A DNA stretch of 64,000 nucleotides from Phocicoccus schoeneichii. GTDB taxonomy: Bacteria; Bacillota; Bacilli; Staphylococcales; Salinicoccaceae. The position numbers and the translations under genes are program-made. The DNA is taken from the NCBI RefSeq assembly GCF_014635565.1, contig NZ_BMDB01000001.1, positions 682,001 through 746,000 of the forward strand. The letters run 5' to 3'. Below, one piece after another: positions 1-64,000 of this stretch. Under the pieces are notes generated by a model. The model did no database searches and had not been told where the DNA came from. It saw nothing but the letters and a program-made list of their open reading frames with translations. Positions within the stretch are counted from its first letter, which is position 1; every line of letters starts with the position of its first letter.

Positions 1-1272
1 AGGAATGCGTTTCTTTAATGAAAGTCCTAGTTTCTTCTCTTCTTCAGCAAAAATACGTGCAAGTGTTTTAAACTCTGCAACCGTATTTACCATCGGAAAC
101 ATCACACGTACATCCCCATACTCACTCGCACGAATAAATGCACGCATCTGTGTTCTAAAGACATGCTCATTCATAAGTGAAAAACGAATCCCTCGCGTAC
201 CTAAAAATGGGTTTGTTTCCTCATCGTGATCATAGTAAGGGAGATATTTATCGCCACCGACGTCGAGTGTTCTAAACGTTACTGGCTTCCCGTCCATCTT
301 TTTGGCTACGTCTTTATAGATTTCGAGTTGCTCTTCTTCACTTGGATAATTCGAGCGACTCATGTACACGAACTCCGTTCTGAATAAACCAACCTGATCT
401 ACGTTGATATCAAGCGACTCATCAACCGTCCCCTTTGTCGAAACGTTCGCACCTAAATTGATGCGTTTTTTATCTTTAGTCTCTGTAATTTTTGAACGAT
501 ACGGCGCTAGGCGCTCACTTGCTTTCGACTTATCACTTTGTTTTTTAAGATAAAACCACGTATCCGAAATGGATGCGTTGAATACGACTTCTGCGTTGTC
601 ACCGTCTACAATCATCATATCGAAAGGCCGCGCCATCCGGAGTGCGTTCTTTACGTTCGACACTAGTGGAATCCCATGGCTCATTGCAATGATTGCGGTA
701 TGTGAGTTTTCTGATCCATTCTCTAAGACGATTCCCTTTATCACCGTTTTGTCGAGTTGCGCAACAATAGATGGGGGTAAATCTTTCGCAACGATAATAG
801 ATGGTTCTGTTAATTCTGTTAAATCTAAAGTACTATGTCCTTCTAGTTTATAGAGTACGCGCTTCAAAACATCGTTTATATCTTGCTTACGCGCACGTAA
901 ATACGCATCATTAATTTTTTCAAATGATTCTATAATATCGTTCTTTTCCAAATATAATGCATGAGTGACATTGTGGAGGTTTAATACTTTGTTTTTAATA
1001 TTTTGATGAAGTTCTGGATCATCTAGCATCATAATTTGAGCTTCCATAATCGCTGCATCCGTATATTCACCATTCTGAATCGTTCTCTCTTTAATTTTAA
1101 TAAGCTCATTTCGTGCAATATCTACTGCAGAAACGAGCTTATCAAGTTCAGTCTGAATTTCTTCTTCTGGTATTCTGTTTTCATCAATATTAAAGACAAC
1201 TTCTTGGTATTTAACGACTGTACCAAAGCCGATACCGCCACCACCGCGATTACCTTTAATAATTTCAGTCAT
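1..1272 (-). CDS. ptsI: Phosphoenolpyruvate-protein phosphotransferase (PTS enzyme I), C-terminus cut off by window edge
   Basis: Enzyme I takes phosphate from PEP and passes it to HPr, starting the sugar PTS cascade in the cytoplasm. The ATG overlaps the HPr stop codon (TAATG), so the two genes are translationally coupled. About 424 residues are visible: an N-terminal HPr-binding region, the phospho-histidine domain, and the start of the PEP-binding barrel with GLFRTEFVYM and TLDVGGDKYLP, both typical of the family. The phospho-histidine segment reads GSENSHTAIIAMSHGIPLV. The SH pair is kept, but the usual GG before it and the AR after it are replaced (AM). The N-terminus is also glycine-rich and atypical. 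The adjacent HPr gene makes the assignment firm, although this is a divergent enzyme I. Confidence 0.9.
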   Translation of the reverse strand, partial: MTEIIKGNRGGGGIGFGTVVKYQEVVFNIDENRIPEEEIQTELDKLVSAVDIARNELIKIKERTIQNGEYTDAAIMEAQIMMLDDPELHQNIKNKVLNLHNVTHALYLEKNDIIESFEKINDAYLRARKQDINDVLKRVLYKLEGHSTLDLTELTEPSIIVAKDLPPSIVAQLDKTVIKGIVLENGSENSHTAIIAMSHGIPLVSNVKNALRMARPFDMMIVDGDNAEVVFNASISDTWFYLKKQSDKSKASERLAPYRSKITETKDKKRINLGANVSTKGTVDESLDINVDQVGLFRTEFVYMSRSNYPSEEEQLEIYKDVAKKMDGKPVTFRTLDVGGDKYLPYYDHDEETNPFLGTRGIRFSLMNEHVFRTQMRAFIRASEYGDVRVMFPMVNTVAEFKTLARIFAEEEKKLGLSLKKRIP

Positions 1273-1538
1273 TACTCAGTCAGTCCTTCTTGTTTCAATG
1301 CCTCAGTAATTTTTTCTAATGCTTCCGCTTCATCTTCGCCATCTGTATAAATTGTAACTTCTGCACCTTTACCAACGCCAAGTGACATGACACCCATAAT
1401 TGATTTCAAGTTGACTTTTTTATTGTTATATTCGAGTTCAATATCTGATTCGAATCGTGTCGCTGTTTGAACTAAAATCGTAGCAGGTCTAGCGTGAATT
1501 CCTGTTTCATCTACAATATCAAATGTTCTTTGTTGCAT
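1272..1538 (-). CDS. ptsH: Phosphocarrier protein HPr
   Basis: This 88-residue protein is the general phosphate carrier of the sugar PTS. His15 lies in GIHARPAT and is the site phosphorylated by enzyme I. Ser46 lies in [13 protein letters not shown] and is the site used by HPr kinase in carbon catabolite control. The length is exactly that of Firmicute HPr proteins. The start follows a GAGGGAG ribosome site. It is the first gene of a ptsH-ptsI operon, with a palindrome in its leader (positions 1567-1585) overlapping a likely -10 box. Confidence 0.97.
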
Positions 1539-1566
1539 TTTGGTAACTCCCTCATCAAATTAAATT

Positions 1567-1589
1567 AATAGTTTCACAAACTATTGTAC
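1567..1589 (-). promoter_or_regulatory. ptsHI leader: candidate -10 box with overlapping palindrome
   Basis: Upstream of ptsH there is a perfect inverted repeat, AATAGTTT-3 nt-AAACTATT (1567-1585). On the minus strand it partly overlaps a TACAAT -10 hexamer (about 1584-1589). The -35 region is poor. The position fits an operator or a short 5' hairpin acting on ptsHI. The binding protein is unknown. Confidence 0.4.
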
Positions 1590-1612
1590 ACGATTTCATA
1601 AACAATTGCACA

Positions 1613-2068
1613 CTAAACTACAATCTTGGAGTTTAAATATTTAACAACTTTTTCAATATGATCCATTCCGAGCTTTCTCATAAGCGTGTAACTTACGATT
1701 GCGCTCGTACCATGAGAGACCACTGTTCCGACAGATATAGGACCAACTTTTGTACGTTTATTTCTATTTTGAAGTTGCTTTAAAACGACTTTAGTTGTTT
1801 GCTTCGCAAGAAATTCACCTGCACCACTTGAAACCATGATTGCAATACGTGTTTTAAGAGAATCTTTACTTTTTTCTAATTCTTCACTTGTCACGCCAAA
1901 TATATCGTTTATATCTTCTTCAATTTCAGTCATTAATTTATAGTCTGTTCCCATATCAAAAAATGGAACAGGTACGATTGCTGCGATTCCAGATTGTTTC
2001 GCTTTTTGTTTAACTAATTCTTCTGCTTCTTTTCTTCTTGCTTCAATTTGTTGTTCTGTTAATGCCAT
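1613..2068 (-). CDS. Conserved small protein of unknown function
   Basis: A 151-residue protein starting at an ATG behind a good AAGGAGTGG site. The first 30 residues are charged (E/K/R/Q-rich). Then come a short hydrophobic patch (GIAAIVPVPFFDMGTDYKLM) and a second glycine/valine-rich patch (VGPISVGTVVSHGTSAIV). The pattern loosely recalls DUF697-type proteins, which carry short membrane-associated hydrophobic segments, but I cannot confirm that family. It lies just upstream of ptsH in the same direction (75-nt gap), yet ptsH has its own leader with a possible promoter. No function is assigned. Confidence 0.75.
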   Translation of the reverse strand: MALTEQQIEARRKEAEELVKQKAKQSGIAAIVPVPFFDMGTDYKLMTEIEEDINDIFGVTSEELEKSKDSLKTRIAIMVSSGAGEFLAKQTTKVVLKQLQNRNKRTKVGPISVGTVVSHGTSAIVSYTLMRKLGMDHIEKVVKYLNSKIVV

Positions 2069-2103
2069 AAAACCACTCCTTATTTAACACTCTATACCCA
2101 ATA

Positions 2104-3003
2104 TTAAGACTTATTATTCTTAGCGTTTAAAAATGTTACTGCTAAAAATGCAGCAAGTGCACTCGTCATATCGTCTCTGTCAAGTTCTGGTGATACTTCT
2201 GAAATGTCGAATGACACTAAGTTTTCGAGTGTAGCAACATGTTCTAAGATTGTTTTTATCTCTAAACTTGTGAATCCATTTGGACTTGGTGCTGACACAC
2301 CAGGTGCGTCACTCGCTTTCACCGAATCCATACATAGTGTCATAAACACCTTGTCGTAATTTCCAAGTTTTTCTGATAAAGCCATGAGTAACTCTTTATC
2401 TTCTCTAAACTCATCAATGGTGTTGTACTCAACACCAAAGTGTTCTGCTGTTTTAAACAGTGTTTCAGTATTCCCTAATGGTTGAATACCAAGGACATGA
2501 TAATCTATGTTTTTATCAGTAGATAAAATTTGATGGAACATCGTACCACTAGACGGCGACTCATTTCTCAAATCAAAATGTGCATCAATATTTAGTACAC
2601 ATAATTTTTCATCTTTAAATGCATCTCTTACACCTAAATAATGCCCATAAAGCGTTTCATGTCCACCACCGAATAATAAAACAAAACTATTTTTCTTTAA
2701 AAGAGTGCTGACTTCATTGCCTAATTCATGTTGTGATGCCTCAAGGTTTTCAGTACCTACAACTGATCCTCTATCAAAAATCTCACTTGTAAAGGGAAGA
2801 GAAGCGAGTTTTTCACGAATCTTTTCTGGGGCTAGAGACGCACCAACTCTCCCCTTATTGCGTCTAACGCCTTCATCAGACATAAAGCCTAAAATCACGT
2901 CACTTTGACTTTCATCGTTATAATCTTTTACAACTTGATGAAATCTTTCTTTAATGGCTGGGTCATCCGTACGTCCAAAGTAGCTATGCTTTTTTAGAGT
3001 CAT
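2104..3003 (-). CDS. hutG: Arginase/agmatinase-family hydrolase, probable formimidoylglutamase
   Basis: Members of this family use a binuclear manganese centre to hydrolyse guanidino or formimino groups. HutG cleaves N-formimidoyl-glutamate to glutamate and formamide in histidine breakdown. The metal-binding blocks GGGHETLYGHYLG, NIDAHFDLR and SFDISEVSPELD are present. The segment CMDSVKASDAPGVSAP is HutG-like rather than arginase-like. An upstream ATG at 3018 has no ribosome site, whereas the ATG at 3003 follows GGGAGTGAG at 6 nt. The gene therefore starts at 3003 (299 residues) and overlaps the upstream membrane-protein gene by 20 bp. No other hut genes are adjacent, so the exact substrate is inferred. 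Confidence 0.8.
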   Translation of the reverse strand: MTLKKHSYFGRTDDPAIKERFHQVVKDYNDESQSDVILGFMSDEGVRRNKGRVGASLAPEKIREKLASLPFTSEIFDRGSVVGTENLEASQHELGNEVSTLLKKNSFVLLFGGGHETLYGHYLGVRDAFKDEKLCVLNIDAHFDLRNESPSSGTMFHQILSTDKNIDYHVLGIQPLGNTETLFKTAEHFGVEYNTIDEFREDKELLMALSEKLGNYDKVFMTLCMDSVKASDAPGVSAPSPNGFTSLEIKTILEHVATLENLVSFDISEVSPELDRDDMTSALAAFLAVTFLNAKNNKS

Positions 3004-4255
3004 TGTTCTCACTCCCATTAAATGATTTAAAGATACTGATTAACATGAGTGGTAGAGTCAACACTACTAAGAAAATGTTGAGTGGTAAGATAAATATAGA
3101 CAACTCAACCGCTCTAAAGATTGTAATAAATAGACTCGTACTAAATTTAATAAATAATGCGACAATGATAATCATTTGTCTGTGATAATACTTATTTTTT
3201 AACGTATTCATTATTGTAAAGTACATATACAAGAACGCTAAAATAAATGTGATCGCTAAGTTTACCCATTCATAGATATATTGTACGTTTGAGATTTTAA
3301 ATAATCCTTCAAACACGACACCGTTTCGGTTATTGAACTCTAAGAAAATCATGAGTAACATAACAAGTCCTAAAGTAAGTTCCACGTAATTGATTCTGAA
3401 CCAGTGTTTAGGTGTGATTTCGAAGAACGTAAATAACTTATCTACAACACGTTTTCTGAATTGATATAAATATTTCGTAAAATCAAAGTACTTGTTCACG
3501 TCAACATTGATTTTTCTTGCACGTCTCAGTTCTTTTACTCTCGAATATTCTTGTTCATTCATTTCAGAAACAGGTTTCTTCAATATATTCTCTGCTTTAG
3601 ATAAAAACACGCCCACCGAAAGTGAGAGTAGCGCCAACATCCAAGTGATCGAGAAATACATATTGATTGATAAGACGTCTGTTGGCGTGATGCCACGTCC
3701 AATATCACTATATACAGCATTTTGTGTAAAAAAGTACGCAATCATATAGAAAAACATGATGATGAGATATTGTTCTTTTCTAAATCTATGATCTAAATAT
3801 TCATTAAAAATGTTATAAAGTAAATGAATAATAAAGGCAATTAAGAATAAAATACTTGTATATCCATAAACTTGGAACATGAGAACCGTTGTCCAAATAA
3901 ACATGACTCCAGTTAACGAAAAGAAGAATATAATAAATCTACGATCATATCGTGTCGTTATCTTCATAACACGTGCTGCTTTAAACATCCAAGCACCAAG
4001 CAGTATGAATAATACTCCAACAACGACTGGAATTAAAAAATGAGAACCTAAAATCGGTTCTAATATATTAGTCAGTTCTATAAAGAATACATTAATTAAA
4101 TCTATGATATTTTTAATTTTATCGATTTCAATACTTTCATTTTGACTACTGATTCGTCCTGCATTGATTATCAGAAACAAACCTTGAATCATAAAGAATA
4201 CTCCGAGTAAATAACTCGCAATAATCTCTGTATTAAACTTCAACTTTTTTAACAT
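2984..4255 (-). CDS. Polytopic membrane protein of unknown function
   Basis: A 423-residue protein with about ten hydrophobic segments. It starts at an ATG behind a GAGGTGA site. Transmembrane stretches lie near residues 10-30, 70-95, 105-125, 130-145, 165-185, 200-215, then after a positively charged cytoplasmic loop (RVKELRRARK..., about 240-290) near 290-310, 325-345, 360-380 and 385-410. No transporter or enzyme motif was recognised. Its 3' end overlaps the arginase-family gene, which suggests cotranscription and perhaps a joint role, such as amino-acid or amine transport. That role is only inference. Confidence 0.8.
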   Translation of the reverse strand: MLKKLKFNTEIIASYLLGVFFMIQGLFLIINAGRISSQNESIEIDKIKNIIDLINVFFIELTNILEPILGSHFLIPVVVGVLFILLGAWMFKAARVMKITTRYDRRFIIFFFSLTGVMFIWTTVLMFQVYGYTSILFLIAFIIHLLYNIFNEYLDHRFRKEQYLIIMFFYMIAYFFTQNAVYSDIGRGITPTDVLSINMYFSITWMLALLSLSVGVFLSKAENILKKPVSEMNEQEYSRVKELRRARKINVDVNKYFDFTKYLYQFRKRVVDKLFTFFEITPKHWFRINYVELTLGLVMLLMIFLEFNNRNGVVFEGLFKISNVQYIYEWVNLAITFILAFLYMYFTIMNTLKNKYYHRQMIIIVALFIKFSTSLFITIFRAVELSIFILPLNIFLVVLTLPLMLISIFKSFNGSENNDSKKA

Positions 4256-4313
4256 GATGTCACCTCAACTATACATATTATATAAGAGTGACCTTCATAA
4301 TTCATCTGATAAG

Positions 4314-4343
4314 AAAAAAACAGATGCAATTTATGCATCTGTT
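4314..4343 (-). terminator. Intrinsic terminator of purD
   Basis: On the minus strand a 10-bp perfect stem AACAGATGCA / TGCATCTGTT with a 5-nt loop is followed by a T-run (positions 4320 down to 4314). The hairpin touches the purD stop codon. Confidence 0.85.
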
Positions 4344-5623
4344 TAAACAGGAGTTCCTAGTGCTCTATGAGCAATATCCTTTCTGTAATAAAAATTCTCT
4401 GGATTATAAGAAAGCTGGTCCATATTATCATATGCCTTCTTGACCGCTTCATCGATCGTCTTAGCAAATCCTGTGACCATTAAGACACGTCCGTCAGATG
4501 AAATGTAATCTCCCTCTTCGGTCTGCGAGACTCCACTAATAAATATTTCGTCCATCAATTCTTCTGGAATATAGAGTGGCAGTCCTTGATCTACTTTCAT
4601 TGGATAGTTTTTTGTTGCAAGGACAATCCCTGCTAAGAATCCATCTTTCCATTTCATTTCAAAAGGCTCTTTATTTTTAAGTTTGTTTAACATCTCTAGG
4701 AAATCATTTTCTAGTAAGCCCATTAATACTTGCGCTTCCGGATCACCGAATCTTGAGTTATATTCGACGACCTTAACGCCTTCACTTGTGTGCATCGCAC
4801 CTAAGTAGAGGACTCCAAAATAGTCGAGGTCTTCCTCTACCATCGCATTGATTGTTGGTTCAATTAATTGGTTTATGGCTTCCTCGCGAATATCTTCAGT
4901 GATGTGTGTCACTGGTGCATATGCACCCATACCGTTTGTGTTTGGGCCAATACCTTTAGCGTAAGCACTCTTATGGTCTTGAGCAATTGTTTCAAATGCA
5001 TGGTATGTATCACCGTTGACTAATACCATGAGCGAAAACTCTTCTCCGTCCATGTACTCCTCGATAATGAGTGGTTCAATGCTATCATCTTGCGTGACGA
5101 TTGCGAGATTCTTCAATGCTTCCATCGCTTCATCTAACGAGTTTACTACTTCTACACCAACACCTGTGACACTTCCGAGTCCGTCTTGTTTGATGACTTT
5201 CGGGAAATTTGTTTCCATTAAATAGATTTCTGCTTCACTGTAAGTTCTAAAGATTTCAAAATTTGCTGTTGGTATATTGTATTTCCTTAAAAGTTCTTTC
5301 GTAAATACTTTAGAAGTCTCCATTTGAGCTTCTTTTTTGCGCGGCCCAAAAACTGTTAACCCGTACTCGTCAATTAAATAATCGGCAAGTCCTTTTTCTA
5401 GAGGTTCCGGTGGACCTATAATCACCCAATCCACTTGTCGTTCAATACAAATCCCTGCGATTGCATGAAAGTCATCTTCTTGCACTCGATACATCACTTC
5501 ACAAAGGTCGTTCATGCCTGCGTTACCAGGGATTGCGTAGATTTCATCTACATTCTTAGATTCAGAAAGCATTTTAACAATTGCGTGCTCTCTTCCTCCA
5601 CTACCTATTACTGCAACATTCAT
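4343..5623 (-). CDS. purD: Phosphoribosylamine-glycine ligase (GAR synthetase), divergent
   Basis: PurD is an ATP-grasp enzyme that joins glycine to phosphoribosylamine in purine synthesis. The 426-residue length is normal. Family blocks seen are GSGGREHAI, IGPPEPLEKG, QDHKSAYAKGIGPNTNGMGAY and the metal-binding RFGDPEAQ. The ATP-grasp A-loop is unusual. Where PurD proteins normally have a KADGLAAGKGV-type sequence, this one has KQDGLGSVTGVGV, losing the second lysine. The gene stands alone, divergent from folD. In staphylococci folD and purD bracket a long pur operon, and here none of the intervening pur genes is present. It may be a functional orphan or may have drifted in function. Confidence 0.88.
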   Translation of the reverse strand: MNVAVIGSGGREHAIVKMLSESKNVDEIYAIPGNAGMNDLCEVMYRVQEDDFHAIAGICIERQVDWVIIGPPEPLEKGLADYLIDEYGLTVFGPRKKEAQMETSKVFTKELLRKYNIPTANFEIFRTYSEAEIYLMETNFPKVIKQDGLGSVTGVGVEVVNSLDEAMEALKNLAIVTQDDSIEPLIIEEYMDGEEFSLMVLVNGDTYHAFETIAQDHKSAYAKGIGPNTNGMGAYAPVTHITEDIREEAINQLIEPTINAMVEEDLDYFGVLYLGAMHTSEGVKVVEYNSRFGDPEAQVLMGLLENDFLEMLNKLKNKEPFEMKWKDGFLAGIVLATKNYPMKVDQGLPLYIPEELMDEIFISGVSQTEEGDYISSDGRVLMVTGFAKTIDEAVKKAYDNMDQLSYNPENFYYRKDIAHRALGTPV

Positions 5624-5704
5624 TATAAAACACCCTTTACGGAATTGTTCTGTAAATCCATTGTACTAAAAACGCTTTCAATTTGGAATCAAAAAGTAAC
5701 ACTT

Positions 5705-5732
5705 TTGTAATATTGATACTAGCAATTATAGA
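5705..5732 (+). promoter_or_regulatory. Likely folD promoter
   Basis: TTGTAA at 5705-5710 and TATAGA at 5727-5732, spaced 16 nt, lie 46 nt upstream of the folD ATG. No PurR box or purine riboswitch was recognised in the purD-folD intergenic region. Confidence 0.5.
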
Positions 5733-5778
5733 CGTAATTTGAAATAATAAAGGTAACACAAAGTCTAGGGGGATTTAA

Positions 5779-6627
5779 ATGACAGCAGAAATTCTTAATG
5801 GTAGAGAAATCGCAAAAGATTACCGTGCGGATCTCGAACGACAAGTAAGTGAATTAAAAGAAAAAGGGGTGACTCCTAACTTAACGGTAGTAATCGTAGG
5901 TAATGATGGTGCTTCACTTAGCTACGTTAAATCTAAAAACAAAGCTGCAGAAAACATTGGTATGGAGTCGGGCATTGTTCACTTAGAAGAAGATGCAACA
6001 GAAGAAGAAGTACTTAAAACTGTTGAATCATTAAACCAAGACAAGAACGTTCACGGAATACTTGTCCAAGTTCCACTTCCTAAACAAGTAGATGAAAACA
6101 AGGTACTCGATGCAATCACACCTGAAAAAGATGTTGACGGATTTAACCCAGTTAACATCGGTAAACTCTACACAGGTCAAGAAACATTCGTACCATGTAC
6201 ACCACTTGGGATTATGGAATTATTAAAACACACGGGTTCTTTAGAAGGTAAAGATGTTGCAGTAATCGGTCGTTCCCATATCGTTGGACAACCAGTAGCA
6301 AAATTACTGACTGACCAAAACGCAACTGTTACTTTAATGCACTCAAGAACTAAAGACATGGTTTCAAAAATCAAAGACTTCGACGTAGTTGTATCTGCGG
6401 TTGGTAAACCAGGATTACTCACTGGTGCAGACATTAAAGAAGGTGCAATTGTAATCGACGTTGGTAACACTGTAGTTGACGGTAAACTCGTTGGTGACGT
6501 AGATTACGAAAGTGCTTCTGAAAAAGCAAGCTACATCACACCAGTTCCAGGCGGAGTTGGTCCACTTACAATCACTATGGTATTAAACAACACATTGCTT
6601 GCAGCAAAACGCCAAAATAATCTGTAA
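5779..6627 (+). CDS. folD: Bifunctional methylenetetrahydrofolate dehydrogenase/cyclohydrolase
   Basis: FolD interconverts 5,10-methylene-, 5,10-methenyl- and 10-formyl-tetrahydrofolate using NADP, supplying one-carbon units for purines and formyl-methionine. The 282-residue length is standard. The catalytic Tyr49 and Lys53 lie in [23 protein letters not shown] and the C-terminal [13 protein letters not shown] signature are intact, and the Rossmann nucleotide-binding region carries [19 protein letters not shown] ribosome site precedes the ATG. The gene ends at a strong terminator, so it is monocistronic. Confidence 0.97.
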
Positions 6628-6637
6628 TACTATATTT

Positions 6638-6667
6638 AGCTGAACATTTCTATGTTCAGCTTTTTTA
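6638..6667 (+). terminator. Intrinsic terminator of folD
   Basis: A 10-bp perfect stem AGCTGAACAT / ATGTTCAGCT with a 4-nt loop is followed by a run of T. Confidence 0.9.
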
Positions 6668-6700
6668 TTTTGTCTTTATCTTGTAAAATAGGAGTAACGA

Positions 6701-7417
6701 TTGAAGTTAGAGGTGTTCTTTATGAATTCTACAATTATAAAAATGTTGATTGCCCTACTTCCGACTGCACCAGTGGTTGGCGAATACGTGGCAGATTATG
6801 AACCGAATCAAACTGAAACATCTAAAGAAGAGACAAGTAAAAATGAATCTGCTGAAACAATAGAAGATATTCAAAAGAAAGTAACAACAAGCTATCCGAA
6901 CCTTTTTAACGTGGATGAATTTAATGTGCAAGTTGGTGATTCTTTTGACCCATTAGCTGGCGTGTACGCTGTAGATAAGCGTGATGGTGATGTGACTTCT
7001 AATATTACGACGAGTGGAGAAGTAGATACGTCAAAAATTGGTGACTACTACGTGAAGTACAAAGTAACAAATAGTACTGGTGGTTGGTATGAAATCACTA
7101 GAATTGTGCACGTTTCTGAAAATCCGACGGATGAAATCAAGCCTACTCCGAAAAAATCTGAATCCGCTCAGAATAATAAGAATACACGCGTAACATTCAC
7201 AAATATTGATGATGTAGAGATTTCAGCTGGAACAGATTTTGATCCGAAAAAGGGTGTAAAAATCTACGATACAGATGGACATGACATCACGAATGATGCG
7301 GTAGTCCAAGGAGACGAAGTGGATACTTCTAAATCTGGTGAATACTATATTGCTTATACAGTGATTGATCGCTTCGGAAAAGCAAATGCTGCTGCGAGAA
7401 AGGTAACAGTGAAATAA
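6701..7417 (+). CDS. Probable surface or secreted protein with two DUF5011-like Ig-fold domains
   Basis: A 238-residue protein (TTG start, AGGAG site 6 nt upstream). An ATG at 6722 with AGAGGTG is an alternative start giving 231 residues. A hydrophobic N-terminal segment is followed by a Glu/Ser/Thr/Lys-rich linker (about 35-60). Two copies of a bacterial Ig-like domain follow, each opening with a D-F/S-F-D-P motif (VGDSFDPLAGV and AGTDFDPKKGV). Each then carries DGDVT or DGHDIT, and EVDTSKIGDYYVKYKV or EVDTSKSGEYYIAYTV. Such DUF5011 domains are common in cell-wall proteins and act as spacers or binding modules. No LPXTG sorting signal is seen. Its stop codon overlaps the start of a 26-codon membrane peptide. 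Confidence 0.8.
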   Translation: MKLEVFFMNSTIIKMLIALLPTAPVVGEYVADYEPNQTETSKEETSKNESAETIEDIQKKVTTSYPNLFNVDEFNVQVGDSFDPLAGVYAVDKRDGDVTSNITTSGEVDTSKIGDYYVKYKVTNSTGGWYEITRIVHVSENPTDEIKPTPKKSESAQNNKNTRVTFTNIDDVEISAGTDFDPKKGVKIYDTDGHDITNDAVVQGDEVDTSKSGEYYIAYTVIDRFGKANAAARKVTVK

Positions 7418-7497
7418 TGGGTTACATAATTGCACTCATTGCACTTGTCGCACTCGCAATCTTTTCAACATGGTCTGTACGAAATAAGAATAAATAG
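7417..7497 (+). CDS. 26-residue membrane peptide, translationally coupled
   Basis: The ATG at 7417 overlaps the TAA of the preceding gene (TAATG). The product has one hydrophobic helix (IIALIALVALAIFS) followed by a basic tail (VRNKNK), with the N-terminus near the membrane surface. This is a typical single-pass small membrane protein with a cytoplasmic positive end. It is followed directly by an intrinsic terminator, so the two genes form a complete transcription unit. The close coupling suggests equal dosage with the Ig-domain protein, perhaps as an anchor or secretion partner. I do not recognise a family. Confidence 0.65.
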   Translation: MGYIIALIALVALAIFSTWSVRNKNK

Positions 7498-7498
7498 G

Positions 7499-7537
7499 AA
7501 ATCTCCGAGCTTCTTGAATGAAGTTCGGAGATTTTTT
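7499..7537 (+). terminator. Intrinsic terminator after the small membrane peptide gene
   Basis: The stem AAATCTCCGA...TCGGAGATTT with an inner GCTTC/GAAGT extension is followed by six T. It separates the plus-strand genes from array A. Confidence 0.9.
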
Positions 7538-7581
7538 GTATTGTACGATAATTGAATCGTGTATTTGTCGTTTACGTTGAA

Positions 7582-7963
7582 TCACGACTTGATTACGTTC
7601 TAAACGAGTCGTGAAATTTTGATTCAGATGAAACCACGACTTGATTACGCTCTATTCCAGTCGTGGAATCTTGATTAACAAGAAACTACGACTTGATTAC
7701 GCTCTATTCGAGTCGTGAAATTTTGATTAACAACAAACCACGACTTGATTACGTTCTAAACGAGTCGTGGAATTTTGATTCAGATGAAACTACGACTTGA
7801 TTACGCTCTAAACGAGTCGTGGAATTTCGATTAACAACAAACCACGACTTGATTACGTTCTATTCGAGTCGTGGAATTTCAATTAACAATAAACCACGAC
7901 TTAATTACGCTCTATTCGAGTCGTGGAATCTTGATTAACAAGAAACTACGACTTAATTACGCC
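7582..7963. repeat. Array A: eight 52-bp tandem palindromic repeats (last one partial)
   Basis: Units begin at 7582, 7634, 7686, 7738, 7790, 7842, 7894 and 7946, an exact 52-bp period. Each full unit has a 33-bp palindromic part with arms CCACGACT and AGTCGTGG around a 17-nt centre (TGATTACGTTCTAAACG or TGATTACGCTCTATTCG), then a 19-bp A/T-rich linker. The first unit carries a paired change in both arms (TCACGACT / AGTCGTGA). The eighth unit breaks off inside the stop codon of the minus-strand DUF4129-like gene. The region lies between convergent genes and contains no ORF. No sequence-variable spacers exist, so this is not a CRISPR array. Confidence 0.95.
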
Positions 7964-9166
7964 CTATTCTTCTTTTTCCTCTCTTAACTTTTCTTTAATT
8001 TTATCTTTTACTGTATTGATGTGCGCTTTGAACGCTGAAACATCCGTGTAAGAGTGTGATCCGTAGCGCACCTTGCTATAGATTTCGAGTTCTTCAGCGC
8101 TAAAGATGTCAGTAAAGCCTTCTCGCTCAATCCATTCTTCAATCGTTTCATCAGAAAAACGACCGACCCCCATCTTTTTCGTCCATCGCTCAAAGTCAAA
8201 GTACACCTCTCGAATTGGATCATCTGGTTTTACTAATCTAATACGTTGTCTCAGTTTATCTGTAATTGCAGGAACAACCTTTACCTCAGGCTTATCTTTA
8301 TCGTATACTTCTTCATTTTTACTTCTCATCACTAAAATAATAACAGTTATAATAACCGCAACTACGATAAAACCAATCACGATCATATCCAGTGGTAGAT
8401 TCTCCATAAGACTCTTTTGCTCTTTCATATTAATTAAATCAAGTACAGTCTCATCAAGTCCTTCCTCTGTGCGCTCTTCTTCAGAAATCTCAGGAGTTAC
8501 AAAATCTAAGTTTTCCATCCACAAGAAGAGTGGTTTCATCAAGAAAAAAATACCGTTCAAGACACCAATGAGTGCAAGTTTCAATAGTCCAGTGATTCCT
8601 TTAACTAGAACGGCTACGACACCACCGCCAATAATTAGAATTAAACCTACCGGGATAATCGTCTTCAGATAATCCGAAAACTTAACGGTGCTATCTGTCA
8701 TTTGCTCCACAATTTTTAACATAAAATAAAGAATCAGTTGAGCAATAAACATCCAAGCGTAAAAATAATAGTTATCTGCACTCAATATTCCCGTTCGAAT
8801 AAATTGAGATAAAATCACGACAATCAGTGATATACCAATTGCTTCTTGTTGTCTATCTGTCGTACGATCCATATAGAGTCTGTCAAAACGAAAAACTGAT
8901 AATACACTATACAAAATAGCGACAAGTAGATGGTTACCAACAATCAAAAACAATACAAAAAATACTGGTATTAGAAAATAAAGAATGTACGATCTCGCTT
9001 TACCTGTAATCACTGCGCCAATAAAAAATACGAACACAAGAACAATACTATTCAAAAATAAATGAGGTGCTTCGTTAAAGACAGCGTTCATTTGTGCAAG
9101 AATGATAATCACTGTCATCATTTCAATCACATATTTTGGAAAAAGTTCTTTAAATAAACGGATCAT
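7964..9166 (-). CDS. Membrane protein with C-terminal DUF4129-like domain
   Basis: A 400-residue protein and the last gene of a moxR-DUF58 operon (4-bp overlap with the DUF58 gene). The N-terminal half has about six to seven hydrophobic segments (residues 10-215). A further transmembrane segment (about 260-283, DMIVIGFIVVAVIITVIILV) leads to a cytoplasmic DUF4129-like tail with RLVKPDDPIREVYFDFERW. Related operons in Bacillus end in a longer protein carrying a transglutaminase-like core between the membrane part and DUF4129. That core is absent here. The function is unknown; these operons are thought to act on the cell envelope or on protein maturation. Confidence 0.85.
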   Translation of the reverse strand: MIRLFKELFPKYVIEMMTVIIILAQMNAVFNEAPHLFLNSIVLVFVFFIGAVITGKARSYILYFLIPVFFVLFLIVGNHLLVAILYSVLSVFRFDRLYMDRTTDRQQEAIGISLIVVILSQFIRTGILSADNYYFYAWMFIAQLILYFMLKIVEQMTDSTVKFSDYLKTIIPVGLILIIGGGVVAVLVKGITGLLKLALIGVLNGIFFLMKPLFLWMENLDFVTPEISEEERTEEGLDETVLDLINMKEQKSLMENLPLDMIVIGFIVVAVIITVIILVMRSKNEEVYDKDKPEVKVVPAITDKLRQRIRLVKPDDPIREVYFDFERWTKKMGVGRFSDETIEEWIEREGFTDIFSAEELEIYSKVRYGSHSYTDVSAFKAHINTVKDKIKEKLREEKEE

Positions 9167-10356
9167 CTTGCACCTCCTGAAGGTCCAAATAGAACGAGAG
9201 ACTCTTTATCTAACTGATAGATATTAATATGTTTCTTCTTGAGCTCTAACAGTGCTTCTTCTATCGTCTCATCAGTCGGTCCCGTAAAAATTACGTGGCT
9301 CGGCACATGATTTAAATTTGGCACTCGTCGTATAAGATGTTCAAACGGTACAGTAAAATCAATAGATTTCAATCGTGCTAAAAATTCTAACGTACGCTTA
9401 TAATGAGTCGCGCCACTCCCGAGAGGCACGTGTAAATAATCATTGATATGAATATGTCTTACATTAGAAATTAGTTGATATGGGATATTATCATGCGTCA
9501 ATTGGTACGAAATATAAGCGACCTTTTCATAAATCTCTTCGATATACTCAACAGCAACATACGATTTATCCGATCGTAAATTCACCAAAATCAAGACTTC
9601 TAAATCTGTCACTTGTTCATATACATTTGTTCTGAGCGTACTAGTGCGCGCCGTCTGTTTCCAATGAATATCTCTCAATTGATCAGTCGGCATGTATTCT
9701 CTCGATCCAACTTTTAACATTTTATCTTGGAACAATGCGTTTTGTTTGCGATAATTACCATCGATATTTCGTAGTCTAAACGGCTTAAATTTCGAAACTT
9801 TAATCTCTGGATAGACAATAACCTCCGTTGTATTACTCGATTTTTGTTCGAGTACAATGTTATTAAATCCAAACAGGTTAGGATAAGATAAAGTGCTCCC
9901 AAACACTTTTGAAACGCCTCGTTCAATTGCTGTGTATTTCGCTGAAATATAAATACTCTTCTTAGGCATAACACTAAAAGAAAGACGTTTATGCGTTCTC
10001 GATACAGAGCGCTTCTTTTTATCTCCCTCAAAAATAATGTAATCACCTGCATTAATATCTAAACTCGCACCAACAATTGGGAAGAGACCATGTTGCGTGA
10101 TTTTGAAAGTCATGATTCCTTCTTCGCCCTTATATTTACGGTCCGACTTCTCTACAAATTCAACTTCTAGTTTCTTGTGAGATAGCGCCGCATATAAATC
10201 AGAAAGAAGCAAAATTGCACCAATGATTCCTAAAATATAGAAAAATATACGTGAATAATCTGCTGGATAAAAAGCCGCCCACACTAAATAAGTGAGAAAT
10301 ACACCGTAAAGCATTGTATTTAACCACGATGGTAAATAATGTGCTTTGAACTTCAT
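9163..10356 (-). CDS. DUF58 domain protein with N-terminal membrane anchor
   Basis: A 397-residue protein. Two hydrophobic segments near residues 12-30 and 33-52 anchor it. The DUF58 signature lies around residues 215-245: SREYMPTDQLRDIHWKQTAR, followed by a von Willebrand A-like strand (LEVLILVNLRSD). MoxR ATPases and DUF58 proteins act as pairs, with the ATPase thought to remodel or load a metal-binding vWA-like partner. It overlaps its neighbours by 4 bp on each side (ATGA type), so the three genes are tightly coupled. The substrate is unknown. Confidence 0.92.
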   Translation of the reverse strand: MKFKAHYLPSWLNTMLYGVFLTYLVWAAFYPADYSRIFFYILGIIGAILLLSDLYAALSHKKLEVEFVEKSDRKYKGEEGIMTFKITQHGLFPIVGASLDINAGDYIIFEGDKKKRSVSRTHKRLSFSVMPKKSIYISAKYTAIERGVSKVFGSTLSYPNLFGFNNIVLEQKSSNTTEVIVYPEIKVSKFKPFRLRNIDGNYRKQNALFQDKMLKVGSREYMPTDQLRDIHWKQTARTSTLRTNVYEQVTDLEVLILVNLRSDKSYVAVEYIEEIYEKVAYISYQLTHDNIPYQLISNVRHIHINDYLHVPLGSGATHYKRTLEFLARLKSIDFTVPFEHLIRRVPNLNHVPSHVIFTGPTDETIEEALLELKKKHINIYQLDKESLVLFGPSGGAR

Positions 10357-11303
10357 CGTTCGACTCCAGTTTCGACTGGTACTTCTACACCTCTCACGAT
10401 TGTCTCAGCAACGCTCTTAGGCGAATCTACTGTCATACCTTCAATCGACAGCATGATCCTATGACTAATTACCGGTAAAATAATTTCTTTTACGTCTTGA
10501 GGTGTGACATAATTTCGTCCGTTTATAAACGCTACTGAACGTGCTGTATTCATAATGTGTAAAGTACCACGAGGACTCACCCCAAGATCTACATAAGGAT
10601 GATTTCTCGTCTCTTCAACAATGTCTAAAATATAATTTTTAACCGTTTCATTAACCTCTACCTGATATACTTCATTTTGAAGTGAGATGATTTCTTCAAG
10701 TGTGAAGACTGGTGTAATTTCATCTAACTTCGATTGCACCATGTGTTGATCCATCATTAGAAGTTCACTCTCACGACTCGGATACTCTAAATCAATCTTC
10801 ATTAAAAATCTATCGAGCTGTGCTTCAGGTAAATCAAAAGTCCCTTGTGACGATTCAATCGGGTTCTGTGTCGCGAGTACAATAAATGGACGTTTCAATT
10901 CAATACGTTCACCATCAATCGTTACTTGTCTCTCTTCCATGACCTCAAGTAATGCGGATTGTGTTCTTGGTGTTGCACGGTTGATTTCATCTGCAAGTAG
11001 TACATTCGTATCCACTGGACCTAACTTTAACTCAAACACTTCGTCTTTCATGTTGTACATATTCATACCAGTAATATCCGTTGGTAAGACGTCTGGAGTA
11101 AACTGTATTCGTTTAAAATCTCCACCAATCGCTCGCGCAATCGCTTTTGAGAGCACTGTCTTCCCAGTACCTGGCACACTTTCAAAGAGGATATGTCCTT
11201 CTCTTAAGAGAGAGATAAAAATGAGGTCTATTGTTTTTCTGTCAGAAATAAACACCTTGCTAATTTCATTATGAAACTCGTCTAACTTATCCGTAATATT
11301 CAT
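10353..11303 (-). CDS. MoxR-family AAA+ ATPase
   Basis: A 316-residue AAA+ ATPase. Walker A is VPGTGKT (residues 43-49), Walker B is LLADEIN, and sensor 1 lies in VLATQNPIE. The MoxR-specific segment RTQSALLEVMEERQVTIDG and the C-terminal lid with SPRGTLHIM are also present. MoxR proteins act as chaperone-like partners for vWA/DUF58 proteins, which fits the next gene. It is the first gene of a three-gene operon with a clear promoter at 11332-11360 and a GAAAGGGG ribosome site. Confidence 0.94.
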   Translation of the reverse strand: MNITDKLDEFHNEISKVFISDRKTIDLIFISLLREGHILFESVPGTGKTVLSKAIARAIGGDFKRIQFTPDVLPTDITGMNMYNMKDEVFELKLGPVDTNVLLADEINRATPRTQSALLEVMEERQVTIDGERIELKRPFIVLATQNPIESSQGTFDLPEAQLDRFLMKIDLEYPSRESELLMMDQHMVQSKLDEITPVFTLEEIISLQNEVYQVEVNETVKNYILDIVEETRNHPYVDLGVSPRGTLHIMNTARSVAFINGRNYVTPQDVKEIILPVISHRIMLSIEGMTVDSPKSVAETIVRGVEVPVETGVER

Positions 11304-11331
11304 TATGTATCCCCTTTCAACACTTAATAAA

Positions 11332-11360
11332 ATTATAGCAATAATAAAAATATGTCACAA
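11332..11360 (-). promoter_or_regulatory. Promoter of the moxR operon
   Basis: On the minus strand, TTGTGA (11360-11355), a 17-nt spacer and a perfect TATAAT (11337-11332) lie about 30 nt upstream of the moxR start. Confidence 0.75.
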
Positions 11361-11362
11361 TG

Positions 11363-11399
11363 AAAATAAAAAAGCCTTCTAACCGAATGAGGCTAGAAG
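11363..11399 (-). terminator. Intrinsic terminator of the pfpI-family gene
   Basis: On the minus strand, CTTCTAGCC / GGTTAGAAG (one G-U pair) with a 6-nt loop is followed by a T-rich tract. Confidence 0.8.
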
Positions 11400-11414
11400 A
11401 CCTATAAACAACAA

Positions 11415-11927
11415 TTATTTTAATTGCTTTTTAATTTCTCTATTAAAGTCATCAAGGTCATCTGGTGTTCTTGATGAAACTAAGTTTTTATCGACAACTA
11501 CAGATTCATCTTTGAATTCTGCACCTGCGTTAATAACGTCATTTTTAACGTTTTTAACTGCAGTCATCGTACGTCCTTTTAATTTACCTGTATCTACAAG
11601 TAATTGTGGTCCGTGGCAAATTGAGAATACTGGTTTATCATTTTCTAAGAAATGAGTTGCAAATTTTGCTGGTAGATCATCTTTGTCTCCACGTAATCCG
11701 TCTGGAGAAAAGCCACCAGGAACTAATATTCCGACGTAATCTTCTGGATTCGCGTCACTCACCTTAACATCAGATTCGAATTCTCCACCATTTTTACCTT
11801 TTACAGTCCCACCATTTGGAGAAACAATCACTGTTTCATAACCCGCAGCTTCAATTGCTTCTTTCGGGCTTGTATATTCGATATCTTCTACCATATCTGT
11901 CATTAATACTGCTACTTTTTTATTCAA
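11415..11927 (-). CDS. DJ-1/PfpI family protein (deglycase or glyoxalase-like)
   Basis: A 170-residue cytoplasmic protein of the PfpI family, whose members remove or repair methylglyoxal-type damage or act as stress proteases. The catalytic cysteine lies in the nucleophile elbow VFSICHGPQLLVD (about residue 105). The upstream acidic residue of the family is in GGEFESDVKV or NPEDY, and ILVPGG is also present. The start is a TTG behind TTTAGGAGG at 8 nt. It is monocistronic, with its own terminator downstream. The physiological substrate cannot be told from the sequence. Confidence 0.9.
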   Translation of the reverse strand: MNKKVAVLMTDMVEDIEYTSPKEAIEAAGYETVIVSPNGGTVKGKNGGEFESDVKVSDANPEDYVGILVPGGFSPDGLRGDKDDLPAKFATHFLENDKPVFSICHGPQLLVDTGKLKGRTMTAVKNVKNDVINAGAEFKDESVVVDKNLVSSRTPDDLDDFNREIKKQLK

Positions 11928-11986
11928 TGTGAATGCCTCCTAAAAGTATATAGTTATATATTGCCACCTTTTAGAAATATTAAACA

Positions 11987-13765
11987 TTAAAACCACAATA
12001 AATAAATCAGACTTACGCTTATACTCATTACAATAACTGAAAGTGGTGCTCCGACCTTAATATAATCACTGAATTTATATCCTCCAGGCCCATAAACGAT
12101 TAGGTTTGTCTGATAACCAATTGGTGTCATAAAGCTGGATGATGCAGCAATTGTTACAGTAATAATAAATCCTAGGTAATTTGCATTCATGAGCTCGGCC
12201 ATTTCAAGGGCAATTGGGAACATGAGGACGGCTGCTGCGGAGTTTGTAATAAGTTCTGTAAAGATATTCGTTATAATATAAATAACAAACAATAATCCGA
12301 GTATCCCCAATGGCTTAACGATGTCTACGAGATGTATCGCTAAAAAGTCTGCCAGTCCAGAGTTTGTTATCGCCTTACCTACACCAAACGCACTGGCAAT
12401 TAAGAGTATCACGTCAAACTGTATTGCACCCGTAACATCATGGATAGAAATTAACTTAAATACGAATAAAATAATAACGAGTAGTAACATCGCTTTAAAC
12501 ATAGAAAGTACACCGAATGTCACAAGACCAATCATTATCCCCATAAGTCCAATAACAAACCAACCTTGCTTCTGGTTCTGCAAAAATTCTTCTGGAGTTT
12601 TCACTGCTGTAACAACGTAGAAGTCATCAGTGAACTTGTTTTTATCGATAAAATCATTATGAGCAAGAAGCAGTAACGTATCCCCTGCTTTTAAGACAAT
12701 CTCTCCCACTTTTGAGTTAATTCGCTTGTTATTTCTGTGAATCGCAATTACTCCTGCGTTGAATCGCGATTTAAAGTTTGATGTTTTTAACGTTCTATTT
12801 AAAAGAGATGAGTTATGTGAAACGACCGCTTCAACGAGCACTGTGTTTTTGTTTTGCAGATCATCTAGCGTTAATTCACTACCCGTACGAATCGATAGTC
12901 CTTTCACTTGTTTAACAATTCCAATTGTATCAAGCGTCGCTGAGAACACAATTCTGTCACCTGCACGTAATCGTGTGAATGCTGTGACTTCTGGTAGTCG
13001 TTTTTCATCTCTAAATATATCGACTATGTATATCCCTTTTAATGTATCATTTGTAACATCAATTACAGACTGATTTACTTGTTCAAAGTCAGTTAAAATA
13101 TAAGCTTCAGCTAAAAACTCTTTTGTCTCTGAATCGATTTGTTCCATGGCACCTAATGTATCAGGTAACAGTTTATACCCAATCGTTGCAAGATAAATTA
13201 AACCGACAGAAAGAATCGCAACACCAACTACAGAGAATTCGAAGAATTTAAATCCTTCTAACCCTTCCCCAAGTAATAGTCCGTGTACAATTAAGTTCGT
13301 ACTTGTACCAATTAAAGTCAGTGTTCCACCCATGATTGTGACATATGAAAGTGGAATTAAGAGCTTTGAAGGACTAAATCCATTCTTGATCGCCCAGTTC
13401 TTGATAATAGGCGTTAAAGTAACCACTATCGGAGTGTTGTTTAGAAACCCAGATGCGATTCCTACCGGCGCAGTAAATTTAATCATCGCTGTGCGTGCAC
13501 TTTTATTTTTACCGAGCATTTTATATATTAAGTTCTCGATTACACCATGTTTTTGTATTGCACTTGCAACGATAAAGAGAACGACGATGGTCATTACCCC
13601 TTCATTAGAGAATCCAGCTAATGCATCATTGGTAGAAATGATGCCAGTCATCAGAAATATAACTAAGAATAAAAACACAACAAAGTCTGCTCTAATGACT
13701 TCAAATAAAAGTAAAGTCAGCATAGCAAGTATTAATATAGAAACAAAAATCATTTCAACGGTCAT
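11987..13765 (-). CDS. SLC13/DASS-family permease with central TrkA-C domains
   Basis: A 592-residue membrane protein. Ion-transporter repeats at each end (residues 1-200 and 390-590) flank two soluble RCK_C (TrkA-C) domains with LRAGDRIVFSATLD and LKAGDTLLLLAH. This layout matches SLC13-like anion or sodium symporters. Each repeat carries an asparagine-rich hairpin (FLNNTPIVVTLTPI and ITNSAAAVLMFPIA) with following S/T-rich segments (LIGTSTNLIVHG and PIGYQTNLIVYG), the family's sodium- and substrate-binding signature. The ATG at 13765 follows GAGGTG at 6 nt; upstream in-frame starts lack a ribosome site. The substrate is not predictable: sulfate, dicarboxylate or a related anion. Confidence 0.88.
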   Translation of the reverse strand: MTVEMIFVSILILAMLTLLLFEVIRADFVVFLFLVIFLMTGIISTNDALAGFSNEGVMTIVVLFIVASAIQKHGVIENLIYKMLGKNKSARTAMIKFTAPVGIASGFLNNTPIVVTLTPIIKNWAIKNGFSPSKLLIPLSYVTIMGGTLTLIGTSTNLIVHGLLLGEGLEGFKFFEFSVVGVAILSVGLIYLATIGYKLLPDTLGAMEQIDSETKEFLAEAYILTDFEQVNQSVIDVTNDTLKGIYIVDIFRDEKRLPEVTAFTRLRAGDRIVFSATLDTIGIVKQVKGLSIRTGSELTLDDLQNKNTVLVEAVVSHNSSLLNRTLKTSNFKSRFNAGVIAIHRNNKRINSKVGEIVLKAGDTLLLLAHNDFIDKNKFTDDFYVVTAVKTPEEFLQNQKQGWFVIGLMGIMIGLVTFGVLSMFKAMLLLVIILFVFKLISIHDVTGAIQFDVILLIASAFGVGKAITNSGLADFLAIHLVDIVKPLGILGLLFVIYIITNIFTELITNSAAAVLMFPIALEMAELMNANYLGFIITVTIAASSSFMTPIGYQTNLIVYGPGGYKFSDYIKVGAPLSVIVMSISVSLIYLLWF

Positions 13766-13812
13766 TGTCATCACCTCAAGGGTATTATTAAATCTATAAT
13801 GCATGTTTTAGG

Positions 13813-13855
13813 CAAAAAAAGAAACCACTAAATCACATTTTGTGACTTAGTGGTT
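13813..13855 (-). terminator. Intrinsic terminator of the RND transporter gene
   Basis: A 15-bp stem with one mismatch (AACCACTAAGTCACA / TGTGATTTAGTGGTT on the minus strand) has a 3-nt loop and a downstream T-run. Confidence 0.88.
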
Positions 13856-13861
13856 AAATTT

Positions 13862-16800
13862 TTATTCTTCTGATTTTACAAATTTATGTTTTAAGTTCAT
13901 TAACATCTCATAAACAACAGGTACTACAATTAGTGTGAGTAGCGTCGAAGACAATAGACCACCAATAACTGTTACACCTAAAGCTTTAGAGATTAACACA
14001 GAACTATCTCCACCGAATACTAGAGGTACAAGTGCACCAATTGTTGCGAGTGCCGTCATCAGAATTGGACGCACACGTGTTGTGGCTGCTTCAAGGAGTG
14101 CTTCTCTAGTAGGTAAACCTGACTCTTCCATTCGGATGACTCGGTCAATTAATACAATCGCGTTCGTTACAACGATACCGATCAACATTAAGAGTCCAAT
14201 CATCGATGGTACAGAGAGTGTTTCACCAGAAATTAGGAGTGCTAAAATGACACCTGTAATTGTAAATGGTAACGAGAAGAGAATTGAGAACGGTGCAATA
14301 CCACCATGGAATGTAAGTACTAAGATTAAGTACACAATCGCAATAGCTGCGAGCATTGCCATTCCTAACTGTTTAAAGCTGTCTTCAATATCCTCAGTCG
14401 TTCCTCCGACTTTAATTGAAACATTATTTGGTGTTTCAATTTTGTCAATCTCTGCTTGAACCTCTTCTGTTGTCGTACCGATATCTTTTGCGTTGATTTT
14501 CGCATCTACAGTTGTAGAGATATCTCCATTCTTACGTGTAATCGTGTCGGATGATGTCCCTTTTTCAATTGTCACAAACTCAGAGAGTTTTACTTCTTTA
14601 CCAAGTGGTGTCGTGAATTTCGTATCTTCAAGTTCTTTTTCAGTCCATGACTCTTTCTTATCATGCACTAAGATAACATCTGTTTCCACACCATCTAATG
14701 CGACAGTAGCAACTGTTTCTTTCGGATCATATTGGTTTAACTCTTGTGCGACTTGTCCTGCAGAAAGTCCAAGTTTGGCAGCTTTTTTATGATCCACTAC
14801 AAGTTGGTACTCTTCATAAGAGTCACTAATTGATGAAGACACGTTTGTCAGTGTGTCTTGATTATTTAAAACATCTTCAACTTCTTTTACAGTGTCTCTC
14901 ATAGCTTCAATAGAAGGTCCTGTTACAGTTATAGAAACTGAGTTTGAAGATCCTCCTGTTGCGACGTCTAAGTTCTTCCATGTACCCTCATGTTTCAACT
15001 CATCAATCTTATCTAATACTCTCTCAGCTTCAGTATCCCAGTTTTCAGTGTCTTTATCATACTCAACAAACATCGCCGTATCAGTCGTAGAACCGGGACT
15101 CATTGGGTTTTCCCCACCTACTGAGTATTGGATATTTAATACATCTTTATTCTCATTTAAAATATCTTCTACTTTTTCAGCTTTTTTCACTACTTCACTT
15201 TCCGTTTCACCAGGGCTTGGTTTATACGTCAGTGCTAGGAATTTATCATCACCTGTTGATATGAATGATGTCCCTACGAGTGGTGTAAGCATAAGTGACC
15301 CAATAAAGATTGCTATTGCTACAATACTCACTATCCATTTATGAGATAAAGACCATTCAAGCACACTATGGTACACGCGCTGAATGACCCCTTGTTTTCC
15401 TTCTTTACTCTTAGAGTTCTTTACACCTTTTCTAAAGAATACATGTGCGAGCATAGGCACAATAGTAATCGCAATAATGAGCGATGCAACGAGTGCAAAT
15501 ACTACTGTATATGCAAACGGTCTAAAGATTTCTCCGACTTCACCTGTTACCATCGCAAGTGGGAAGAATACTGCAATCGTAACAACAGTTGAAGACATGA
15601 TTGGAATAAACATCTCTTTTGTTGCATCCGCGATTAAAGCACGGCCTTTTAATGGCTCGTCATCTAACTTCATTCTTCTATAGACGTTTTCTATTACAAC
15701 GATGGAGTCGTCAATAACACGTCCAATCGCTACTGTCATTGCACCGAGTGTCATAATGTTAATTGTAATATCAAACTGTTTCAGCACTAAGAATGCCATA
15801 AGAATAGACATTGGAATTGAAACAACCGCAATTAATGTGGAACGGATATTTCTTAAGAATAAAAGAATCATGATGATTGCGAATAACGCACCAATTAAAG
15901 CTTTCTCAACCATTGTTTTAATTGAATCAACGATGGGTTTCGCTTGGTCCATCATAAGAACCGCTTCAGTGTTGCTGTTCTCTTTTACATAATCATCTAT
16001 AACTTCTTTAACACCATCTACAACAGATACCGTGTTTGAAGTTGTTGTTTTTACAATTTGAATTGAAAGAGAATCTTTTCCGTTAGTCTTAGAAATAGAC
16101 TCACGCTCTTGTGTATTTTCAATCGAAGCGATATCTCCTAATTTCACTGTTGGAATATCAGCTTCTTTCATCTTCTCTTCCATCTCTTTTTGCATCTTTT
16201 CAAGTTGCTCAGGAGACATTTGTGCTTTTTCAGCATCTGAAAGTTCAGGCGCATCAGCACCCTCTTTTTGTCCAGCAGGAACTTCTAAATCTTTTAATGC
16301 TTCAATAGAAGTGAACTGTCCATCAACTACAATTGACTTTAAGTCATTTTCAAATGTGTATAGCCCAAGTGGGAAATCACTTGCTGAAGCTTTGATGTAT
16401 TGAAGTACATCTTGTTCAGTTAGGCCATTTTCTTCGAGTGCTTTTTCATCGAAATTAAGCGTAATTTCTGTCAACATTTGACCAGCAAAAGTTGCACTTG
16501 AAACGCCATCCACACCTTCAATTTTAGGCAGTAAGTTCTCTTCGATATCTTTTGTTAGCTTTTCTAGGTCGTTGTCTTTATCAGTAAAGCTATAGCTGAT
16601 AATCGGGAACTCATACATTGAAATCTGGTTGATTGTCGTATCACTTGCCTCTTTAGGTAAGTCAAGTGACTCGATGGCATCCTTTATTTCCTCTTCAGCT
16701 TTGTCCATGTCTGTGCCGAAATCATATGTAATCGTAATAGCAGACGCATTTTGCATAGATTGCGATTGAACGTCCTCTACTCCTTCCATACTCGCCACAC

Positions 16801-17014
16801 GGTTTTCAATTGGATCTGTTACACTTTCAAGCACGTTCTCAGGAGTCGCACCAGGATAAGGCGTCGTCACTGTGAGAACAGGTGATGAAATGTTCGGTAA
16901 CATTTCCATGTTCATTTTCAATGCAGAATAAGCACCGGCAACCGCAACAATGATTGTCATTAATACAATTGCGAGTTTATTCTTTATTGAAAAATTGATT
17001 ATATTTTTTATCAT
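13862..17014 (-). CDS. RND-family exporter (AcrB/SwrC-like)
   Basis: A 1050-residue inner-membrane pump with the classic duplicated fold. A first helix near residue 12-30 is followed by a porter loop, six helices (about 345-540), a second large loop and six final helices (about 850-1035). RND motifs are seen in GAMTVAIGRVIDDSIVVIEN (helix 4 acidic residues DD) and in the second half. The first periplasmic-type loop has an inserted charged stretch (about 250-285, Glu/Lys/Met-rich). Gram-positive members such as Bacillus SwrC export lipopeptides or other amphiphiles, and no outer-membrane partner exists. It is a single-gene unit ending at a strong terminator. Confidence 0.93.
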   Translation of the reverse strand: MIKNIINFSIKNKLAIVLMTIIVAVAGAYSALKMNMEMLPNISSPVLTVTTPYPGATPENVLESVTDPIENRVASMEGVEDVQSQSMQNASAITITYDFGTDMDKAEEEIKDAIESLDLPKEASDTTINQISMYEFPIISYSFTDKDNDLEKLTKDIEENLLPKIEGVDGVSSATFAGQMLTEITLNFDEKALEENGLTEQDVLQYIKASASDFPLGLYTFENDLKSIVVDGQFTSIEALKDLEVPAGQKEGADAPELSDAEKAQMSPEQLEKMQKEMEEKMKEADIPTVKLGDIASIENTQERESISKTNGKDSLSIQIVKTTTSNTVSVVDGVKEVIDDYVKENSNTEAVLMMDQAKPIVDSIKTMVEKALIGALFAIIMILLFLRNIRSTLIAVVSIPMSILMAFLVLKQFDITINIMTLGAMTVAIGRVIDDSIVVIENVYRRMKLDDEPLKGRALIADATKEMFIPIMSSTVVTIAVFFPLAMVTGEVGEIFRPFAYTVVFALVASLIIAITIVPMLAHVFFRKGVKNSKSKEGKQGVIQRVYHSVLEWSLSHKWIVSIVAIAIFIGSLMLTPLVGTSFISTGDDKFLALTYKPSPGETESEVVKKAEKVEDILNENKDVLNIQYSVGGENPMSPGSTTDTAMFVEYDKDTENWDTEAERVLDKIDELKHEGTWKNLDVATGGSSNSVSITVTGPSIEAMRDTVKEVEDVLNNQDTLTNVSSSISDSYEEYQLVVDHKKAAKLGLSAGQVAQELNQYDPKETVATVALDGVETDVILVHDKKESWTEKELEDTKFTTPLGKEVKLSEFVTIEKGTSSDTITRKNGDISTTVDAKINAKDIGTTTEEVQAEIDKIETPNNVSIKVGGTTEDIEDSFKQLGMAMLAAIAIVYLILVLTFHGGIAPFSILFSLPFTITGVILALLISGETLSVPSMIGLLMLIGIVVTNAIVLIDRVIRMEESGLPTREALLEAATTRVRPILMTALATIGALVPLVFGGDSSVLISKALGVTVIGGLLSSTLLTLIVVPVVYEMLMNLKHKFVKSEE

Positions 17015-17052
17015 TTCCTACACTCCAATCCTAAAAAATTATAACATATTAC

Positions 17053-17083
17053 GCAAAATAAATACGCTATGAAGCTAGCGCAT
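17053..17083 (-). terminator. Probable terminator of the deacetylase gene
   Basis: The minus-strand stem ATGCGCTA / TAGCGTAT (one G-U pair) with a 6-nt loop is followed by a T-rich but interrupted tail. It overlaps the stop codon region. Confidence 0.5.
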
Positions 17084-18499
17084 TTTTAGTGTATTTTCCC
17101 CTTTGTAATGGGACATTTCGGAAACAGTCACAAACTGATATCCTTCACTTGTTAAGTAATCAATAACATCATCTATAGCATCCACACTTTCCATGTGAAT
17201 ATCATGAAGTAAAATCACAGAACCATCTTGTACATTTTCTTTAATTTCTTTCAGAATGGCATCTGTGTTGTGAGTAAGCCAGTCTTTCGTATCGACAGAC
17301 CAATAAGATGTTTCGATGTTTACCTTCGCTTCAAGCGTGGCATTAAATGAACCATACGGCGGTCTAAAGAACTTCGGTGTCTGATTTGTATACATTTCAA
17401 TTAAAGCACTTGTATCGTTTATTTCTGCTCGTATTTCATCAAAACTCACTTGCATCATATCCTGATGTGAATATGAGTGATTGCCAATCTCATGTCCTTC
17501 TCTATCCACGCGTGTAGCAGTGTCCGAGAAAGCTTCTATGCTAGAACCAAGCATAAAGAAGCTCGCTTTCACATTTTTAGCTTGAAGTTTATCGAGTAAT
17601 TTATTTGTCGTATCAGACTTAGGACCATCGTCAAAAGTAAGAGCAACCATTTTTTGGTTTGGGTCAAGTTCACGAATAGTTAAATACTCCTTTGCCTGTT
17701 TATTATCCTTAGACCCTTCTGTTTCTTTAGAATCAGTCTCTTCAGGCTTAGGTTTCTGACCAGTGATACAATGCTGGATCGTTTCATCCATTAAAGGAAT
17801 TAGGTCTTTTTTTAATACTTTTACTTTAGGCGTTCCCATTGCAGGCAGTCCTATTTCCTCAGAATCAAATTGAAAAATTGCGTAATCGTCATCAAATTCG
17901 ATATTCAGAAAGCCGTTTGTCATATTATTTACATACGCTTCAAGTTTATGGTGCTGATAATAAGGAAAAATAGAACCATCAGCACTGATGGCTTCATCTA
18001 AAATTTTAAACAAAGACTCACGTGTCTTAGAATCTGTCTTAAAAAATGACTCCGTACTACCCACTTGACCACTTTTTAGATTTACAGCAAAAATATTGTG
18101 CTGTGAAAAAATATCAGAATCAGAGATACGCGCTTTCTTTGTCTTGTTGAAGAAATAGACATCATCATTGAACTGTTTAGGATCAATGTCGATGATTAAT
18201 AAGTTGTTCTCATTATCATCTTTAACCATTTTGATGAATTCAGTGATATCGTGATCACGATATCTAATGATTTTATTATTGATATCATCATTTTTAAAAA
18301 CAGGATATTTAATTTCAATGAGAGGATTCTCTTTAGATTGATACGTGGCAATTTTAAATTCAGAGAACTCCGTATCCATATGCTGGATAGAATCATTAGA
18401 CTTCCCATTATTAATATTATTAGCAAGATCTTCATTATTACATGCGGCTAAAGTAAGAACGGCAAGAATAATACTGAAGAGAAATATGTATTTTTTCAT
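17075..18499 (-). CDS. Lipoprotein polysaccharide deacetylase (PdaC-like)
   Basis: A 474-residue lipoprotein. The signal peptide begins MKKYIFLFSIILAVL and ends in a lipobox LAAC. Residues about 45-235 form a DUF3298/DUF4163-type domain. A Lys/Glu-rich linker leads to a NodB-type deacetylase domain with all five motifs: TFDDGP, NHSYSH, RPPYG, the DTKDW segment and ILLHD. This domain pair is that of Bacillus PdaC, a cell-wall N-acetylmuramic acid deacetylase that confers lysozyme resistance. The ATG at 18499 follows GGAGG at 6 nt; an upstream start lacks such a site. The exact sugar substrate is inferred. Confidence 0.92.
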   Translation of the reverse strand: MKKYIFLFSIILAVLTLAACNNEDLANNINNGKSNDSIQHMDTEFSEFKIATYQSKENPLIEIKYPVFKNDDINNKIIRYRDHDITEFIKMVKDDNENNLLIIDIDPKQFNDDVYFFNKTKKARISDSDIFSQHNIFAVNLKSGQVGSTESFFKTDSKTRESLFKILDEAISADGSIFPYYQHHKLEAYVNNMTNGFLNIEFDDDYAIFQFDSEEIGLPAMGTPKVKVLKKDLIPLMDETIQHCITGQKPKPEETDSKETEGSKDNKQAKEYLTIRELDPNQKMVALTFDDGPKSDTTNKLLDKLQAKNVKASFFMLGSSIEAFSDTATRVDREGHEIGNHSYSHQDMMQVSFDEIRAEINDTSALIEMYTNQTPKFFRPPYGSFNATLEAKVNIETSYWSVDTKDWLTHNTDAILKEIKENVQDGSVILLHDIHMESVDAIDDVIDYLTSEGYQFVTVSEMSHYKGENTLKMR

Positions 18500-18693
18500 G
18501 GTTGCCTCCAACTCGTAACTATTGTAATGGAATTGTAACATAGCGAAGTGTTAAATTAAAATCAAAAATGAGGAAATTTTGTGTCGGAAATATACTTAAT
18601 AGAAATTAAATGGCTAGATATGATAATGAAATAAATTGACCAAACCCGTTAATTTAATTAACATATATATAGGTAATAATGAAGGAGAGAACT

Positions 18694-20865
18694 ATGAATA
18701 GCTTAAGTTATATCCTAATCTCTAACGAAAATATTGCACTTTCATTAGAGACGGTAAAAAGTATTATTAATCAACGTAATCACGATTTTAAATTTATTGT
18801 AGTTACAACACCCGATATTGAAGACAACATTGAACTGTTGCATGAAGCTATGTCTGATACAAATATTGAATATCAAATAATTCCTTCATTAGGTAATAGC
18901 AACAAACTTGAAATAATGAATGAAGTGATAGATGGTATTGAATCAGATTATTTCATGTTCTTAGATGCTGGAGATATTTTACCAAGTTACTCTACATCAC
19001 ACTTTAGAAAATTCTTAGGCGAATATGACATGATTGTACCAAGTCTTTTCCAAAAAACATTTACCATTCCGCAATATGTAGACTATGACAAGTTGAAACA
19101 AACAGAAGACTCTTCGCAATTAAGTAATGCTAAGTTATTGAGGCAGAGCAGTATAGTTGGTGTTTTATTTAAAACTGACCTGTTGAACAAATGTAACATT
19201 AGATTAAATACAAACATCGATATTTATGCCTATTGTGCAATGATCTTAGAAGTAGCCTCAATAAATTCATCTATTCTACTTTTCAATGGATTCCCACTCT
19301 ATTATAAAGAAGATGGTTACCCTACTTTAGATGTTTTAAAGTTTGCGGAGAATGACTTCGATGATGAATTTATGGATTATGTTGATCGTGTAATTTATTC
19401 ATATGAACATGCACATACTGAAGAAATAAAATCATTTATACGAATGGATTTAATTTCTAAATTAGAGATAGAATTTGATCCACACCATGCCCAAATTGCA
19501 GAACGACATGCAAATAATAAAGAAGCTCTAAATAAAGCTGTAGCATTTATCGATACATTCTTAATAGATAAGAAAAAACCATTTTTTAATTTAGAAATGT
19601 TTTCTATGAAGTTTAAGAAAGATAAACTTGCTTCTCAAATAAATGACTTTAGATATAGGGCTAGACTTTTAAAACATGTTTTAACAAATCATAGAACAAA
19701 AAACCGTTCTTGGTATGAATTAAAAAATAGGTATACTAAAGTCGATCCCGAAACAATACTCTTTGAATCCTTTGCTGGACAAGCATATAGTGATAGTCCA
19801 AAAGCTGTATATGAGTATATGATGAAGACTTATCCTGAGTATAACTATAAATGGATACTTCGCCGACCTGGATCTACACGAGTTCCAGGGCATGCTGAAA
19901 AAATCAAAAGATTTTCGAAACAATCCTACGAAGCATATTCTAAAGCAGGTTTCTGGGTAACAAATGCAAGAACACCACTTCATCTTGAGAAAAAGAACGA
20001 TCAGCTTTATATCCAAACGTGGCATGGTACACCATTAAAACGTCTTGGAAATGACATGGATAATGTTAAAATGCCAGGTACAAACACACAAAGATATAAG
20101 AGAAACTTTAGAAACGAAACAAAGCGATGGGATATTTTAATTTCTCCTAACAGATATTCAACAGAAATCTTTAAGTCTGCATTTTGGATGAAAGAAGAAA
20201 ACATTTTAGAAATCGGCTATCCAAGAAATGATGTATTGGTTAATCGTGCAAATGATAAAGAATATATTTCTCAAATCCGAGAAAAGCTTAACTTACCAAA
20301 AGATAAAAAGGTCATACTTTATGCACCAACTTGGAGAGATGATGAGTACATTAAAAAAGGACAATATAATTTTGAGTTAAAGATAAACTTAGAGAAAATG
20401 TACGAAGAACTAGGAGATGAGTATGTTATTTTATTACGTATGCATTACCTAATCTCTAACGTATTAGATATTAAAGGATTTGAAGACTTTGCTATAGATG
20501 TATCTTCATATAATAATATATCTGAATTATATCTAATCAGTGATTGCCTGATCACTGATTACTCAAGCGTTATGTTTGATTACGGGATACTTAAACGTCC
20601 TCAATTCTTTTATGCTTATGATTTGGAAAAATATGAAGGAGAACTTCGCGGATTCTACCTTGATTATATGAATGATTTACCTGGTCCTATTGTTAAGACA
20701 TCTGATGACTTGATTGAACAACTCTCAAATATGTCTAAGGTAGAAAAAGATTATACAGAACCAATAAATCATTTTTATGATAGATTTTGTTCTGTAGATC
20801 ACGGTATAGCTTCTAAAATTATTGGTGATATGATTCATAAACAAATACAAAATAGCAAAAAATAA
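18694..20865 (+). CDS. TagF-like poly(glycerol phosphate) polymerase with N-terminal GT2-like domain
   Basis: A 723-residue protein (ATG behind GAAGGAGAG; an upstream ATG overlaps that site). Residues about 1-230 resemble a GT2 glycosyltransferase fold (YILISNENIALSLETVKSI, FLDAGDI). Residues about 340-720 form a CDP-glycerol glycerophosphotransferase domain with TWHGTPLKRLGNDMD, LISPNRYSTEIF, GYPRNDVLVN, YAPTWRDDEY, LLRMHYL and LITDYSSVMFDY. These include the two histidines and the HGTP region essential in TagF. It probably extends wall teichoic acid on the inner membrane face. It is convergent with, and shares a terminator with, the tarF-tagGH operon, and its transferase domain is strikingly close to TarF. 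Confidence 0.9.
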   Translation: MNSLSYILISNENIALSLETVKSIINQRNHDFKFIVVTTPDIEDNIELLHEAMSDTNIEYQIIPSLGNSNKLEIMNEVIDGIESDYFMFLDAGDILPSYSTSHFRKFLGEYDMIVPSLFQKTFTIPQYVDYDKLKQTEDSSQLSNAKLLRQSSIVGVLFKTDLLNKCNIRLNTNIDIYAYCAMILEVASINSSILLFNGFPLYYKEDGYPTLDVLKFAENDFDDEFMDYVDRVIYSYEHAHTEEIKSFIRMDLISKLEIEFDPHHAQIAERHANNKEALNKAVAFIDTFLIDKKKPFFNLEMFSMKFKKDKLASQINDFRYRARLLKHVLTNHRTKNRSWYELKNRYTKVDPETILFESFAGQAYSDSPKAVYEYMMKTYPEYNYKWILRRPGSTRVPGHAEKIKRFSKQSYEAYSKAGFWVTNARTPLHLEKKNDQLYIQTWHGTPLKRLGNDMDNVKMPGTNTQRYKRNFRNETKRWDILISPNRYSTEIFKSAFWMKEENILEIGYPRNDVLVNRANDKEYISQIREKLNLPKDKKVILYAPTWRDDEYIKKGQYNFELKINLEKMYEELGDEYVILLRMHYLISNVLDIKGFEDFAIDVSSYNNISELYLISDCLITDYSSVMFDYGILKRPQFFYAYDLEKYEGELRGFYLDYMNDLPGPIVKTSDDLIEQLSNMSKVEKDYTEPINHFYDRFCSVDHGIASKIIGDMIHKQIQNSKK

Positions 20866-20898
20866 AGCAAGAGCCAATATTTTTGGCTCTTGCTTTTT
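20866..20898. terminator. Bidirectional terminator between convergent teichoic acid genes
   Basis: The 11-bp stem AGCAAGAGCCA / TGGCTCTTGCT is flanked by A-run and T-run on opposite sides, so it can serve both strands. Confidence 0.9.
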
Positions 20899-22369
20899 AC
20901 ATACCTAATAAATTCTTATAGTTTTCTTGTGCAACTTCTATTGAAAATTCAGGCAGATTTTCTACATGACGAAATTTTTCTTGTGTTATTTGTTTCATAG
21001 CTTTAGCCAGTTCGTTTATATTATTCTGCTCAACTAAAATTCCATTTTTACCATTTTTAATAAGATCTGATGGTCCATAGTTTAAATCATATGATACTAC
21101 TGGACAACCAGCGTTCAGACTTTCCATAACTACCAAACCAAAGCCTTCGGTTTTACTTGTAAGAAAAGAAGCGATTGATTCATTAAATTTAGTTTCAGGA
21201 TTAGCACAATATCCTTTTAAACTTATTTTGTTATCTAACCTTTTACTTTCTATCAATTTCTTTAAATTCTCAATGCATGTTTTAGTGCCGTTACCGTATA
21301 TGATGAGTTTAACTTGATCCTCAGTTTTACAAAATTTTGAAAAGGCTTCTACAATGTGATCTACTTGTTTATTTTCATCGATTCTGCCAATATAAACAAA
21401 TTGATTTTTTATATTATTTCTATCTACTTTTTTAAATTTTATAAAATGAGGTATAACTTCAATTTTGTTATTTTGAATATTAAATTCTTGCTGCAAATGG
21501 GCCTTTTGTTTATGAGTTAATACTATAAAAGAACTCACCTTATCATGATTATTAATTGAATATTGATAGCTTTTTTTTAATTTGTTTTCATTATTTAAAT
21601 GATTAGAATGCACGACAATAAAATTTCTCGTATCTTTAGTATTATTTAGCAACCCATAGTCTAATAACCTTGCATCGTTAAATATAGTATCTCCATCATT
21701 AAATATTTTACTAAAGAACCAAACAAATAATTCATCTTCATTTGAAAATGATAGTGATAATAGATTATTAGTATCATATATTTGTATACCAATAACTAGA
21801 TTTGGTATTTTGTCACTGTAAAACTTTTCCATATATTTTTGACCTTTAAGATTGAAAAGTTCTTCATGAATCTTAACATTCTTTTCTACTGAATAATGAA
21901 TTATTCTATGTAACATGCCATATGAATTATATTCATTTCTTTGTATTTTATGTTTACACGATTGAGTCATTATATCCTCAAATTGAATAATTCTCGTTTT
22001 ATCATAATACTTTCTAAAAAGAACGTATTCACCGTCATAATAATATCTGACCGCATTTCTTTTTGGCACAATTTCACTACTATACCCTTCTATTTCTACT
22101 TCTGTTTCTATTTTCTTCATCAGGGATTCGTCAAGTAACATACCACGACAAATATAATCATATATATTTATGATATCAATGTTTTTAGAAATTTTTTTTT
22201 GTTGTAAATAGCTCCTATAAACCTCATAATAATTTGCATTATAGTTCGTAGTGATTATTTGTTGATCTTTTATACCTAGTTCTTCCTCAAGAAATTTAAT
22301 TCTTCTCAATAGCGCATGTGTGCGCCCACCATGAATTAGAGGTAACGTGGATGTGATTGTTTTAATCAT
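20897..22369 (-). CDS. GT4-family glycosyltransferase, probably glycosylates teichoic acid (copy 1)
   Basis: A 490-residue cytoplasmic glycosyltransferase. The N-terminus (HGGRTHALLRRIKFLE) resembles TagE-type enzymes. The C-terminal GT4 domain (about 310-490) has YIGRIDENKQVDHIVEAF, LIIYGNGT and EGFGLVVMESLNAGCPVVSYD, the retaining GT-B signature with its nucleotide-sugar glutamate (E-x7-E). It is the last gene of the tarF-tagG-tagH-GT-GT operon, 1 nt after its paralogue. Its ribosome site overlaps the paralogue's last codons. The likely role is adding glucose or GlcNAc to the glycerol-phosphate chain; donor and linkage are not predictable. Confidence 0.88.
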   Translation of the reverse strand: MIKTITSTLPLIHGGRTHALLRRIKFLEEELGIKDQQIITTNYNANYYEVYRSYLQQKKISKNIDIINIYDYICRGMLLDESLMKKIETEVEIEGYSSEIVPKRNAVRYYYDGEYVLFRKYYDKTRIIQFEDIMTQSCKHKIQRNEYNSYGMLHRIIHYSVEKNVKIHEELFNLKGQKYMEKFYSDKIPNLVIGIQIYDTNNLLSLSFSNEDELFVWFFSKIFNDGDTIFNDARLLDYGLLNNTKDTRNFIVVHSNHLNNENKLKKSYQYSINNHDKVSSFIVLTHKQKAHLQQEFNIQNNKIEVIPHFIKFKKVDRNNIKNQFVYIGRIDENKQVDHIVEAFSKFCKTEDQVKLIIYGNGTKTCIENLKKLIESKRLDNKISLKGYCANPETKFNESIASFLTSKTEGFGLVVMESLNAGCPVVSYDLNYGPSDLIKNGKNGILVEQNNINELAKAMKQITQEKFRHVENLPEFSIEVAQENYKNLLGM

Positions 22370-22370
22370 A

Positions 22371-23879
22371 CTAATTGCCTCCTAACTCATTAATAAGATA
22401 AATGAATCTATTTTGAATACTTTCTTTTGTAAACTTTTCATCTGTCTGTACATTTTCAAAAGTAATCTCATCATTTATAATTTTTTTAATAGTATCTGCC
22501 AACATTTTTACATTGTGCTTTTCTATTAGTACTCCCGTTTCAAGTTGAGTAATTATTTCATTCGGGCCATACTCTATGTCATATGCTACTACTGGACAAC
22601 CATAGTTAATACTTTCCATAATCGAGAGAGCAAATCCTTCGAACTTACTAGTCAAAACTGATACTTTTGCTGTTTTATAAACTTCATCTAAGTTATTTGC
22701 AAATCCCATAAATTTAACTCGTTTTCCTAGCTTTAGATTCTTAATTTGACTTTTCAAAGACTCTAAATTAGGACCTTCACCGTAAATTCTAAGGACACAA
22801 TTTTCTGGTATCTCGTCTTTAATAGAATCAAACGCTTCAATAATATCTATAACTTGCTTATTTTCGTCTAGTCTACCTACGTAGATAATGTCACTATTAT
22901 CTCTGTATGAAATTTGTGAAACAGGATCTATATAACTAGAAATTACATTCACTTTTTCTTCAGGAATTTCATAATTATTTATTAAACTGGCTTTTTGCAT
23001 TTCAGTTGATGTAATGTATTTTGAAACATTAGACTCGTTTTTAGTTGATGTTGCGTATGAAGCCTTTAACTCTCCATTTAAATCACGTTCAGTACTATGG
23101 TAAACAATAACATTTTTTGTATCTTTAGTCTGAACGAAATTTGCACGATCTAAAAGACGTGCATCATTAAATACTATATCTCCATCATTAAATACATTAT
23201 TAAAGAAATCTATGAAAAATTCTTTTTCTCCTTTGAAAGATTTAAATACTTTGTCATTTTTGTATAAAATTATGCCCCTAATTTTATTATTTTTATAATA
23301 TCGACGTTCACAAAATAATCTAGATTCATTGTCATATAATCTATCCAATAATTTAAAATCATTATTTGGATTATATATAGTTATCCTATGCATCCTACCG
23401 TTCTTATCATACTCTTTTCGTTTTATTCGTTTTTTAGTAAAAACGCTAAATTCATCCTCAAAGATTATACGATTAAACTTTGAATCATACTTCCTATATT
23501 TTACATATAGCTGTTTTTCATCAATATTTCTGTAATATCTAACACAATGTTTTTTTTCATCTAATTTATCTGTTAAACCATCAATCGTTAGAGAATGTTT
23601 TTCAAATTTTGATTTTAGTTTGAAGAAAAAAGATGGAGATTTGCAGAATAATTTACTTCCAGAGTAGTAATCATATATATTTATATGTTCTATTGATTCA
23701 GGCAATTCGTTACTCTCTTTTAAATCTGAAATTATATCAGGGTAGTCGATGTTATAATTCGTAGTTAATATGTCTTGTTTTATATTCATAGCTTCATGAA
23801 TAAGTTTAATTCGCCTTAGAATTAATCTTGTTCTTCCGCCAAATTGTTTTGGTATAGTAGTTGTTATATTTCTAATCAT
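22371..23879 (-). CDS. GT4-family glycosyltransferase, probably glycosylates teichoic acid (copy 2)
   Basis: A 502-residue paralogue of the next gene, with the same layout: N-terminal FGGRTRLILRRIKLI, a mid-region rich in aromatic and basic residues, and a C-terminal GT4 domain (YVGRLDENKQVIDIIEAF, LRIYGEGP, FEGFALSIMESINYGCPVVAYD). Both copies share phrases such as FNDARLLD, TKDT and the DENKQV loop, showing tandem duplication followed by divergence. It follows tagH by 14 nt in the same operon. Two such enzymes suggest two different sugar decorations or alternate acceptors on the wall polymer. Confidence 0.88.
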   Translation of the reverse strand: MIRNITTTIPKQFGGRTRLILRRIKLIHEAMNIKQDILTTNYNIDYPDIISDLKESNELPESIEHINIYDYYSGSKLFCKSPSFFFKLKSKFEKHSLTIDGLTDKLDEKKHCVRYYRNIDEKQLYVKYRKYDSKFNRIIFEDEFSVFTKKRIKRKEYDKNGRMHRITIYNPNNDFKLLDRLYDNESRLFCERRYYKNNKIRGIILYKNDKVFKSFKGEKEFFIDFFNNVFNDGDIVFNDARLLDRANFVQTKDTKNVIVYHSTERDLNGELKASYATSTKNESNVSKYITSTEMQKASLINNYEIPEEKVNVISSYIDPVSQISYRDNSDIIYVGRLDENKQVIDIIEAFDSIKDEIPENCVLRIYGEGPNLESLKSQIKNLKLGKRVKFMGFANNLDEVYKTAKVSVLTSKFEGFALSIMESINYGCPVVAYDIEYGPNEIITQLETGVLIEKHNVKMLADTIKKIINDEITFENVQTDEKFTKESIQNRFIYLINELGGN

Positions 23880-23893
23880 TATAAATCGATCCT

Positions 23894-25225
23894 TTAAATT
23901 AGATTTTCTAATTGATTTACATGTAGCCAGAATAACTTTCCTTTTTCAACTGTTCCTTGATACCAAATGTTTTTACCTATGAGTACTGTTTTAACAATTT
24001 TTATTTTTTGTCCTTCAAATACAGCTAAGTCTTTATATGCTAACTGTTTCTTTCCGCCCCATGGTTCTTTTGAACCTGAACCTATTCCTTTTAATATACC
24101 CTCTTTTTCATCAGAGTCTACTTCAACATAAAGATGACTTTGAACGTCTTGTTCTTTCATCCAGCCTATTGTACCTGTTTCAGAACTTTTTTCTGTGCTA
24201 AGTAAAAAGTATTTATCGAATCTAAAGTTCGCTTCTTTTGTTACATGATACACATGATTTTTAAATTCATCTGAAGGGATGTATTCTTCACTGTTTGGCG
24301 CTTTATAAACTTTGGATTGTCCTCCTCTGATGTGTGCTAGACGACTTGTAGGTACAGTTGTATAGTCGTCTGATGATTCGAGTAGAAGTGCCTCATCTGA
24401 ATATACTTGTACTTCATTATCGTTTTTAACAGCTTCGCTGTTGGCTGGTTCTGAAAGCACGCGCTGTTTATAATCTTCTCGTTCTTTTTTAGACATATTT
24501 TGCCATTTGTTTAAAAATGCTTCATACATACCTAATACTTCATTTACTTCTCCGTAAGCTTTTACTCGTCCAAATTCTAACCAAAGAATCTTGTCACAAA
24601 ACATCTTCATTTGACCTATGGAATGAGATACGAAAATCATTGTTTTACCTAATTCTTTGAATTCTTTCATTTTCTTTAAGCTCTTATCAGCAAATGCTCT
24701 ATCACCTACGGATAGAGCTTCGTCAATAATTAAAATATCTGGATCTACACTGACTGAAATTGCAAATCCGAGTCTTGATTTCATACCACTAGAATAAGAT
24801 TTAACTGGCTGATCTATAAATGAACCAAGCTCTGAAAATTCAATGATTTCAGGCTCTAGTTCTTTTATTTCTTGTTTGCTAAATCCAAGCATTAAACATT
24901 TGAGCTCAATATTTTCTCTTCCAGTTAAGTCATTATTTAAACCAGCTGCGACAGCAATCAGCATGACGCTACCTCGCGTATGAACTTCACCAGAAGTTTC
25001 AGGTACAATACCTGAAATTATGTTTGAAAGCGTTGATTTACCAGAGCCGTTTGTTCCAATAAAACCAACCACATCTCCTTCAACCGCTTCAAAGTTAACA
25101 TTATCTAGGGCGTAAAAATCTTCACCATATTTGTCCCTATTAAAAATACTCAATAATCGTTCTTTTGTATTTCGATAGAGCTTATATCGTTTAGAGACAT
25201 TTTTTACCTCAATTACTTTACTCAT
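23894..25225 (-). CDS. tagH: Teichoic acid export ABC transporter, ATP-binding subunit with C-terminal GW-type domains
   Basis: A 443-residue protein. Residues 1-245 are an ABC ATPase: Walker A GTNGSGKST (57-65), signature SYSSGMKSR, Walker B ILIIDEALSVGD and switch FVSHS. It energises export of teichoic acid through TagG. After a charged linker (about 245-300) come two GW/SH3-like modules (GTIGWMKEQDVQSH and KLFWLHVNQL). Staphylococcal TarH proteins are about 264 residues and lack this tail; Bacillus TagH has a C-terminal extension. The ATG at 25225 follows AGAGGTGG; an in-frame GTG lies inside that site. tagG is 11 nt upstream. Confidence 0.93.
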   Translation of the reverse strand: MSKVIEVKNVSKRYKLYRNTKERLLSIFNRDKYGEDFYALDNVNFEAVEGDVVGFIGTNGSGKSTLSNIISGIVPETSGEVHTRGSVMLIAVAAGLNNDLTGRENIELKCLMLGFSKQEIKELEPEIIEFSELGSFIDQPVKSYSSGMKSRLGFAISVSVDPDILIIDEALSVGDRAFADKSLKKMKEFKELGKTMIFVSHSIGQMKMFCDKILWLEFGRVKAYGEVNEVLGMYEAFLNKWQNMSKKEREDYKQRVLSEPANSEAVKNDNEVQVYSDEALLLESSDDYTTVPTSRLAHIRGGQSKVYKAPNSEEYIPSDEFKNHVYHVTKEANFRFDKYFLLSTEKSSETGTIGWMKEQDVQSHLYVEVDSDEKEGILKGIGSGSKEPWGGKKQLAYKDLAVFEGQKIKIVKTVLIGKNIWYQGTVEKGKLFWLHVNQLENLI

Positions 25226-25236
25226 AAACTCCACCT

Positions 25237-26058
25237 CTATAAATAATCAATAAAATTACGTCTAAATTTCATGTGTAAAACTGAACCAATTAGTAACATA
25301 ATTAAAACGACAGCCCAGAAGTATAATCCATATTTCCAATGCTCAACAATATACCAACCTGATCCTAAGAATGAATATCGATATCCGTCAATCACATAGA
25401 TTAATGGGTTAAATTTAAGTAATGCATGAATTTTAGGGAAATCTGCTAATATACTTAATGGCCATAAAACTCCTGATACGTATAATCCCATTCTTAATGT
25501 TGAGTTTAAGAATAAATGCACGTCTCTTACTATTGTAGATAGTGTTGACATAATAAGACCAAACGCAAATGTAAATGCGTATAGACAGAAAATAAAGTAT
25601 ATAATCTGAACAAAATAAATCGATACGTAATATCCAGCAAATTGATAGATAATAAATGCAATACCTAGCATTCCAAGATGAATGTATAACTTAGAGAAAA
25701 TTACTACGTTTGGAATTACACTAAGTGGAAAGTTCATTTTTGATAACATTCTAAGTCTTGAGTAAATAGACTTTGATGCTCCAATGGATGCTTGGTAAAA
25801 GAATATCCATACAAGAAAACCGACAATTAGCCAAATGATAAATGGTATTTCTTCTCCTGCAACTTCTACTGGTGCTCTGCTTCTTAATGTACCGAATACA
25901 AACCAGTAAATAACAATCTGTGTCATTGGGTTTAACAGTTCCCATAATATACCAAGATAGTTATTTTTATTACTACTGACAAGATCATACATGGATAATC
26001 TACGAACAAGATAGAAGTTATCAATCTGTTCTTGAATTAACTTAAAAAATGATTTCAT
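25237..26058 (-). CDS. tagG: Teichoic acid export ABC transporter, permease subunit
   Basis: A 273-residue ABC-2 type permease with about six transmembrane segments (35-55, 65-90, 110-135, 145-170, 180-200, 230-255). An amphipathic N-terminal helix before the first segment is typical of polysaccharide exporters. It pairs with the ATPase encoded 11 nt downstream to flip undecaprenyl-linked wall teichoic acid to the outside. The region GILWELLNPMTQIVIYWFVF is the usual coupling helix and first membrane segment. It sits in the operon between tarF and tagH. Confidence 0.95.
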   Translation of the reverse strand: MKSFFKLIQEQIDNFYLVRRLSMYDLVSSNKNNYLGILWELLNPMTQIVIYWFVFGTLRSRAPVEVAGEEIPFIIWLIVGFLVWIFFYQASIGASKSIYSRLRMLSKMNFPLSVIPNVVIFSKLYIHLGMLGIAFIIYQFAGYYVSIYFVQIIYFIFCLYAFTFAFGLIMSTLSTIVRDVHLFLNSTLRMGLYVSGVLWPLSILADFPKIHALLKFNPLIYVIDGYRYSFLGSGWYIVEHWKYGLYFWAVVLIMLLIGSVLHMKFRRNFIDYL

Positions 26059-26077
26059 TAATAATATCCCTTCAATG

Positions 26078-27250
26078 TTATAGCACTCTATTCATGACAC
26101 GTTTTGATGCTGCGCCATCTTCGAGACTACAATATACCTTTCTAAACTCAGCAAGTCGCTCACTGAATTCAAATTCGCCATTTTCAATCAAGTGTACCTG
26201 CTCAATAATTTCTGCTGTATCATAAAGTAACGGACCTGGCGCTTCTTTTTCAAAGTCAAAATAAAACCCTCTTAGATTATCTCTATAACTTTCAAGATCG
26301 TATGTGAAGAATAAAACAGGTCTGTTTAATATCGCATAATCAAAGAATACCGATGAATAGTCCGTAAGTAGTATATCAGAAATGAGATATAAATCTCTAA
26401 TATCTTCATATTTAGACATATCAATTACAAAACCATCATACTTTGATGTATCAATATTCTCAGCAATGAGATAATGCATTCTAAGAAGAATCACATAATC
26501 ATCAGAAAGCGATTCTCTCATACGTTCTAAATCTAATTTAATATCAAACTTATATTTACCTCTTTGGTAATACTCATTATCTCTCCATGTCGGAGCATAT
26601 AGAATAATCTTCTTATCTCTTCTGATACCCATATCAATCTTTAATTTGTTGATGTATTCATCATTATTACTATTTACTAAGATATCATTCCTTGGATATC
26701 CTGTTTCAAGCATTGTTTTATTGAAATTAAATGCGCGTCTAAATATTTCTGTAGAATATGGATTTGGCGAAATTAAATAATCCCATTTACTAGACTCAGT
26801 TGTAAAGTTTTTCTTATAGCTTTCCGTATCTGTTCCTGGCATCAAAACTGCATCCATATCGAGTGCGAGTCGTTTTAAAGGCGTACCATGCCAAGTTTGT
26901 AAATATTTTGTTTTCCTAGGTTTTGGGATCCATAAAGGCATTCTACTATTAGAAATCCATAACCCTGCTCTATTTAATGTAAGTAACCATTTTAACGAAA
27001 ACCTTTTTAAGTATTTAATATTGTTCTCTTCAAATACATCTACGTATCGTCTATCCACACTCCATACGAGATCATACTCATCACCATATTGGTCTATCAT
27101 GTATTCATAAAGTGCTCTAGGATTATCACTAAATTGCTTCCCTAAGAAACTCTCAAATACGATTAATTTGTTATTTTTCGGCAGTACTTTACCTGCAAGA
27201 ACAAAAAAGTCTTTATAAATTTGTAATAATATTGCTTTTATAATTTTCAT
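26078..27250 (-). CDS. tarF: CDP-glycerol glycerophosphotransferase, teichoic acid primer extension
   Basis: A 390-residue membrane-associated transferase, nearly the length of TarF. It transfers glycerol phosphate from CDP-glycerol to the lipid-linked TarB product. Catalytic-region motifs are TWHGTPLKRLALDMD, LISPNPYSTEIF, GYPRNDILVN, YAPTWRDNEY, LLRMHYL and LLTDYSSVFFDY. It lacks the N-terminal GT2-like domain of the TagF-like protein at 18694. It heads the five-gene minus-strand operon and is divergent from tarD, so the 118-bp gap holds promoters for both directions. Whether it primes or also polymerises cannot be told from the sequence. Confidence 0.9.
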   Translation of the reverse strand: MKIIKAILLQIYKDFFVLAGKVLPKNNKLIVFESFLGKQFSDNPRALYEYMIDQYGDEYDLVWSVDRRYVDVFEENNIKYLKRFSLKWLLTLNRAGLWISNSRMPLWIPKPRKTKYLQTWHGTPLKRLALDMDAVLMPGTDTESYKKNFTTESSKWDYLISPNPYSTEIFRRAFNFNKTMLETGYPRNDILVNSNNDEYINKLKIDMGIRRDKKIILYAPTWRDNEYYQRGKYKFDIKLDLERMRESLSDDYVILLRMHYLIAENIDTSKYDGFVIDMSKYEDIRDLYLISDILLTDYSSVFFDYAILNRPVLFFTYDLESYRDNLRGFYFDFEKEAPGPLLYDTAEIIEQVHLIENGEFEFSERLAEFRKVYCSLEDGAASKRVMNRVL

Positions 27251-27368
27251 TAACTCGTAACTTCCTTGATAATTGTATTATAATATGACTATCTATAGTT
27301 TATATTATACCTAATATTGATTAGAATAGATTATATAATAAAATTAATAAAAGATTAAGGTGAAAGAT

Positions 27369-27761
27369 ATGAAAAAAATCATTACTTACGGAACATTCGA
27401 CCTTCTTCACGCAGGTCACGTTAATATTTTAAGAAGAGCTAAGGAAATGGGTGACTACCTTGTAGTTGCTACTTCTACTGATGAGTTTAACTCTCTTAAA
27501 CACAAACATGCCTACCATTCGTTTGAGGATCGCAAATTAATTTTAGAAGCAATTAAATATGTTGATGAGGTTATTCCTGAAGAGTCTTGGGATCAAAAAA
27601 TTTCTGATGTTCAAAAACATAACATCGATACATTTGTTATGGGACACGACTGGGAAGGTAAATTCGACTTCCTAAAAGATTATTGTGAAGTCGTATACCT
27701 TCCAAGAACTGAAGGTATTTCAACATCTAAAATCAAAAATGACTTAGGCCAAAATGATTAA
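27369..27761 (+). CDS. tarD: Glycerol-3-phosphate cytidylyltransferase
   Basis: A 130-residue enzyme that makes CDP-glycerol from CTP and glycerol 3-phosphate, the donor for all the glycerophosphotransferases here. The nucleotidyltransferase HAGH motif is at residues 14-17 and the C-terminal RTEGISTS signature is intact. The ATG at 27369 follows AAGGTG at 6 nt; an in-frame GTG overlaps that site. It overlaps tarB by 8 bp. Confidence 0.97.
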   Translation: MKKIITYGTFDLLHAGHVNILRRAKEMGDYLVVATSTDEFNSLKHKHAYHSFEDRKLILEAIKYVDEVIPEESWDQKISDVQKHNIDTFVMGHDWEGKFDFLKDYCEVVYLPRTEGISTSKIKNDLGQND

Positions 27762-28890
27762 AGAACTTGCATTACAACTTTATGTATTATTCGTAAAGTT
27801 GTTTTTCTTAATTAATAGAAGAAAGCGACCTCAACAAAAAATTGTATTCATATCTACATTTTTAAAAAATGCTTCTGATACGATACCTGAACTTATGGAT
27901 CAAACAAAAAAACAAGTCGTTTTTTATAACTATAGTAAACAACCTTTAGATTTCAAACATAGCCAATTAACTATTTATAGTAAGCATAACTTAAGGACAC
28001 ATATACAGATGATGAAAGACTTAAGTAACGCTTCAGAAATTGTCATTGATAATTTCTACCCATTTCTTGGTGCAGCAAAATACTTAAATGGTTCTATCTT
28101 CCAAACATGGCACGCTGTTGGTGCGTTTAAAAAGTTTGGACTTGAAGATCATTCTTTGAAGAAGAGAAGTGCTCTTTCTGTTAAAAGATTTAAAGAGTCA
28201 TATCGTAATATTGATTATGTACTTAATGGATCTACGATTATGGGCAATATTTTTAAACAGTCTTTCGGTGTAGAGGATAAAAGTCTATTAAATTTTGGTA
28301 TGCCATCGAGTGATTTTTATGTGAATGTCGCTAAAGTCAATAACGCTAAAAATTATATGATTCGTTCATATCCTGAACTTAATGGACAAACAGTAATCAC
28401 TTATACACCAACATATAGAGACAATGTTTTTAATGTGAGTGAATTAGAAATTGATATTGAGCATATGCTTACTACCTTACCTGAGAATTATTCGATTATC
28501 TTTAGACTACATCCATCTGTAATTTATAATGATCGAAAATTCAATAACAAACGAGTTTTAAACTTATCTAATAAAGAATCTATTGAGAATGTTCTTTCTG
28601 TAACTGATATACTAATTACAGATTATTCTTCAGTAGCTTTTGATTTCGCAAACTTTAATAAACCAATCATTTTTTATCCGTATGATTTAGAAGATTATAA
28701 AATTACGCGTGGCCTTACTGGTGAATATTCTAATCTAGTTGTCGGACAAATTGCCTATTCTACATTAGATATCGTTAATATTATAAACAGAAACAACTTT
28801 GATCTAAGCGACATTGAGACCTTCAAAAATAAATGGAATGAATTCTCAAAAGGGAACAACACACAGTTATTGATTGAAAAAATCTCTTAA
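27754..28890 (+). CDS. tarB: Teichoic acid primase (CDP-glycerol:ManNAc-GlcNAc-PP-undecaprenol glycerophosphotransferase)
   Basis: A 378-residue peripheral membrane protein that adds the first glycerol phosphate to the TarA product. A hydrophobic N-terminal segment (about 5-20) is followed by a glycerophosphotransferase domain with QTWHAVGAFKKFGLED, TYTPTYRDN, IFRLHPSV and LITDYSSVAFDF. The HAVG form, rather than HGTP, is typical of TagB/TarB as opposed to TagF/TarF. The start overlaps tarD and the LCP gene follows closely. The operon therefore couples donor synthesis, priming and attachment. Confidence 0.93.
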   Translation: MIKELALQLYVLFVKLFFLINRRKRPQQKIVFISTFLKNASDTIPELMDQTKKQVVFYNYSKQPLDFKHSQLTIYSKHNLRTHIQMMKDLSNASEIVIDNFYPFLGAAKYLNGSIFQTWHAVGAFKKFGLEDHSLKKRSALSVKRFKESYRNIDYVLNGSTIMGNIFKQSFGVEDKSLLNFGMPSSDFYVNVAKVNNAKNYMIRSYPELNGQTVITYTPTYRDNVFNVSELEIDIEHMLTTLPENYSIIFRLHPSVIYNDRKFNNKRVLNLSNKESIENVLSVTDILITDYSSVAFDFANFNKPIIFYPYDLEDYKITRGLTGEYSNLVVGQIAYSTLDIVNIINRNNFDLSDIETFKNKWNEFSKGNNTQLLIEKIS

Positions 28891-28935
28891 TACGTTTATA
28901 TTGGTCTATTGTAAATTAATTAATTGGAGCATATT

Positions 28936-30171
28936 ATGAACAAATTTCTAAAAGCATTCGTTGTACTATTAATACTCGCTGCTATTGCAGCTGTGATTTG
29001 GATTGGTTATTTATTTTATACAGTAAATAAAGGTGTCTCCGATTCATACGAAGATATTGGTAATGACAGAAGTAAATCAGAGCTTCGTAGCAAAGAAGTA
29101 TCTGTTGAAGATAGTTTTACAGTTTTAATTATGGGAATTGATGAGAACGAAAGCCGTTCTAAAAAAGAGAATCTTTCAAGGGATCAATTCCGAACAGACT
29201 CTATGATCCTTGCAACATTTGATAAGAATTCTAACTCTGTAAAAATGTTAAGTATTCCTCGTGACAGTTTAACATACATGTCTAATGAACAAACATTCGA
29301 TAAAGTCAACCATGCACACGCACTTGGTGGTGTACCTAGTGCTGTTGATGCAGTTGAAAATCTTGTAAATGTCCCAGTTGACTACTATATTCGTTTAAAT
29401 TTTGACGCTTTAGTAGAAATGGTTGATACACTAAATGGTGTTGAGTTTGATGTACCATTCGATATGGTAGAGCCAAACCCTTATGATGACGGTAAAACAA
29501 GAGTGAAGAAAGGTAAACAAACGTTAGACGGAGAACAGGCGCTAGCTGTTGTTAGAAGTAGACAATATGACTCAGATTTCGGTCGGGGCGAACGACAAAT
29601 GCAAATGATTAAAGCTATTATGCAAAAAGCAAAATCAACCGGTGCAATTTCTAAATATGATGATCTTGTAAAAGTTGTTGCACGAAATGTAAACCATAAC
29701 TTCACTATGAATGAGTTAGGAAACATTGCAACATACTTTAGTAAAAATGAAATCGACTTTGAATCTTCTATGATTCTAGGTGATGATTACTGGGCACATA
29801 ATGGAGCATATTATTATAAACCTGCGAATGAACACTTATTCGTCATCTCAAAAACTTTAAGAGAAATCTTAAACCTTGATCCACCAGTTGCTGATGACTT
29901 TGAGAATATTCGATACGAATATTGGATGAATCCAGGTGCAATCATTCCTACTGATATTGTTGAGAACTATAATTTAGAAGAAGAACCATTCTACACAGAA
30001 GAAGGCTATGACAGTCCATATGGAACTGGCTTTGACGTCACAAGAGAAACACTTCAACAGCATGAAATTGAAGGTGACACAAACGTTGATGACGTTGACG
30101 GAATGAATAATGAATATTATGATGATGGTACTGAAAACAATGAACAAGATAGTGAAAATAATGGTTGGTAG
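28936..30171 (+). CDS. LytR-CpsA-Psr (LCP) family wall polymer ligase
   Basis: A 411-residue membrane-anchored enzyme of the type that attaches wall teichoic acid to peptidoglycan outside the cell. A single N-terminal membrane helix (about 4-27) leads to an LCP domain with the core SRDQFRTDSMILATFD, SIPRDSLTYM, DKVNHAHALGG and VRSRQYDSDFGRGERQMQM, including the conserved arginines and aspartates that bind the lipid pyrophosphate. The C-terminal 60 residues are acidic and Asn-rich. The ATG at 28936 follows TTGGAGC. Its place after tarD-tarB supports teichoic acid as its polymer. Confidence 0.93.
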   Translation: MNKFLKAFVVLLILAAIAAVIWIGYLFYTVNKGVSDSYEDIGNDRSKSELRSKEVSVEDSFTVLIMGIDENESRSKKENLSRDQFRTDSMILATFDKNSNSVKMLSIPRDSLTYMSNEQTFDKVNHAHALGGVPSAVDAVENLVNVPVDYYIRLNFDALVEMVDTLNGVEFDVPFDMVEPNPYDDGKTRVKKGKQTLDGEQALAVVRSRQYDSDFGRGERQMQMIKAIMQKAKSTGAISKYDDLVKVVARNVNHNFTMNELGNIATYFSKNEIDFESSMILGDDYWAHNGAYYYKPANEHLFVISKTLREILNLDPPVADDFENIRYEYWMNPGAIIPTDIVENYNLEEEPFYTEEGYDSPYGTGFDVTRETLQQHEIEGDTNVDDVDGMNNEYYDDGTENNEQDSENNGW

Positions 30172-30252
30172 TATCAATTAAGTTTTAAAACAACACATTA
30201 TGACCAAATCGTACTTCGGTTTTGTCATTTGTGTAAAAAAGAGGCGAAAAAC

Positions 30253-30678
30253 ATGGAAATTCTCGTATCAGATGATAAGAAATATTATCCAGATTGCGTA
30301 ACAATAAGAGAAACAGTTTTTGTTCAGGAACAAAATGTACCACTAGAAATGGAAATTGATGAATACGAAGATGAATGTGTCCACGTATTACTCCTTTTAG
30401 ATAATGAGCCGGCAGGTACTGTTCGATATAGAAAGTATGATGATACGACAGTTAAAATCGAACGTATGGCTGTGTTAAAAGAACATAGAGGGAAACATTT
30501 TGGTATGAACCTCATGTACTTTGTACACTTACATGCAAAATCAAAAGGATTCACATGGGCTAAGCTTGGTGCACAAACACATGCAATCCCGTTCTATGAA
30601 AAAATAGGATATCAAGTGTCATCAGGTGAATTCGATGATGCTGGAATCCCACACGTTGATATGATTTGCAGTTTATAA
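30253..30678 (+). CDS. GNAT-family N-acetyltransferase
   Basis: A 141-residue acetyltransferase of the ElaA/YjcF type. The N-terminal VFVQEQNVPLEMEIDEYED block and the acetyl-CoA loop ERMAVLKEHRGKHFGMNLM are clear. C-terminal residues include LGAQTHAIPFYEKIGYQV. The ATG follows GAGGCG at 6 nt; a longer upstream frame lacks support. It lies at the end of the tarD-tarB-LCP run, with only a weak hairpin (about 30198-30233) before it, so it may be cotranscribed. The substrate is unknown. Confidence 0.88.
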   Translation: MEILVSDDKKYYPDCVTIRETVFVQEQNVPLEMEIDEYEDECVHVLLLLDNEPAGTVRYRKYDDTTVKIERMAVLKEHRGKHFGMNLMYFVHLHAKSKGFTWAKLGAQTHAIPFYEKIGYQVSSGEFDDAGIPHVDMICSL

Positions 30679-30682
30679 TACA

Positions 30683-30721
30683 AAAGCTGGGACGAAATAA
30701 ATTTCGTCCCAGCTTTTTTTT
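30683..30721. terminator. Strong bidirectional terminator
   Basis: The stem AAAGCTGGGACGAAA / TTTCGTCCCAGCTTT, with a tiny loop and flanking A- and T-runs, ends the GNAT gene and the convergent teichoic acid operon. Confidence 0.95.
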
Positions 30722-30738
30722 ACTTTAAATATCTCGTC

Positions 30739-33360
30739 TTATTTAGAATCAATAACTCCAGAAACAACTTCATATATTCTCTTACAGTTATCATGATCGA
30801 TATATTTAAATATACCAGATAGGTCTTCGACGTTAGCTTTAAATCCGTCTTGAATAATCTTTTCTATATCACTCACAAGCTGTTCTTCAGTTTCTGCAAT
30901 ATCACCAAGGAATGTTTCGTTCACTGGTCTTAGGATTCCTCTATTAAAGAATCTAGACTCGTCAAAGTGATAATACAGAACTGGTTTTTTCATCATTGTG
31001 AAATCAAAGCTCACACTGCTATAGTCTGTAATTAGAAGCGCATGGGCAATCAGTAAGTCTTGAACGGTTCTCTCACCAAGCTCTATAAAATTTACATAGT
31101 CATTCGTCTCAAGTAAATCTCTATTGAAAAATGGTTGTGCTCTATAATGCGGATAGAAATTTAAATACACATTATTCGCTTCAAGTATTTCATGAAGACG
31201 TTCGTTTTCAATGAATGATTTATATCTACGGTAATATTCACTTTCTAAGAATGCTTCATCTGTATTAATCCAATCTCTCCACGTTGGCATAAGTAGTATA
31301 TGACTCGCTTTTTGATTTAATGGTAGCTGGTCGAATCTTGCAAGTCCTGTTACCGCAACTTCATCGATGCTATAACCCAACTCTTTCATTACTACATCAA
31401 ACTTTTCATTGTCAGATGAAACAATGAATAAATCAAATGGATCATCATAGTACTTTTTATGGTACTCAGCAGGTTTACGTCCAAGCACCCCGTGTTGCAA
31501 GAATACTTTTACTGTATCCTCATAGTTAAAGAATCCACATGCTGGTTTATACGGTAAGATATTCTCAAAGTCATGTGTACAAAGCAGCACGCCCGCTTCA
31601 AGTGACTTTTGATAATGCTCTAAACTACCAAATGTGAGTACATTGTCTAAATGTTTGATTTTGTCGTAATCGAGACTGTCCTCCTCAATGACATAGTACG
31701 CATCAACATCAGTGTGTTCACTCAGATATTTAAAAAGTGTAATCCCATTTTCTTGTGCAGTATCTGAACGCTCACCTAGTAACCAAACATTCTTATTTCT
31801 AACTAATCGAGTATCGAGTGCTTTAGGCACCACAAACGTTTCAACTTTCAAGTTATTAAACGGTGTTGTCGTCACTAAGAAATGAACATGATCTCCGTTA
31901 TCTTTTGTGATGACCTTTTGGTCGTAATAGTTATCTTTTTTATAATCAGAGAATTTATACGTAATCTTAGCCTTTGTAATCACTTCTAGATTGTCATCTA
32001 ATAGTCCCACAAATACGTCGATTACAGTTTTATTTCTGCTCATGATTTGAAGTAGTTTTTCTACATTTAACTCGACATTAAATTTCTTCTCAATTGGTTC
32101 AATATATTGTTCTCCACTAAAACGATCTTCAAAAATCATTACTGTAGACGTAGAATTAAATTTCCCCTTTTCTTTTACAAAACCTGTAAAGGTAAAATCT
32201 TTAATTTCTGTGACACGTCTCAATAGTTTGGGTCTTTTCACATTGAATCCCAGGTAATCATCACGACGTTTATAGAAATGAGCAGTTAATACCTCGTCCA
32301 TAAACGTGACTTCTCCCGACATAAAGTCTTGTATATATGCTTCACTAATATTTACTTGATACTTGATGTCATCGTTGATGATATTAATTTTCTTACGTGT
32401 ATAGTCACTGACTAGTGCTTCAATTGGTAACTCTACCTTTAAATCATCAGACATATCAAAGCGCTTTAGCACGTCTAAAGTTGGGTCAAAAATACCAAAT
32501 TGTGGATGCTCTATTACGCCCATTGTGTCGATATCAAATTGTACCTTTATTTTTCCATCCTCGACTTCATTCACAATAAATGATTTTGGATAAACAACAT
32601 GCTCATCAATATCAATCGTGAACTTTCCATCTACTGAACTAAAGTTGAACAGATATAGTTTCGAAAACAGCTTTAAAGATAGATTCTGTGTATTTGAAAT
32701 CGGATAAATTTCATTATCGTTCCCAATATAAAGTCGTGCACGTCCATGTGTTAAATCATCTATATTAAAGACTGTGAGTGACTTATCATCATCAACATGC
32801 TTAGCAAGTTCTATAAACTTGTGCGGGTAAGATAAAAACAATTGTGTCTTGTTAGACACATTAAAATCCTTAAATGTTAACCTGAATAAATCTTTCTCTA
32901 CCTGCAAATCACTAATTTCGACAGGTGTATCTTTAAAGTTTAAAGTCATAAATCTTTTAGATAGATACGTATCTTTTTTTGCTTTAATATTATAAAGCTT
33001 CTCATTGATTAAATATTGGGTTTTTATTGTCTCATCTTCAGACTCTCTATCTAACTTGATACGCATCGGTACGTCAAACGAGTATAGCTGAATCATCAAA
33101 TTGTCTGGCACATCATCAAAAAAGTGCCTTGGAAGTACTACTTTGATGATACGATCTTGATAGGTGCACTGTAATGGATAACTACGATCCTTTATAAACA
33201 CCTTTGCAGTATAATTCGATATTACCCTTAAATTAATAAATGGGAGCACTTCATACGTAAATGTAAAGTGATCCCTTTCTTCGTTAATATCGACAAGCTC
33301 TATAAACTTAGTAAACTTTTCTCTCACATGTTTTGAAAAATAATTAGTAAATGTGCTCAT
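30739..33360 (-). CDS. Large CDP-glycerol glycerophosphotransferase-family protein
   Basis: An 873-residue protein. The C-terminal third (about 520-860) is a glycerophosphotransferase domain with FLQHGVLGRKPAEYHKKYYD, VSSDNEKFDV, VTGLARFDQLP, LMPTWRDW, YPHYRAQ and LLITDYSSVSFDF. The HGV form differs from TarF and TagF, suggesting another acceptor. The N-terminal ~500 residues are rich in beta-strand patterns and contain no motif I recognise. It is the last gene of the tarA-Wzz-BY kinase operon. It may build a second or modified glycerol-phosphate polymer, or extend the main chain; the sequence cannot distinguish these. Confidence 0.85.
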   Translation of the reverse strand: MSTFTNYFSKHVREKFTKFIELVDINEERDHFTFTYEVLPFINLRVISNYTAKVFIKDRSYPLQCTYQDRIIKVVLPRHFFDDVPDNLMIQLYSFDVPMRIKLDRESEDETIKTQYLINEKLYNIKAKKDTYLSKRFMTLNFKDTPVEISDLQVEKDLFRLTFKDFNVSNKTQLFLSYPHKFIELAKHVDDDKSLTVFNIDDLTHGRARLYIGNDNEIYPISNTQNLSLKLFSKLYLFNFSSVDGKFTIDIDEHVVYPKSFIVNEVEDGKIKVQFDIDTMGVIEHPQFGIFDPTLDVLKRFDMSDDLKVELPIEALVSDYTRKKINIINDDIKYQVNISEAYIQDFMSGEVTFMDEVLTAHFYKRRDDYLGFNVKRPKLLRRVTEIKDFTFTGFVKEKGKFNSTSTVMIFEDRFSGEQYIEPIEKKFNVELNVEKLLQIMSRNKTVIDVFVGLLDDNLEVITKAKITYKFSDYKKDNYYDQKVITKDNGDHVHFLVTTTPFNNLKVETFVVPKALDTRLVRNKNVWLLGERSDTAQENGITLFKYLSEHTDVDAYYVIEEDSLDYDKIKHLDNVLTFGSLEHYQKSLEAGVLLCTHDFENILPYKPACGFFNYEDTVKVFLQHGVLGRKPAEYHKKYYDDPFDLFIVSSDNEKFDVVMKELGYSIDEVAVTGLARFDQLPLNQKASHILLMPTWRDWINTDEAFLESEYYRRYKSFIENERLHEILEANNVYLNFYPHYRAQPFFNRDLLETNDYVNFIELGERTVQDLLIAHALLITDYSSVSFDFTMMKKPVLYYHFDESRFFNRGILRPVNETFLGDIAETEEQLVSDIEKIIQDGFKANVEDLSGIFKYIDHDNCKRIYEVVSGVIDSK

Positions 33361-33374
33361 CTCTACTCCTATTA

Positions 33375-34010
33375 TTACTGTTTTTCTAAATTATTCACGA
33401 CACCAATAATGTCAATCTCATGTTTTTCAATTAATTGAATGAGAGCTTCTAAACCTTCATTATCTCTACTTCTGTTGTCCACTATAACAACACCATCTAC
33501 AAAATCTTTTAAAGCTTCTAGATATACGTCTTCATTTTTACTTGAATTAATATCTAAAACACAAAAATCAAATGAGTTTTTTAGTGTCTTTGTTAAATAT
33601 TTAAATTTATTAGATAGTAATACCATACCCGTATTATCTTTTTCTAGTCCTGCAAATATAATACTGAGCCCATAAACTGATGTATCATAAATCATATATG
33701 AGATATCCTCATCATGTAAAACGGCATCAGACACACCTTTACGCATCTGCATATCAAACGTTTCATTGATTGACGGATTCTCAAAATCTGCATCAAGATA
33801 AACGACCTTGCTACCAAGTTTAGCTAGACTAATCGCCGTGTTTGTTGCAACGGTTGATTTACCATCGCCATTTTCTGCAGACATAAAGAGAATGACTTTC
33901 TTGTCATCTCCTGCATAAAATTTTAGTTTTTCTGACATTTTCATAAATGCATTCGAAATCATATCGTTTGGTGAATCAATCACAATTCTGTTTCTATTTA
34001 AGATACTCAT
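33375..34010 (-). CDS. CpsD/CapB-like BY-kinase family ATPase
   Basis: A 211-residue P-loop protein of the bacterial tyrosine-kinase type. Walker A is SAENGDGKST (about residues 44-53), Walker A' lies in VVYLDADFENPSI and Walker B in FCVLDINSS. The usual form is SAxPGEGKST, so the loop is slightly altered. The tyrosine cluster normally found at the C-terminus is missing. It partners with the membrane activator encoded 11 nt upstream. In capsule loci such pairs control chain length. Here they lie between tarA and a glycerophosphotransferase gene, so they may regulate teichoic acid synthesis. Confidence 0.85.
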   Translation of the reverse strand: MSILNRNRIVIDSPNDMISNAFMKMSEKLKFYAGDDKKVILFMSAENGDGKSTVATNTAISLAKLGSKVVYLDADFENPSINETFDMQMRKGVSDAVLHDEDISYMIYDTSVYGLSIIFAGLEKDNTGMVLLSNKFKYLTKTLKNSFDFCVLDINSSKNEDVYLEALKDFVDGVVIVDNRSRDNEGLEALIQLIEKHEIDIIGVVNNLEKQ

Positions 34011-34021
34011 TACTTCACCAC

Positions 34022-34588
34022 CTAATATACTTTGATTGTACCTAGCACAGGGTACTTCGCTATAGATTCAGGTCTCTTACCTGAAGTTTTTTTGTTATTT
34101 GGATTACGCATTACATTCATTAATATTCCAATTAACACACCAATTAATACACCTGCTGAGATATATAAAACTTTAGGCAGAATAGATTGGTTACTCACTG
34201 AAGACAGATGACTTAATTCATCTACAGAGATCTCATATCCATTGAAATAAGTAACAAGATGTTCTGTATACTCATTTGCAATTTGGACGGAGTCTTCTTT
34301 GTTATTGAATGAAGTATGTAATAAGTAAGTGTTATCCTCCTGTTCGATTTTTATTGCATCCATTAATTCCGTTGAAGTCAATTCCCAATCATTTGATTCA
34401 ATTAATGAATTTATAATTTCTTCTGTTTTTAATTCTTTCGCTAAAGGTAATTCTATATCGCTATCTGCAATCGACACCTTACTCACTGCATCATATTTAT
34501 TATCAATAAAAAAGAAGGTACCAAGCGCTGCAATGATTCCAGCAATAAGTGCACATAAAATTACGTTTATTAATTTATTATCAGTCAT
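34022..34588 (-). CDS. Wzz/CapA-like chain-length determinant, BY-kinase activator
   Basis: A 188-residue membrane protein with transmembrane helices near residues 7-28 and 142-163 and an external loop of about 110 residues. The basic cytoplasmic tail (RNPNNKKTSGKRPESIAKYPVLG) resembles the Wzz tail that contacts the kinase. CapA/YveK-type proteins activate the cognate tyrosine kinase and set polysaccharide length. The loop is short for the family. The gene lies 16 nt downstream of tarA and 11 nt upstream of the kinase-like gene. Confidence 0.85.
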   Translation of the reverse strand: MTDNKLINVILCALIAGIIAALGTFFFIDNKYDAVSKVSIADSDIELPLAKELKTEEIINSLIESNDWELTSTELMDAIKIEQEDNTYLLHTSFNNKEDSVQIANEYTEHLVTYFNGYEISVDELSHLSSVSNQSILPKVLYISAGVLIGVLIGILMNVMRNPNNKKTSGKRPESIAKYPVLGTIKVY

Positions 34589-34604
34589 AGTTTCATTCCT
34601 ATAG

Positions 34605-35345
34605 TCATTTTCTTTTGAATATGGGTAACTGTCGTATCATAAATTTTAGTATCTTTAAGTTTCTACCAAAACGTTCTGGTTGTTTCATCATTCTATAAAG
34701 CCATTCCAAGTTCAGTTTAATCCACATATCTGGTGCACGTTTTACCGTTCCTGCAAGTACATCAAAACTTCCACCAACGCCCATAAATACACCTTTATTA
34801 AACTGGTCAATATTATTATGAATCCAATTTTCTTGTCTTGGAACACCGAGTGCCACAAATATAATATCTGGTTTTGTTTCATTAATTTCTTTTGCTATTC
34901 TGTCGTCATTCATATCAAAGAAACCATGATGACGTCCGACGACTTCAACATTAGGGAAGTTGACTTTGACATGATCACTCGCCTTTTTATTTACACTTTC
35001 CTCTGCACCGAGTAAATAAACTTTGAGTCTTTCTTCATTACCAAACTCTAAAAGATCTACGAGAAGATCATATCCTGCGATTCTTTCTTTAATATTCATT
35101 TTATTCATTTTAGCGGCGACAAGTATACCGACGCCATCAGCAACAGTAAAATCACTTCTTAATACTGCTTCTTTATATTCGTGATCATGAATTGTACGAT
35201 CTACAATTTCAGGATTTGCAGTTACGATAAATGTCTTTTCTTCATTTTTAATTCTAGGTATTAATATAGAATTAAGAAATTGTGATTTTTCAATATTGAT
35301 AAATGAAACACCAGAAATAGTCACATATTTATTTTGGTTTGCCAT
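34605..35345 (-). CDS. tarA: N-acetylglucosaminyldiphosphoundecaprenol N-acetyl-beta-D-mannosaminyltransferase
   Basis: A 246-residue WecG/TagA/CpsF-family glycosyltransferase that adds ManNAc to the TagO product, the first committed step of wall teichoic acid synthesis. The conserved catalytic aspartate is Asp65 in VLRSDFTVADGVGI. TANPEIVD and FVALGVPRQENWI are family blocks, and the C-terminal tail is basic (MKQPERFGRNLKILKFM) for membrane association. It heads an operon with Wzz-like, kinase-like and glycerophosphotransferase genes. A TATAAT lies about 30 nt upstream of its start, inside the gap to the preceding gene. Confidence 0.95.
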   Translation of the reverse strand: MANQNKYVTISGVSFINIEKSQFLNSILIPRIKNEEKTFIVTANPEIVDRTIHDHEYKEAVLRSDFTVADGVGILVAAKMNKMNIKERIAGYDLLVDLLEFGNEERLKVYLLGAEESVNKKASDHVKVNFPNVEVVGRHHGFFDMNDDRIAKEINETKPDIIFVALGVPRQENWIHNNIDQFNKGVFMGVGGSFDVLAGTVKRAPDMWIKLNLEWLYRMMKQPERFGRNLKILKFMIRQLPIFKRK

Positions 35346-35380
35346 ACGACTTCTTCCATTCTACATTAATTATATACCAT

Positions 35381-36190
35381 CTAATTATCTTTTTGGATGA
35401 GACTCGCTAAGTCAGCGTACTTTACAAATCCAATTGTTTCTTTTTCATCTACTTGAATGTATGATGGTACTTTTTCCACGTCATCAATTTCAACATTCGC
35501 ATTTACAAATCGACCTAAAATCGTAAATAACCGATGAATTAGAAGTGTCATTTCTTGAATGACTGATTGAGAGATTCTTGCGAGCTCCAGATGGATAATT
35601 GGGTTTAGATAATCGCTTTTTGGATAACGATATTTCTTAATAAAATGAGACTCTGATACTGTGAGTGCTTTACGTGATTTAAATTCCACTATAAAGAACG
35701 GTGTACGCCCCTCTTCATCAAATGCGTTATCAAATTGACGTTTAAAATGATAGAACTCTAGGTGATGTTCTTCTTTTCTAACGAGATACTGCTCTCTATT
35801 TTGTTGAATATAAAACACCGTACCGTTCTCTACTTCGATTTCTTTTAACAAATCATTATATATGTCACATGCTTTTATAAACTGAGTGTAATCAAACAGT
35901 AGTAAGTCTGTGTCTCTTTTCTCTTGTTTATTATTTAATATTTCAATCTGGACACTACTACCCTCTACTACAATACGATCCGTGCCATGAAATAGATTAC
36001 CAATAGTTAAAGATTGAAATTCTTGGAATGGATACTCACCATAGTTTAATTTGCCCGCTTCATGTGTTAAAAATTCTTGGTCAAGAATAATTAATTGCAT
36101 CAATTTATCTAGTTTTTCTTCTGCAGAAATTTGGTAAGTAAACTGATTTGAACCGAGTTGTTCGCTCTTTACATTTACAGTTAATTTCAA
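35381..36190 (-). CDS. Conserved hypothetical protein next to comK
   Basis: A 269-residue soluble protein starting at TTG behind AAGGGA. It has no signal peptide or membrane helix and is rich in Glu, Gln and aromatic residues. Beta-strand patterns dominate the first 180 residues, with a helical stretch near 195-230 (ARISQSVIQEMTLLIHRLF). No motif was recognised. From memory, staphylococcal sigS regions carry companion genes beside a ComK-type gene, and this could be the equivalent of such a companion. It lies between comK and tarA in the same direction, with no terminator on either side. Confidence 0.7.
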   Translation of the reverse strand: MKLTVNVKSEQLGSNQFTYQISAEEKLDKLMQLIILDQEFLTHEAGKLNYGEYPFQEFQSLTIGNLFHGTDRIVVEGSSVQIEILNNKQEKRDTDLLLFDYTQFIKACDIYNDLLKEIEVENGTVFYIQQNREQYLVRKEEHHLEFYHFKRQFDNAFDEEGRTPFFIVEFKSRKALTVSESHFIKKYRYPKSDYLNPIIHLELARISQSVIQEMTLLIHRLFTILGRFVNANVEIDDVEKVPSYIQVDEKETIGFVKYADLASLIQKDN

Positions 36191-36249
36191 ACGATTCAGT
36201 CCCTTCTCTTGATACTAATTCTAAGATACAATCATATACTTTTACAAGT

Positions 36250-36771
36250 TTATTCATTTGAATTACTCATATTATATACAATTTTACCACTATCATTCAT
36301 AAGATTGCGGTTGTCTCTAGCGATGATAAATTTTCCATATTGATCATTTAAAAATAATGCTCTTGTATATTGCTTTTCAAAAACTGTAAGTGGCACTGGT
36401 ACATCAAAGAAAGTTCCATTGGTAAATTCAATCGTTACACCAACATCACTTCCTTTAAATGCGTAACATTTACTTAAATTAATCCAGTAATTATTCAATT
36501 TGAATTGCTTATTAGGAAGTGGAAATAAGAGAAAACCGTTATGTGTGGTAAAAAGAACTGGAGTTAGTCTGTGGAAATTAAAGTGAAATTTTGCGTGATA
36601 CTTTCTTGCTTCAATATTTGTAGCATAGTATCTCTTCAAAGTATCATCAATCCATTTTGTAGAAGATTTTGTGCTATATGCGATTCTGTCTGTAAATACT
36701 GCTCGAGATGCATACTTTGCATCTAAGATTGGTTCTATATAAAGACAATGATTTGTGAGTTCGATATGCAT
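36250..36771 (-). CDS. comK: ComK-family competence transcription factor
   Basis: A 173-residue DNA-binding regulator. The family core is visible: a HRLTPVLFTTHNGFLLFP block followed by YWINLSKCYAFKG, then VTIEFTNGTFFDVPVPLTVFEKQYTRALFL. These correspond to the HKPP...LFP...WI...FSNG...FENQ blocks of Bacillus ComK. ComK activates DNA-uptake genes. In Bacillus it is degraded through MecA and ClpCP, and mecA lies in this window too. The ATG follows AAAGGA. It is divergent from a small sigma-factor gene, with a 208-bp AT-rich intergenic region likely to carry control sites. Confidence 0.85.
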   Translation of the reverse strand: MHIELTNHCLYIEPILDAKYASRAVFTDRIAYSTKSSTKWIDDTLKRYYATNIEARKYHAKFHFNFHRLTPVLFTTHNGFLLFPLPNKQFKLNNYWINLSKCYAFKGSDVGVTIEFTNGTFFDVPVPLTVFEKQYTRALFLNDQYGKFIIARDNRNLMNDSGKIVYNMSNSNE

Positions 36772-36979
36772 GTATGTTCCTTTCTGTCTACGCGTATTCG
36801 CTTAATATTATTAATATAACTTCAAGTTATACATCGATTATATGACAATATAGATAAAAAACAATATATAAAGTTAACTTATTGTTAATTTTTGTTAATT
36901 AGTTGTTTGGTTTTTTTACATCCATTTACATACACTGTGATTATCCGGAAATAAAACGATCGATCAGATTGGAAATCAA

Positions 36980-37444
36980 TTGAAAGATATTAAAACGTAT
37001 GAACCGATGATTATGAGTATTATAAAGAAACTTGGGATTATGTACCATATTGATGAATACATGCAAATAGGAAGAATTGCAGTATATAATGCACAGACTA
37101 CATTCAATAAAGAAAAAGCGAACTGTACGCTCGATCAGTTTATTTACACAAGAATCTATCAGCGCATGATTGATGCGATTAGAAAAGAATCAAATTACCA
37201 AAACTATCACACCACTACTGAAGATGAACTTATGGAAACTTACTCAAGTTCAGATTACTACGATGACTTATTATTTGAAGATCTAAAAAAACATTTAAAT
37301 GAGCGAGAACAATATGTGTTTACATACCTCTTACATGGATATAAACTCTCAGAAATTGCTATCATGCTCGGTGTATCAAACTCAACAGCAAAGAATATAC
37401 GAATGAGTATCAGAAATAAACTAAAGCAAACCCTACAAACTTGA
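36980..37444 (+). CDS. Small sigma-70-family factor (SigS/ECF-like)
   Basis: A 154-residue protein (TTG start behind TTGGAAA). The region 2-like part is YMQIGRIAVYNAQTTFN with LDQFIYTRIYQRMIDAIRKES (about 28-76). The region 4 helix-turn-helix is at about 105-150 (LNEREQYVFTYLLHGYKLSE, then IAIMLGVSNSTAKNIRMSI). Length and layout match staphylococcal SigS or a reduced SigH-type factor. Its position divergent from comK suggests control of competence or stress genes. No anti-sigma gene follows. Which sigma group it belongs to is uncertain. Confidence 0.8.
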   Translation: MKDIKTYEPMIMSIIKKLGIMYHIDEYMQIGRIAVYNAQTTFNKEKANCTLDQFIYTRIYQRMIDAIRKESNYQNYHTTTEDELMETYSSSDYYDDLLFEDLKKHLNEREQYVFTYLLHGYKLSEIAIMLGVSNSTAKNIRMSIRNKLKQTLQT

Positions 37445-37498
37445 AAAAAGTGTGTTTTTTTAGTATAATAACGTGACTATGCGTTTGGAGGGGTTCAT

Positions 37499-37702
37499 TT
37501 GAGTAAGAAAGAAGAAGAAGTTGAAATTATTCCAGCTGAGGTCGGAGATTTCGTTGAATTCAACGATGGCCAACTGGGTAGAGTTGAAAAAGTAAATGAA
37601 AACTCTGTAATTGTAGATATTACAATTAATGAAGACTGGGATGAAAACGAAGATTTCGAAAAAACAGTCGTCAATCATAAACGCTACAAAATTCTTAAAT
37701 AA
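37499..37702 (+). CDS. DUF2187-family small protein
   Basis: A 67-residue acidic cytoplasmic protein starting at TTG behind a strong TTGGAGGGG site. The DUF2187/YkvS-like core is GDFVEFNDGQLGRVEKVNENSVIVDITI, a KOW-like beta-barrel fold, with a C-terminal VVNHKRYKIL. The molecular role is unknown. It is a short independent gene ending in a bidirectional terminator. Confidence 0.85.
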   Translation: MSKKEEEVEIIPAEVGDFVEFNDGQLGRVEKVNENSVIVDITINEDWDENEDFEKTVVNHKRYKILK

Positions 37703-37710
37703 TTTAAAAA

Positions 37711-37743
37711 GGTGTACTCGGGTATTCTCGAGTACACTTTTTT
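37711..37743. terminator. Bidirectional terminator
   Basis: The stem GTGTACTCG / CGAGTACAC is flanked by A and T runs, between the DUF2187 gene and the convergent potassium transporter gene. Confidence 0.85.
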
Positions 37744-37754
37744 AGTTTTATTCT

Positions 37755-39107
37755 TTACCCAACCATCAGTCTTTCTTCTGGGTATTTAAATACTTCTTTT
37801 GTTTGTTTTCCACCGATTGAGAGTAAGAATGATACGAATCCTACTCGTCCGATAAACATGAATAAGATTATGACACATTCACTTACCGTTGATAAGTCTT
37901 TTGTGATCCCCATCGACATACCACACGTTCCGAATGCGCTCGTTACTTCAAATATAATCGCACCGAGACCGAGCTTAGACCCATCTACAAAAGCGATAAT
38001 ACATACGCCGATAAATACCAAGAACATCGCAATAGCAAGCACTACAAACGCTCTGTCGATGTCTTGACGTGCAATCCTACGTTTAAACATACTCACATGT
38101 TTACGTCCCTTAGAAAACGCATATACTGTCACAATGATAATCAGAAGTGTTGTAGTTCTAATTCCCCCACCTGCTGATGATGGTGATGACCCAATAAACA
38201 TCAGCATCGAAAGAATCATCTGAGTCACTTCATTAAGCGTCGATGGGTCTTCCACAACGATCCCACCACTTCTCGCAGATATCGACATAAACACACCATT
38301 CATAATTTTAGAGAATGCTGATTCTTCTGCACTATTCCCGTTCCATTCTAAGAGTGTGTACATAAACGCTCCTAACACAAACAAAATCGAGTACATCGTT
38401 ACTGTCACTTTTGTAAATAAACTAAATTTGAATCGTTTGTTCTTCTTGCTGAAGTATTCCTTTATCTCTATTAATACCGGATATCCGATTGCACCTAATA
38501 CGATTTGTAACATAACAGGCACCTGGATAATGTAGTTGTTGCTGTAGCCAATCAAAGACTGTTCATATAAGTCGAACCCACAGTTCGTCGTTGCTGAAAC
38601 CGATAAAAACACACCATCCAGTAAAGACTTCGCAAAATTTCCTGTTTCTATGTAGAAAATAGTTGTGTAGATGATTGCACCAATCAGTTCTATCACAAAA
38701 AGGAGTTGGACGATATTTAAAACGAGTTTTACACCGCCACTCATCTTAACCTGACTGTTATCTACCATGATTGCTGCACGTTCTTTAAGACCGACTTTAA
38801 CTCCTAGTACAACCCAGACAAAGGTAGATACGGCCATAATCCCAATACCACCGAGATTCAAGATAAACATCAAAACAATGTACCCAGGTACAGAGAATGT
38901 TTCTGCGATATTCACTGTCGTAAGTCCGGTAACTGAAATCCCTGATGCTGCGACAAACACTGTATCCATAAATGATACAGATGCTCCACTACGATACAGA
39001 AGCGGAATTTGCATGAGTAATGTTGCAACAAATAGACACAGTGCATAATAAAATAGAATGAGTCTTTGAGGACTTGTACTTTTAAACACACTCATAATAG
39101 ACTGCAA
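37755..39107 (-). CDS. KtrB/TrkH-type potassium uptake channel subunit
   Basis: A 450-residue membrane protein with four M1-P-M2 repeats. The selectivity-loop glycines are visible in SGISVTGLTT, SATTNCGFDL, SARSGGIVV and SAFGTCGMSMG. It forms the potassium-conducting part of a Ktr system gated by a cytoplasmic KtrA/KtrC ring, which is not encoded nearby. The TTG start at 39107 follows AAAGGGGTG at 7 nt; the ATG at 39095 is a less well placed alternative. Whether it is KtrB or KtrD cannot be decided. Confidence 0.92.
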   Translation of the reverse strand: MQSIMSVFKSTSPQRLILFYYALCLFVATLLMQIPLLYRSGASVSFMDTVFVAASGISVTGLTTVNIAETFSVPGYIVLMFILNLGGIGIMAVSTFVWVVLGVKVGLKERAAIMVDNSQVKMSGGVKLVLNIVQLLFVIELIGAIIYTTIFYIETGNFAKSLLDGVFLSVSATTNCGFDLYEQSLIGYSNNYIIQVPVMLQIVLGAIGYPVLIEIKEYFSKKNKRFKFSLFTKVTVTMYSILFVLGAFMYTLLEWNGNSAEESAFSKIMNGVFMSISARSGGIVVEDPSTLNEVTQMILSMLMFIGSSPSSAGGGIRTTTLLIIIVTVYAFSKGRKHVSMFKRRIARQDIDRAFVVLAIAMFLVFIGVCIIAFVDGSKLGLGAIIFEVTSAFGTCGMSMGITKDLSTVSECVIILFMFIGRVGFVSFLLSIGGKQTKEVFKYPEERLMVG

Positions 39108-39184
39108 ATTCTCTCACCCCTTTAATATCATTTATCATACGCTCTATTTTAAAGTCTTTCAATATAATTCAGATTCTCATCTAT

Positions 39185-39215
39185 AAAAAATTAGACTAGG
39201 GAATCCCTAGTCTAA
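39185..39215 (-). terminator. Intrinsic terminator of htrA
   Basis: The 11-bp perfect stem TTAGACTAGGG / CCCTAGTCTAA with a 3-nt loop is followed by six T on the minus strand. Confidence 0.93.
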
Positions 39216-39223
39216 AATTTATA

Positions 39224-40579
39224 TTATTCTAATGTTGCTGTTGTGCTTTGTTTTTCTCCATCTCTATAGAATTCAATCGTGATTTCATCACCGATTTCTT
39301 TTTTCTCGTAGAGATAACGACGGAGTTTTAGAGAGTTCTCGATTTTTTCACCGTCAAGTGACACAATTACATCGTACTCTCTAAGCCCTGCGATATCTGC
39401 TGGAGAGTTTTCTTGAACTCCAGTAACCAGTGCACCAGCTGTAACATCTTCAGGTAAATTTAGTTGTCCTTGTAAGATATCACTAGAAATCGTATAAAGG
39501 TCCATCATGCTTACGCCTAAAAATGGACGCTTTACTTCTCCATGCTCTTCAAGATCTTTAATGATTCTTGTCACTTCGTTTGAAGGAATCGCAAATCCAA
39601 TACCTTCAACATTGTCTTGGCCAATCTTCATAGAGTTAATTCCGATTAAATCCCCATCACTGTTAATTAATGCGCCACCAGAGTTACCAGGGTTAATCGC
39701 TGCGTCAGTTTGAAGTACATTTGCTTCCCAGTCGATGACACCATCGTTGTCAAAGTCTACAGGAATCGCACGGTCCAATGCAGATACGATACCGCGTGAT
39801 ACAGAGCCAGATAGCATCGCACCAAGTGGTGATCCGATTGCAATCGCATCTTCACCTACAAGCACTTTATCACTATCAGCAAACTCAATCGCAACATCGA
39901 TATTACCACGTTCTACTCGAAGTACGGCAAGGTCTGTCCAAATATCTGTACCAACGAGCTCAGCAGGAATCGATTCACCAGATTCTAAATTCACTTTAAG
40001 TTCTGATGCACCTTCTATAACGTGATTGTTCGTCACGATGTATGCATTGTTGTCATCTATCTTATAGATCACTCCAGAGCCACTTCCCGCTTCTTGAATT
40101 TCACCTGCACCAAGACCATATAATGATTGTGTTTCTTGGAGGTTAATTACAGAAACAACCGCTGGGCTTGCTTTTTCTACAGCTGCTGTTGTGTCCGTAA
40201 TCACTTTATCAGAATGCTCTTCTTCTAAATCTTTTTTTACTTCATTTAATTCTTTAGATTCTGTTTGATCCGTATTATTATCTGTTACCGGAGTGTCGCC
40301 ATCAAAAAACGTATGATAGAGCATCACTACAAGTATGGCGCCAACTATACCTGCAATTAGTGGTAATAGAACAGATGATAAACACCCACCGTTTCTCTTT
40401 TCTCTCGGTTCAACGTAATAATCATCTGTCTCCTTAGACGAAAACGTCTCTGTTTCTACTCCACTTTCAGTATCCGCCACTTCGTCAGTGTTATCTTTTT
40501 CGAAATCATCATTTTCAAATGAATGAGATCTGCGTCTGAATCTCTCATCGAAAGATTCCGGTCTTTGTTCATTCGACAT
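39224..40579 (-). CDS. HtrA/DegP-like membrane-anchored serine protease
   Basis: A 451-residue protein. An acidic cytoplasmic head (1-60) is followed by a membrane helix (about 68-90), a trypsin-like domain and a C-terminal PDZ domain (about 345-440). The catalytic triad is His186 (VTNNHVIEG), Asp216 (IWTDLAVL) and Ser300 (NPGNSGGAL). It degrades or refolds damaged proteins at the membrane-wall interface. The ATG at 40579 follows AAGGAGTG at 8 nt; an upstream GTG overlaps that site. It lies 24 nt after terC with no terminator between, so it probably shares terC's manganese-riboswitch-controlled transcript. Confidence 0.93.
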   Translation of the reverse strand: MSNEQRPESFDERFRRRSHSFENDDFEKDNTDEVADTESGVETETFSSKETDDYYVEPREKRNGGCLSSVLLPLIAGIVGAILVVMLYHTFFDGDTPVTDNNTDQTESKELNEVKKDLEEEHSDKVITDTTAAVEKASPAVVSVINLQETQSLYGLGAGEIQEAGSGSGVIYKIDDNNAYIVTNNHVIEGASELKVNLESGESIPAELVGTDIWTDLAVLRVERGNIDVAIEFADSDKVLVGEDAIAIGSPLGAMLSGSVSRGIVSALDRAIPVDFDNDGVIDWEANVLQTDAAINPGNSGGALINSDGDLIGINSMKIGQDNVEGIGFAIPSNEVTRIIKDLEEHGEVKRPFLGVSMMDLYTISSDILQGQLNLPEDVTAGALVTGVQENSPADIAGLREYDVIVSLDGEKIENSLKLRRYLYEKKEIGDEITIEFYRDGEKQSTTATLE

Positions 40580-40603
40580 GTACAACACACTCCTTAGTTC
40601 TTT

Positions 40604-41374
40604 TTAAGCAGCTTTGTTTGTTTTAAATTTATCACTAAACCAACCAACAAGTATAATGATAACCATTACTGACCAGAATATTGCTTTCCAGATTGTTGAA
40701 TGTGGGAAGTCTTCAGGAATTACTCCAAGATCTGGGTGAGCGAGTGTTAATACCGCAAGCTTAATACCTACCCAACCAACAATCGTAAATGCTGCAACTT
40801 CAAGTCCTGGCTTTTGGTCTAAAATCTTAACAAACCAGTTCGCGAAGAATCTCATGATGATTACACCCATAAGTCCTCCGACCACCATTACAGTATATTG
40901 ACCGACGTTAATACCAAAGAAGTCGCCACCAATGTGTGGTAACGCTAAAGCGATTGCAGCTGCTGCTAAAATTGAGTCAATCGCAAATGCGATATCCGCA
41001 ATTTCTACTTTTAATACTGTCATCCAGAAACCTGAATGCTTTTTCTTCTTCTCTTTTTCTATCAAATCTTCGGTTGAATGATCATTTTTCTTGAAGAAGG
41101 CCAGTATGTGACTAATTGAAACGTATAGTAAGTATAGTGCACCAATTGCTTGTACCCACCACCATTGAACGAGCCAAACGAGCATTAATACTGCGACCAT
41201 ACGGAAGACGAACGCACCAAGTAAACCATAAAACAATGCTTTTTGTCTTTGTTTTGGTTCTAAGTGTTTTACCATTACGGCAAGAACGACTGCGTTATCT
41301 GCTGCAAGTAATCCTTCTAATACAACGAGTACAATTAAAACCCAACCATATTCTAATAAAATAGCTGTATCCAT
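40604..41374 (-). CDS. TerC-family membrane protein (YkoY-type, manganese-linked)
   Basis: A 256-residue protein with about seven membrane helices and acidic residues inside the membrane (GLLAADNAVVLAVMVKHL and EIADIAFAIDSILAAAA), the family signature. A charged cytoplasmic loop (KKNDHSTEDLIEKEKKKKHS) sits near residues 95-115. Bacillus relatives (YkoY and YceF) handle manganese and help load metal into secreted enzymes. The yybP-ykoY-type riboswitch directly upstream supports manganese control. The start follows AAAGGAGAG. It is cotranscribed with htrA. Confidence 0.92.
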   Translation of the reverse strand: MDTAILLEYGWVLIVLVVLEGLLAADNAVVLAVMVKHLEPKQRQKALFYGLLGAFVFRMVAVLMLVWLVQWWWVQAIGALYLLYVSISHILAFFKKNDHSTEDLIEKEKKKKHSGFWMTVLKVEIADIAFAIDSILAAAAIALALPHIGGDFFGINVGQYTVMVVGGLMGVIIMRFFANWFVKILDQKPGLEVAAFTIVGWVGIKLAVLTLAHPDLGVIPEDFPHSTIWKAIFWSVMVIIILVGWFSDKFKTNKAA

Positions 41375-41399
41375 TTTTTCTCTCCTTTACTTTTACAAA

Positions 41400-41540
41400 C
41401 AAAAAGAGACCATGAACAAATAGACGATATGTCTACTTGCTATGGTCTCACTGTACAAAAATTAATTTTGCTCAACACACCGGGATTTTTCCGTCATGAC
41501 GATATGTTGATAGAAATTCTAGTCGTTACTCCCCATAGAG
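41400..41540 (-). promoter_or_regulatory. yybP-ykoY manganese riboswitch with expression-platform terminator
   Basis: On the minus strand the leader starts with GGGGAGTAACGAC (41534 downwards). Conserved elements follow in order: a TCAACATA box, GGAAAAATCCCGG, GTGTTGAGC, and CAGTGAGACCATAG. The last overlaps a terminator-like hairpin GAGACCAT.../ATGGTCTC followed by TTTTTG (41449 to 41400). This order matches the yybP-ykoY class, which senses Mn2+ and relieves termination when the metal binds. It lies directly upstream of terC. Confidence 0.85.
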
Positions 41541-41562
41541 TACATATTTGCTTGTTAAGAAT

Positions 41563-41591
41563 ACTATACTTAATTTTTTGAGACATGTAAA
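41563..41591 (-). promoter_or_regulatory. Promoter of the terC-htrA transcript
   Basis: On the minus strand, TTTACA (41591-41586), a 17-nt spacer and TATAGT (41568-41563) lie about 30 nt before the riboswitch. The promoter abuts the 3' end of prfC (stop at 41594). Confidence 0.75.
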
Positions 41592-41593
41592 GA

Positions 41594-43150
41594 TTAAAGT
41601 AGACTATATAGTTTTACCACCGGATACTTCTCCACAAACCATCTTAGGGCAAACTCGTTCTCAAATAAGAAGACTTTATTTCCAAAACGATCATCTACTA
41701 ATGTCGAACGAGTCGTACTCATTGCATCTGTGATTGTCTCTTCATTTTCAATCCATCTCGCAATTTTCTTACCAATCGGTTCCATAATGACATCTGTATT
41801 GTATTCATTTTTCATTCTGTGCTCAAATACTTCAAACTGTAATTGACCCACTGCACCTAAAATTGGTTGATTCGTGTGAATCGTCTTATAATATTGAATC
41901 GCACCTTCTTGAACAAGTTGTTCAATCCCTTTATAGAAGTGCTTCTGTTTCATTACGTTCTTCGCTGAAACTTTCATGAATAATTCAGGCGTGAACTGTG
42001 GAAGGTCTACATATTCGATATGTTTACTTGAAGTTAACGTATCTCCAATCTGATACGTTCCTGTATCATAAAGTCCAATGATGTCTCCTGCATATGCATG
42101 GTCAAGTGTCTGCGTTGAGTCTGCCATAAACATCGTCGCTCGCGTAATCTTAGATTTCTTACCCGTACGTTGTAACGTCAAGTCCATACCACGTTCAAAC
42201 TCACCAGATACAATACGCATAAATGCGATTCTATCACGGTGTCTTGGGTCCATATTCGCTTGAATTTTAAAGATAAACCCAGAAAACTCTTTGTCTGTTG
42301 GCTCAATAATCTCTCCGTTTTTCGTTTCATTTGCTTTAGGTGACGGTGCAAAATCAACGAATGTATCGAGGAATTCTGCAATACCAAATGATGCGAGTGC
42401 GGAACCAAAGAAAACAGGTGTTAAATCACCACGAGCGATCTTTTCTTTATCGAACGGATCTCCCGCTTCTTCTACCAACATGAATTCTTCCATTGCAGTT
42501 TGGTAAGCACTATCTTCTTCGATTTTATGCGGTGTTTCAAGTTCATACTCATCGTTGAATTTTAATGGTTCGTCTTCACGATACGGATTGATTTCACGCG
42601 TTCTTCTATTTATGATTCCAAAGAAACTTGGTCCCATTCCGACTGGCCATGTCATTGGATATGTTTCAATATCTAATGTTTCTTCGATTTCTTCTAATAG
42701 TTCAAATGGTTCTTTACCCATGCGGTCGAGTTTATTAATAAACGTAAATACAGGGATGCCACGCATTTTTGCTACTTTGAATAATTTTAACGTTTGTGGC
42801 TCAATACCTTCCGCTGCATCAATTACCATTACCGCACTATCTACTGCCATCAATGTACGATACGTGTCTTCCGAGAAATCTTCGTGCCCTGGTGTATCTA
42901 GAATATTGATTTTATACCCATCAAAGTCAAATTGCATCACAGAACTCGTCACAGAAATCCCACGTTCTTGTTCTACTTTCATCCAGTCTGAAGTTGCGAA
43001 TTTACCTGTCTTACGTCCTTTAACTACACCCGCTTCACGAATGGCACCACCAAAGAGTAGCAAGTTTTCTGTCAGTGTCGTTTTACCTGCGTCCGGGTGA
43101 GAGATGATTGCGAACGTCTTTCTTTTTTCTATTTCTTCTTTAAATCCCAT
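41594..43150 (-). CDS. prfC: Peptide chain release factor 3
   Basis: A 518-residue translational GTPase that recycles RF1 and RF2 from the ribosome after stop-codon reading. GTPase motifs are [10 protein letters not shown] (G1, about residues 17-26), the switch [10 protein letters not shown] and NKLD. RF3-specific blocks include [20 protein letters not shown]. The start follows AGGAG, overlapping the upstream 77-residue gene by 11 bp. The gene order murE-small gene-prfC is also that of staphylococci. Confidence 0.97.
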
Positions 43151-43370
43151 TATGTTCTCCTAGTTCTTTTAAAATTCGATCTGCGAATAATTCCGCATCA
43201 CTTTCGTCCATCACACTAAATAAGTAAGAGACGATTTCCATTTCGTCTCTTTCCTCTAGTTTAAAAGATAAAAACAAGTCTGGTATTGAGACTAGCGTGT
43301 CTTTATCTTCTATCATATAAATTTCTGTTTCAATATCGTTATAATCTATATTAAATTTCTTCGTATTCAT
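43140..43370 (-). CDS. Small conserved protein between murE and prfC
   Basis: A 76-residue acidic protein with no membrane helix and no recognised motif. It overlaps murE by about 20 bp at its start and prfC by 11 bp at its end, so its expression is coupled to both. The same slot in staphylococci is occupied by a small hypothetical gene, which supports it being real. An in-frame GTG one codon upstream is an alternative start. No clear ribosome site is seen, in keeping with coupling to murE translation. Confidence 0.75.
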
Positions 43371-44838
43371 CACTTTTAAATCTGCGATACGCTGCGTCGA
43401 GAACGATAAGGTCGTCTCTGTGCGGCACTTTCACATGTCCTTCCATAATTTGATACGGCTCGCGGCCCTTACCAACGAGTAACAGGGTATCCCCTTCATC
43501 AGCAAAATCGACCATGCGTTTAATGGCTTCTTCACGGTCAATGTACGTCTCATAATTTTTATGGGTCATCCCGCGCTCTAGAATATCGATGAGCATGTGT
43601 TTATCATCATTACCTGGGTTGTCTACCGTAATAAAAACGTAGTCCGCCATCGAGGCAATACGCCCCATCGCTTCAGCTTTAGAATAGTCACGCTCACCAG
43701 TCATTCCGAGCAGTAAAATGAGCTTCTGTTTCTTGAATGGACGAACTGTTTCAACCACTTTTTGAAGTGCATCTGGTGAGTGTGCAAAATCGATTATAAG
43801 ATCGATAGGCAGCGTCTTGTCTAAAACTTCAAGTCGACCAGACACAGGCTTCATATCTTTTATTGCAGAAATGATTTCGTCAAACTCATATCCTTGAACC
43901 CATTCAGAAATAATCGCACAAATTAAATTCGAGATATTATAATCACCAACGAACGGTGAGTGAATGAAAAATTCACCTTCCGGAGTATTGAGCGTAAACT
44001 CTGTATATTCAAGCGTACCATTAATATTCGTTGGATAAAAATCTGCATCGCTCGTATTACCAAATGTAATCACTTCGTATGGTGTCATCGTTCTAAATTC
44101 GTCTGACCACTCGTCATCGTTATTTAGAATTACATATTTGCGTTTACGAAGATCTTGACCAAGTTGACTAAATAGAAGACCTTTCGTAAATCCATACTCT
44201 GTCATCGTTTTGTGGAAATCGAGATGGTCTTGAGAAAGATTCGTAAAAATTGTAATATCAAAGTTCAGTCCGTATGTACGACCAATCTTTAACGCATGTG
44301 AAGATACTTCCATTGTGAAGACATCCATCTTTTCATCTTCAGCTTCTTTTAGATTTCTGTGTAAACGTGTCGTCTCTGGTGTTGTATTCGCTGACGGGAA
44401 ATGCTTTTCTGAAATCATGAATCCATTTGTACCTAAGTATGCAGTCTCTTTCCCCATAGCGAGACTCAAGTTATGAATCATCATAGACACAGTCGTTTTA
44501 CCATTCGTACCTGTAACGCCAATCATCGTCATCGATTCGTGTGGAAATTCATAGATGTGCTCACTGAATAATGCTGCAACTTTTTCAGGATCCTTTACTT
44601 GAAGAAGTCCCACATTATCTGGCAGTTCTCTCGTTCTATCAGACAGAATAAACGTACATCCTTTGTCTATTGCATCATCAATAAAATCAAATCCATCTAA
44701 GTTCGCACCTGCAATCGCGACGAATATACTTGTCGCATGCGCTTCTCTAGAGTCGATTGAAATATCTGTCACTGACTCTGGCAATGTGCCGTGCACTTTT
44801 TTAATTTTTAATAACGATAATAGTTGTTCTGTTTTCAT
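43351..44838 (-). CDS. murE: UDP-N-acetylmuramoyl-tripeptide synthetase, probably lysine-adding
   Basis: A 495-residue Mur ligase that adds the third residue of the peptidoglycan stem peptide. The ATP loop is GVTGTNGKTTVS (about residues 110-121), and a central domain and a C-terminal domain follow. The residue that selects the amino acid lies in VDNPGND. DAP-adding enzymes have DNPR here, while lysine-adding staphylococcal enzymes have DNPA, so lysine is expected. The start follows GAGGTGGAGAG. It heads an operon with a small gene and prfC. Confidence 0.95.
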   Translation of the reverse strand: MKTEQLLSLLKIKKVHGTLPESVTDISIDSREAHATSIFVAIAGANLDGFDFIDDAIDKGCTFILSDRTRELPDNVGLLQVKDPEKVAALFSEHIYEFPHESMTMIGVTGTNGKTTVSMMIHNLSLAMGKETAYLGTNGFMISEKHFPSANTTPETTRLHRNLKEAEDEKMDVFTMEVSSHALKIGRTYGLNFDITIFTNLSQDHLDFHKTMTEYGFTKGLLFSQLGQDLRKRKYVILNNDDEWSDEFRTMTPYEVITFGNTSDADFYPTNINGTLEYTEFTLNTPEGEFFIHSPFVGDYNISNLICAIISEWVQGYEFDEIISAIKDMKPVSGRLEVLDKTLPIDLIIDFAHSPDALQKVVETVRPFKKQKLILLLGMTGERDYSKAEAMGRIASMADYVFITVDNPGNDDKHMLIDILERGMTHKNYETYIDREEAIKRMVDFADEGDTLLLVGKGREPYQIMEGHVKVPHRDDLIVLDAAYRRFKSDEYEEI

Positions 44839-44861
44839 CTCTCCACCTCATCACTATTACA

Positions 44862-44890
44862 ATTATACCTTTATTTGGTGCATTTATAAA
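44862..44890 (-). promoter_or_regulatory. Likely murE promoter
   Basis: On the minus strand, TTTATA (44890-44885), a 17-nt spacer and TATAAT (44867-44862) lie about 24 nt upstream of the murE ATG. Confidence 0.55.
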
Positions 44891-44898
44891 CATTCATG

Positions 44899-44926
44899 AA
44901 AAACACTCTTACGTATTGTAAGAGTG
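44899..44926 (-). terminator. Intrinsic terminator of tatC
   Basis: The minus-strand stem CACTCTTAC / GTAAGAGTG with a 5-nt loop is followed by five T. Confidence 0.85.
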
Positions 44927-44928
44927 AT

Positions 44929-45705
44929 TTATGAATGTGCTTCTTTTTGGGCTTTTTTCGCTTTTTTCTTATCTCGTCTTTTTATCAGAATAATGCTGAT
45001 TTCATAGAGTAAGATCATTGGTGAAAGTGTAATTAAATGCGTGAATAAGTCAGGCGGCGCAATGAGAGCCGTCACGACGAGTAGTATAAAATACGCATAT
45101 TTTCTCATATTTTGCATTATCTCTGCATCGAGTAGTCCAATATAATTTAAGAATAAAATCACGACTGGCAACTGGAATATCAAGCCAAATGGAATTGTCG
45201 TCATTAGTAAGAAGCTCATGTATTCATCTGCCGTAACAAGTACGTCAAAGTTACGTTCACCCATAGAGATTAAGAAAAAATAACTGATTGGATGGACAAT
45301 GAAATATCCAAAAGCTACACCAGCAATAAATAGGACTAACATACCGGGTAAACTACTTTTAATGAACATCGTTTCACGTTCGACAAGTCCGGGCTTCATG
45401 AATTGCCATAAGAACCAACAGATAAAAGGAATCGATAATCCTAAACTGATTGCCCCAGAAGTCTGTATGTAGAAACGAATGACTTCGAACGGACCGAGTA
45501 CAACAATATCCGCACCCTTAGACACAAAAGGGAACCACCAAGTCACAGTCGCAAAAACAATGACAAACCAAATAACGATAACAATTGCACTCTTGATGAC
45601 CACCGCACGTAAATCCATGAGATGCTCAGTCAAGCTCGCCATATTATCTTCTTGCGTAAGCTTTCTGCGTTTCTGTTTGACAATCTCTGTCTCTTTTTCT
45701 TCCAT
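44929..45705 (-). CDS. tatC: Twin-arginine translocase subunit TatC
   Basis: A 258-residue membrane protein with six helices. The cytoplasmic N-terminus has the TatC recognition region MASLTEHLMDLRAVV with its conserved Glu and Arg. A later conserved block is FWQFMKPGLVERE. It binds the twin-arginine signal of folded exported proteins. No tatA is adjacent, which is unusual because Firmicute Tat pairs are usually neighbours. The ATG at 45705 follows CAGGTGA; a GTG three codons upstream lies within that site. A clear Tat substrate is encoded at 49706-50482. Confidence 0.95.
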   Translation of the reverse strand: MEEKETEIVKQKRRKLTQEDNMASLTEHLMDLRAVVIKSAIVIVIWFVIVFATVTWWFPFVSKGADIVVLGPFEVIRFYIQTSGAISLGLSIPFICWFLWQFMKPGLVERETMFIKSSLPGMLVLFIAGVAFGYFIVHPISYFFLISMGERNFDVLVTADEYMSFLLMTTIPFGLIFQLPVVILFLNYIGLLDAEIMQNMRKYAYFILLVVTALIAPPDLFTHLITLSPMILLYEISIILIKRRDKKKAKKAQKEAHS

Positions 45706-45743
45706 AATATTCACCTGAAATCGTGTAATGATATTAACTAGAA

Positions 45744-45765
45744 AAAATTCACGCGAGTGAATTTT
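45744..45765. promoter_or_regulatory. Palindrome upstream of tatC (terminator or operator)
   Basis: A perfect inverted repeat AAAATTCAC-GCGA-GTGAATTTT lies 38 bp upstream of the tatC start. On the minus strand its far side continues into six T, so it could end transcripts from upstream. Alternatively it could be an operator overlapping a tatC promoter. Confidence 0.5.
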
Positions 45766-46060
45766 ACCGATTGAAGTTGGTTGATTGGTTGTGTGAATGA
45801 ATTAATTTTTGCGCGAGTGAGTTGTTGCTCACTTGAGCGAGTTTTTGTTTTGTGATTTATTTCACTAAATAACTGCAAATCAATCACTTTATCGATTAAA
45901 ACATCACGAAAACCCCAACTTATTCTATTATTTAATAATACTATGCATTTTCGATTAAAACAAATGTGTGGGTGAGGCTATACTATGCCAGATTTACATA
46001 TCAATCTGCTAAACGCGGTCACTAATTGTGTGACATATGATTATTAGGAACTTATCATCA
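45766..46060. other. Gene-free AT-rich stretch before array B
   Basis: No ORF with coding character was found on either strand. It contains an imperfect hairpin near 45812-45840 (AGTGAG / CTCACT) followed by a T-rich tract on the plus strand, and otherwise nothing recognisable. Confidence 0.6.
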
Positions 46061-46843
46061 CGTGGGTTTCGAGATTTCTTTGTTTAGCATGATATTTAAA
46101 ATCTAATCAGGACGTGGGTTTCGAGATTTCTTTATTTAGCATGATATTTAAAATCTAATCAGGACGTGGTTTATCTTAACTCAATTTCACAACCTGATTA
46201 AGATCTATTCAAGGTGTGGTCTACTCAAGACACAAGTTCCACGACTTGATTAAGGTCTATTCAAGGTGTGGTTTACCCATACAACAACTTCCACGACCTG
46301 ATTAACGTCTATTCAAGGTGTGGTTTACCCATACAACAACTTCCACGACCTGATTAACGTCTATTCAAGGTGCGGTTTACCCAGACAACAACTTCCGCGA
46401 CTTGATTAACGTCTATTCAAGGTGCGGTTTACCCATACAACAACTTCCACGACTTGATTAACGTCTATTCAAGGTGCGGTTGGCCCATAGCACAACTTCC
46501 ACGACTTGATTAAGGTCTATTCAAGGTGTGATTTACCCATACAACAACTTCCACGACTTGATTAACGTCTATTTAAGGTGCGGTTTACCCATACAACAAC
46601 TTCCACGACCTGATTAACGTCTATTCAAGGTGCGGTTTACCCATACAACAACTTCCACGACTTGATTAACGTCTATTCAAGGTGAGGTTTACCCAGACAA
46701 CAACTTCCGCGACTTGATTAACGTCTATTCAAGGTGTGATTTACCCATACAACAACTTCCACGACCTGATTAACGTCTATTCAAGGTGTGGTTTACCCAT
46801 AGCACAACTTCCACGACCTGATTATGTTCGAAACGAAGATATG
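46059..46843. repeat. Array B: 52-bp tandem palindromic repeats, related to array A
   Basis: Thirteen units start at 46187 and then every 52 bp to 46811, with no drift. Each has a 33-bp imperfect palindrome (CCACGACTTGATTAACG, TCTATTCAAGGTGTGG) and a 19-bp linker (TTTACCCATACAACAACTT). Three preceding units of another type (near 46061, 46113 and 46165; CGTGGGTTTCGAGATTTC...) also repeat at 52 bp and end in ATCTAATCAGGACGTGG, an inverted form of the unit arm. The last unit (46811) switches to an array-A-like centre (GTTCGAAACGAAG). Some units carry paired arm changes (CCGC with GCGG). The array ends 24 bp from the 3' end of the NERD gene. Confidence 0.95.
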
Positions 46844-46866
46844 ATAATGTTTCACTAGTAATTTTT

Positions 46867-47877
46867 TCAAGATTTTTTTATATAATACGAGCTACGCCCT
46901 TTTTTGATTAACTCATATCTCGATAAAAGTATTTTAGTTAAAAACTTTCTTGTAATACATCCACCAACCCATTCCAACACCAGCGTCAGGGTCAGCTCCT
47001 TATCAGGAAATAGATATTCTAGTTCTGCAACGTTTCGTAGTATGGCGTCATAAAGTTTTTCTCGAACGCCACACATATTGCAATAGATAAACTTCCTGTC
47101 TCCAGTGCTTCTGCGCTCCATCTCACCATCACACTTCGCACAGGTTATGCATTTCTTCAAATCTTCGTATTCGTACACGATCTTTTTCTCATATGCAGAT
47201 GTTTCGAGGCGTAGCGAATTCAATCTCTCAAAAATCTTTTTATGTCGCTCTCCAATTCTACACGGCTTCTGATTTAACTCCGCCACATATCTTCTCGTTT
47301 GTGACAAAAACACGATTCGACTATCTACTCGTGCATGATATAGATAAAAACACGGATGCGTATAAATGACTAACGCCACAATTTTCATACGAATATTCTC
47401 TCTCATAAATAATTTCTCTAATCTATCAGTCGCTCGAGCCAGTTGTGCCAATGGGTTCGGATATTTCTTCTTGGAATCCACCTTGGTTATGTATTCATCA
47501 CCCGAAATAAAATCTCCCTCATAATGCTTCACTTCAATCAACAAACACTCATACTCAAACATCACTAAAAAATCGATTTGGCATTCGCTGCCATCAATCT
47601 CGAACAAAAAATCTTCCAATACAAACGGCTGAACTTCCAACCTCTCAGACAACACTTTCGACACATACGTTTCCCCTTCATCGCCCGTTCTTTTAAGAAA
47701 TAATAATTTAGACTCAGAAGTATTGAGTGCCATACGTTTCTTCAAAATTTCTAACTTGTTCAATCCACGGTTCACCTCTGTTTTTATCTTGAGTGAACCA
47801 CAACGACACCAATAATGCGAGTTGCGATTTGATAGTAGTTGCATCAAATATTTAAATTTCACAAGATAAATACCCAC
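46867..47877 (-). CDS. NERD-domain nuclease-like protein with C-terminal zinc ribbon
   Basis: A 336-residue protein. A NERD (PD-(D/E)xK-like) domain occupies about residues 65-175: GDEGE, then QIDFLVMFEYECLLIEVKHY with the Asp and ExK catalytic pattern. A zinc-ribbon-like segment follows (CITCAKCDGEM ... YCNMCG, about 240-270). The C-terminal tail (about 290-336) looks like a helix-turn-helix-like basic region. The start is uncertain: the longest frame opens with GTG at 47877, without a good ribosome site. A WCRC motif near residue 23 might be a second metal site if that start is right. NERD proteins are thought to process DNA. It abuts array B. Confidence 0.78.
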   Translation of the reverse strand: MGIYLVKFKYLMQLLSNRNSHYWCRCGSLKIKTEVNRGLNKLEILKKRMALNTSESKLLFLKRTGDEGETYVSKVLSERLEVQPFVLEDFLFEIDGSECQIDFLVMFEYECLLIEVKHYEGDFISGDEYITKVDSKKKYPNPLAQLARATDRLEKLFMRENIRMKIVALVIYTHPCFYLYHARVDSRIVFLSQTRRYVAELNQKPCRIGERHKKIFERLNSLRLETSAYEKKIVYEYEDLKKCITCAKCDGEMERRSTGDRKFIYCNMCGVREKLYDAILRNVAELEYLFPDKELTLTLVLEWVGGCITRKFLTKILLSRYELIKKGRSSYYIKKS

Positions 47878-47921
47878 AAAACTTCAGGAACCGCATCAAA
47901 TTTAAAATCGCGCACCACAAT

Positions 47922-47958
47922 TCAAAAAATTACTCTCTAATCAAAGTTAGAGAGTAAT
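47922..47958 (-). terminator. Intrinsic terminator of the flavin dehydrogenase operon
   Basis: The minus-strand stem ATTACTCTCTA / TAGAGAGTAAT with an 8-nt loop is followed by six T. Confidence 0.92.
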
Positions 47959-47967
47959 ATGATATAA

Positions 47968-49689
47968 CTATTTCTCCAGTCTACCTGGATTTTTATGGTA
48001 TTTAATTACCCCTTCAGCACAACGGTATGCCAGTGCACCAACTGTTCCTGTTGGGTTGTAGCCTGAGTTGTGCGCAAAGTTTCCTGCTCCAACTACAAAT
48101 AAGTTATCTGCGTCCCAATGTTGTAACCAGTTATTTACTACTGAAATTTCTGGGTCATCACCCATCACAGTGCCCCCTGTGTTGTGTGTAGATTGGTAAG
48201 GAACGATGTCGTAGTCTTTTAGATCTCCACCAACGTCCACATGCTTCGCACCCATCTTTTCTAATACTTCACCAGAACGTTCCGCAAGATACTTCGTACG
48301 TAAGCGATCTTGGTCAGTAAAGTTATACGTAAGTTTTACGAGCGGTAATCCATATGCGTCTGTGTAATCTTCATCAATATCTAGATAGTTATCTTTATGT
48401 GGACTCGTTGCACATTGTCCGGACACATTGATAGTACGTGTATAGTTTTTGATAGATTCTTCTTTAAACTCTTCTCCCCAATTTTTTGTACCTGCTTTAA
48501 CTGGGTTTGAGAGAATTGGTCGTGCACCCGTTTGAGTTGTATATAAACTGCCGCCATGAAGAAAGTCTAAATCTGTATGGTCAAACTCGTCTCCGTTGAA
48601 GTCATCGAGTGTAATACCTAATGCACCAGCACCCATAAATGTGTTAAATTGCTCGTCAAAGAATCCTGTAGCTCCACCTGTTGTTTGATAGCAATAGTTA
48701 CGTCCTAATGTACCTTTTTCAGTCTTAGGATCATATTGTTCACCGATATCTGAAATTCTAAGAAGCTTATAGTTATTAAGCATGTAACTTGTAAGTACAA
48801 CAACATCAGCCGGTTGAATAAACTCTTCTTTCGTTACAGTGTCCACAAACTTAACACCTTTAACTTTGTTATTCCCGTCTTTAATAATTTCAACAACGTT
48901 TGCTTCTGTACGAATTGTATAGTTACCTGTTTTTTCAGCAGTAGGTATTACAGTAACTTCTGGACTTGCTTTTGCAGCATACTCACAAGCAAATCTCTCA
49001 CAGAATGCACAATATTGGCAAGCACCCATTTTTTCTCCATCAGGGTTTGTATATTCTTGAGACATGTTTGCTGAAGGTAACATGTATGGATGATACTTCA
49101 TTTCTTTAGTTGCTTTTTCAAACATTTTTAAAATTTTAGTTTTTACCATTGGAGGGTTTGGATATTTGTCGCTTCTCTTACCGCCAAGTGGGTTTTCTTC
49201 ACCGCTAATACCAGCAGTCTTTTCAAATTGGTCGAAATACGGTTCTAATTCATCGTATGTAATGCCCCAATCTTGAAATCTATATCCTTTATCTTCCATT
49301 AGTTTTTCTTTACCATATTTTTCTTCTGTCATCGTCTTAATTTCAAAATCATACGGTAAGAATCGATATGTCCAACCATTCCAGTGCGTACCTGCACCAC
49401 CGACGTGTTCACCAAGTAAAAAGCTACCCATTTGTCGCATAGGTAACGCACGCTGATCTTGATTATTCCTAAATGTAATCGTCTCTTTAGTAACATCCTG
49501 CATCAATTCATATCTAAGTGCGTATTTTAATTCATCATGGACGTGTTGATAGTTCTTCGTTCCACGTCTTTTACCACGCTCTAAACTTACAACTTTTAAA
49601 CCTGCTTTAGCTGCTTCTGCAGCTACGATTCCTCCTGTCCATCCAGCACCAACTGTTACAACATCTACTTTTTCTAATTCTTTAGCCAT
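47968..49689 (-). CDS. GMC-family flavin oxidoreductase (gluconate 2-dehydrogenase large-subunit type)
   Basis: A 573-residue FAD enzyme. The dinucleotide-binding fold is VDVVTVGAGWTGGIVAAEAA (residues 8-27). A cysteine cluster CQYCAFCERFAC (C-x2-C-x2-C-x4-C, about residue 223-234) may hold an iron-sulfur centre, as in FAD-dependent glucose and fructose dehydrogenases. C-terminal GMC catalytic histidines lie in STHNTGGTVMG and GAGNFAHNSGYNPTGTVGA. It lacks a signal peptide and probably rides out with its Tat-tagged small partner, encoded just upstream. The electron acceptor is unknown, as no cytochrome subunit gene is present. Confidence 0.9.
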   Translation of the reverse strand: MAKELEKVDVVTVGAGWTGGIVAAEAAKAGLKVVSLERGKRRGTKNYQHVHDELKYALRYELMQDVTKETITFRNNQDQRALPMRQMGSFLLGEHVGGAGTHWNGWTYRFLPYDFEIKTMTEEKYGKEKLMEDKGYRFQDWGITYDELEPYFDQFEKTAGISGEENPLGGKRSDKYPNPPMVKTKILKMFEKATKEMKYHPYMLPSANMSQEYTNPDGEKMGACQYCAFCERFACEYAAKASPEVTVIPTAEKTGNYTIRTEANVVEIIKDGNNKVKGVKFVDTVTKEEFIQPADVVVLTSYMLNNYKLLRISDIGEQYDPKTEKGTLGRNYCYQTTGGATGFFDEQFNTFMGAGALGITLDDFNGDEFDHTDLDFLHGGSLYTTQTGARPILSNPVKAGTKNWGEEFKEESIKNYTRTINVSGQCATSPHKDNYLDIDEDYTDAYGLPLVKLTYNFTDQDRLRTKYLAERSGEVLEKMGAKHVDVGGDLKDYDIVPYQSTHNTGGTVMGDDPEISVVNNWLQHWDADNLFVVGAGNFAHNSGYNPTGTVGALAYRCAEGVIKYHKNPGRLEK

Positions 49690-49705
49690 TTTATTTCACC
49701 CTTCT

Positions 49706-50482
49706 TTACATACCAAAGTTTGGCATTGGATCGATTTCTTGAAATTCATCTGATTCAATTAACTGTAGGTATGAATGTTGATGTCCTGGGAACTGTTTCA
49801 TCTTCCAGCCCTCCATATTTCTGTTTCCTCTATACACTGGATCTGAGTACACACCTTCTAAAGTCGCCCCACGCAACATCGTAAAGAAGTAAGCGCTCGT
49901 TGCAATATTTTTAGGTACCCCTAAGTCCACTTTACCATCCTGGAAATCTTGTAAAATTGCATCCATATCTTTCTCATCTAGTTCATGGAATCCTTTATCG
50001 TGTCTATCTTGTGCTTCACTCTTCAACTTGTTAATACCAATTGTAAAGTATTCTGCTCGTGTCAACGGAGACTGATACCCTTGCGTTGGAAGTCCTTCAT
50101 GGAATGGTCCAACCATATATTCTTTCGTGTTAGACCCCCACTGCCCTGCAAGTTGACCGTCAAGATAATACGCTGCGCCGAGTTCTTTTGCACCTGGACC
50201 TACTTTCGACTCTGGGAAAATTCTCTCCATCGCCGCTTCAACGACTATAAAGTCTTCGTCCGTCATAAAGAACACACGCGTTTTATCTGATAAACCCCCG
50301 CCAGAACTTTCGTGTCCGTCAGAATGACCATCTGTCTTATTCTGTTCTGCTTGTTCACTCTGATCATCGTTCAGATTAAACCCAATAAACCCACCGAGTA
50401 GCGACCCTCCGATGATTCCGCCAGTTGCTGCACCTGTCGTTTTCAAGAAATCACGTCTCGAAAACTGTTTTTCTTCTGACAT
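49706..50482 (-). CDS. Gluconate 2-dehydrogenase subunit 3-family protein with Tat signal
   Basis: A 258-residue small subunit. The N-terminus carries a twin-arginine motif SRRDFLKTTG (Arg9-Arg10) followed by a glycine/alanine-rich hydrophobic stretch (GGIIGGSLLGGFIGFNL), then a Gln/Gly/Ser-rich linker. The subunit-3 domain follows (about 70-258: EAAMERIFPESKVGPGAKEL, YFTIGI, GVPKNIATSAYFFTMLRGATLEG). It escorts the flavin subunit through Tat. The ATG at 50482 follows GGGGGTG at 6 nt; an in-frame start further upstream lacks support. It is the first gene of a two-gene operon. Confidence 0.93.
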   Translation of the reverse strand: MSEEKQFSRRDFLKTTGAATGGIIGGSLLGGFIGFNLNDDQSEQAEQNKTDGHSDGHESSGGGLSDKTRVFFMTDEDFIVVEAAMERIFPESKVGPGAKELGAAYYLDGQLAGQWGSNTKEYMVGPFHEGLPTQGYQSPLTRAEYFTIGINKLKSEAQDRHDKGFHELDEKDMDAILQDFQDGKVDLGVPKNIATSAYFFTMLRGATLEGVYSDPVYRGNRNMEGWKMKQFPGHQHSYLQLIESDEFQEIDPMPNFGM

Positions 50483-50603
50483 TTCTGTCACCCCCATAAA
50501 GATATCCACGTGTTTGTGGATTATAATTATAAATACCCTATTTACACATAATTATTCAATTTTTTTAAAAAATAACGAAAAATAAAAACTCGAATTTACA
50601 CCT

Positions 50604-50632
50604 TTGAATTAGACGGCTATAAGGGATATACT
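50604..50632 (+). promoter_or_regulatory. Promoter of the small membrane protein gene
   Basis: TTGAAT (50604-50609), a 17-nt spacer and TATACT (50627-50632) lie 37 nt upstream of the ATG at 50670. Confidence 0.75.
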
Positions 50633-50669
50633 TATTGTAAGAACACTTTTAAAAAAGGGGGCACGAACG

Positions 50670-51059
50670 ATGGGATTTTTTAAAGATTTAACTTGGAACT
50701 CTAAACACATGGATCTAAGGTATGTTGAAGACAAACTTTACCGTAAGCCAAAAATTACGAGTGTATACACAGATGACAACAATGTAGACCTTGATTATGC
50801 AACGCGTGAATTCGGTGAAGACATTAAAACTGCACAACGTTCAATCGATTCAAATAGAGTAATCATGCTCGTTCTTTATGTTGCGCTAGTATTAATTCCT
50901 GCAATCGTTATGACTGTATTGACAGGAAATATTTATGTAGTTGGTGCTGCGATCCTTTATGCAATTATTGTAGTCTTTTTCGTAGAAATGTTTAATCAAG
51001 TCACAATCAACCAAATGCTTCAAAAGATTGATGCTAGATTACAAAACAGACACACATAA
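50670..51059 (+). CDS. Small membrane protein of unknown function
   Basis: A 129-residue protein starting at ATG behind AAAGGGGG. A charged N-terminal half (1-65) is followed by two membrane helices (about 67-86 and 90-110) and a short polar tail. No family was recognised. It has its own promoter and a strong terminator, so it is an independent unit. A role at the membrane, with the N-terminus probably cytoplasmic, is all that can be said. Confidence 0.8.
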   Translation: MGFFKDLTWNSKHMDLRYVEDKLYRKPKITSVYTDDNNVDLDYATREFGEDIKTAQRSIDSNRVIMLVLYVALVLIPAIVMTVLTGNIYVVGAAILYAIIVVFFVEMFNQVTINQMLQKIDARLQNRHT

Positions 51060-51099
51060 AAAATGTTGTGATACAAAAGTATCACAACATTTTTATTTT
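51060..51099. terminator. Bidirectional terminator
   Basis: The 15-bp perfect stem AAAATGTTGTGATAC / GTATCACAACATTTT with a 4-nt loop is followed by T-rich sequence. It overlaps the stop codon of the convergent M23 gene. Confidence 0.93.
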
Positions 51100-51792
51100 T
51101 CCCCAAATTGAATGTGCATTACCAATCGCGATATAAAACTTATCCTTACCCCGTGTGCCTTCAATCCAGTAATGACCTTCACGATATTCTATTTTCTTAA
51201 ATTTCATTTCAAAACCGATATGAACGCTGCCAATCCTTTCACTTTTCACACTCATGCCTTTACGCATATTAATTGTGGCTGACGAAATAAATGTCCCTTG
51301 AATTTTATCTTTTAAAATATTCATATCCTTACAATCAATGCCATTACACACAAAATCACGTTCTTTTAAATATCCATATTTTTGAAACTGAATGTGCAGA
51401 TGACTCGCCATATTGACGCCATAATAATTTGTGTTCCCCTGAAAGCCAATTGTGTCACCAACAGAAACATGATCTCCTATTTTCACACAAATATTCTCTT
51501 TCAAATGACCATATATAACTTGTCGATTTAGCTTTTTATTTGCCACTACAATAGTCGCACCGAAATTACCTTTTACTCTAGTCCCTGCAACAACCACCCC
51601 ACTCATCACTGCTGGAATCTTCGCGCCATCTGACTTTACGAGATCATATGCACAATGATACCCTCCGCAATAACTATCATAGTTATACCCATTCAACGTG
51701 TAATTCCTGAGACCAAAAACTCGAGACGCATACTGATTCGGATTACTCGTCACCTTAAATCCTTGTTGTTTTAAATACTCAATTGGATTCAT
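51082..51792 (-). CDS. M23-family metallopeptidase with C-terminal SH3-like domain
   Basis: A 236-residue protein. The lysostaphin-type zinc site is HCAYD (about residue 46-50) and HLHIQF (about 128-133), and GNFGATIVVAN and YGHL are family strands. An SH3b-like domain (about 170-236; ATINMRKGMSVKSERIG) probably binds the wall. The ATG at 51792 follows TTGGAGGGG; upstream codons lack a site and do not form a signal peptide. Without a signal, it resembles a phage endolysin or a domesticated one. No holin or other phage gene is near. The predicted target is peptidoglycan cross-bridges. Confidence 0.88.
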   Translation of the reverse strand: MNPIEYLKQQGFKVTSNPNQYASRVFGLRNYTLNGYNYDSYCGGYHCAYDLVKSDGAKIPAVMSGVVVAGTRVKGNFGATIVVANKKLNRQVIYGHLKENICVKIGDHVSVGDTIGFQGNTNYYGVNMASHLHIQFQKYGYLKERDFVCNGIDCKDMNILKDKIQGTFISSATINMRKGMSVKSERIGSVHIGFEMKFKKIEYREGHYWIEGTRGKDKFYIAIGNAHSIWGKIKML

Positions 51793-51837
51793 ATTATCCC
51801 CTCCAATTGATATATCGTTTGGTATTAAAATAAAGAC

Positions 51838-51865
51838 AAAAAAGAGCAAGAGATTTCTCTCTTAC
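51838..51865 (-). terminator. Intrinsic terminator of the AI-2E-type transporter gene
   Basis: The minus-strand stem GTAAGAGA / TCTCTTGC (one wobble) with a 4-nt loop is followed by a T-rich tail. Confidence 0.75.
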
Positions 51866-51869
51866 CCTC

Positions 51870-52976
51870 CTATTTGATTATTCGTTTTTCTGGTACATCT
51901 GATGTGAAAGTATCGGATAAGTCACGGCGATATCTCCAGATATTTTGAATGATTGATTTAATTACAGCGTAGGTTGGAATCGCAACTAAGATTCCTATGA
52001 ATCCTGCAATGTTTCCTGCAGCTAACACGATTGTAATTACTGTAAGTGGATGCATTTGTAATCTGTTACCCATTACGTTTGGTGTAATTACGTGTGATTC
52101 TAATTGCTGAGCACCTAAAGTAATGAGTGATACCCATACGAACATCATCGGGTCTTGAATCAGTGCTAAAATACCTGCTGGTAAGAAGGCTACCCATGGA
52201 CCAACGAATGGTACAACGTTCATAAATAGTGCGAAGATCGCAAGTAATAATGCATAATCGAGTCCAATTGCTAAATAACCAATGTATAATATAATACATA
52301 AAATAGATGAAACTAACATTTGACCTTGAATGAATGCACGTAATGTTAAGTCAATGTCTTTAAGTGCATCAAGAAGGAATAGTTTAAGTCTACCTGTGAA
52401 TGGCATAGTTATCATTGGTACTAGGCGTTCATGATCTTTAAGCATAAAGATATAGAAGAACGGAATAAGTACTAAGGAAATTGCGACAGACACAGTATTC
52501 ATAATAATCTTGAATGCGTTACTGATAATTCCTGTAAATATTGTAGAACCAAAATTCACAATTTTATCTGTTATTTCTTCAATATTAACTTCGAATGGTA
52601 ATCTGTCTCTTTGTGCCATCAGTTGATTCACAACGCTTGTTGCCTCACGTTGTAATAGCGGGGCACGAGTCACTAAGTTATGCACCTGTTCTGACACAAT
52701 CGGAATAACTGAGATCGAAAGTACAGTAACTACAATTACAATCATTAATAGGGATGCAATAATCGATAGCCAACGTGGGCTTTTATGTCGCTCTAAAAAT
52801 TCTTGAATTGGGATCGTTATATAATATAAGACTGCAGCCAATAAGAGCGGCAAAGCGATAGTTGCAAATATAGTTATAAATGGTTTGAACACGTAATCAA
52901 CTTTTGTCACCATAAAGATGATTACGAGCGTCATGATTATTGCGACGCCACTTTGAAACCAAACTTTATTCGTCAT
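51870..52976 (-). CDS. AI-2E/UPF0118-family membrane transporter
   Basis: A 368-residue protein with paired N-terminal helices (about 10-30 and 35-55), a third at about 65-90, a coiled amphipathic region (100-150), and four to five C-terminal helices. The family signature VVPFVGPWVAFLPAGILAL and LESHVITPNVMGNRLQMHPL are intact. Family members transport autoinducer-2-like molecules or act as sodium/proton antiporters. The start follows AAAGGAGG. An extended -10 (TGGTATAAT) lies in the divergent intergenic region shared with the esterase promoter. Confidence 0.9.
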   Translation of the reverse strand: MTNKVWFQSGVAIIMTLVIIFMVTKVDYVFKPFITIFATIALPLLLAAVLYYITIPIQEFLERHKSPRWLSIIASLLMIVIVVTVLSISVIPIVSEQVHNLVTRAPLLQREATSVVNQLMAQRDRLPFEVNIEEITDKIVNFGSTIFTGIISNAFKIIMNTVSVAISLVLIPFFYIFMLKDHERLVPMITMPFTGRLKLFLLDALKDIDLTLRAFIQGQMLVSSILCIILYIGYLAIGLDYALLLAIFALFMNVVPFVGPWVAFLPAGILALIQDPMMFVWVSLITLGAQQLESHVITPNVMGNRLQMHPLTVITIVLAAGNIAGFIGILVAIPTYAVIKSIIQNIWRYRRDLSDTFTSDVPEKRIIK

Positions 52977-53025
52977 TCTATTGCCTCCTTTTTTCTTAAA
53001 TTTTATTATACCACTTTAATTTTTA

Positions 53026-53054
53026 TTCACATAGGTATAAGAGATAGATATAAT
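53026..53054 (+). promoter_or_regulatory. Promoter of the esterase gene
   Basis: TTCACA (53026-53031), a 17-nt spacer and TATAAT (53049-53054) lie 22 nt upstream of the ATG at 53077. Confidence 0.8.
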
Positions 53055-53076
53055 GAGAGCTAAGAGGTGATTCTTG

Positions 53077-53802
53077 ATGGATAAAACAGAAGGTATTCAT
53101 GAAAGTACGATCCACTCCGAAATCCTCGGTGAGGAAGTCACATTTCAATATTATATACCTAAAAATTATACAGATCTTTACAAGTACCACACTATTTTCA
53201 CATTCGATTCTCAAGACTTCTTTAAGTATGGACAAATCGATAGAATTTATGAGCGACTTTACAAAGAAAATAAAATTGAACGCGCAATCATCATAGGTAT
53301 TCCATACCCGACAGTAGAGTGGCGTAATCATTATTTCCATCCAGAAGGTGATAAGTCTACAGACTTTATGAGATTCGTTACTAAAGAATTTGCACCATTT
53401 ATGGATAAAAACTTCTCTACTTTTAAGATGGGGAGTTCTAGAATCTTAATGGGGGAAAGTCTCGCAGGAAGCTTTGCACTAAAAACAGCGATTAGTTATC
53501 CGAACACGTTCAACAAAGTGTTGGCTTTTTCTCCGATGATTTCGGACACGTTTAAAGATTTTATCTTGGAAAGTCCTGGTATTGAAAAAATAGACTTCTA
53601 CCATACTATTGGGTTAGATGAAAAACGATTTACGACTATTATGGGTAAAGAAGCGGATTTCTTAACTCCAAACAGAGAGCTAAATGAAGAAATAGAATAC
53701 ACGCCATATCTATACACATATAAGGAATTAGAAGGCGGTCATATCTGGAAAACTTGGAAACCTGAACTTGAACATGCAGTAGAATACTTTATAAAAAAAT
53801 AA
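53077..53802 (+). CDS. Alpha/beta-hydrolase esterase (esterase D/Fes-like family)
   Basis: A 241-residue cytoplasmic hydrolase of the putative esterase family. The nucleophile serine is in GESLAGSFAL (about residue 128), and a C-terminal histidine is in GGHIWKTWKPEL. Family members cleave esters of small acyl groups, S-formylglutathione or siderophores, and the substrate cannot be told here. The ATG at 53077 follows AGAGGTGA; a TTG directly upstream is in frame but too close to that site. It is a single-gene unit with its own promoter and terminator. Confidence 0.88.
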   Translation: MDKTEGIHESTIHSEILGEEVTFQYYIPKNYTDLYKYHTIFTFDSQDFFKYGQIDRIYERLYKENKIERAIIIGIPYPTVEWRNHYFHPEGDKSTDFMRFVTKEFAPFMDKNFSTFKMGSSRILMGESLAGSFALKTAISYPNTFNKVLAFSPMISDTFKDFILESPGIEKIDFYHTIGLDEKRFTTIMGKEADFLTPNRELNEEIEYTPYLYTYKELEGGHIWKTWKPELEHAVEYFIKK

Positions 53803-53834
53803 AAATTTTCCCGATGGCTCGGGAAAATTTTTTT
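53803..53834. terminator. Bidirectional terminator
   Basis: The stem AAAATTTTCCCGA / TCGGGAAAATTTT with a 4-nt loop and T-runs sits between the esterase gene and the convergent fabI. Confidence 0.93.
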
Positions 53835-54600
53835 ATGCCATAATGCTGTATCCACTGTCCACATGTAATACTTCACCAGTAATTCCTGATGCGAAATCAG
53901 ATAATAGGAATGCTACCGCGTTACCTACTTCTACTTGGTCTACGTTTCTGCGTAATGGCGCACGCTCTTCAATTTCTTTAAGGATTGTTTTGAACTCACC
54001 AACAGCTGATGAACTGAGAGTACGAATTGGGCCTGCTGATACTGCGTTTACACGCATACCTTCTTCACCTAATTCAAATGCTAAGTATCTTACTGAAGCT
54101 TCAAGTGCTGCTTTAGCTACACCCATAACGTTGTAGTTAGGCATTGCACGTTCTGCACCAAGGTAAGTGAGTGTAACCACTGAACCATTTTCGTTCATAT
54201 ATTTCTTCGCTTCTTTTGTAACAACTGCTAAAGAATATGCAGAGATATCTAAAGCTAGTTTAAATCCGTCACGTGAAGTTTCAGAATATCCACCTTTTAA
54301 TTCCTCTTTATTTGCAAATGCGATTGCATGTAACACACCATCGAATCCGCCTGTTTTTTCATTAATTTCTTTAAATGCACGTTCAACGTCTTCGTCTTTT
54401 GACACATCACATTCCACGATGATATCGTGATCTCCTTCAAGTTCAGATGCAAGCTTTTCAATCTCTTTTGAGAATCTCTCAGAAAGTGATGTGAAAACAA
54501 TCTTTGCTCCTGCTTTGTCTAATGCTTGTGCAGCACCCCATGCGAGTGAGCGTTTGTTCGCAACACCCATAATGACATACGTTTTACCTTCTAAATTCAT
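53833..54600 (-). CDS. fabI: Enoyl-[acyl-carrier-protein] reductase
   Basis: A 255-residue short-chain dehydrogenase that does the last reduction of fatty-acid elongation. The cofactor loop is VIMGVANKRSLAWG. The catalytic triad is Tyr146, Tyr156 and Lys163 (LTYLGAERAMPNYNVMGVAK), matching the Staphylococcus enzyme in order and spacing. The start follows TAGGAGG. A FapR-type operator lies over its promoter, so expression should follow malonyl-CoA levels. It is a single-gene unit. Confidence 0.97.
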   Translation of the reverse strand: MNLEGKTYVIMGVANKRSLAWGAAQALDKAGAKIVFTSLSERFSKEIEKLASELEGDHDIIVECDVSKDEDVERAFKEINEKTGGFDGVLHAIAFANKEELKGGYSETSRDGFKLALDISAYSLAVVTKEAKKYMNENGSVVTLTYLGAERAMPNYNVMGVAKAALEASVRYLAFELGEEGMRVNAVSAGPIRTLSSSAVGEFKTILKEIEERAPLRRNVDQVEVGNAVAFLLSDFASGITGEVLHVDSGYSIMA

Positions 54601-54617
54601 GGTAGACCTCCTAGTTT

Positions 54618-54662
54618 TTAGTACCTACTACTAATTTTAAAGTTCTTACTCATAAAAATCAA
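54618..54662 (-). promoter_or_regulatory. fabI promoter with FapR-type operator
   Basis: On the minus strand, TTGATT (54662-54657), a 17-nt spacer and TAAAAT (54639-54634) form the promoter. Immediately downstream lies a 17-bp inverted repeat TTAGTA-5 nt-TACTAA (54618-54634). This matches the known FapR site type (TTAGTAC...GTACTAA), the malonyl-CoA-responsive repressor of lipid genes. Confidence 0.82.
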
Positions 54663-54679
54663 TTAAAATCATTTAGAAA

Positions 54680-56077
54680 TTAAACAAGAGCACTCATTAA
54701 AGCATTTGCTAATGAGAAATAAATGACTAAACTGATAATGTCGTTACTTGTTGTAATAAATGGACCACTTGCTACTGCTGGGTCGATGCCGAGTTTTGCC
54801 ATACCCATTGGGATAAACGTTCCAGATAATGTTGCGACAGTCATCGCTACAAATAATGACACACTAACAATAACTCCGAGCATTGGTTGTCCGAATAGAA
54901 TAGAGATAATACCAAATAATAGTACCCCACAGACAAGCCCCGTGATCATTCCAGTAAAAATATCTTTAAGTGCGAGTTTAATAAGACTCTGGTCTTTTAT
55001 CTCACCTGTAGAAAGTCCACGTACCGCTACTGCAAGACTTTGCGTTCCAGCGTTACCTGCCATCCCACCGATGATTGGAATGAACGCTCCGAGAATTGCT
55101 ACTTTTTGTAGTGTTTCTTCAAATGTTGAAAGCATCGTTGCAGTAATCATACCCATGAACGTAAGTCCAATGAGCCATGGTAGACGCTTCTTCGCACTTT
55201 GTAGTGCATTTCCGTCTTGCGGAGAACCTTCTTCACTCATCCCAGCAAGTTTATAGTAGTCTTCTTCCGCTTCTTCGTGTATAACGTCCATAATGTCGTC
55301 CGCTGTGATGATACCGACTAAATGATTTTGAAAATCCACAACCGGTACAGCTAGGAAATCGTAATCACGCACAATGTTTGCAACTTCTTCTTGGTCATCA
55401 GAAACACGTACAGAAATTACGCGTTCTTTCATGATGTCACCAATATATGCATCATCTTCTGCAACAATTAAATCACGAAGAGAGATAATACCTACAAGTT
55501 TGTTTCTTGGATCTGTGACAAATAGATAATAAATCGTCTCTGAATTTGGCGCTACTTTTTTTAAGTGCTCCATTGCTTGACGGACGGTCATTTCGCTATC
55601 AATAGATACAAATTCCGTCGTCATGATACCGCCAGCGGTATCTTCTTCATAATCCATAAGTGAACGAATTTCTTCGCGATCTTCACGGTTCATGAGCGGT
55701 AAGTACGTCGCAGCCATTTCTTTTGGAAGTTCATTTAAAATGTCTACTGCGTTGTCATACTGCATGAGCCCTACAACTTGAGCTGCATAACGTGCGTCCA
55801 TTTCACTGAAGAGTTCTTCATATTCATCTGGTTCTAATTCGAAGCTATCGAAGAAGTCTGAGACTTCTTTTGGTGATAAGAAATGATAGAGTTTCTCTCT
55901 TTCACCTTCAGTTAATGTCAGGAAGAATTCACTTTGCTCATAAGTATGGAGGTCAAGGAACGCTTCTCTAAACATGTCATATTCGTTATTATTTAATAAA
56001 TTTCTCATCTCAAGAAACACGACTTCAAAGTCGATATCTTGATGTGATTCAATTTCTTTACTATTGTTAGTTTCCAT
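54680..56077 (-). CDS. mgtE: MgtE-family magnesium transporter
   Basis: A 465-residue channel. It has an N-terminal superhelical domain (1-135), two CBS domains (about 140-260; TTEFVSIDSEMTVRQAMEHL, VVDFQNHLVGIITADDIMDVI) and five membrane helices (about 290-460). The signature GGMAGNAGTQSLAVAVRGL lines the pore, and cytoplasmic domains sense magnesium. The start follows AGGGGGAAG. It is the last gene of the UPF0738-relQ-nadK-mgtE operon, 14 nt after nadK. Confidence 0.95.
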   Translation of the reverse strand: METNNSKEIESHQDIDFEVVFLEMRNLLNNNEYDMFREAFLDLHTYEQSEFFLTLTEGEREKLYHFLSPKEVSDFFDSFELEPDEYEELFSEMDARYAAQVVGLMQYDNAVDILNELPKEMAATYLPLMNREDREEIRSLMDYEEDTAGGIMTTEFVSIDSEMTVRQAMEHLKKVAPNSETIYYLFVTDPRNKLVGIISLRDLIVAEDDAYIGDIMKERVISVRVSDDQEEVANIVRDYDFLAVPVVDFQNHLVGIITADDIMDVIHEEAEEDYYKLAGMSEEGSPQDGNALQSAKKRLPWLIGLTFMGMITATMLSTFEETLQKVAILGAFIPIIGGMAGNAGTQSLAVAVRGLSTGEIKDQSLIKLALKDIFTGMITGLVCGVLLFGIISILFGQPMLGVIVSVSLFVAMTVATLSGTFIPMGMAKLGIDPAVASGPFITTSNDIISLVIYFSLANALMSALV

Positions 56078-56091
56078 GACTTCCCCCTATT

Positions 56092-56883
56092 TTAGTTAGA
56101 AATAAATGATTCTCTGACACGTTGCCAAAACGGAAATGGTCTAAATCGTGCAAATCGAATTGTATCTTTTGCGACGCGATATTCAATTTCCTCGATTCCA
56201 TCAATTTCAAAATGTAAATGGTCTACAGTGACTGCATGCGGAGCTTCTGTAGTCGTTGTGATACGTACAAAATGTGTATCTGGAAATACCATAGGTGATC
56301 CCACAGTTCTGAAAACACGATTATTTAAAGACGCGATTTCTGTCAGTTGCATCGCTCTAAACGATGGATGAATAATTGCTCCACCTAGCGACTTATTATA
56401 TGCTGTTGACCCAGATGGTGTTGATATACAAATTCCGTCTCCACGAAACCTCTCGAATAATCCTTTTCTTAAGCTAACGTCGATGACTAACGTCGTTCCA
56501 CGCGGCATTTTTAAAGTAGATTCATTTAATGATAGAAATTCATGTGTTTTATCTGCACATATTACTTTCGTTTCAACGAGTGGATATTCGATTACGTCAA
56601 AATTCTCTTTGATAATCAAATCGATTAATTCATCGACTTCTTCAGGATTCCAATCTGCATAGAATCCAAGGTGACCAGTATGTACACCAACAAAGCACGT
56701 CTCTTTTAGGCGATGCTGATATTTATGAAAGGCACTGAGTAACGTGCCGTCACCACCGATTGATATCACAAGTTCTGGACTTTCCTCATTTAAAGCCATA
56801 CCCGCATCTATGAGTCGTTCGATCATCTTTTTTTGTAATTCTGATGAAATCTCGTCTCTTCTAGATATGATTTGAAAGTGCAT
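56092..56883 (-). CDS. nadK: NAD kinase
   Basis: A 263-residue enzyme that phosphorylates NAD to NADP. The GGDG motif is at residues 43-46 (SIGGDGTLLSAF). The NE motif is in LNESTLKMPRG and the second conserved region is STPSGSTAYNKSLGGAIIHP. Length and motifs match Firmicute NAD kinases. It lies between relQ (12 nt gap) and mgtE (14 nt gap). Confidence 0.96.
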   Translation of the reverse strand: MHFQIISRRDEISSELQKKMIERLIDAGMALNEESPELVISIGGDGTLLSAFHKYQHRLKETCFVGVHTGHLGFYADWNPEEVDELIDLIIKENFDVIEYPLVETKVICADKTHEFLSLNESTLKMPRGTTLVIDVSLRKGLFERFRGDGICISTPSGSTAYNKSLGGAIIHPSFRAMQLTEIASLNNRVFRTVGSPMVFPDTHFVRITTTTEAPHAVTVDHLHFEIDGIEEIEYRVAKDTIRFARFRPFPFWQRVRESFISN

Positions 56884-56895
56884 ACTGTACCTCCT

Positions 56896-57516
56896 CTATA
56901 GATTACGCTTCTTAGAAAAGAACTTTTGTGCTTCTTGAACTTCTTCTCTAATTAATGACATCTCTTGATCGAGTTTATTCGCCGCTTCAGCAGCTGTCTG
57001 CAATCTCTCTTTAATTTCTTCTGGATATTCTCCAGAATATTTATAGTTCAATGTGTGCTCTATTGTCGCCCAGAAGTTCATTGCTAGGGTGCGGACTTGA
57101 ATTTCAGCTAAGATCTTCACTTGCCCGTCAATGTCTTCAACTGGATATTCGATAATGATGTGATAAGAACGATAACCGCTTTCTTTTGTGTTTGTAATAT
57201 AATCTCGTTCTTCAACAATTCGCATATCTTTTCTTTTTTTGATTTGATCTCGAATAATTTCAATATCATCAACGAACTGGCACATGATTCTGACACCAGC
57301 GATGTCATACATACCTTCTCTTAAGTTATCGTATGAGATATTATTTTTACTCGCTTTCTCGATGATACTTTGCACAGGTTTGACACGTGCTGTTACGAAT
57401 TCAATGGGCGATGACATACGATTGATTTGGTAATCTTTTCGGATCCCTTTTAATTTTATCTTTAATTCTTCGACGGCTTGTCTGTATGGTGATAAAAAAA
57501 CATCCCATTCATCCAT
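56896..57516 (-). CDS. relQ: Small alarmone synthetase RelQ (GTP pyrophosphokinase)
   Basis: A 206-residue single-domain (p)ppGpp synthetase without a hydrolase domain. RelA/SpoT synthetase motifs are YDIAGVRIMCQF, KESGYRSYHIIIEYP and EIQVRTLAMNFWATIEHTLNYK (split here for brevity). A C-terminal helix rich in Glu and Lys mediates tetramer formation. RelQ is usually induced by cell-wall stress. It lies between UPF0738 and nadK in one operon. Confidence 0.95.
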   Translation of the reverse strand: MDEWDVFLSPYRQAVEELKIKLKGIRKDYQINRMSSPIEFVTARVKPVQSIIEKASKNNISYDNLREGMYDIAGVRIMCQFVDDIEIIRDQIKKRKDMRIVEERDYITNTKESGYRSYHIIIEYPVEDIDGQVKILAEIQVRTLAMNFWATIEHTLNYKYSGEYPEEIKERLQTAAEAANKLDQEMSLIREEVQEAQKFFSKKRNL

Positions 57517-57527
57517 ATTAATGCCTC

Positions 57528-57872
57528 CTATGCCTTAAACGTTTCTACCACTTTCGCTTCAAACTCTTTACCATAGTTGTTGTTGCCTTCGATGTTTGAA
57601 ATTAAATAGTTAAGTTCGTCATAAAAATCGCTGAGTTCTAAGGTTTCGTTTAAAACTATTTTTTGATTTCTATATCTCTCTAACATTTCCCAAGTCTCAC
57701 TTACAAAATGGAGTCTCACATAATCGACACCGTTATCTAAAAGATAAATAAATGAGAAATCATCTGAGTCAACAATCATTTGACTCAATGCAGTACAGTT
57801 TTCAACGTCTGCCTCTGTAAATACATTTAATACTTCATTTTCAAATTTCATTTCAGTAACATAAATATCCAT
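57528..57872 (-). CDS. UPF0738-family protein (YjbL-like)
   Basis: A 114-residue cytoplasmic protein of unknown role. The family tail is recognisable (LIVDSDDFSFIYLL-type region, then VSETWEML, ELSDFYDELNYLISNI and GNNNYGKEF). The ATG at 57872 follows TAGGAGTG at 7 nt; a longer frame upstream lacks support. It heads the relQ-nadK-mgtE operon, as in staphylococci and bacilli. Confidence 0.9.
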   Translation of the reverse strand: MDIYVTEMKFENEVLNVFTEADVENCTALSQMIVDSDDFSFIYLLDNGVDYVRLHFVSETWEMLERYRNQKIVLNETLELSDFYDELNYLISNIEGNNNYGKEFEAKVVETFKA

Positions 57873-57939
57873 TTTTTTCACTCCTACCGACATATATTTT
57901 ACCATATATTTACTCGTATCCCATATTAAATCTGATTGC

Positions 57940-57968
57940 TTTACAGGTAAAGATTAAATACGCATAAT
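57940..57968 (+). promoter_or_regulatory. Promoter of the CYTH-haemoglobin-spxH operon
   Basis: TTTACA (57940-57945), a 17-nt spacer and CATAAT (57963-57968) lie 20 nt upstream of the CYTH gene. Confidence 0.65.
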
Positions 57969-57987
57969 AATGATTGAGGTGTAAGAT

Positions 57988-58572
57988 ATGATAGAGACTG
58001 AAATTGAATTTAAAAATTTAATTACGAGTAACCAATTCAAACAAATTAGAGATTCCCTTTTTATTGACATTACTCCCTTTTATCAAACAAACTTCTATAT
58101 TGACACAGAGGACTTACAAATTAGAAAAAATATTTTGATGCTGCGCATCAGGGAACTTGAAGATCGTTTTGTACTTACATTAAAAGTTCCAAACGAAGCA
58201 CATGTAATTACTGAATATCATCAAATTTTGGATGAATCAGTGCTCGAGAAAACAAATATCGATGAATCTGACCTCGGAGCTGATATAATAAATGTTCTAA
58301 AGGAAAGAAATATTGATACGAATACTTTAAAAATCCAAGGGCAATTAGAGACAATCCGCTATGAACGCACATATAAAAATGGTTTATTAGTGCTGGATGA
58401 GAGCCAATACTTCGGTGAAACTGATTATGAGCTAGAATTTGAGGCAAAAAATGTGAGTGATGGTAAAGTAGTATTTAATGAGATTCTTGACCACTATGAT
58501 ATTCAGAGAACTGAAGAAGTTGTTAAGAGCGAACGTTTTTATAGGAAGTTAGTAGAAAGGAAAGATGGGTAA
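57988..58572 (+). CDS. CYTH-domain protein (YjbK-like)
   Basis: A 194-residue protein with the CYTH N-terminal signature TEIEFK (ExExK type). It also has alternating charged strands that build a triphosphate tunnel (MLRIRELEDRFVLTLKVP, ETIRYERTYKNG, YELEFEAKNV). CYTH proteins hydrolyse inorganic tri- or polyphosphate or make cyclic AMP. Firmicute YjbK proteins are probably triphosphatases, but the substrate is not certain. It overlaps the haemoglobin gene by 8 bp. It is divergent from the relQ operon. Confidence 0.92.
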   Translation: MIETEIEFKNLITSNQFKQIRDSLFIDITPFYQTNFYIDTEDLQIRKNILMLRIRELEDRFVLTLKVPNEAHVITEYHQILDESVLEKTNIDESDLGADIINVLKERNIDTNTLKIQGQLETIRYERTYKNGLLVLDESQYFGETDYELEFEAKNVSDGKVVFNEILDHYDIQRTEEVVKSERFYRKLVERKDG

Positions 58573-58945
58573 ATTGGTATCAGTTTATGAGACTATTGGA
58601 CAGGAAAAGCTTTATGAAATGATTGATGTTTTTTATCAGCATGTTCAAAAAGATGATCGTATTAACTTCCTGTTTCCGGGAGACTGGGAAGATACAGCAT
58701 ATAAGCAAAAGTTGTTTCAAACACAGTTTTTAGGTGGACCAAATTTATATAATGAAACATTTGGCCATCCGATGATGCGTGCTAGACATATGCCATTTAG
58801 AATTACGGAAGAATCAAGAGACGCTTGGCTCGATAATATGAGAAAAGCAATGAATGATGTTGGACTAAATAGTGACCTTAGTGAACACCTACTTGCTCGA
58901 TATACTTTAACAGCCAATCATATGGTCAATACTTTTGAACAATAA
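58565..58945 (+). CDS. Group II truncated haemoglobin (YjbI/HbO type)
   Basis: A 126-residue haem protein. The TrHbII pattern includes YKQKLFQTQFLGGPNLYNETFG and the proximal-histidine segment MRARHMPFRITEESRDAWLDNM. In staphylococci and bacilli this gene sits directly before spxH, as here. It may protect against reactive oxygen or nitrogen species, or help SpxH by binding haem and thiols; the exact function is open. It overlaps the CYTH gene by 8 bp. Confidence 0.95.
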   Translation: MGKLVSVYETIGQEKLYEMIDVFYQHVQKDDRINFLFPGDWEDTAYKQKLFQTQFLGGPNLYNETFGHPMMRARHMPFRITEESRDAWLDNMRKAMNDVGLNSDLSEHLLARYTLTANHMVNTFEQ

Positions 58946-58972
58946 TGGTTAAATTTCATGAGGTGACATACA

Positions 58973-59749
58973 GTGAGTAAATCAAATATTATTCCTCTCT
59001 TTATAGATCCTGTAGATTATAGGGTAGAGGCGTTTTATTTTTTCGATCCATTTCAAGAGACATCGCTTGAAATGGAGGCTATTATAAATAAGTTATTACT
59101 TGAATATAAGGGACACTTGCATATTACAAAAGTACTTGCACCATCTTTGAAAGTACTGACAAAATGCCAGGCTCAATCGACTTCCAACCAAGATAATATT
59201 GCACTTGCGTACAAAGCAGCAGAAGTACAAGGTCGCATGAAAGCTCGTAAATTCATGAGATTTTTATTTAATCGAATCACACCAGTGAATGGCCTCTGTA
59301 CAAGTGAGATGATAGAAGAATGTGCAGAACTTTCAGGTCTCGATATGAGCGCATTCAAAGAAGAAGTTGGCAGCGAAAATTTACACATTCTTTTAAAGCG
59401 TGACCTAGCACTTTATCGTGAATTAGAAATAGAAGAACACCCTACTTTCGTATTCTTTAGTGGAGACGTGAAGGAAGACGGCTTGAAAGTAGAAGGTATA
59501 TACGACTATTATGTGTACGCACATATCATTCATGAAATGCTTGGCATAGATGTGAAGAAAAAAGCATTACCAAACATAAAAGACTACATCATGAAAAATG
59601 AACTCGTGAGCTTTAGAGAATTGAAGACAATATACGATTGGCGAGAAGGCGTGTTACTCAATGAACTCAGAAGACTCGAATTCGAACATGTGATCAATCG
59701 AGTCAAACTCGTCGACACAGAATATTACAAAATAGCCAAAACAGAATAG
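58973..59749 (+). CDS. spxH: SpxH/YjbH adaptor protein, DsbA-like fold
   Basis: A 258-residue adaptor that binds Spx and hands it to ClpXP. The fold is thioredoxin/DsbA-like. Conserved staphylococcal blocks are FYFFDPFQETSLEMEAIINK, LAPSLKVLTKCQAQSTSN and IALAYKAAEVQGRMKARKF. Staphylococcus has a cysteine at the N-terminal active-site-like position after FFDPF (SSDC) and Bacillus has CPEC; here the position reads QETS with none. The start is a GTG behind GAGGTGAC. It ends at a strong terminator. Its target, spx, is at the window's right edge. Confidence 0.93.
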   Translation: MSKSNIIPLFIDPVDYRVEAFYFFDPFQETSLEMEAIINKLLLEYKGHLHITKVLAPSLKVLTKCQAQSTSNQDNIALAYKAAEVQGRMKARKFMRFLFNRITPVNGLCTSEMIEECAELSGLDMSAFKEEVGSENLHILLKRDLALYRELEIEEHPTFVFFSGDVKEDGLKVEGIYDYYVYAHIIHEMLGIDVKKKALPNIKDYIMKNELVSFRELKTIYDWREGVLLNELRRLEFEHVINRVKLVDTEYYKIAKTE

Positions 59750-59759
59750 ATGTTAGATG

Positions 59760-59806
59760 AATCCAACAATGTAGTTGATTAGAAGCTGCATTGTTGGATT
59801 TTTTAT
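59760..59806 (+). terminator. Terminator of the spxH operon
   Basis: The 12-bp stem AATCCAACAATG / CATTGTTGGATT around a longer loop is followed by a T-run. Confidence 0.9.
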
Positions 59807-59811
59807 TTGGT

Positions 59812-59922
59812 TTGTAAAATTTTACATCTTTAAGTAGAGTAAGATTCCATTTTACAACTGCTATGAATTTCGAGAGATTAGTCGTTAACCCCTCTCTTTC
59901 GAGGTACTAAACCTCATTTTTC
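59812..59922 (+). other. Candidate small transcript opposing rsaE
   Basis: TTGTAA (59812-59817), a 17-nt spacer and TAGAGT (59835-59840) could start a short plus-strand RNA. The downstream segment has GAGAG/CTCTC complementarity and ends in a small hairpin GAGGT-ACTAA-ACCTC followed by ATTTTT (59901-59921). It converges on the rsaE terminator. No homologue is recognised, and it may be chance. Confidence 0.25.
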
Positions 59923-59926
59923 TCAC

Positions 59927-60068
59927 AAAAAAAGAGCACACCTTCTATAGTGTACTCCTTACAAAGGGGATGGGAGAAACTTTACTTCACTGTTAACAAA
60001 AGGGGTATGTTTTTCAGTGAATTATTTTTCCATGAATTAAATATAGCACGATTACAACGGTTTCTCAA
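59927..60068 (-). ncRNA. rsaE: RsaE/RoxS regulatory small RNA with promoter
   Basis: On the minus strand, a promoter TTGAGA (60068-60063), a 17-nt spacer and TATATT (60045-60040) precede an RNA of about 107 nt starting near 60033. It contains the conserved CATACCCCTTTTGTTAACAG and TTTCTCCCATCCCCTTTGT regions, the two C-rich (UCCC) seed motifs of RsaE/RoxS. It ends in a hairpin GAGTACAC / GTGTGCTC with T7 (59957-59927). RsaE base-pairs with Shine-Dalgarno regions of central-carbon and redox genes. The position between spxH and pepF is the same as in Staphylococcus. The feature end includes the promoter. Confidence 0.92.
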
Positions 60069-60156
60069 GGATTATGATAATGATTTCACATGTTTGTTGC
60101 CTGTGTACAACTTCACAAACTCTTTGGACATTTTGACCAAAAAGCCGAATCGAGAC

Positions 60157-60183
60157 AAAAAAACCGCTCGTAGCGGTTTTTTT
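60157..60183. terminator. Bidirectional terminator downstream of pepF
   Basis: The stem AAAACCGCT / AGCGGTTTT with a 3-nt loop and T-runs on both strands lies 2 bp from the pepF stop codon. Confidence 0.92.
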
Positions 60184-60184
60184 G

Positions 60185-61978
60185 CTATTCTTTGATTAGT
60201 TTTTCGAACTGCTCTAGCTTTTCTTCAAAGAATTTCATTGCATTTTCGATTGGTTCTGCAGTTGTCATGTCTACTCCAGCATTCTTAAGAATTTCAATTG
60301 GATAGTTTGAAGATCCTTTTTTCAAGAATTCGTTAATATAACGTTCTGCTACTTCGCTTCCGCCTTCCAGTACTTGTTTTGAAAGACTTGCTGCTGCTGA
60401 GTATCCTGTTGCATATTGATATACATAGTAATTCATATAGAAGTGAGGAATTCTCGCCCACTCACGTGAGATATACTCATCATATGATACAGCATCTCCG
60501 TAATATTTCTTGTTTAATTCACCATAAATTTCATTTAATTTACCTGCAGTAAGTGGTACACCGCTTTCTTTTAGGCTATGAATTTTGTGCTCGAATTCAG
60601 CAAACATTGTTTGACGGAACACTGTTCCACGGAAACCTTCTAATTGTTCGTTTAATAAGTACAGTTGTTTTTTCTTGTCATCTAACTTGTTGTACATGTA
60701 ATCAGCAAGAAGTGCTTCGTTAAATGTGCTCGCTACTTCTGCTACGAAGATTGAGTAACCTGAAATATTAGCAGGTTGATTTTTACGGCTGTAGTAACTA
60801 TGAACTGAGTGTCCAAATTCATGCGCTAACGTAAATAAGTTATCAACGTTGTCTTGCCAGTTCATTAGGATATATGGATTTGTTCCATAAGTACCTGATG
60901 AGTATGCACCAGAACGTTTACCTTTGTTCTCATAGATATCTACCCAGCGGTTGTCTAATCCTTCTTTAACGATTGATACGTATTCATCACCAAGTGGTTG
61001 TAATGCGTTTAACATCCACTCTTGTGCTTCTTCATACGTCATTTTAAACTCTTCATTCACAAGCGGTGTGTAAATGTCATACATCTTGAGTTCGTCAAGA
61101 CCCAGTAATTCTTTACGCAATTCAGTATATCTGTGTAATAAATGTAAATTATTGTTTACTGTTTCAACAAGTTGATCATATACCGCTTCAGGAATATGGT
61201 TATTTGCTAAAGCTTGTGCTCTTGCTGATTCATAACCACGTGCATTACTACTGAAGATATGTGCATTCACAACACCCTCAAGTGTCTTGCTCATCGTGTT
61301 TTCAAATCCCTGGTATGCTGAATAAAGATTCTCGTATGCCGATTGACGTAATTCACGATCGCTTGATTTTAATAAGTCGACAAATGTACCTTGAGTTACA
61401 GAATACTCTTTTCCATCTTTGTCTTTAGCCTTATCAAAAGTTAAATCCGCATTATTAAACATCATGTATGTTGACGTTGGTGTAGATAAAACTTCGCCCG
61501 CTTCAGCAAGTAGCTTTTCCTCTTTGTCACTTAACACGTGAGGACGACGCTTATTAATTTTTTCAATATCTAATTTGAAGTCTTTAAATGATTCGTCCGC
61601 AGCCCACTCTGTTAAAGTGTCCGCATCAATTTCCATTAGCGTTGGTAGAAAGAAACTCCATGCAGAGGATAATTTCACTCCTAGTGAACGTGCACGTGAC
61701 TCTAAGTTACTGTAGACATCATTTGAAGTATCTTGGTCATGTTTAAGATGTGCATATACATAAACCTTACCGAAATCTATATCTATGTCACGCTCGAGCT
61801 CTAGTGCTTCAAGCAATACTTCTTTAGAATCAAAACCTGATTTAAACTTTTCTTCTTCACCGATTCTAGATTCAATATTTTTCAGCGCTTCTTCCCACGC
61901 TTCATCTGATTCAAAAATCGTTGTGAGATCCCATGTATTTTCTAGTAGTTGATCTTCACGTTTCATTAATTCTGACAT
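60185..61978 (-). CDS. pepF: Oligoendopeptidase F
   Basis: A 597-residue cytoplasmic M3B zinc peptidase that cleaves oligopeptides of about 7-17 residues. The HExxH motif is LAHEFGHSVHSYY, with the downstream glutamate in VAEVASTFNE. The ATG at 61978 follows TTTGGAGG at 7 nt; an earlier in-frame ATG overlaps no site. It is a single-gene unit ending at a strong terminator, with coiA upstream. Confidence 0.97.
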   Translation of the reverse strand: MSELMKREDQLLENTWDLTTIFESDEAWEEALKNIESRIGEEEKFKSGFDSKEVLLEALELERDIDIDFGKVYVYAHLKHDQDTSNDVYSNLESRARSLGVKLSSAWSFFLPTLMEIDADTLTEWAADESFKDFKLDIEKINKRRPHVLSDKEEKLLAEAGEVLSTPTSTYMMFNNADLTFDKAKDKDGKEYSVTQGTFVDLLKSSDRELRQSAYENLYSAYQGFENTMSKTLEGVVNAHIFSSNARGYESARAQALANNHIPEAVYDQLVETVNNNLHLLHRYTELRKELLGLDELKMYDIYTPLVNEEFKMTYEEAQEWMLNALQPLGDEYVSIVKEGLDNRWVDIYENKGKRSGAYSSGTYGTNPYILMNWQDNVDNLFTLAHEFGHSVHSYYSRKNQPANISGYSIFVAEVASTFNEALLADYMYNKLDDKKKQLYLLNEQLEGFRGTVFRQTMFAEFEHKIHSLKESGVPLTAGKLNEIYGELNKKYYGDAVSYDEYISREWARIPHFYMNYYVYQYATGYSAAASLSKQVLEGGSEVAERYINEFLKKGSSNYPIEILKNAGVDMTTAEPIENAMKFFEEKLEQFEKLIKE

Positions 61979-62041
61979 TCTAAATCCTCCAAACATTCTC
62001 TTGATAACTTAATTTTCTCAATATAATATATGATTGGCAAG

Positions 62042-63004
62042 TTATTCATTCGAAATTCGAAGTATTTTTTTAAAATCATATAGCAAACCATTTGCAATAT
62101 CTTTACTTGTGAGATTTGTATTTACTTTCCGTAGCGTAATATATTCTAAAAACGCATGATAATCAAACGATTTATTCTTAATATGATAGTAGAGATACAA
62201 CTTCCATTCTAGTTGCGGTTCTTCTATAAAACGCTCAAATGGAGTCAAATACATGAATAGTGTTGGGAGTTCATCAGCTGTTAATTGTAGTAAATATAGA
62301 TAGCTTAACGTCTTATTTCGAACACTACGCATCATTCTAGCTCTTTTAATTTCATTATCGATAAAAACACGGTCCATTTTAATAAACTCGTAAATGTCTT
62401 CTACTGGTCTGATGAGATCATGATAAGAAATCTTCTTTTTCTCATAACGCCATCTCATGCCTCCAACATTCCCAATCACCCGATACATGTAAAATGTCAT
62501 TGTCTCACTATCCACAGTGAATAGGTGAAATTGATTCAAAGTAGAAATTTGAAAATGACTCAAGTAAATCGTGTCATTTTTAGCAACAATCCCTGAATCA
62601 TCATGAATCCATCGAACATCAATACCGAGTGTCTTATATCCATTTGTGCGATCCATTATTAGGGATGGTGAAATTTTAGAAAGTTGAATTTCTAGGGCTA
62701 CACTGCATTCAACTAAACAATCTGGAATTTGTTCTATCTCTTGTAGATAATACTCTAACCTCACATCGTAATTTGGTTTTAACATCAAATAAAGATTGTT
62801 TTTTAATTTTAAATGTAGTGGAGATTCTCTTCTATATAAATACCTCTCACACATATTTATGTTTTGGTGAGAAAAATGTGCGATTTTTATATCACCTCGC
62901 TTTACAATCACTTCACTCTGACATACGGGGCAATAATATTTTTTGGATCTAGATGCATGAATGGCTTCTATTTCATTTCCAACTTCATCTATCGCAATAA
63001 ACAT
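62042..63004 (-). CDS. coiA: CoiA-like competence protein
   Basis: A 320-residue protein. The N-terminal zinc-ribbon-like region has YYCPVCQSEVIVK and IAHFSHQ. A PD-(D/E)xK-like nuclease core follows: IPDCLVECSVALEIQLSKIS (Asp...ExQ). CoiA is a late competence protein that helps recombine incoming DNA. Its ribosome site AAGGAGG lies inside the 3' arm of the mecA terminator hairpin, so access may depend on where transcription starts. The length is slightly shorter than typical CoiA. Confidence 0.88.
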   Translation of the reverse strand: MFIAIDEVGNEIEAIHASRSKKYYCPVCQSEVIVKRGDIKIAHFSHQNINMCERYLYRRESPLHLKLKNNLYLMLKPNYDVRLEYYLQEIEQIPDCLVECSVALEIQLSKISPSLIMDRTNGYKTLGIDVRWIHDDSGIVAKNDTIYLSHFQISTLNQFHLFTVDSETMTFYMYRVIGNVGGMRWRYEKKKISYHDLIRPVEDIYEFIKMDRVFIDNEIKRARMMRSVRNKTLSYLYLLQLTADELPTLFMYLTPFERFIEEPQLEWKLYLYYHIKNKSFDYHAFLEYITLRKVNTNLTSKDIANGLLYDFKKILRISNE

Positions 63005-63046
63005 AAAAAACCCTCCTTATACATATATACATGTAAAAGGAGGGTT
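63005..63046 (-). terminator. mecA terminator containing the coiA ribosome-binding site
   Basis: On the minus strand the 11-bp stem AAACCCTCCTT / AAGGAGGGTTT with an 18-nt loop is followed by a T-run that ends at the coiA ATG. The AAGGAGG of the 3' arm is spaced correctly to be the coiA Shine-Dalgarno site. Confidence 0.85.
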
Positions 63047-63053
63047 TGCTTTT

Positions 63054-63764
63054 TTACGCTGCAAATTTATTTCTCACCATGCGTCTAACGTTGTTAGATA
63101 ACAGTGTTTTTCCATATTCCATTAGTACTTCTTCAGTAGTATGCGTTAAATTCGCATACTCTAATAGATGTACGCGTGTTTGTTCACGTTTTTCATCAGA
63201 AATTTGTTTTCCAAAGTATATTAGGAAATAATACTTTCCTTCATATGTGATAAACAAATCGTCATATAACGTTTCGTCTTGTTCTTGGTGATATGCATAA
63301 TCGATTAAGTCATCGAATTCGTCAAACTCAACAATTAGTGGTTTTCTATAGAGGTTATGAGAACCTAGTTCTTTATTTAACATACGTTTCACGCGTTCAA
63401 GATCAGTATGGTCAATCTCACCTGTCTGTTCTTCTTGTAACGTCTCTTCAAGGAAATTAGTAATTTCATCATGGTCTAACCCGAGCTGGCCTTTTTGAAT
63501 GCCAATAGACTCAGGGTGTTGTTGTGATTTTGAAACAGTTACTTCAAGTCCTTTATCAAACGCTTGAACTTGAATCCATAACGGACCTTCATTAATGAAT
63601 TCGACTGTGTGTTCATCTTTAACTTCGTCCATGAGCTGCCAGAAAAATTCTTCTCCGCGTCTCTTATTCATCCATAATTCTTCTCTATCGAAGCCACGAG
63701 ATTCTATATCTTGATAAGTAATATAGAATTTGAGTGTCGAGTCATCTATTCGCTCTATTCTCAT
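63054..63764 (-). CDS. mecA: MecA adaptor of ClpCP protease
   Basis: A 236-residue adaptor. The N-terminal recognition domain is MRIERIDDSTLKFYITYQDI, ESRGFDREELWMNKRRGEEF. A charged linker (about 90-125) leads to a C-terminal ClpC-binding domain with EFDEFDDLIDYAYHQ. MecA delivers ComK (present in this window) and unfolded proteins to ClpCP. It lies downstream of spx, separated by a terminator, as in staphylococci. The start follows AGGGAGTG. Confidence 0.96.
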   Translation of the reverse strand: MRIERIDDSTLKFYITYQDIESRGFDREELWMNKRRGEEFFWQLMDEVKDEHTVEFINEGPLWIQVQAFDKGLEVTVSKSQQHPESIGIQKGQLGLDHDEITNFLEETLQEEQTGEIDHTDLERVKRMLNKELGSHNLYRKPLIVEFDEFDDLIDYAYHQEQDETLYDDLFITYEGKYYFLIYFGKQISDEKREQTRVHLLEYANLTHTTEEVLMEYGKTLLSNNVRRMVRNKFAA

Positions 63765-63856
63765 TTTGACTCACTCCCTACTCTCATCTAGTAACATTTA
63801 TTATACGTGAAATTAACTAAATTTCCACAATAACGAGTTATCATTCTATACCCATT

Positions 63857-63891
63857 AAAAAAGCGTCTGTAAACATGAGCTACAGGCGCTT
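63857..63891 (-). terminator. Intrinsic terminator of spx
   Basis: The minus-strand stem AAGCGCCTGTA / TACAGACGCTT (one mismatch) with a 9-nt loop is followed by a T-run. Confidence 0.85.
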
Positions 63892-63914
63892 TTCTATATC
63901 ATATCATTATTCTA

Positions 63915-64000
63915 TTACTCTGCTAGTTTTTTTGCTTCTTCTAGGTGTAACGTTCTTACTGTACGTGGTAAGAACCTACGAATTTCATCTTCGTTATACC
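63915..64000 (-). CDS. spx: Transcriptional regulator Spx, C-terminal fragment
   Basis: Only the last 28 codons are in the window; the frame runs off the right edge. The end reads YNEDEIRRFLPRTVRTLHLE then EAKKLAE, which matches the conserved C-terminus of Spx (NEDEIRRFLPRKVR). Spx binds the RNA polymerase alpha subunit and directs the disulfide-stress response. It is degraded by ClpXP with SpxH, also encoded here. The gene order spx-mecA is typical. Confidence 0.9.
   Translation of the reverse strand, partial: YNEDEIRRFLPRTVRTLHLEEAKKLAE

Follow-up and report, generated by a model that had tools for sequence, protein, structure and literature searches.

Known Intergenic Repeat Systems

Two described systems come closest to the tandem arrays reported here, the STAR elements and the BIME-2/REP arrays. 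STAR elements occur in the same bacterial order and are likewise intergenic direct repeats of unknown function with locus-specific spacers, which occupy different loci in each species and change in copy number by whole units (PMC3532100). They differ in their core, a 14-bp GC-rich sequence (TNTGTTGNGGCCC) in place of the 33-bp bipartite dyad of the present arrays, and in their spacing (53–63 bp, SD 1.4), which varies within genomes, whereas the arrays keep a fixed whole-turn period. Nine genomes of another family of the order carry STAR elements, and paired STAR cores were absent from all 33 genomes of the array-bearing family. Since STAR spacing is variable, intergenic direct repeats in these bacteria do not keep a fixed spacing as a matter of course. 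Taken with gene content, G+C and genome sizes, the occurrence of STAR elements suggests that the genomes compared belong to the order Staphylococcales and that the array-bearing family resembles Salinicoccus and Jeotgalicoccus. The STAR spacers of several genomes (G082, G087, G089, G095, G110 and others) contain inverted repeats, e.g., GAATTTC...GAAATTC, and these vary in concert from unit to unit, a sign that the spacer may form a hairpin.

The BIME-2/REP arrays of enterobacteria and pseudomonads are also tandem, imperfect palindromes in extragenic positions near gene 3′ ends, and BIME-2 binds gyrase, but inter-REP segments vary substantially in length while the period of the present arrays is fixed (PMC2817692). 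The arrays share the extragenic siting near 3′ ends by which REP/BIME sequences are recognized; the ends of their consensus unit are CCACG and CGTGG, and the tag at one end of a REP palindrome is GTAG or CGTC (PMC3733652). REP arrays go together with a RAYT transposase, and the array genomes checked have none: the Y1 transposase family (PF01797) was found in 3 of the 33 family genomes and was absent from G000, G001, G003, G010 and G014. One genome of genus label g6 (G027) has eight partial Y1-transposase matches, several of them at contig ends, and only one pair of ATGA-type array dyads. A literature search brought up no relevant account of arrays of this kind from Jeotgalicoccus or Salinicoccus.

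A third comparison is with eukaryotic satellite DNA. Alpha satellite resembles the arrays here in keeping one unit length, in being homogenised locally, in forming dimers and trimers of higher order and in turning over quickly between relatives; its CENP-B box would find a counterpart in a putative protein site within the unit. The arrays differ in being small (about 3 to 15 units), bacterial, intergenic and dispersed at gene ends.

Organization of Arrays A and B

The window studied is a 64,000-nucleotide stretch of the Phocicoccus schoeneichii genome (positions 682,001–746,000 of contig C1, NZ_BMDB01000001.1, assembly GCF_014635565.1; genome label G000), a draft of 1.78 Mb in 11 contigs that is 92% complete. 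It carries two tandem arrays, A and B (Table 1), and a scan of all 64 kb detected neither an Rfam family nor a tRNA. A first-pass annotation had described array B as a 52-bp array related to array A, with cores that align and linkers that differ, and both points were borne out. Tandem Repeats Finder gives a period of 52 for array A (7583–7969, 7.4 copies) and for the two blocks of array B (46060–46169, 2.1 copies; 46188–46824, 12.2 copies, 92% match, 0% indels), and the core of A (CCACGACTTGATTACGCTCTATTC) aligns with that of B (CCACGACTTGATTAACGTCTATTC), unlike the linkers (AATTTTGATTAACAAGAAA and TTTACCCATACAACAACTT, respectively). Followed site by site, the main block of array B comprises 13 sites, counting the broken last unit, and every step is 52 bp. 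The first three units (starting at 46033, 46085 and 46137) are indeed of a third type (right arm, e.g., TAATCAGGACGTGG), and the step from them to the main block is 50 bp instead of 52, a 2-bp break in register. The last unit, at 46811, reads CCACGACCTGATTATGTTCGAAACGAAG and has the array-A-like centre attributed to it (compare ACGTTCTAAACGAG in array A), with its right arm broken.

Both arrays had been placed at the 3′ end of a minus-strand gene with the broken unit on the gene side, and this is so: 24 bp separate the broken unit of array B from the NERD-domain ORF, and the broken unit of array A includes the stop codon of ORF 7964–9166, also on the minus strand, so that array and coding sequence overlap at 7964–7969. 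The other flanks are unlike: array A faces the 3′ end of a convergent plus-strand gene, whereas the first unit of array B lies some 320 bp from tatC, at the 5′ end of that gene. Between the convergent gene and array A lies a likely intrinsic terminator, missed by a consensus terminator scan, and since it precedes the array, the arrays do not look like terminators themselves.

Table 1. Features of the window (window coordinates), other 52-bp family arrays of the same genome, and arrays of related genera.
Feature	Position	Strand	Description
Ig-like surface protein ORF	6701..7417	+	Pfam PF16403; convergent with array A
Likely intrinsic terminator	7499..7534	+	15-nt inverted repeat, then T-run; between ORF 6701–7417 and array A
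Array A	7582..7969	none	Seven complete dyads, 52-bp spacing, plus broken unit
400-aa ORF	7964..9166	-	No Pfam match; 3′ end inside last unit of array A
tatC	44929..45714	-	Pfam PF00902, E 4.5e-49
Array B, first block	46033..46169	none	Three older, third-type units, 52 bp apart
Array B, main block	46187..46824	none	12 complete 33-bp dyads, exact 52-bp spacing, plus left arm of broken last unit
Array B, broken last unit	46811..46843	none	Array-A-like centre, no intact right arm
NERD-domain (nuclease-related) ORF	46867..47877	-	Pfam PF08378, E 1.4e-15
G000 family arrays, contig C1	41 kb, 77 kb, 481 kb, 563 kb, 690 kb (A), 728 kb (B), 893 kb
G000 family arrays, other contigs	C2:199.5 kb, C2:263 kb, C3:18.5 kb, C3:204 kb, C4:169 kb
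Arrays of G010 (genus label g6)			41–42 bp, one of 51 bp; other sequences
Arrays of G014 (g6)			41 and 51 bp; other sequences
Arrays of G003 (g3)			41 and 51 bp; other sequences
Array of G007 (g2)			51 bp; other sequence

The 52-bp Family in the P. schoeneichii Genome

Arrays A and B belong to a set of about 12 dispersed 52-bp arrays with the common bipartite dyad CCACG-N4-GATTA-N5-TAATC-N4-CGTGG, a count obtained by pattern search plus sampled stretches, which may overlook arrays too diverged to fit the pattern. With up to three mismatches allowed to the 20 specified bases, the genome contains 78 dyad sites and none for a reversed-pattern control, which excludes chance; the same search gave no sites in 59 relatives. 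BLASTN with array B as query also found no match in these relatives, but the idea of a genome-private feature, taken from that empty result, was overturned when the repeat finder, run on the relatives' DNA, located arrays of 41 and 51 bp. Across 84,980 species, the exact dyad pattern has two single matches, both outside any such tandem array, and neither a pattern scan of IMG/VR nor BLASTN against phages and plasmids gave a match.

The spacing of the sites is nearly uniform, with 100 of the 104 successive distances being 52 bp, one 104 bp, and the others 50, 103 and 124 bp. When exact GATTA dyads were paired with 37–67 bp allowed, there were 33 pairs per strand, at 52 bp in every match listed. 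The divergence observed between arrays would be expected to bring indels with it, but these are all but absent. Higher-order repeats, dimers and trimers, also occur.

A further array at C2:204657–204998 (L074:9658–9999) has a different dyad, GCGC-AAC-GAT...ATC-TTC-GCGC, and the same 52-bp period; aligned by eye, its CG and GAT blocks lie as far from the dyad centre as those of the main family. Diverged, unit-like pieces (GAATAGGACAT...ATTACATGTC) occur just outside arrays (L073:4750–4950 and L075:4880–4975), as if older units decay at array edges.

Conservation within the Unit

Conservation was computed over 111 units from 12 arrays, with equal weight per array. Averaged per column, the information content of the two outer blocks is 1.63 and 1.47 bits and that of the inner blocks 1.47 and 1.41 bits; it falls to 0.67 and 0.80 bits in the N4 stretches, 0.43 bits in the centre and 0.44 bits in the linker. 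Between arrays, the outer blocks are 74% identical, the inner blocks 87%, the N4 stretches 44%, the centre 30% and the linker 40%; linkers are locus-specific, with 72% identity within an array. They are not the unique spacers of a CRISPR array, since those of one array are this similar to each other and each array has its own. The flanking proteins scanned included no cas family.

Folded on the dyad, the half-site is symmetric and reads CCACG-W-S-W-Y-GATTA. At its positions 6–8 (W, S), 64% of the differences between arrays are A/T or C/G flips, compared with 32–42% in the centre and linker, a tolerance that would suit a protein in contact with the minor groove, so that such a contact may be supposed at these positions. 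The first-pass account of the palindrome needs a correction, in that its conservation is bipartite: it is missing from positions 6–9 and from the centre, and the linker keeps a constraint at its A/T-rich edges. The accompanying proposal, that selection acts on period and palindrome rather than on the linker, is partly supported by the identities of arms (74–87%) and linkers (40%), by a period that is invariant in this genome and by the siting of arrays at gene 3′ ends here and in relatives, but selection itself is an interpretation, and the period may also have been inherited passively.

Pairing between the arms is not above the expectation from column composition in the conserved blocks. There is a weak excess at N4 (0.50 versus 0.447 expected, p = 0.03), where the stretch pairs in only half of the units. 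With pairing otherwise within expectation, it is not chiefly a hairpin that is conserved. The units do fold into predicted stem-loops (z down to −6), with stable predicted hairpins in most arrays, and a per-unit dyad test on the array consensuses, which is underpowered, gave p ≤ 0.05 in 16 of 50 cases.

Arrays in Related Genomes

The sister species G001 has syntenic orthologues at the compared array loci (74–98% protein identity) and possesses one short 52-bp array of related sequence (G001:C4:17470–17610). At seven orthologous intergenic loci that are occupied in P. schoeneichii, no array was detectable in G001, which shows that turnover is fast, and no clean junctions were found at the insertion boundaries between the two genomes.

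Relatives in other genera of the same family carry arrays of other sequences (Table 1); by genus label, arrays occur in g1, g2, g3 and g6 and appear to be absent from g5. The relatives were surveyed with the repeat finder on sampled stretches of uneven coverage, and in all the sampled DNA of the family the noncoding arrays (at least 3 copies, period at least 20 bp, automatic classing) had periods of 41 (n = 25), 42 (n = 1), 51 (n = 2) and 52 bp (n = 12), and no others. Two arrays first classed as coding have periods of 42 bp (G010, L159:6595) and 51 bp (G003, L176:17865). No array of at least three copies was found in the sampled DNA of G004 (140 kb), G032 (120 kb) and the out-of-family G036 (100 kb). 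Grouped loosely by sequence, the arrays form nine clusters, all at 41, 42, 51 or 52 bp, the chance of which is about 7e-8 if periods were uniform over 36–60 bp, a figure that is only indicative because the four values came from the same data. Independent pattern searches agree. Pairs of ATGA-N7-TCAT with 26–56 bp allowed were 40–42 bp apart in all matches listed for 12 genomes, in which a strand had as many as 173 pairs, and among the matches listed ACAACGG dyads with about 25–57 bp allowed were 41 bp apart.

The DNA helix has about 10.4 bp per turn, and periods of 41–42 and 51–52 bp thus correspond to four and five helical turns; outside the genus the sequences change and the period does not drift. 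Neither the 52-bp period nor this particular palindrome, on which the first-pass annotation suggested selection, is the fixed feature: related genera use other dyads at 41–42 or 51 bp, and the apparent rule is therefore one of whole helical turns. Variable periods in other genomes had been named as evidence against the first-pass account, and in the DNA sampled the variation is confined to these quantised values.

In G010, several seemingly unrelated dyad families coexist. The asymmetric units of ACAACGG-type arrays on its contig C1 are oriented alike relative to the inferred direction of replication at 16 of 17 loci (Fisher p = 6e-4); a general purine skew as the cause of array orientation was unsupported across all arrays (rho 0.17, p = 0.26). 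Units of three G010 arrays (L155:12419–12844, L189:15002–15340 and L196:4539–4670) contain TTCCCGGGAA, TTCCCGGG or the like, motifs that resemble the core of the Noc-binding site.

Position Relative to Genes

The arrays of P. schoeneichii and its relatives are concentrated at gene 3′ ends, as the siting of A and B had led the annotation to ask. With genes defined by simple ORF calls, convergent gaps account for 24 of the 43 array loci, compared with 14% of other gaps (OR 7.8, p = 8e-10), and only two loci lie in divergent gaps, for which the background is 26% (p = 8e-4). In codirectional gaps, the array is nearer the 3′ end in 14 of 17 cases, and the median distance from an array to a gene 3′ end is 69 bp. 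The G010 sample has 16 arrays in convergent gaps and 20 convergent gaps without one. In P. schoeneichii the neighbouring genes are ordinary (comK, nuclease, trmB, rplS, nrdF, yidC, murT, csp and others, by Pfam-based names), and a tie to particular gene functions was discarded, as these neighbours are functionally unrelated and mostly housekeeping.

Interpretation of the Arrays

Bipartite conserved half-sites, a free centre and linker, and whole-turn spacing are together best fitted if protein dimers line one face of the DNA in a row, and our tentative preference, from sequence comparisons, is that the arrays are rows of dimer-binding sites phased in this way, resembling BIME-2 but without a RAYT. 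Each 52-bp unit would be a symmetric site for a candidate dimeric protein that binds double-stranded DNA, with the half-site CCACG-WSWY-GATTA offering two base-specific blocks about one helical turn apart and a middle in which A/T and C/G flips are tolerated, as they would be where the protein meets the minor groove. With dyads whole helical turns apart, bound dimers would align on one face, where they could touch or could bend the DNA coherently. Positive supercoils meet between convergent genes, and arrays at 3′ ends, mostly in such convergent positions, may serve as topological or nucleoid nodes or as insulators, like the gyrase-binding arrays of BIME-2. Slippage or unequal exchange would multiply and homogenise the copies within an array, leaving linkers to drift at each locus while dyad and phase are kept.

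Several observations speak against phased binding. The unrelated-looking dyad families of G010 would call for several proteins or for loose recognition, a period of 41 bp is 3.94 turns and not exactly 4, and the weak excess of pairing at N4 would be compatible with some role for a hairpin. Arrays that change by whole units can pass on their period passively, and convergent 3′ ends are also where neutral insertion does least harm.

These last two points are the core of the main rival, neutral or selfish satellite DNA, in which a few ancestral arrays grew and shrank by whole-unit slippage, kept their period passively and survived at harmless convergent 3′ ends, with no protein needed. It would account for linkers that are locus-specific yet homogeneous within an array, for the dimer and trimer repeats, for the functional unrelatedness of the neighbouring genes and for a turnover that leaves G001 without a detectable array at seven loci. 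We nevertheless consider it less likely, given that the dyad arms are far more alike between arrays than the linkers, that almost none of the expected indels are seen, that dissimilar sequence families in the same genomes have periods quantised one helical turn apart, and that STAR elements do drift in length.

A non-autonomous, REP/BIME-type mobile element, its single-strand hairpins recognised, spread and amplified by an enzyme other than RAYT, is improbable. Imperfect palindromes in intergenic arrays near 3′ ends, the stem-loop folds, the one-way orientation of ACAACGG-type arrays in G010 and the N4 pairing excess would all suit such an element, but five genomes of the comparison (including P. 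schoeneichii) lack a Y1 transposase or RAYT, the conserved arm blocks show no covariation beyond composition, and the comparison with G001 revealed no clean insertion junctions.

Still less probable is an element acting in RNA, where hairpins in the transcript would end transcription or protect mRNA 3′ ends. Stable predicted hairpins just past stop codons are what this would require, but array A already has a terminator ahead of it, the units are not followed by T-runs, the N4 stretch is paired in only half of them, and a helical-turn period is meaningless for RNA. Sites of a tyrosine recombinase, to which the 33-bp dyad (about the size of loxP core sites), its inverted arms and its asymmetric centre could be likened, are very improbable, as the centres differ between arrays, no cargo lies between sites, and counts of the phage-integrase family (PF00589) do not follow the arrays, being three in array-rich G010, three in G032, without arrays in 120 kb, and seven in P. 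schoeneichii.

Returning to protein dimers phased on one face, an extension of that reading to the whole family is possible, and we put it forward with low confidence: chromosomal arrays of dissimilar palindromes at whole-turn spacing (four or five turns), placed at convergent gene ends, might form satellite-like nucleoprotein structures by cooperative assembly on one face, with phase conserved and not sequence. If spacing rather than sequence is what is kept, the arrays would allow the part of helical phasing in chromosome organisation to be tested on natural material, with periods that differ by one helical turn in the same and sister genomes and with many natural sequence variants. The relatives of staphylococci would then have a BIME-2-like element that needs no RAYT, pull-down would offer a direct route to the candidate DNA-binding protein or proteins, and there would be a handle on why STAR-like intergenic repeats of unknown function persist.
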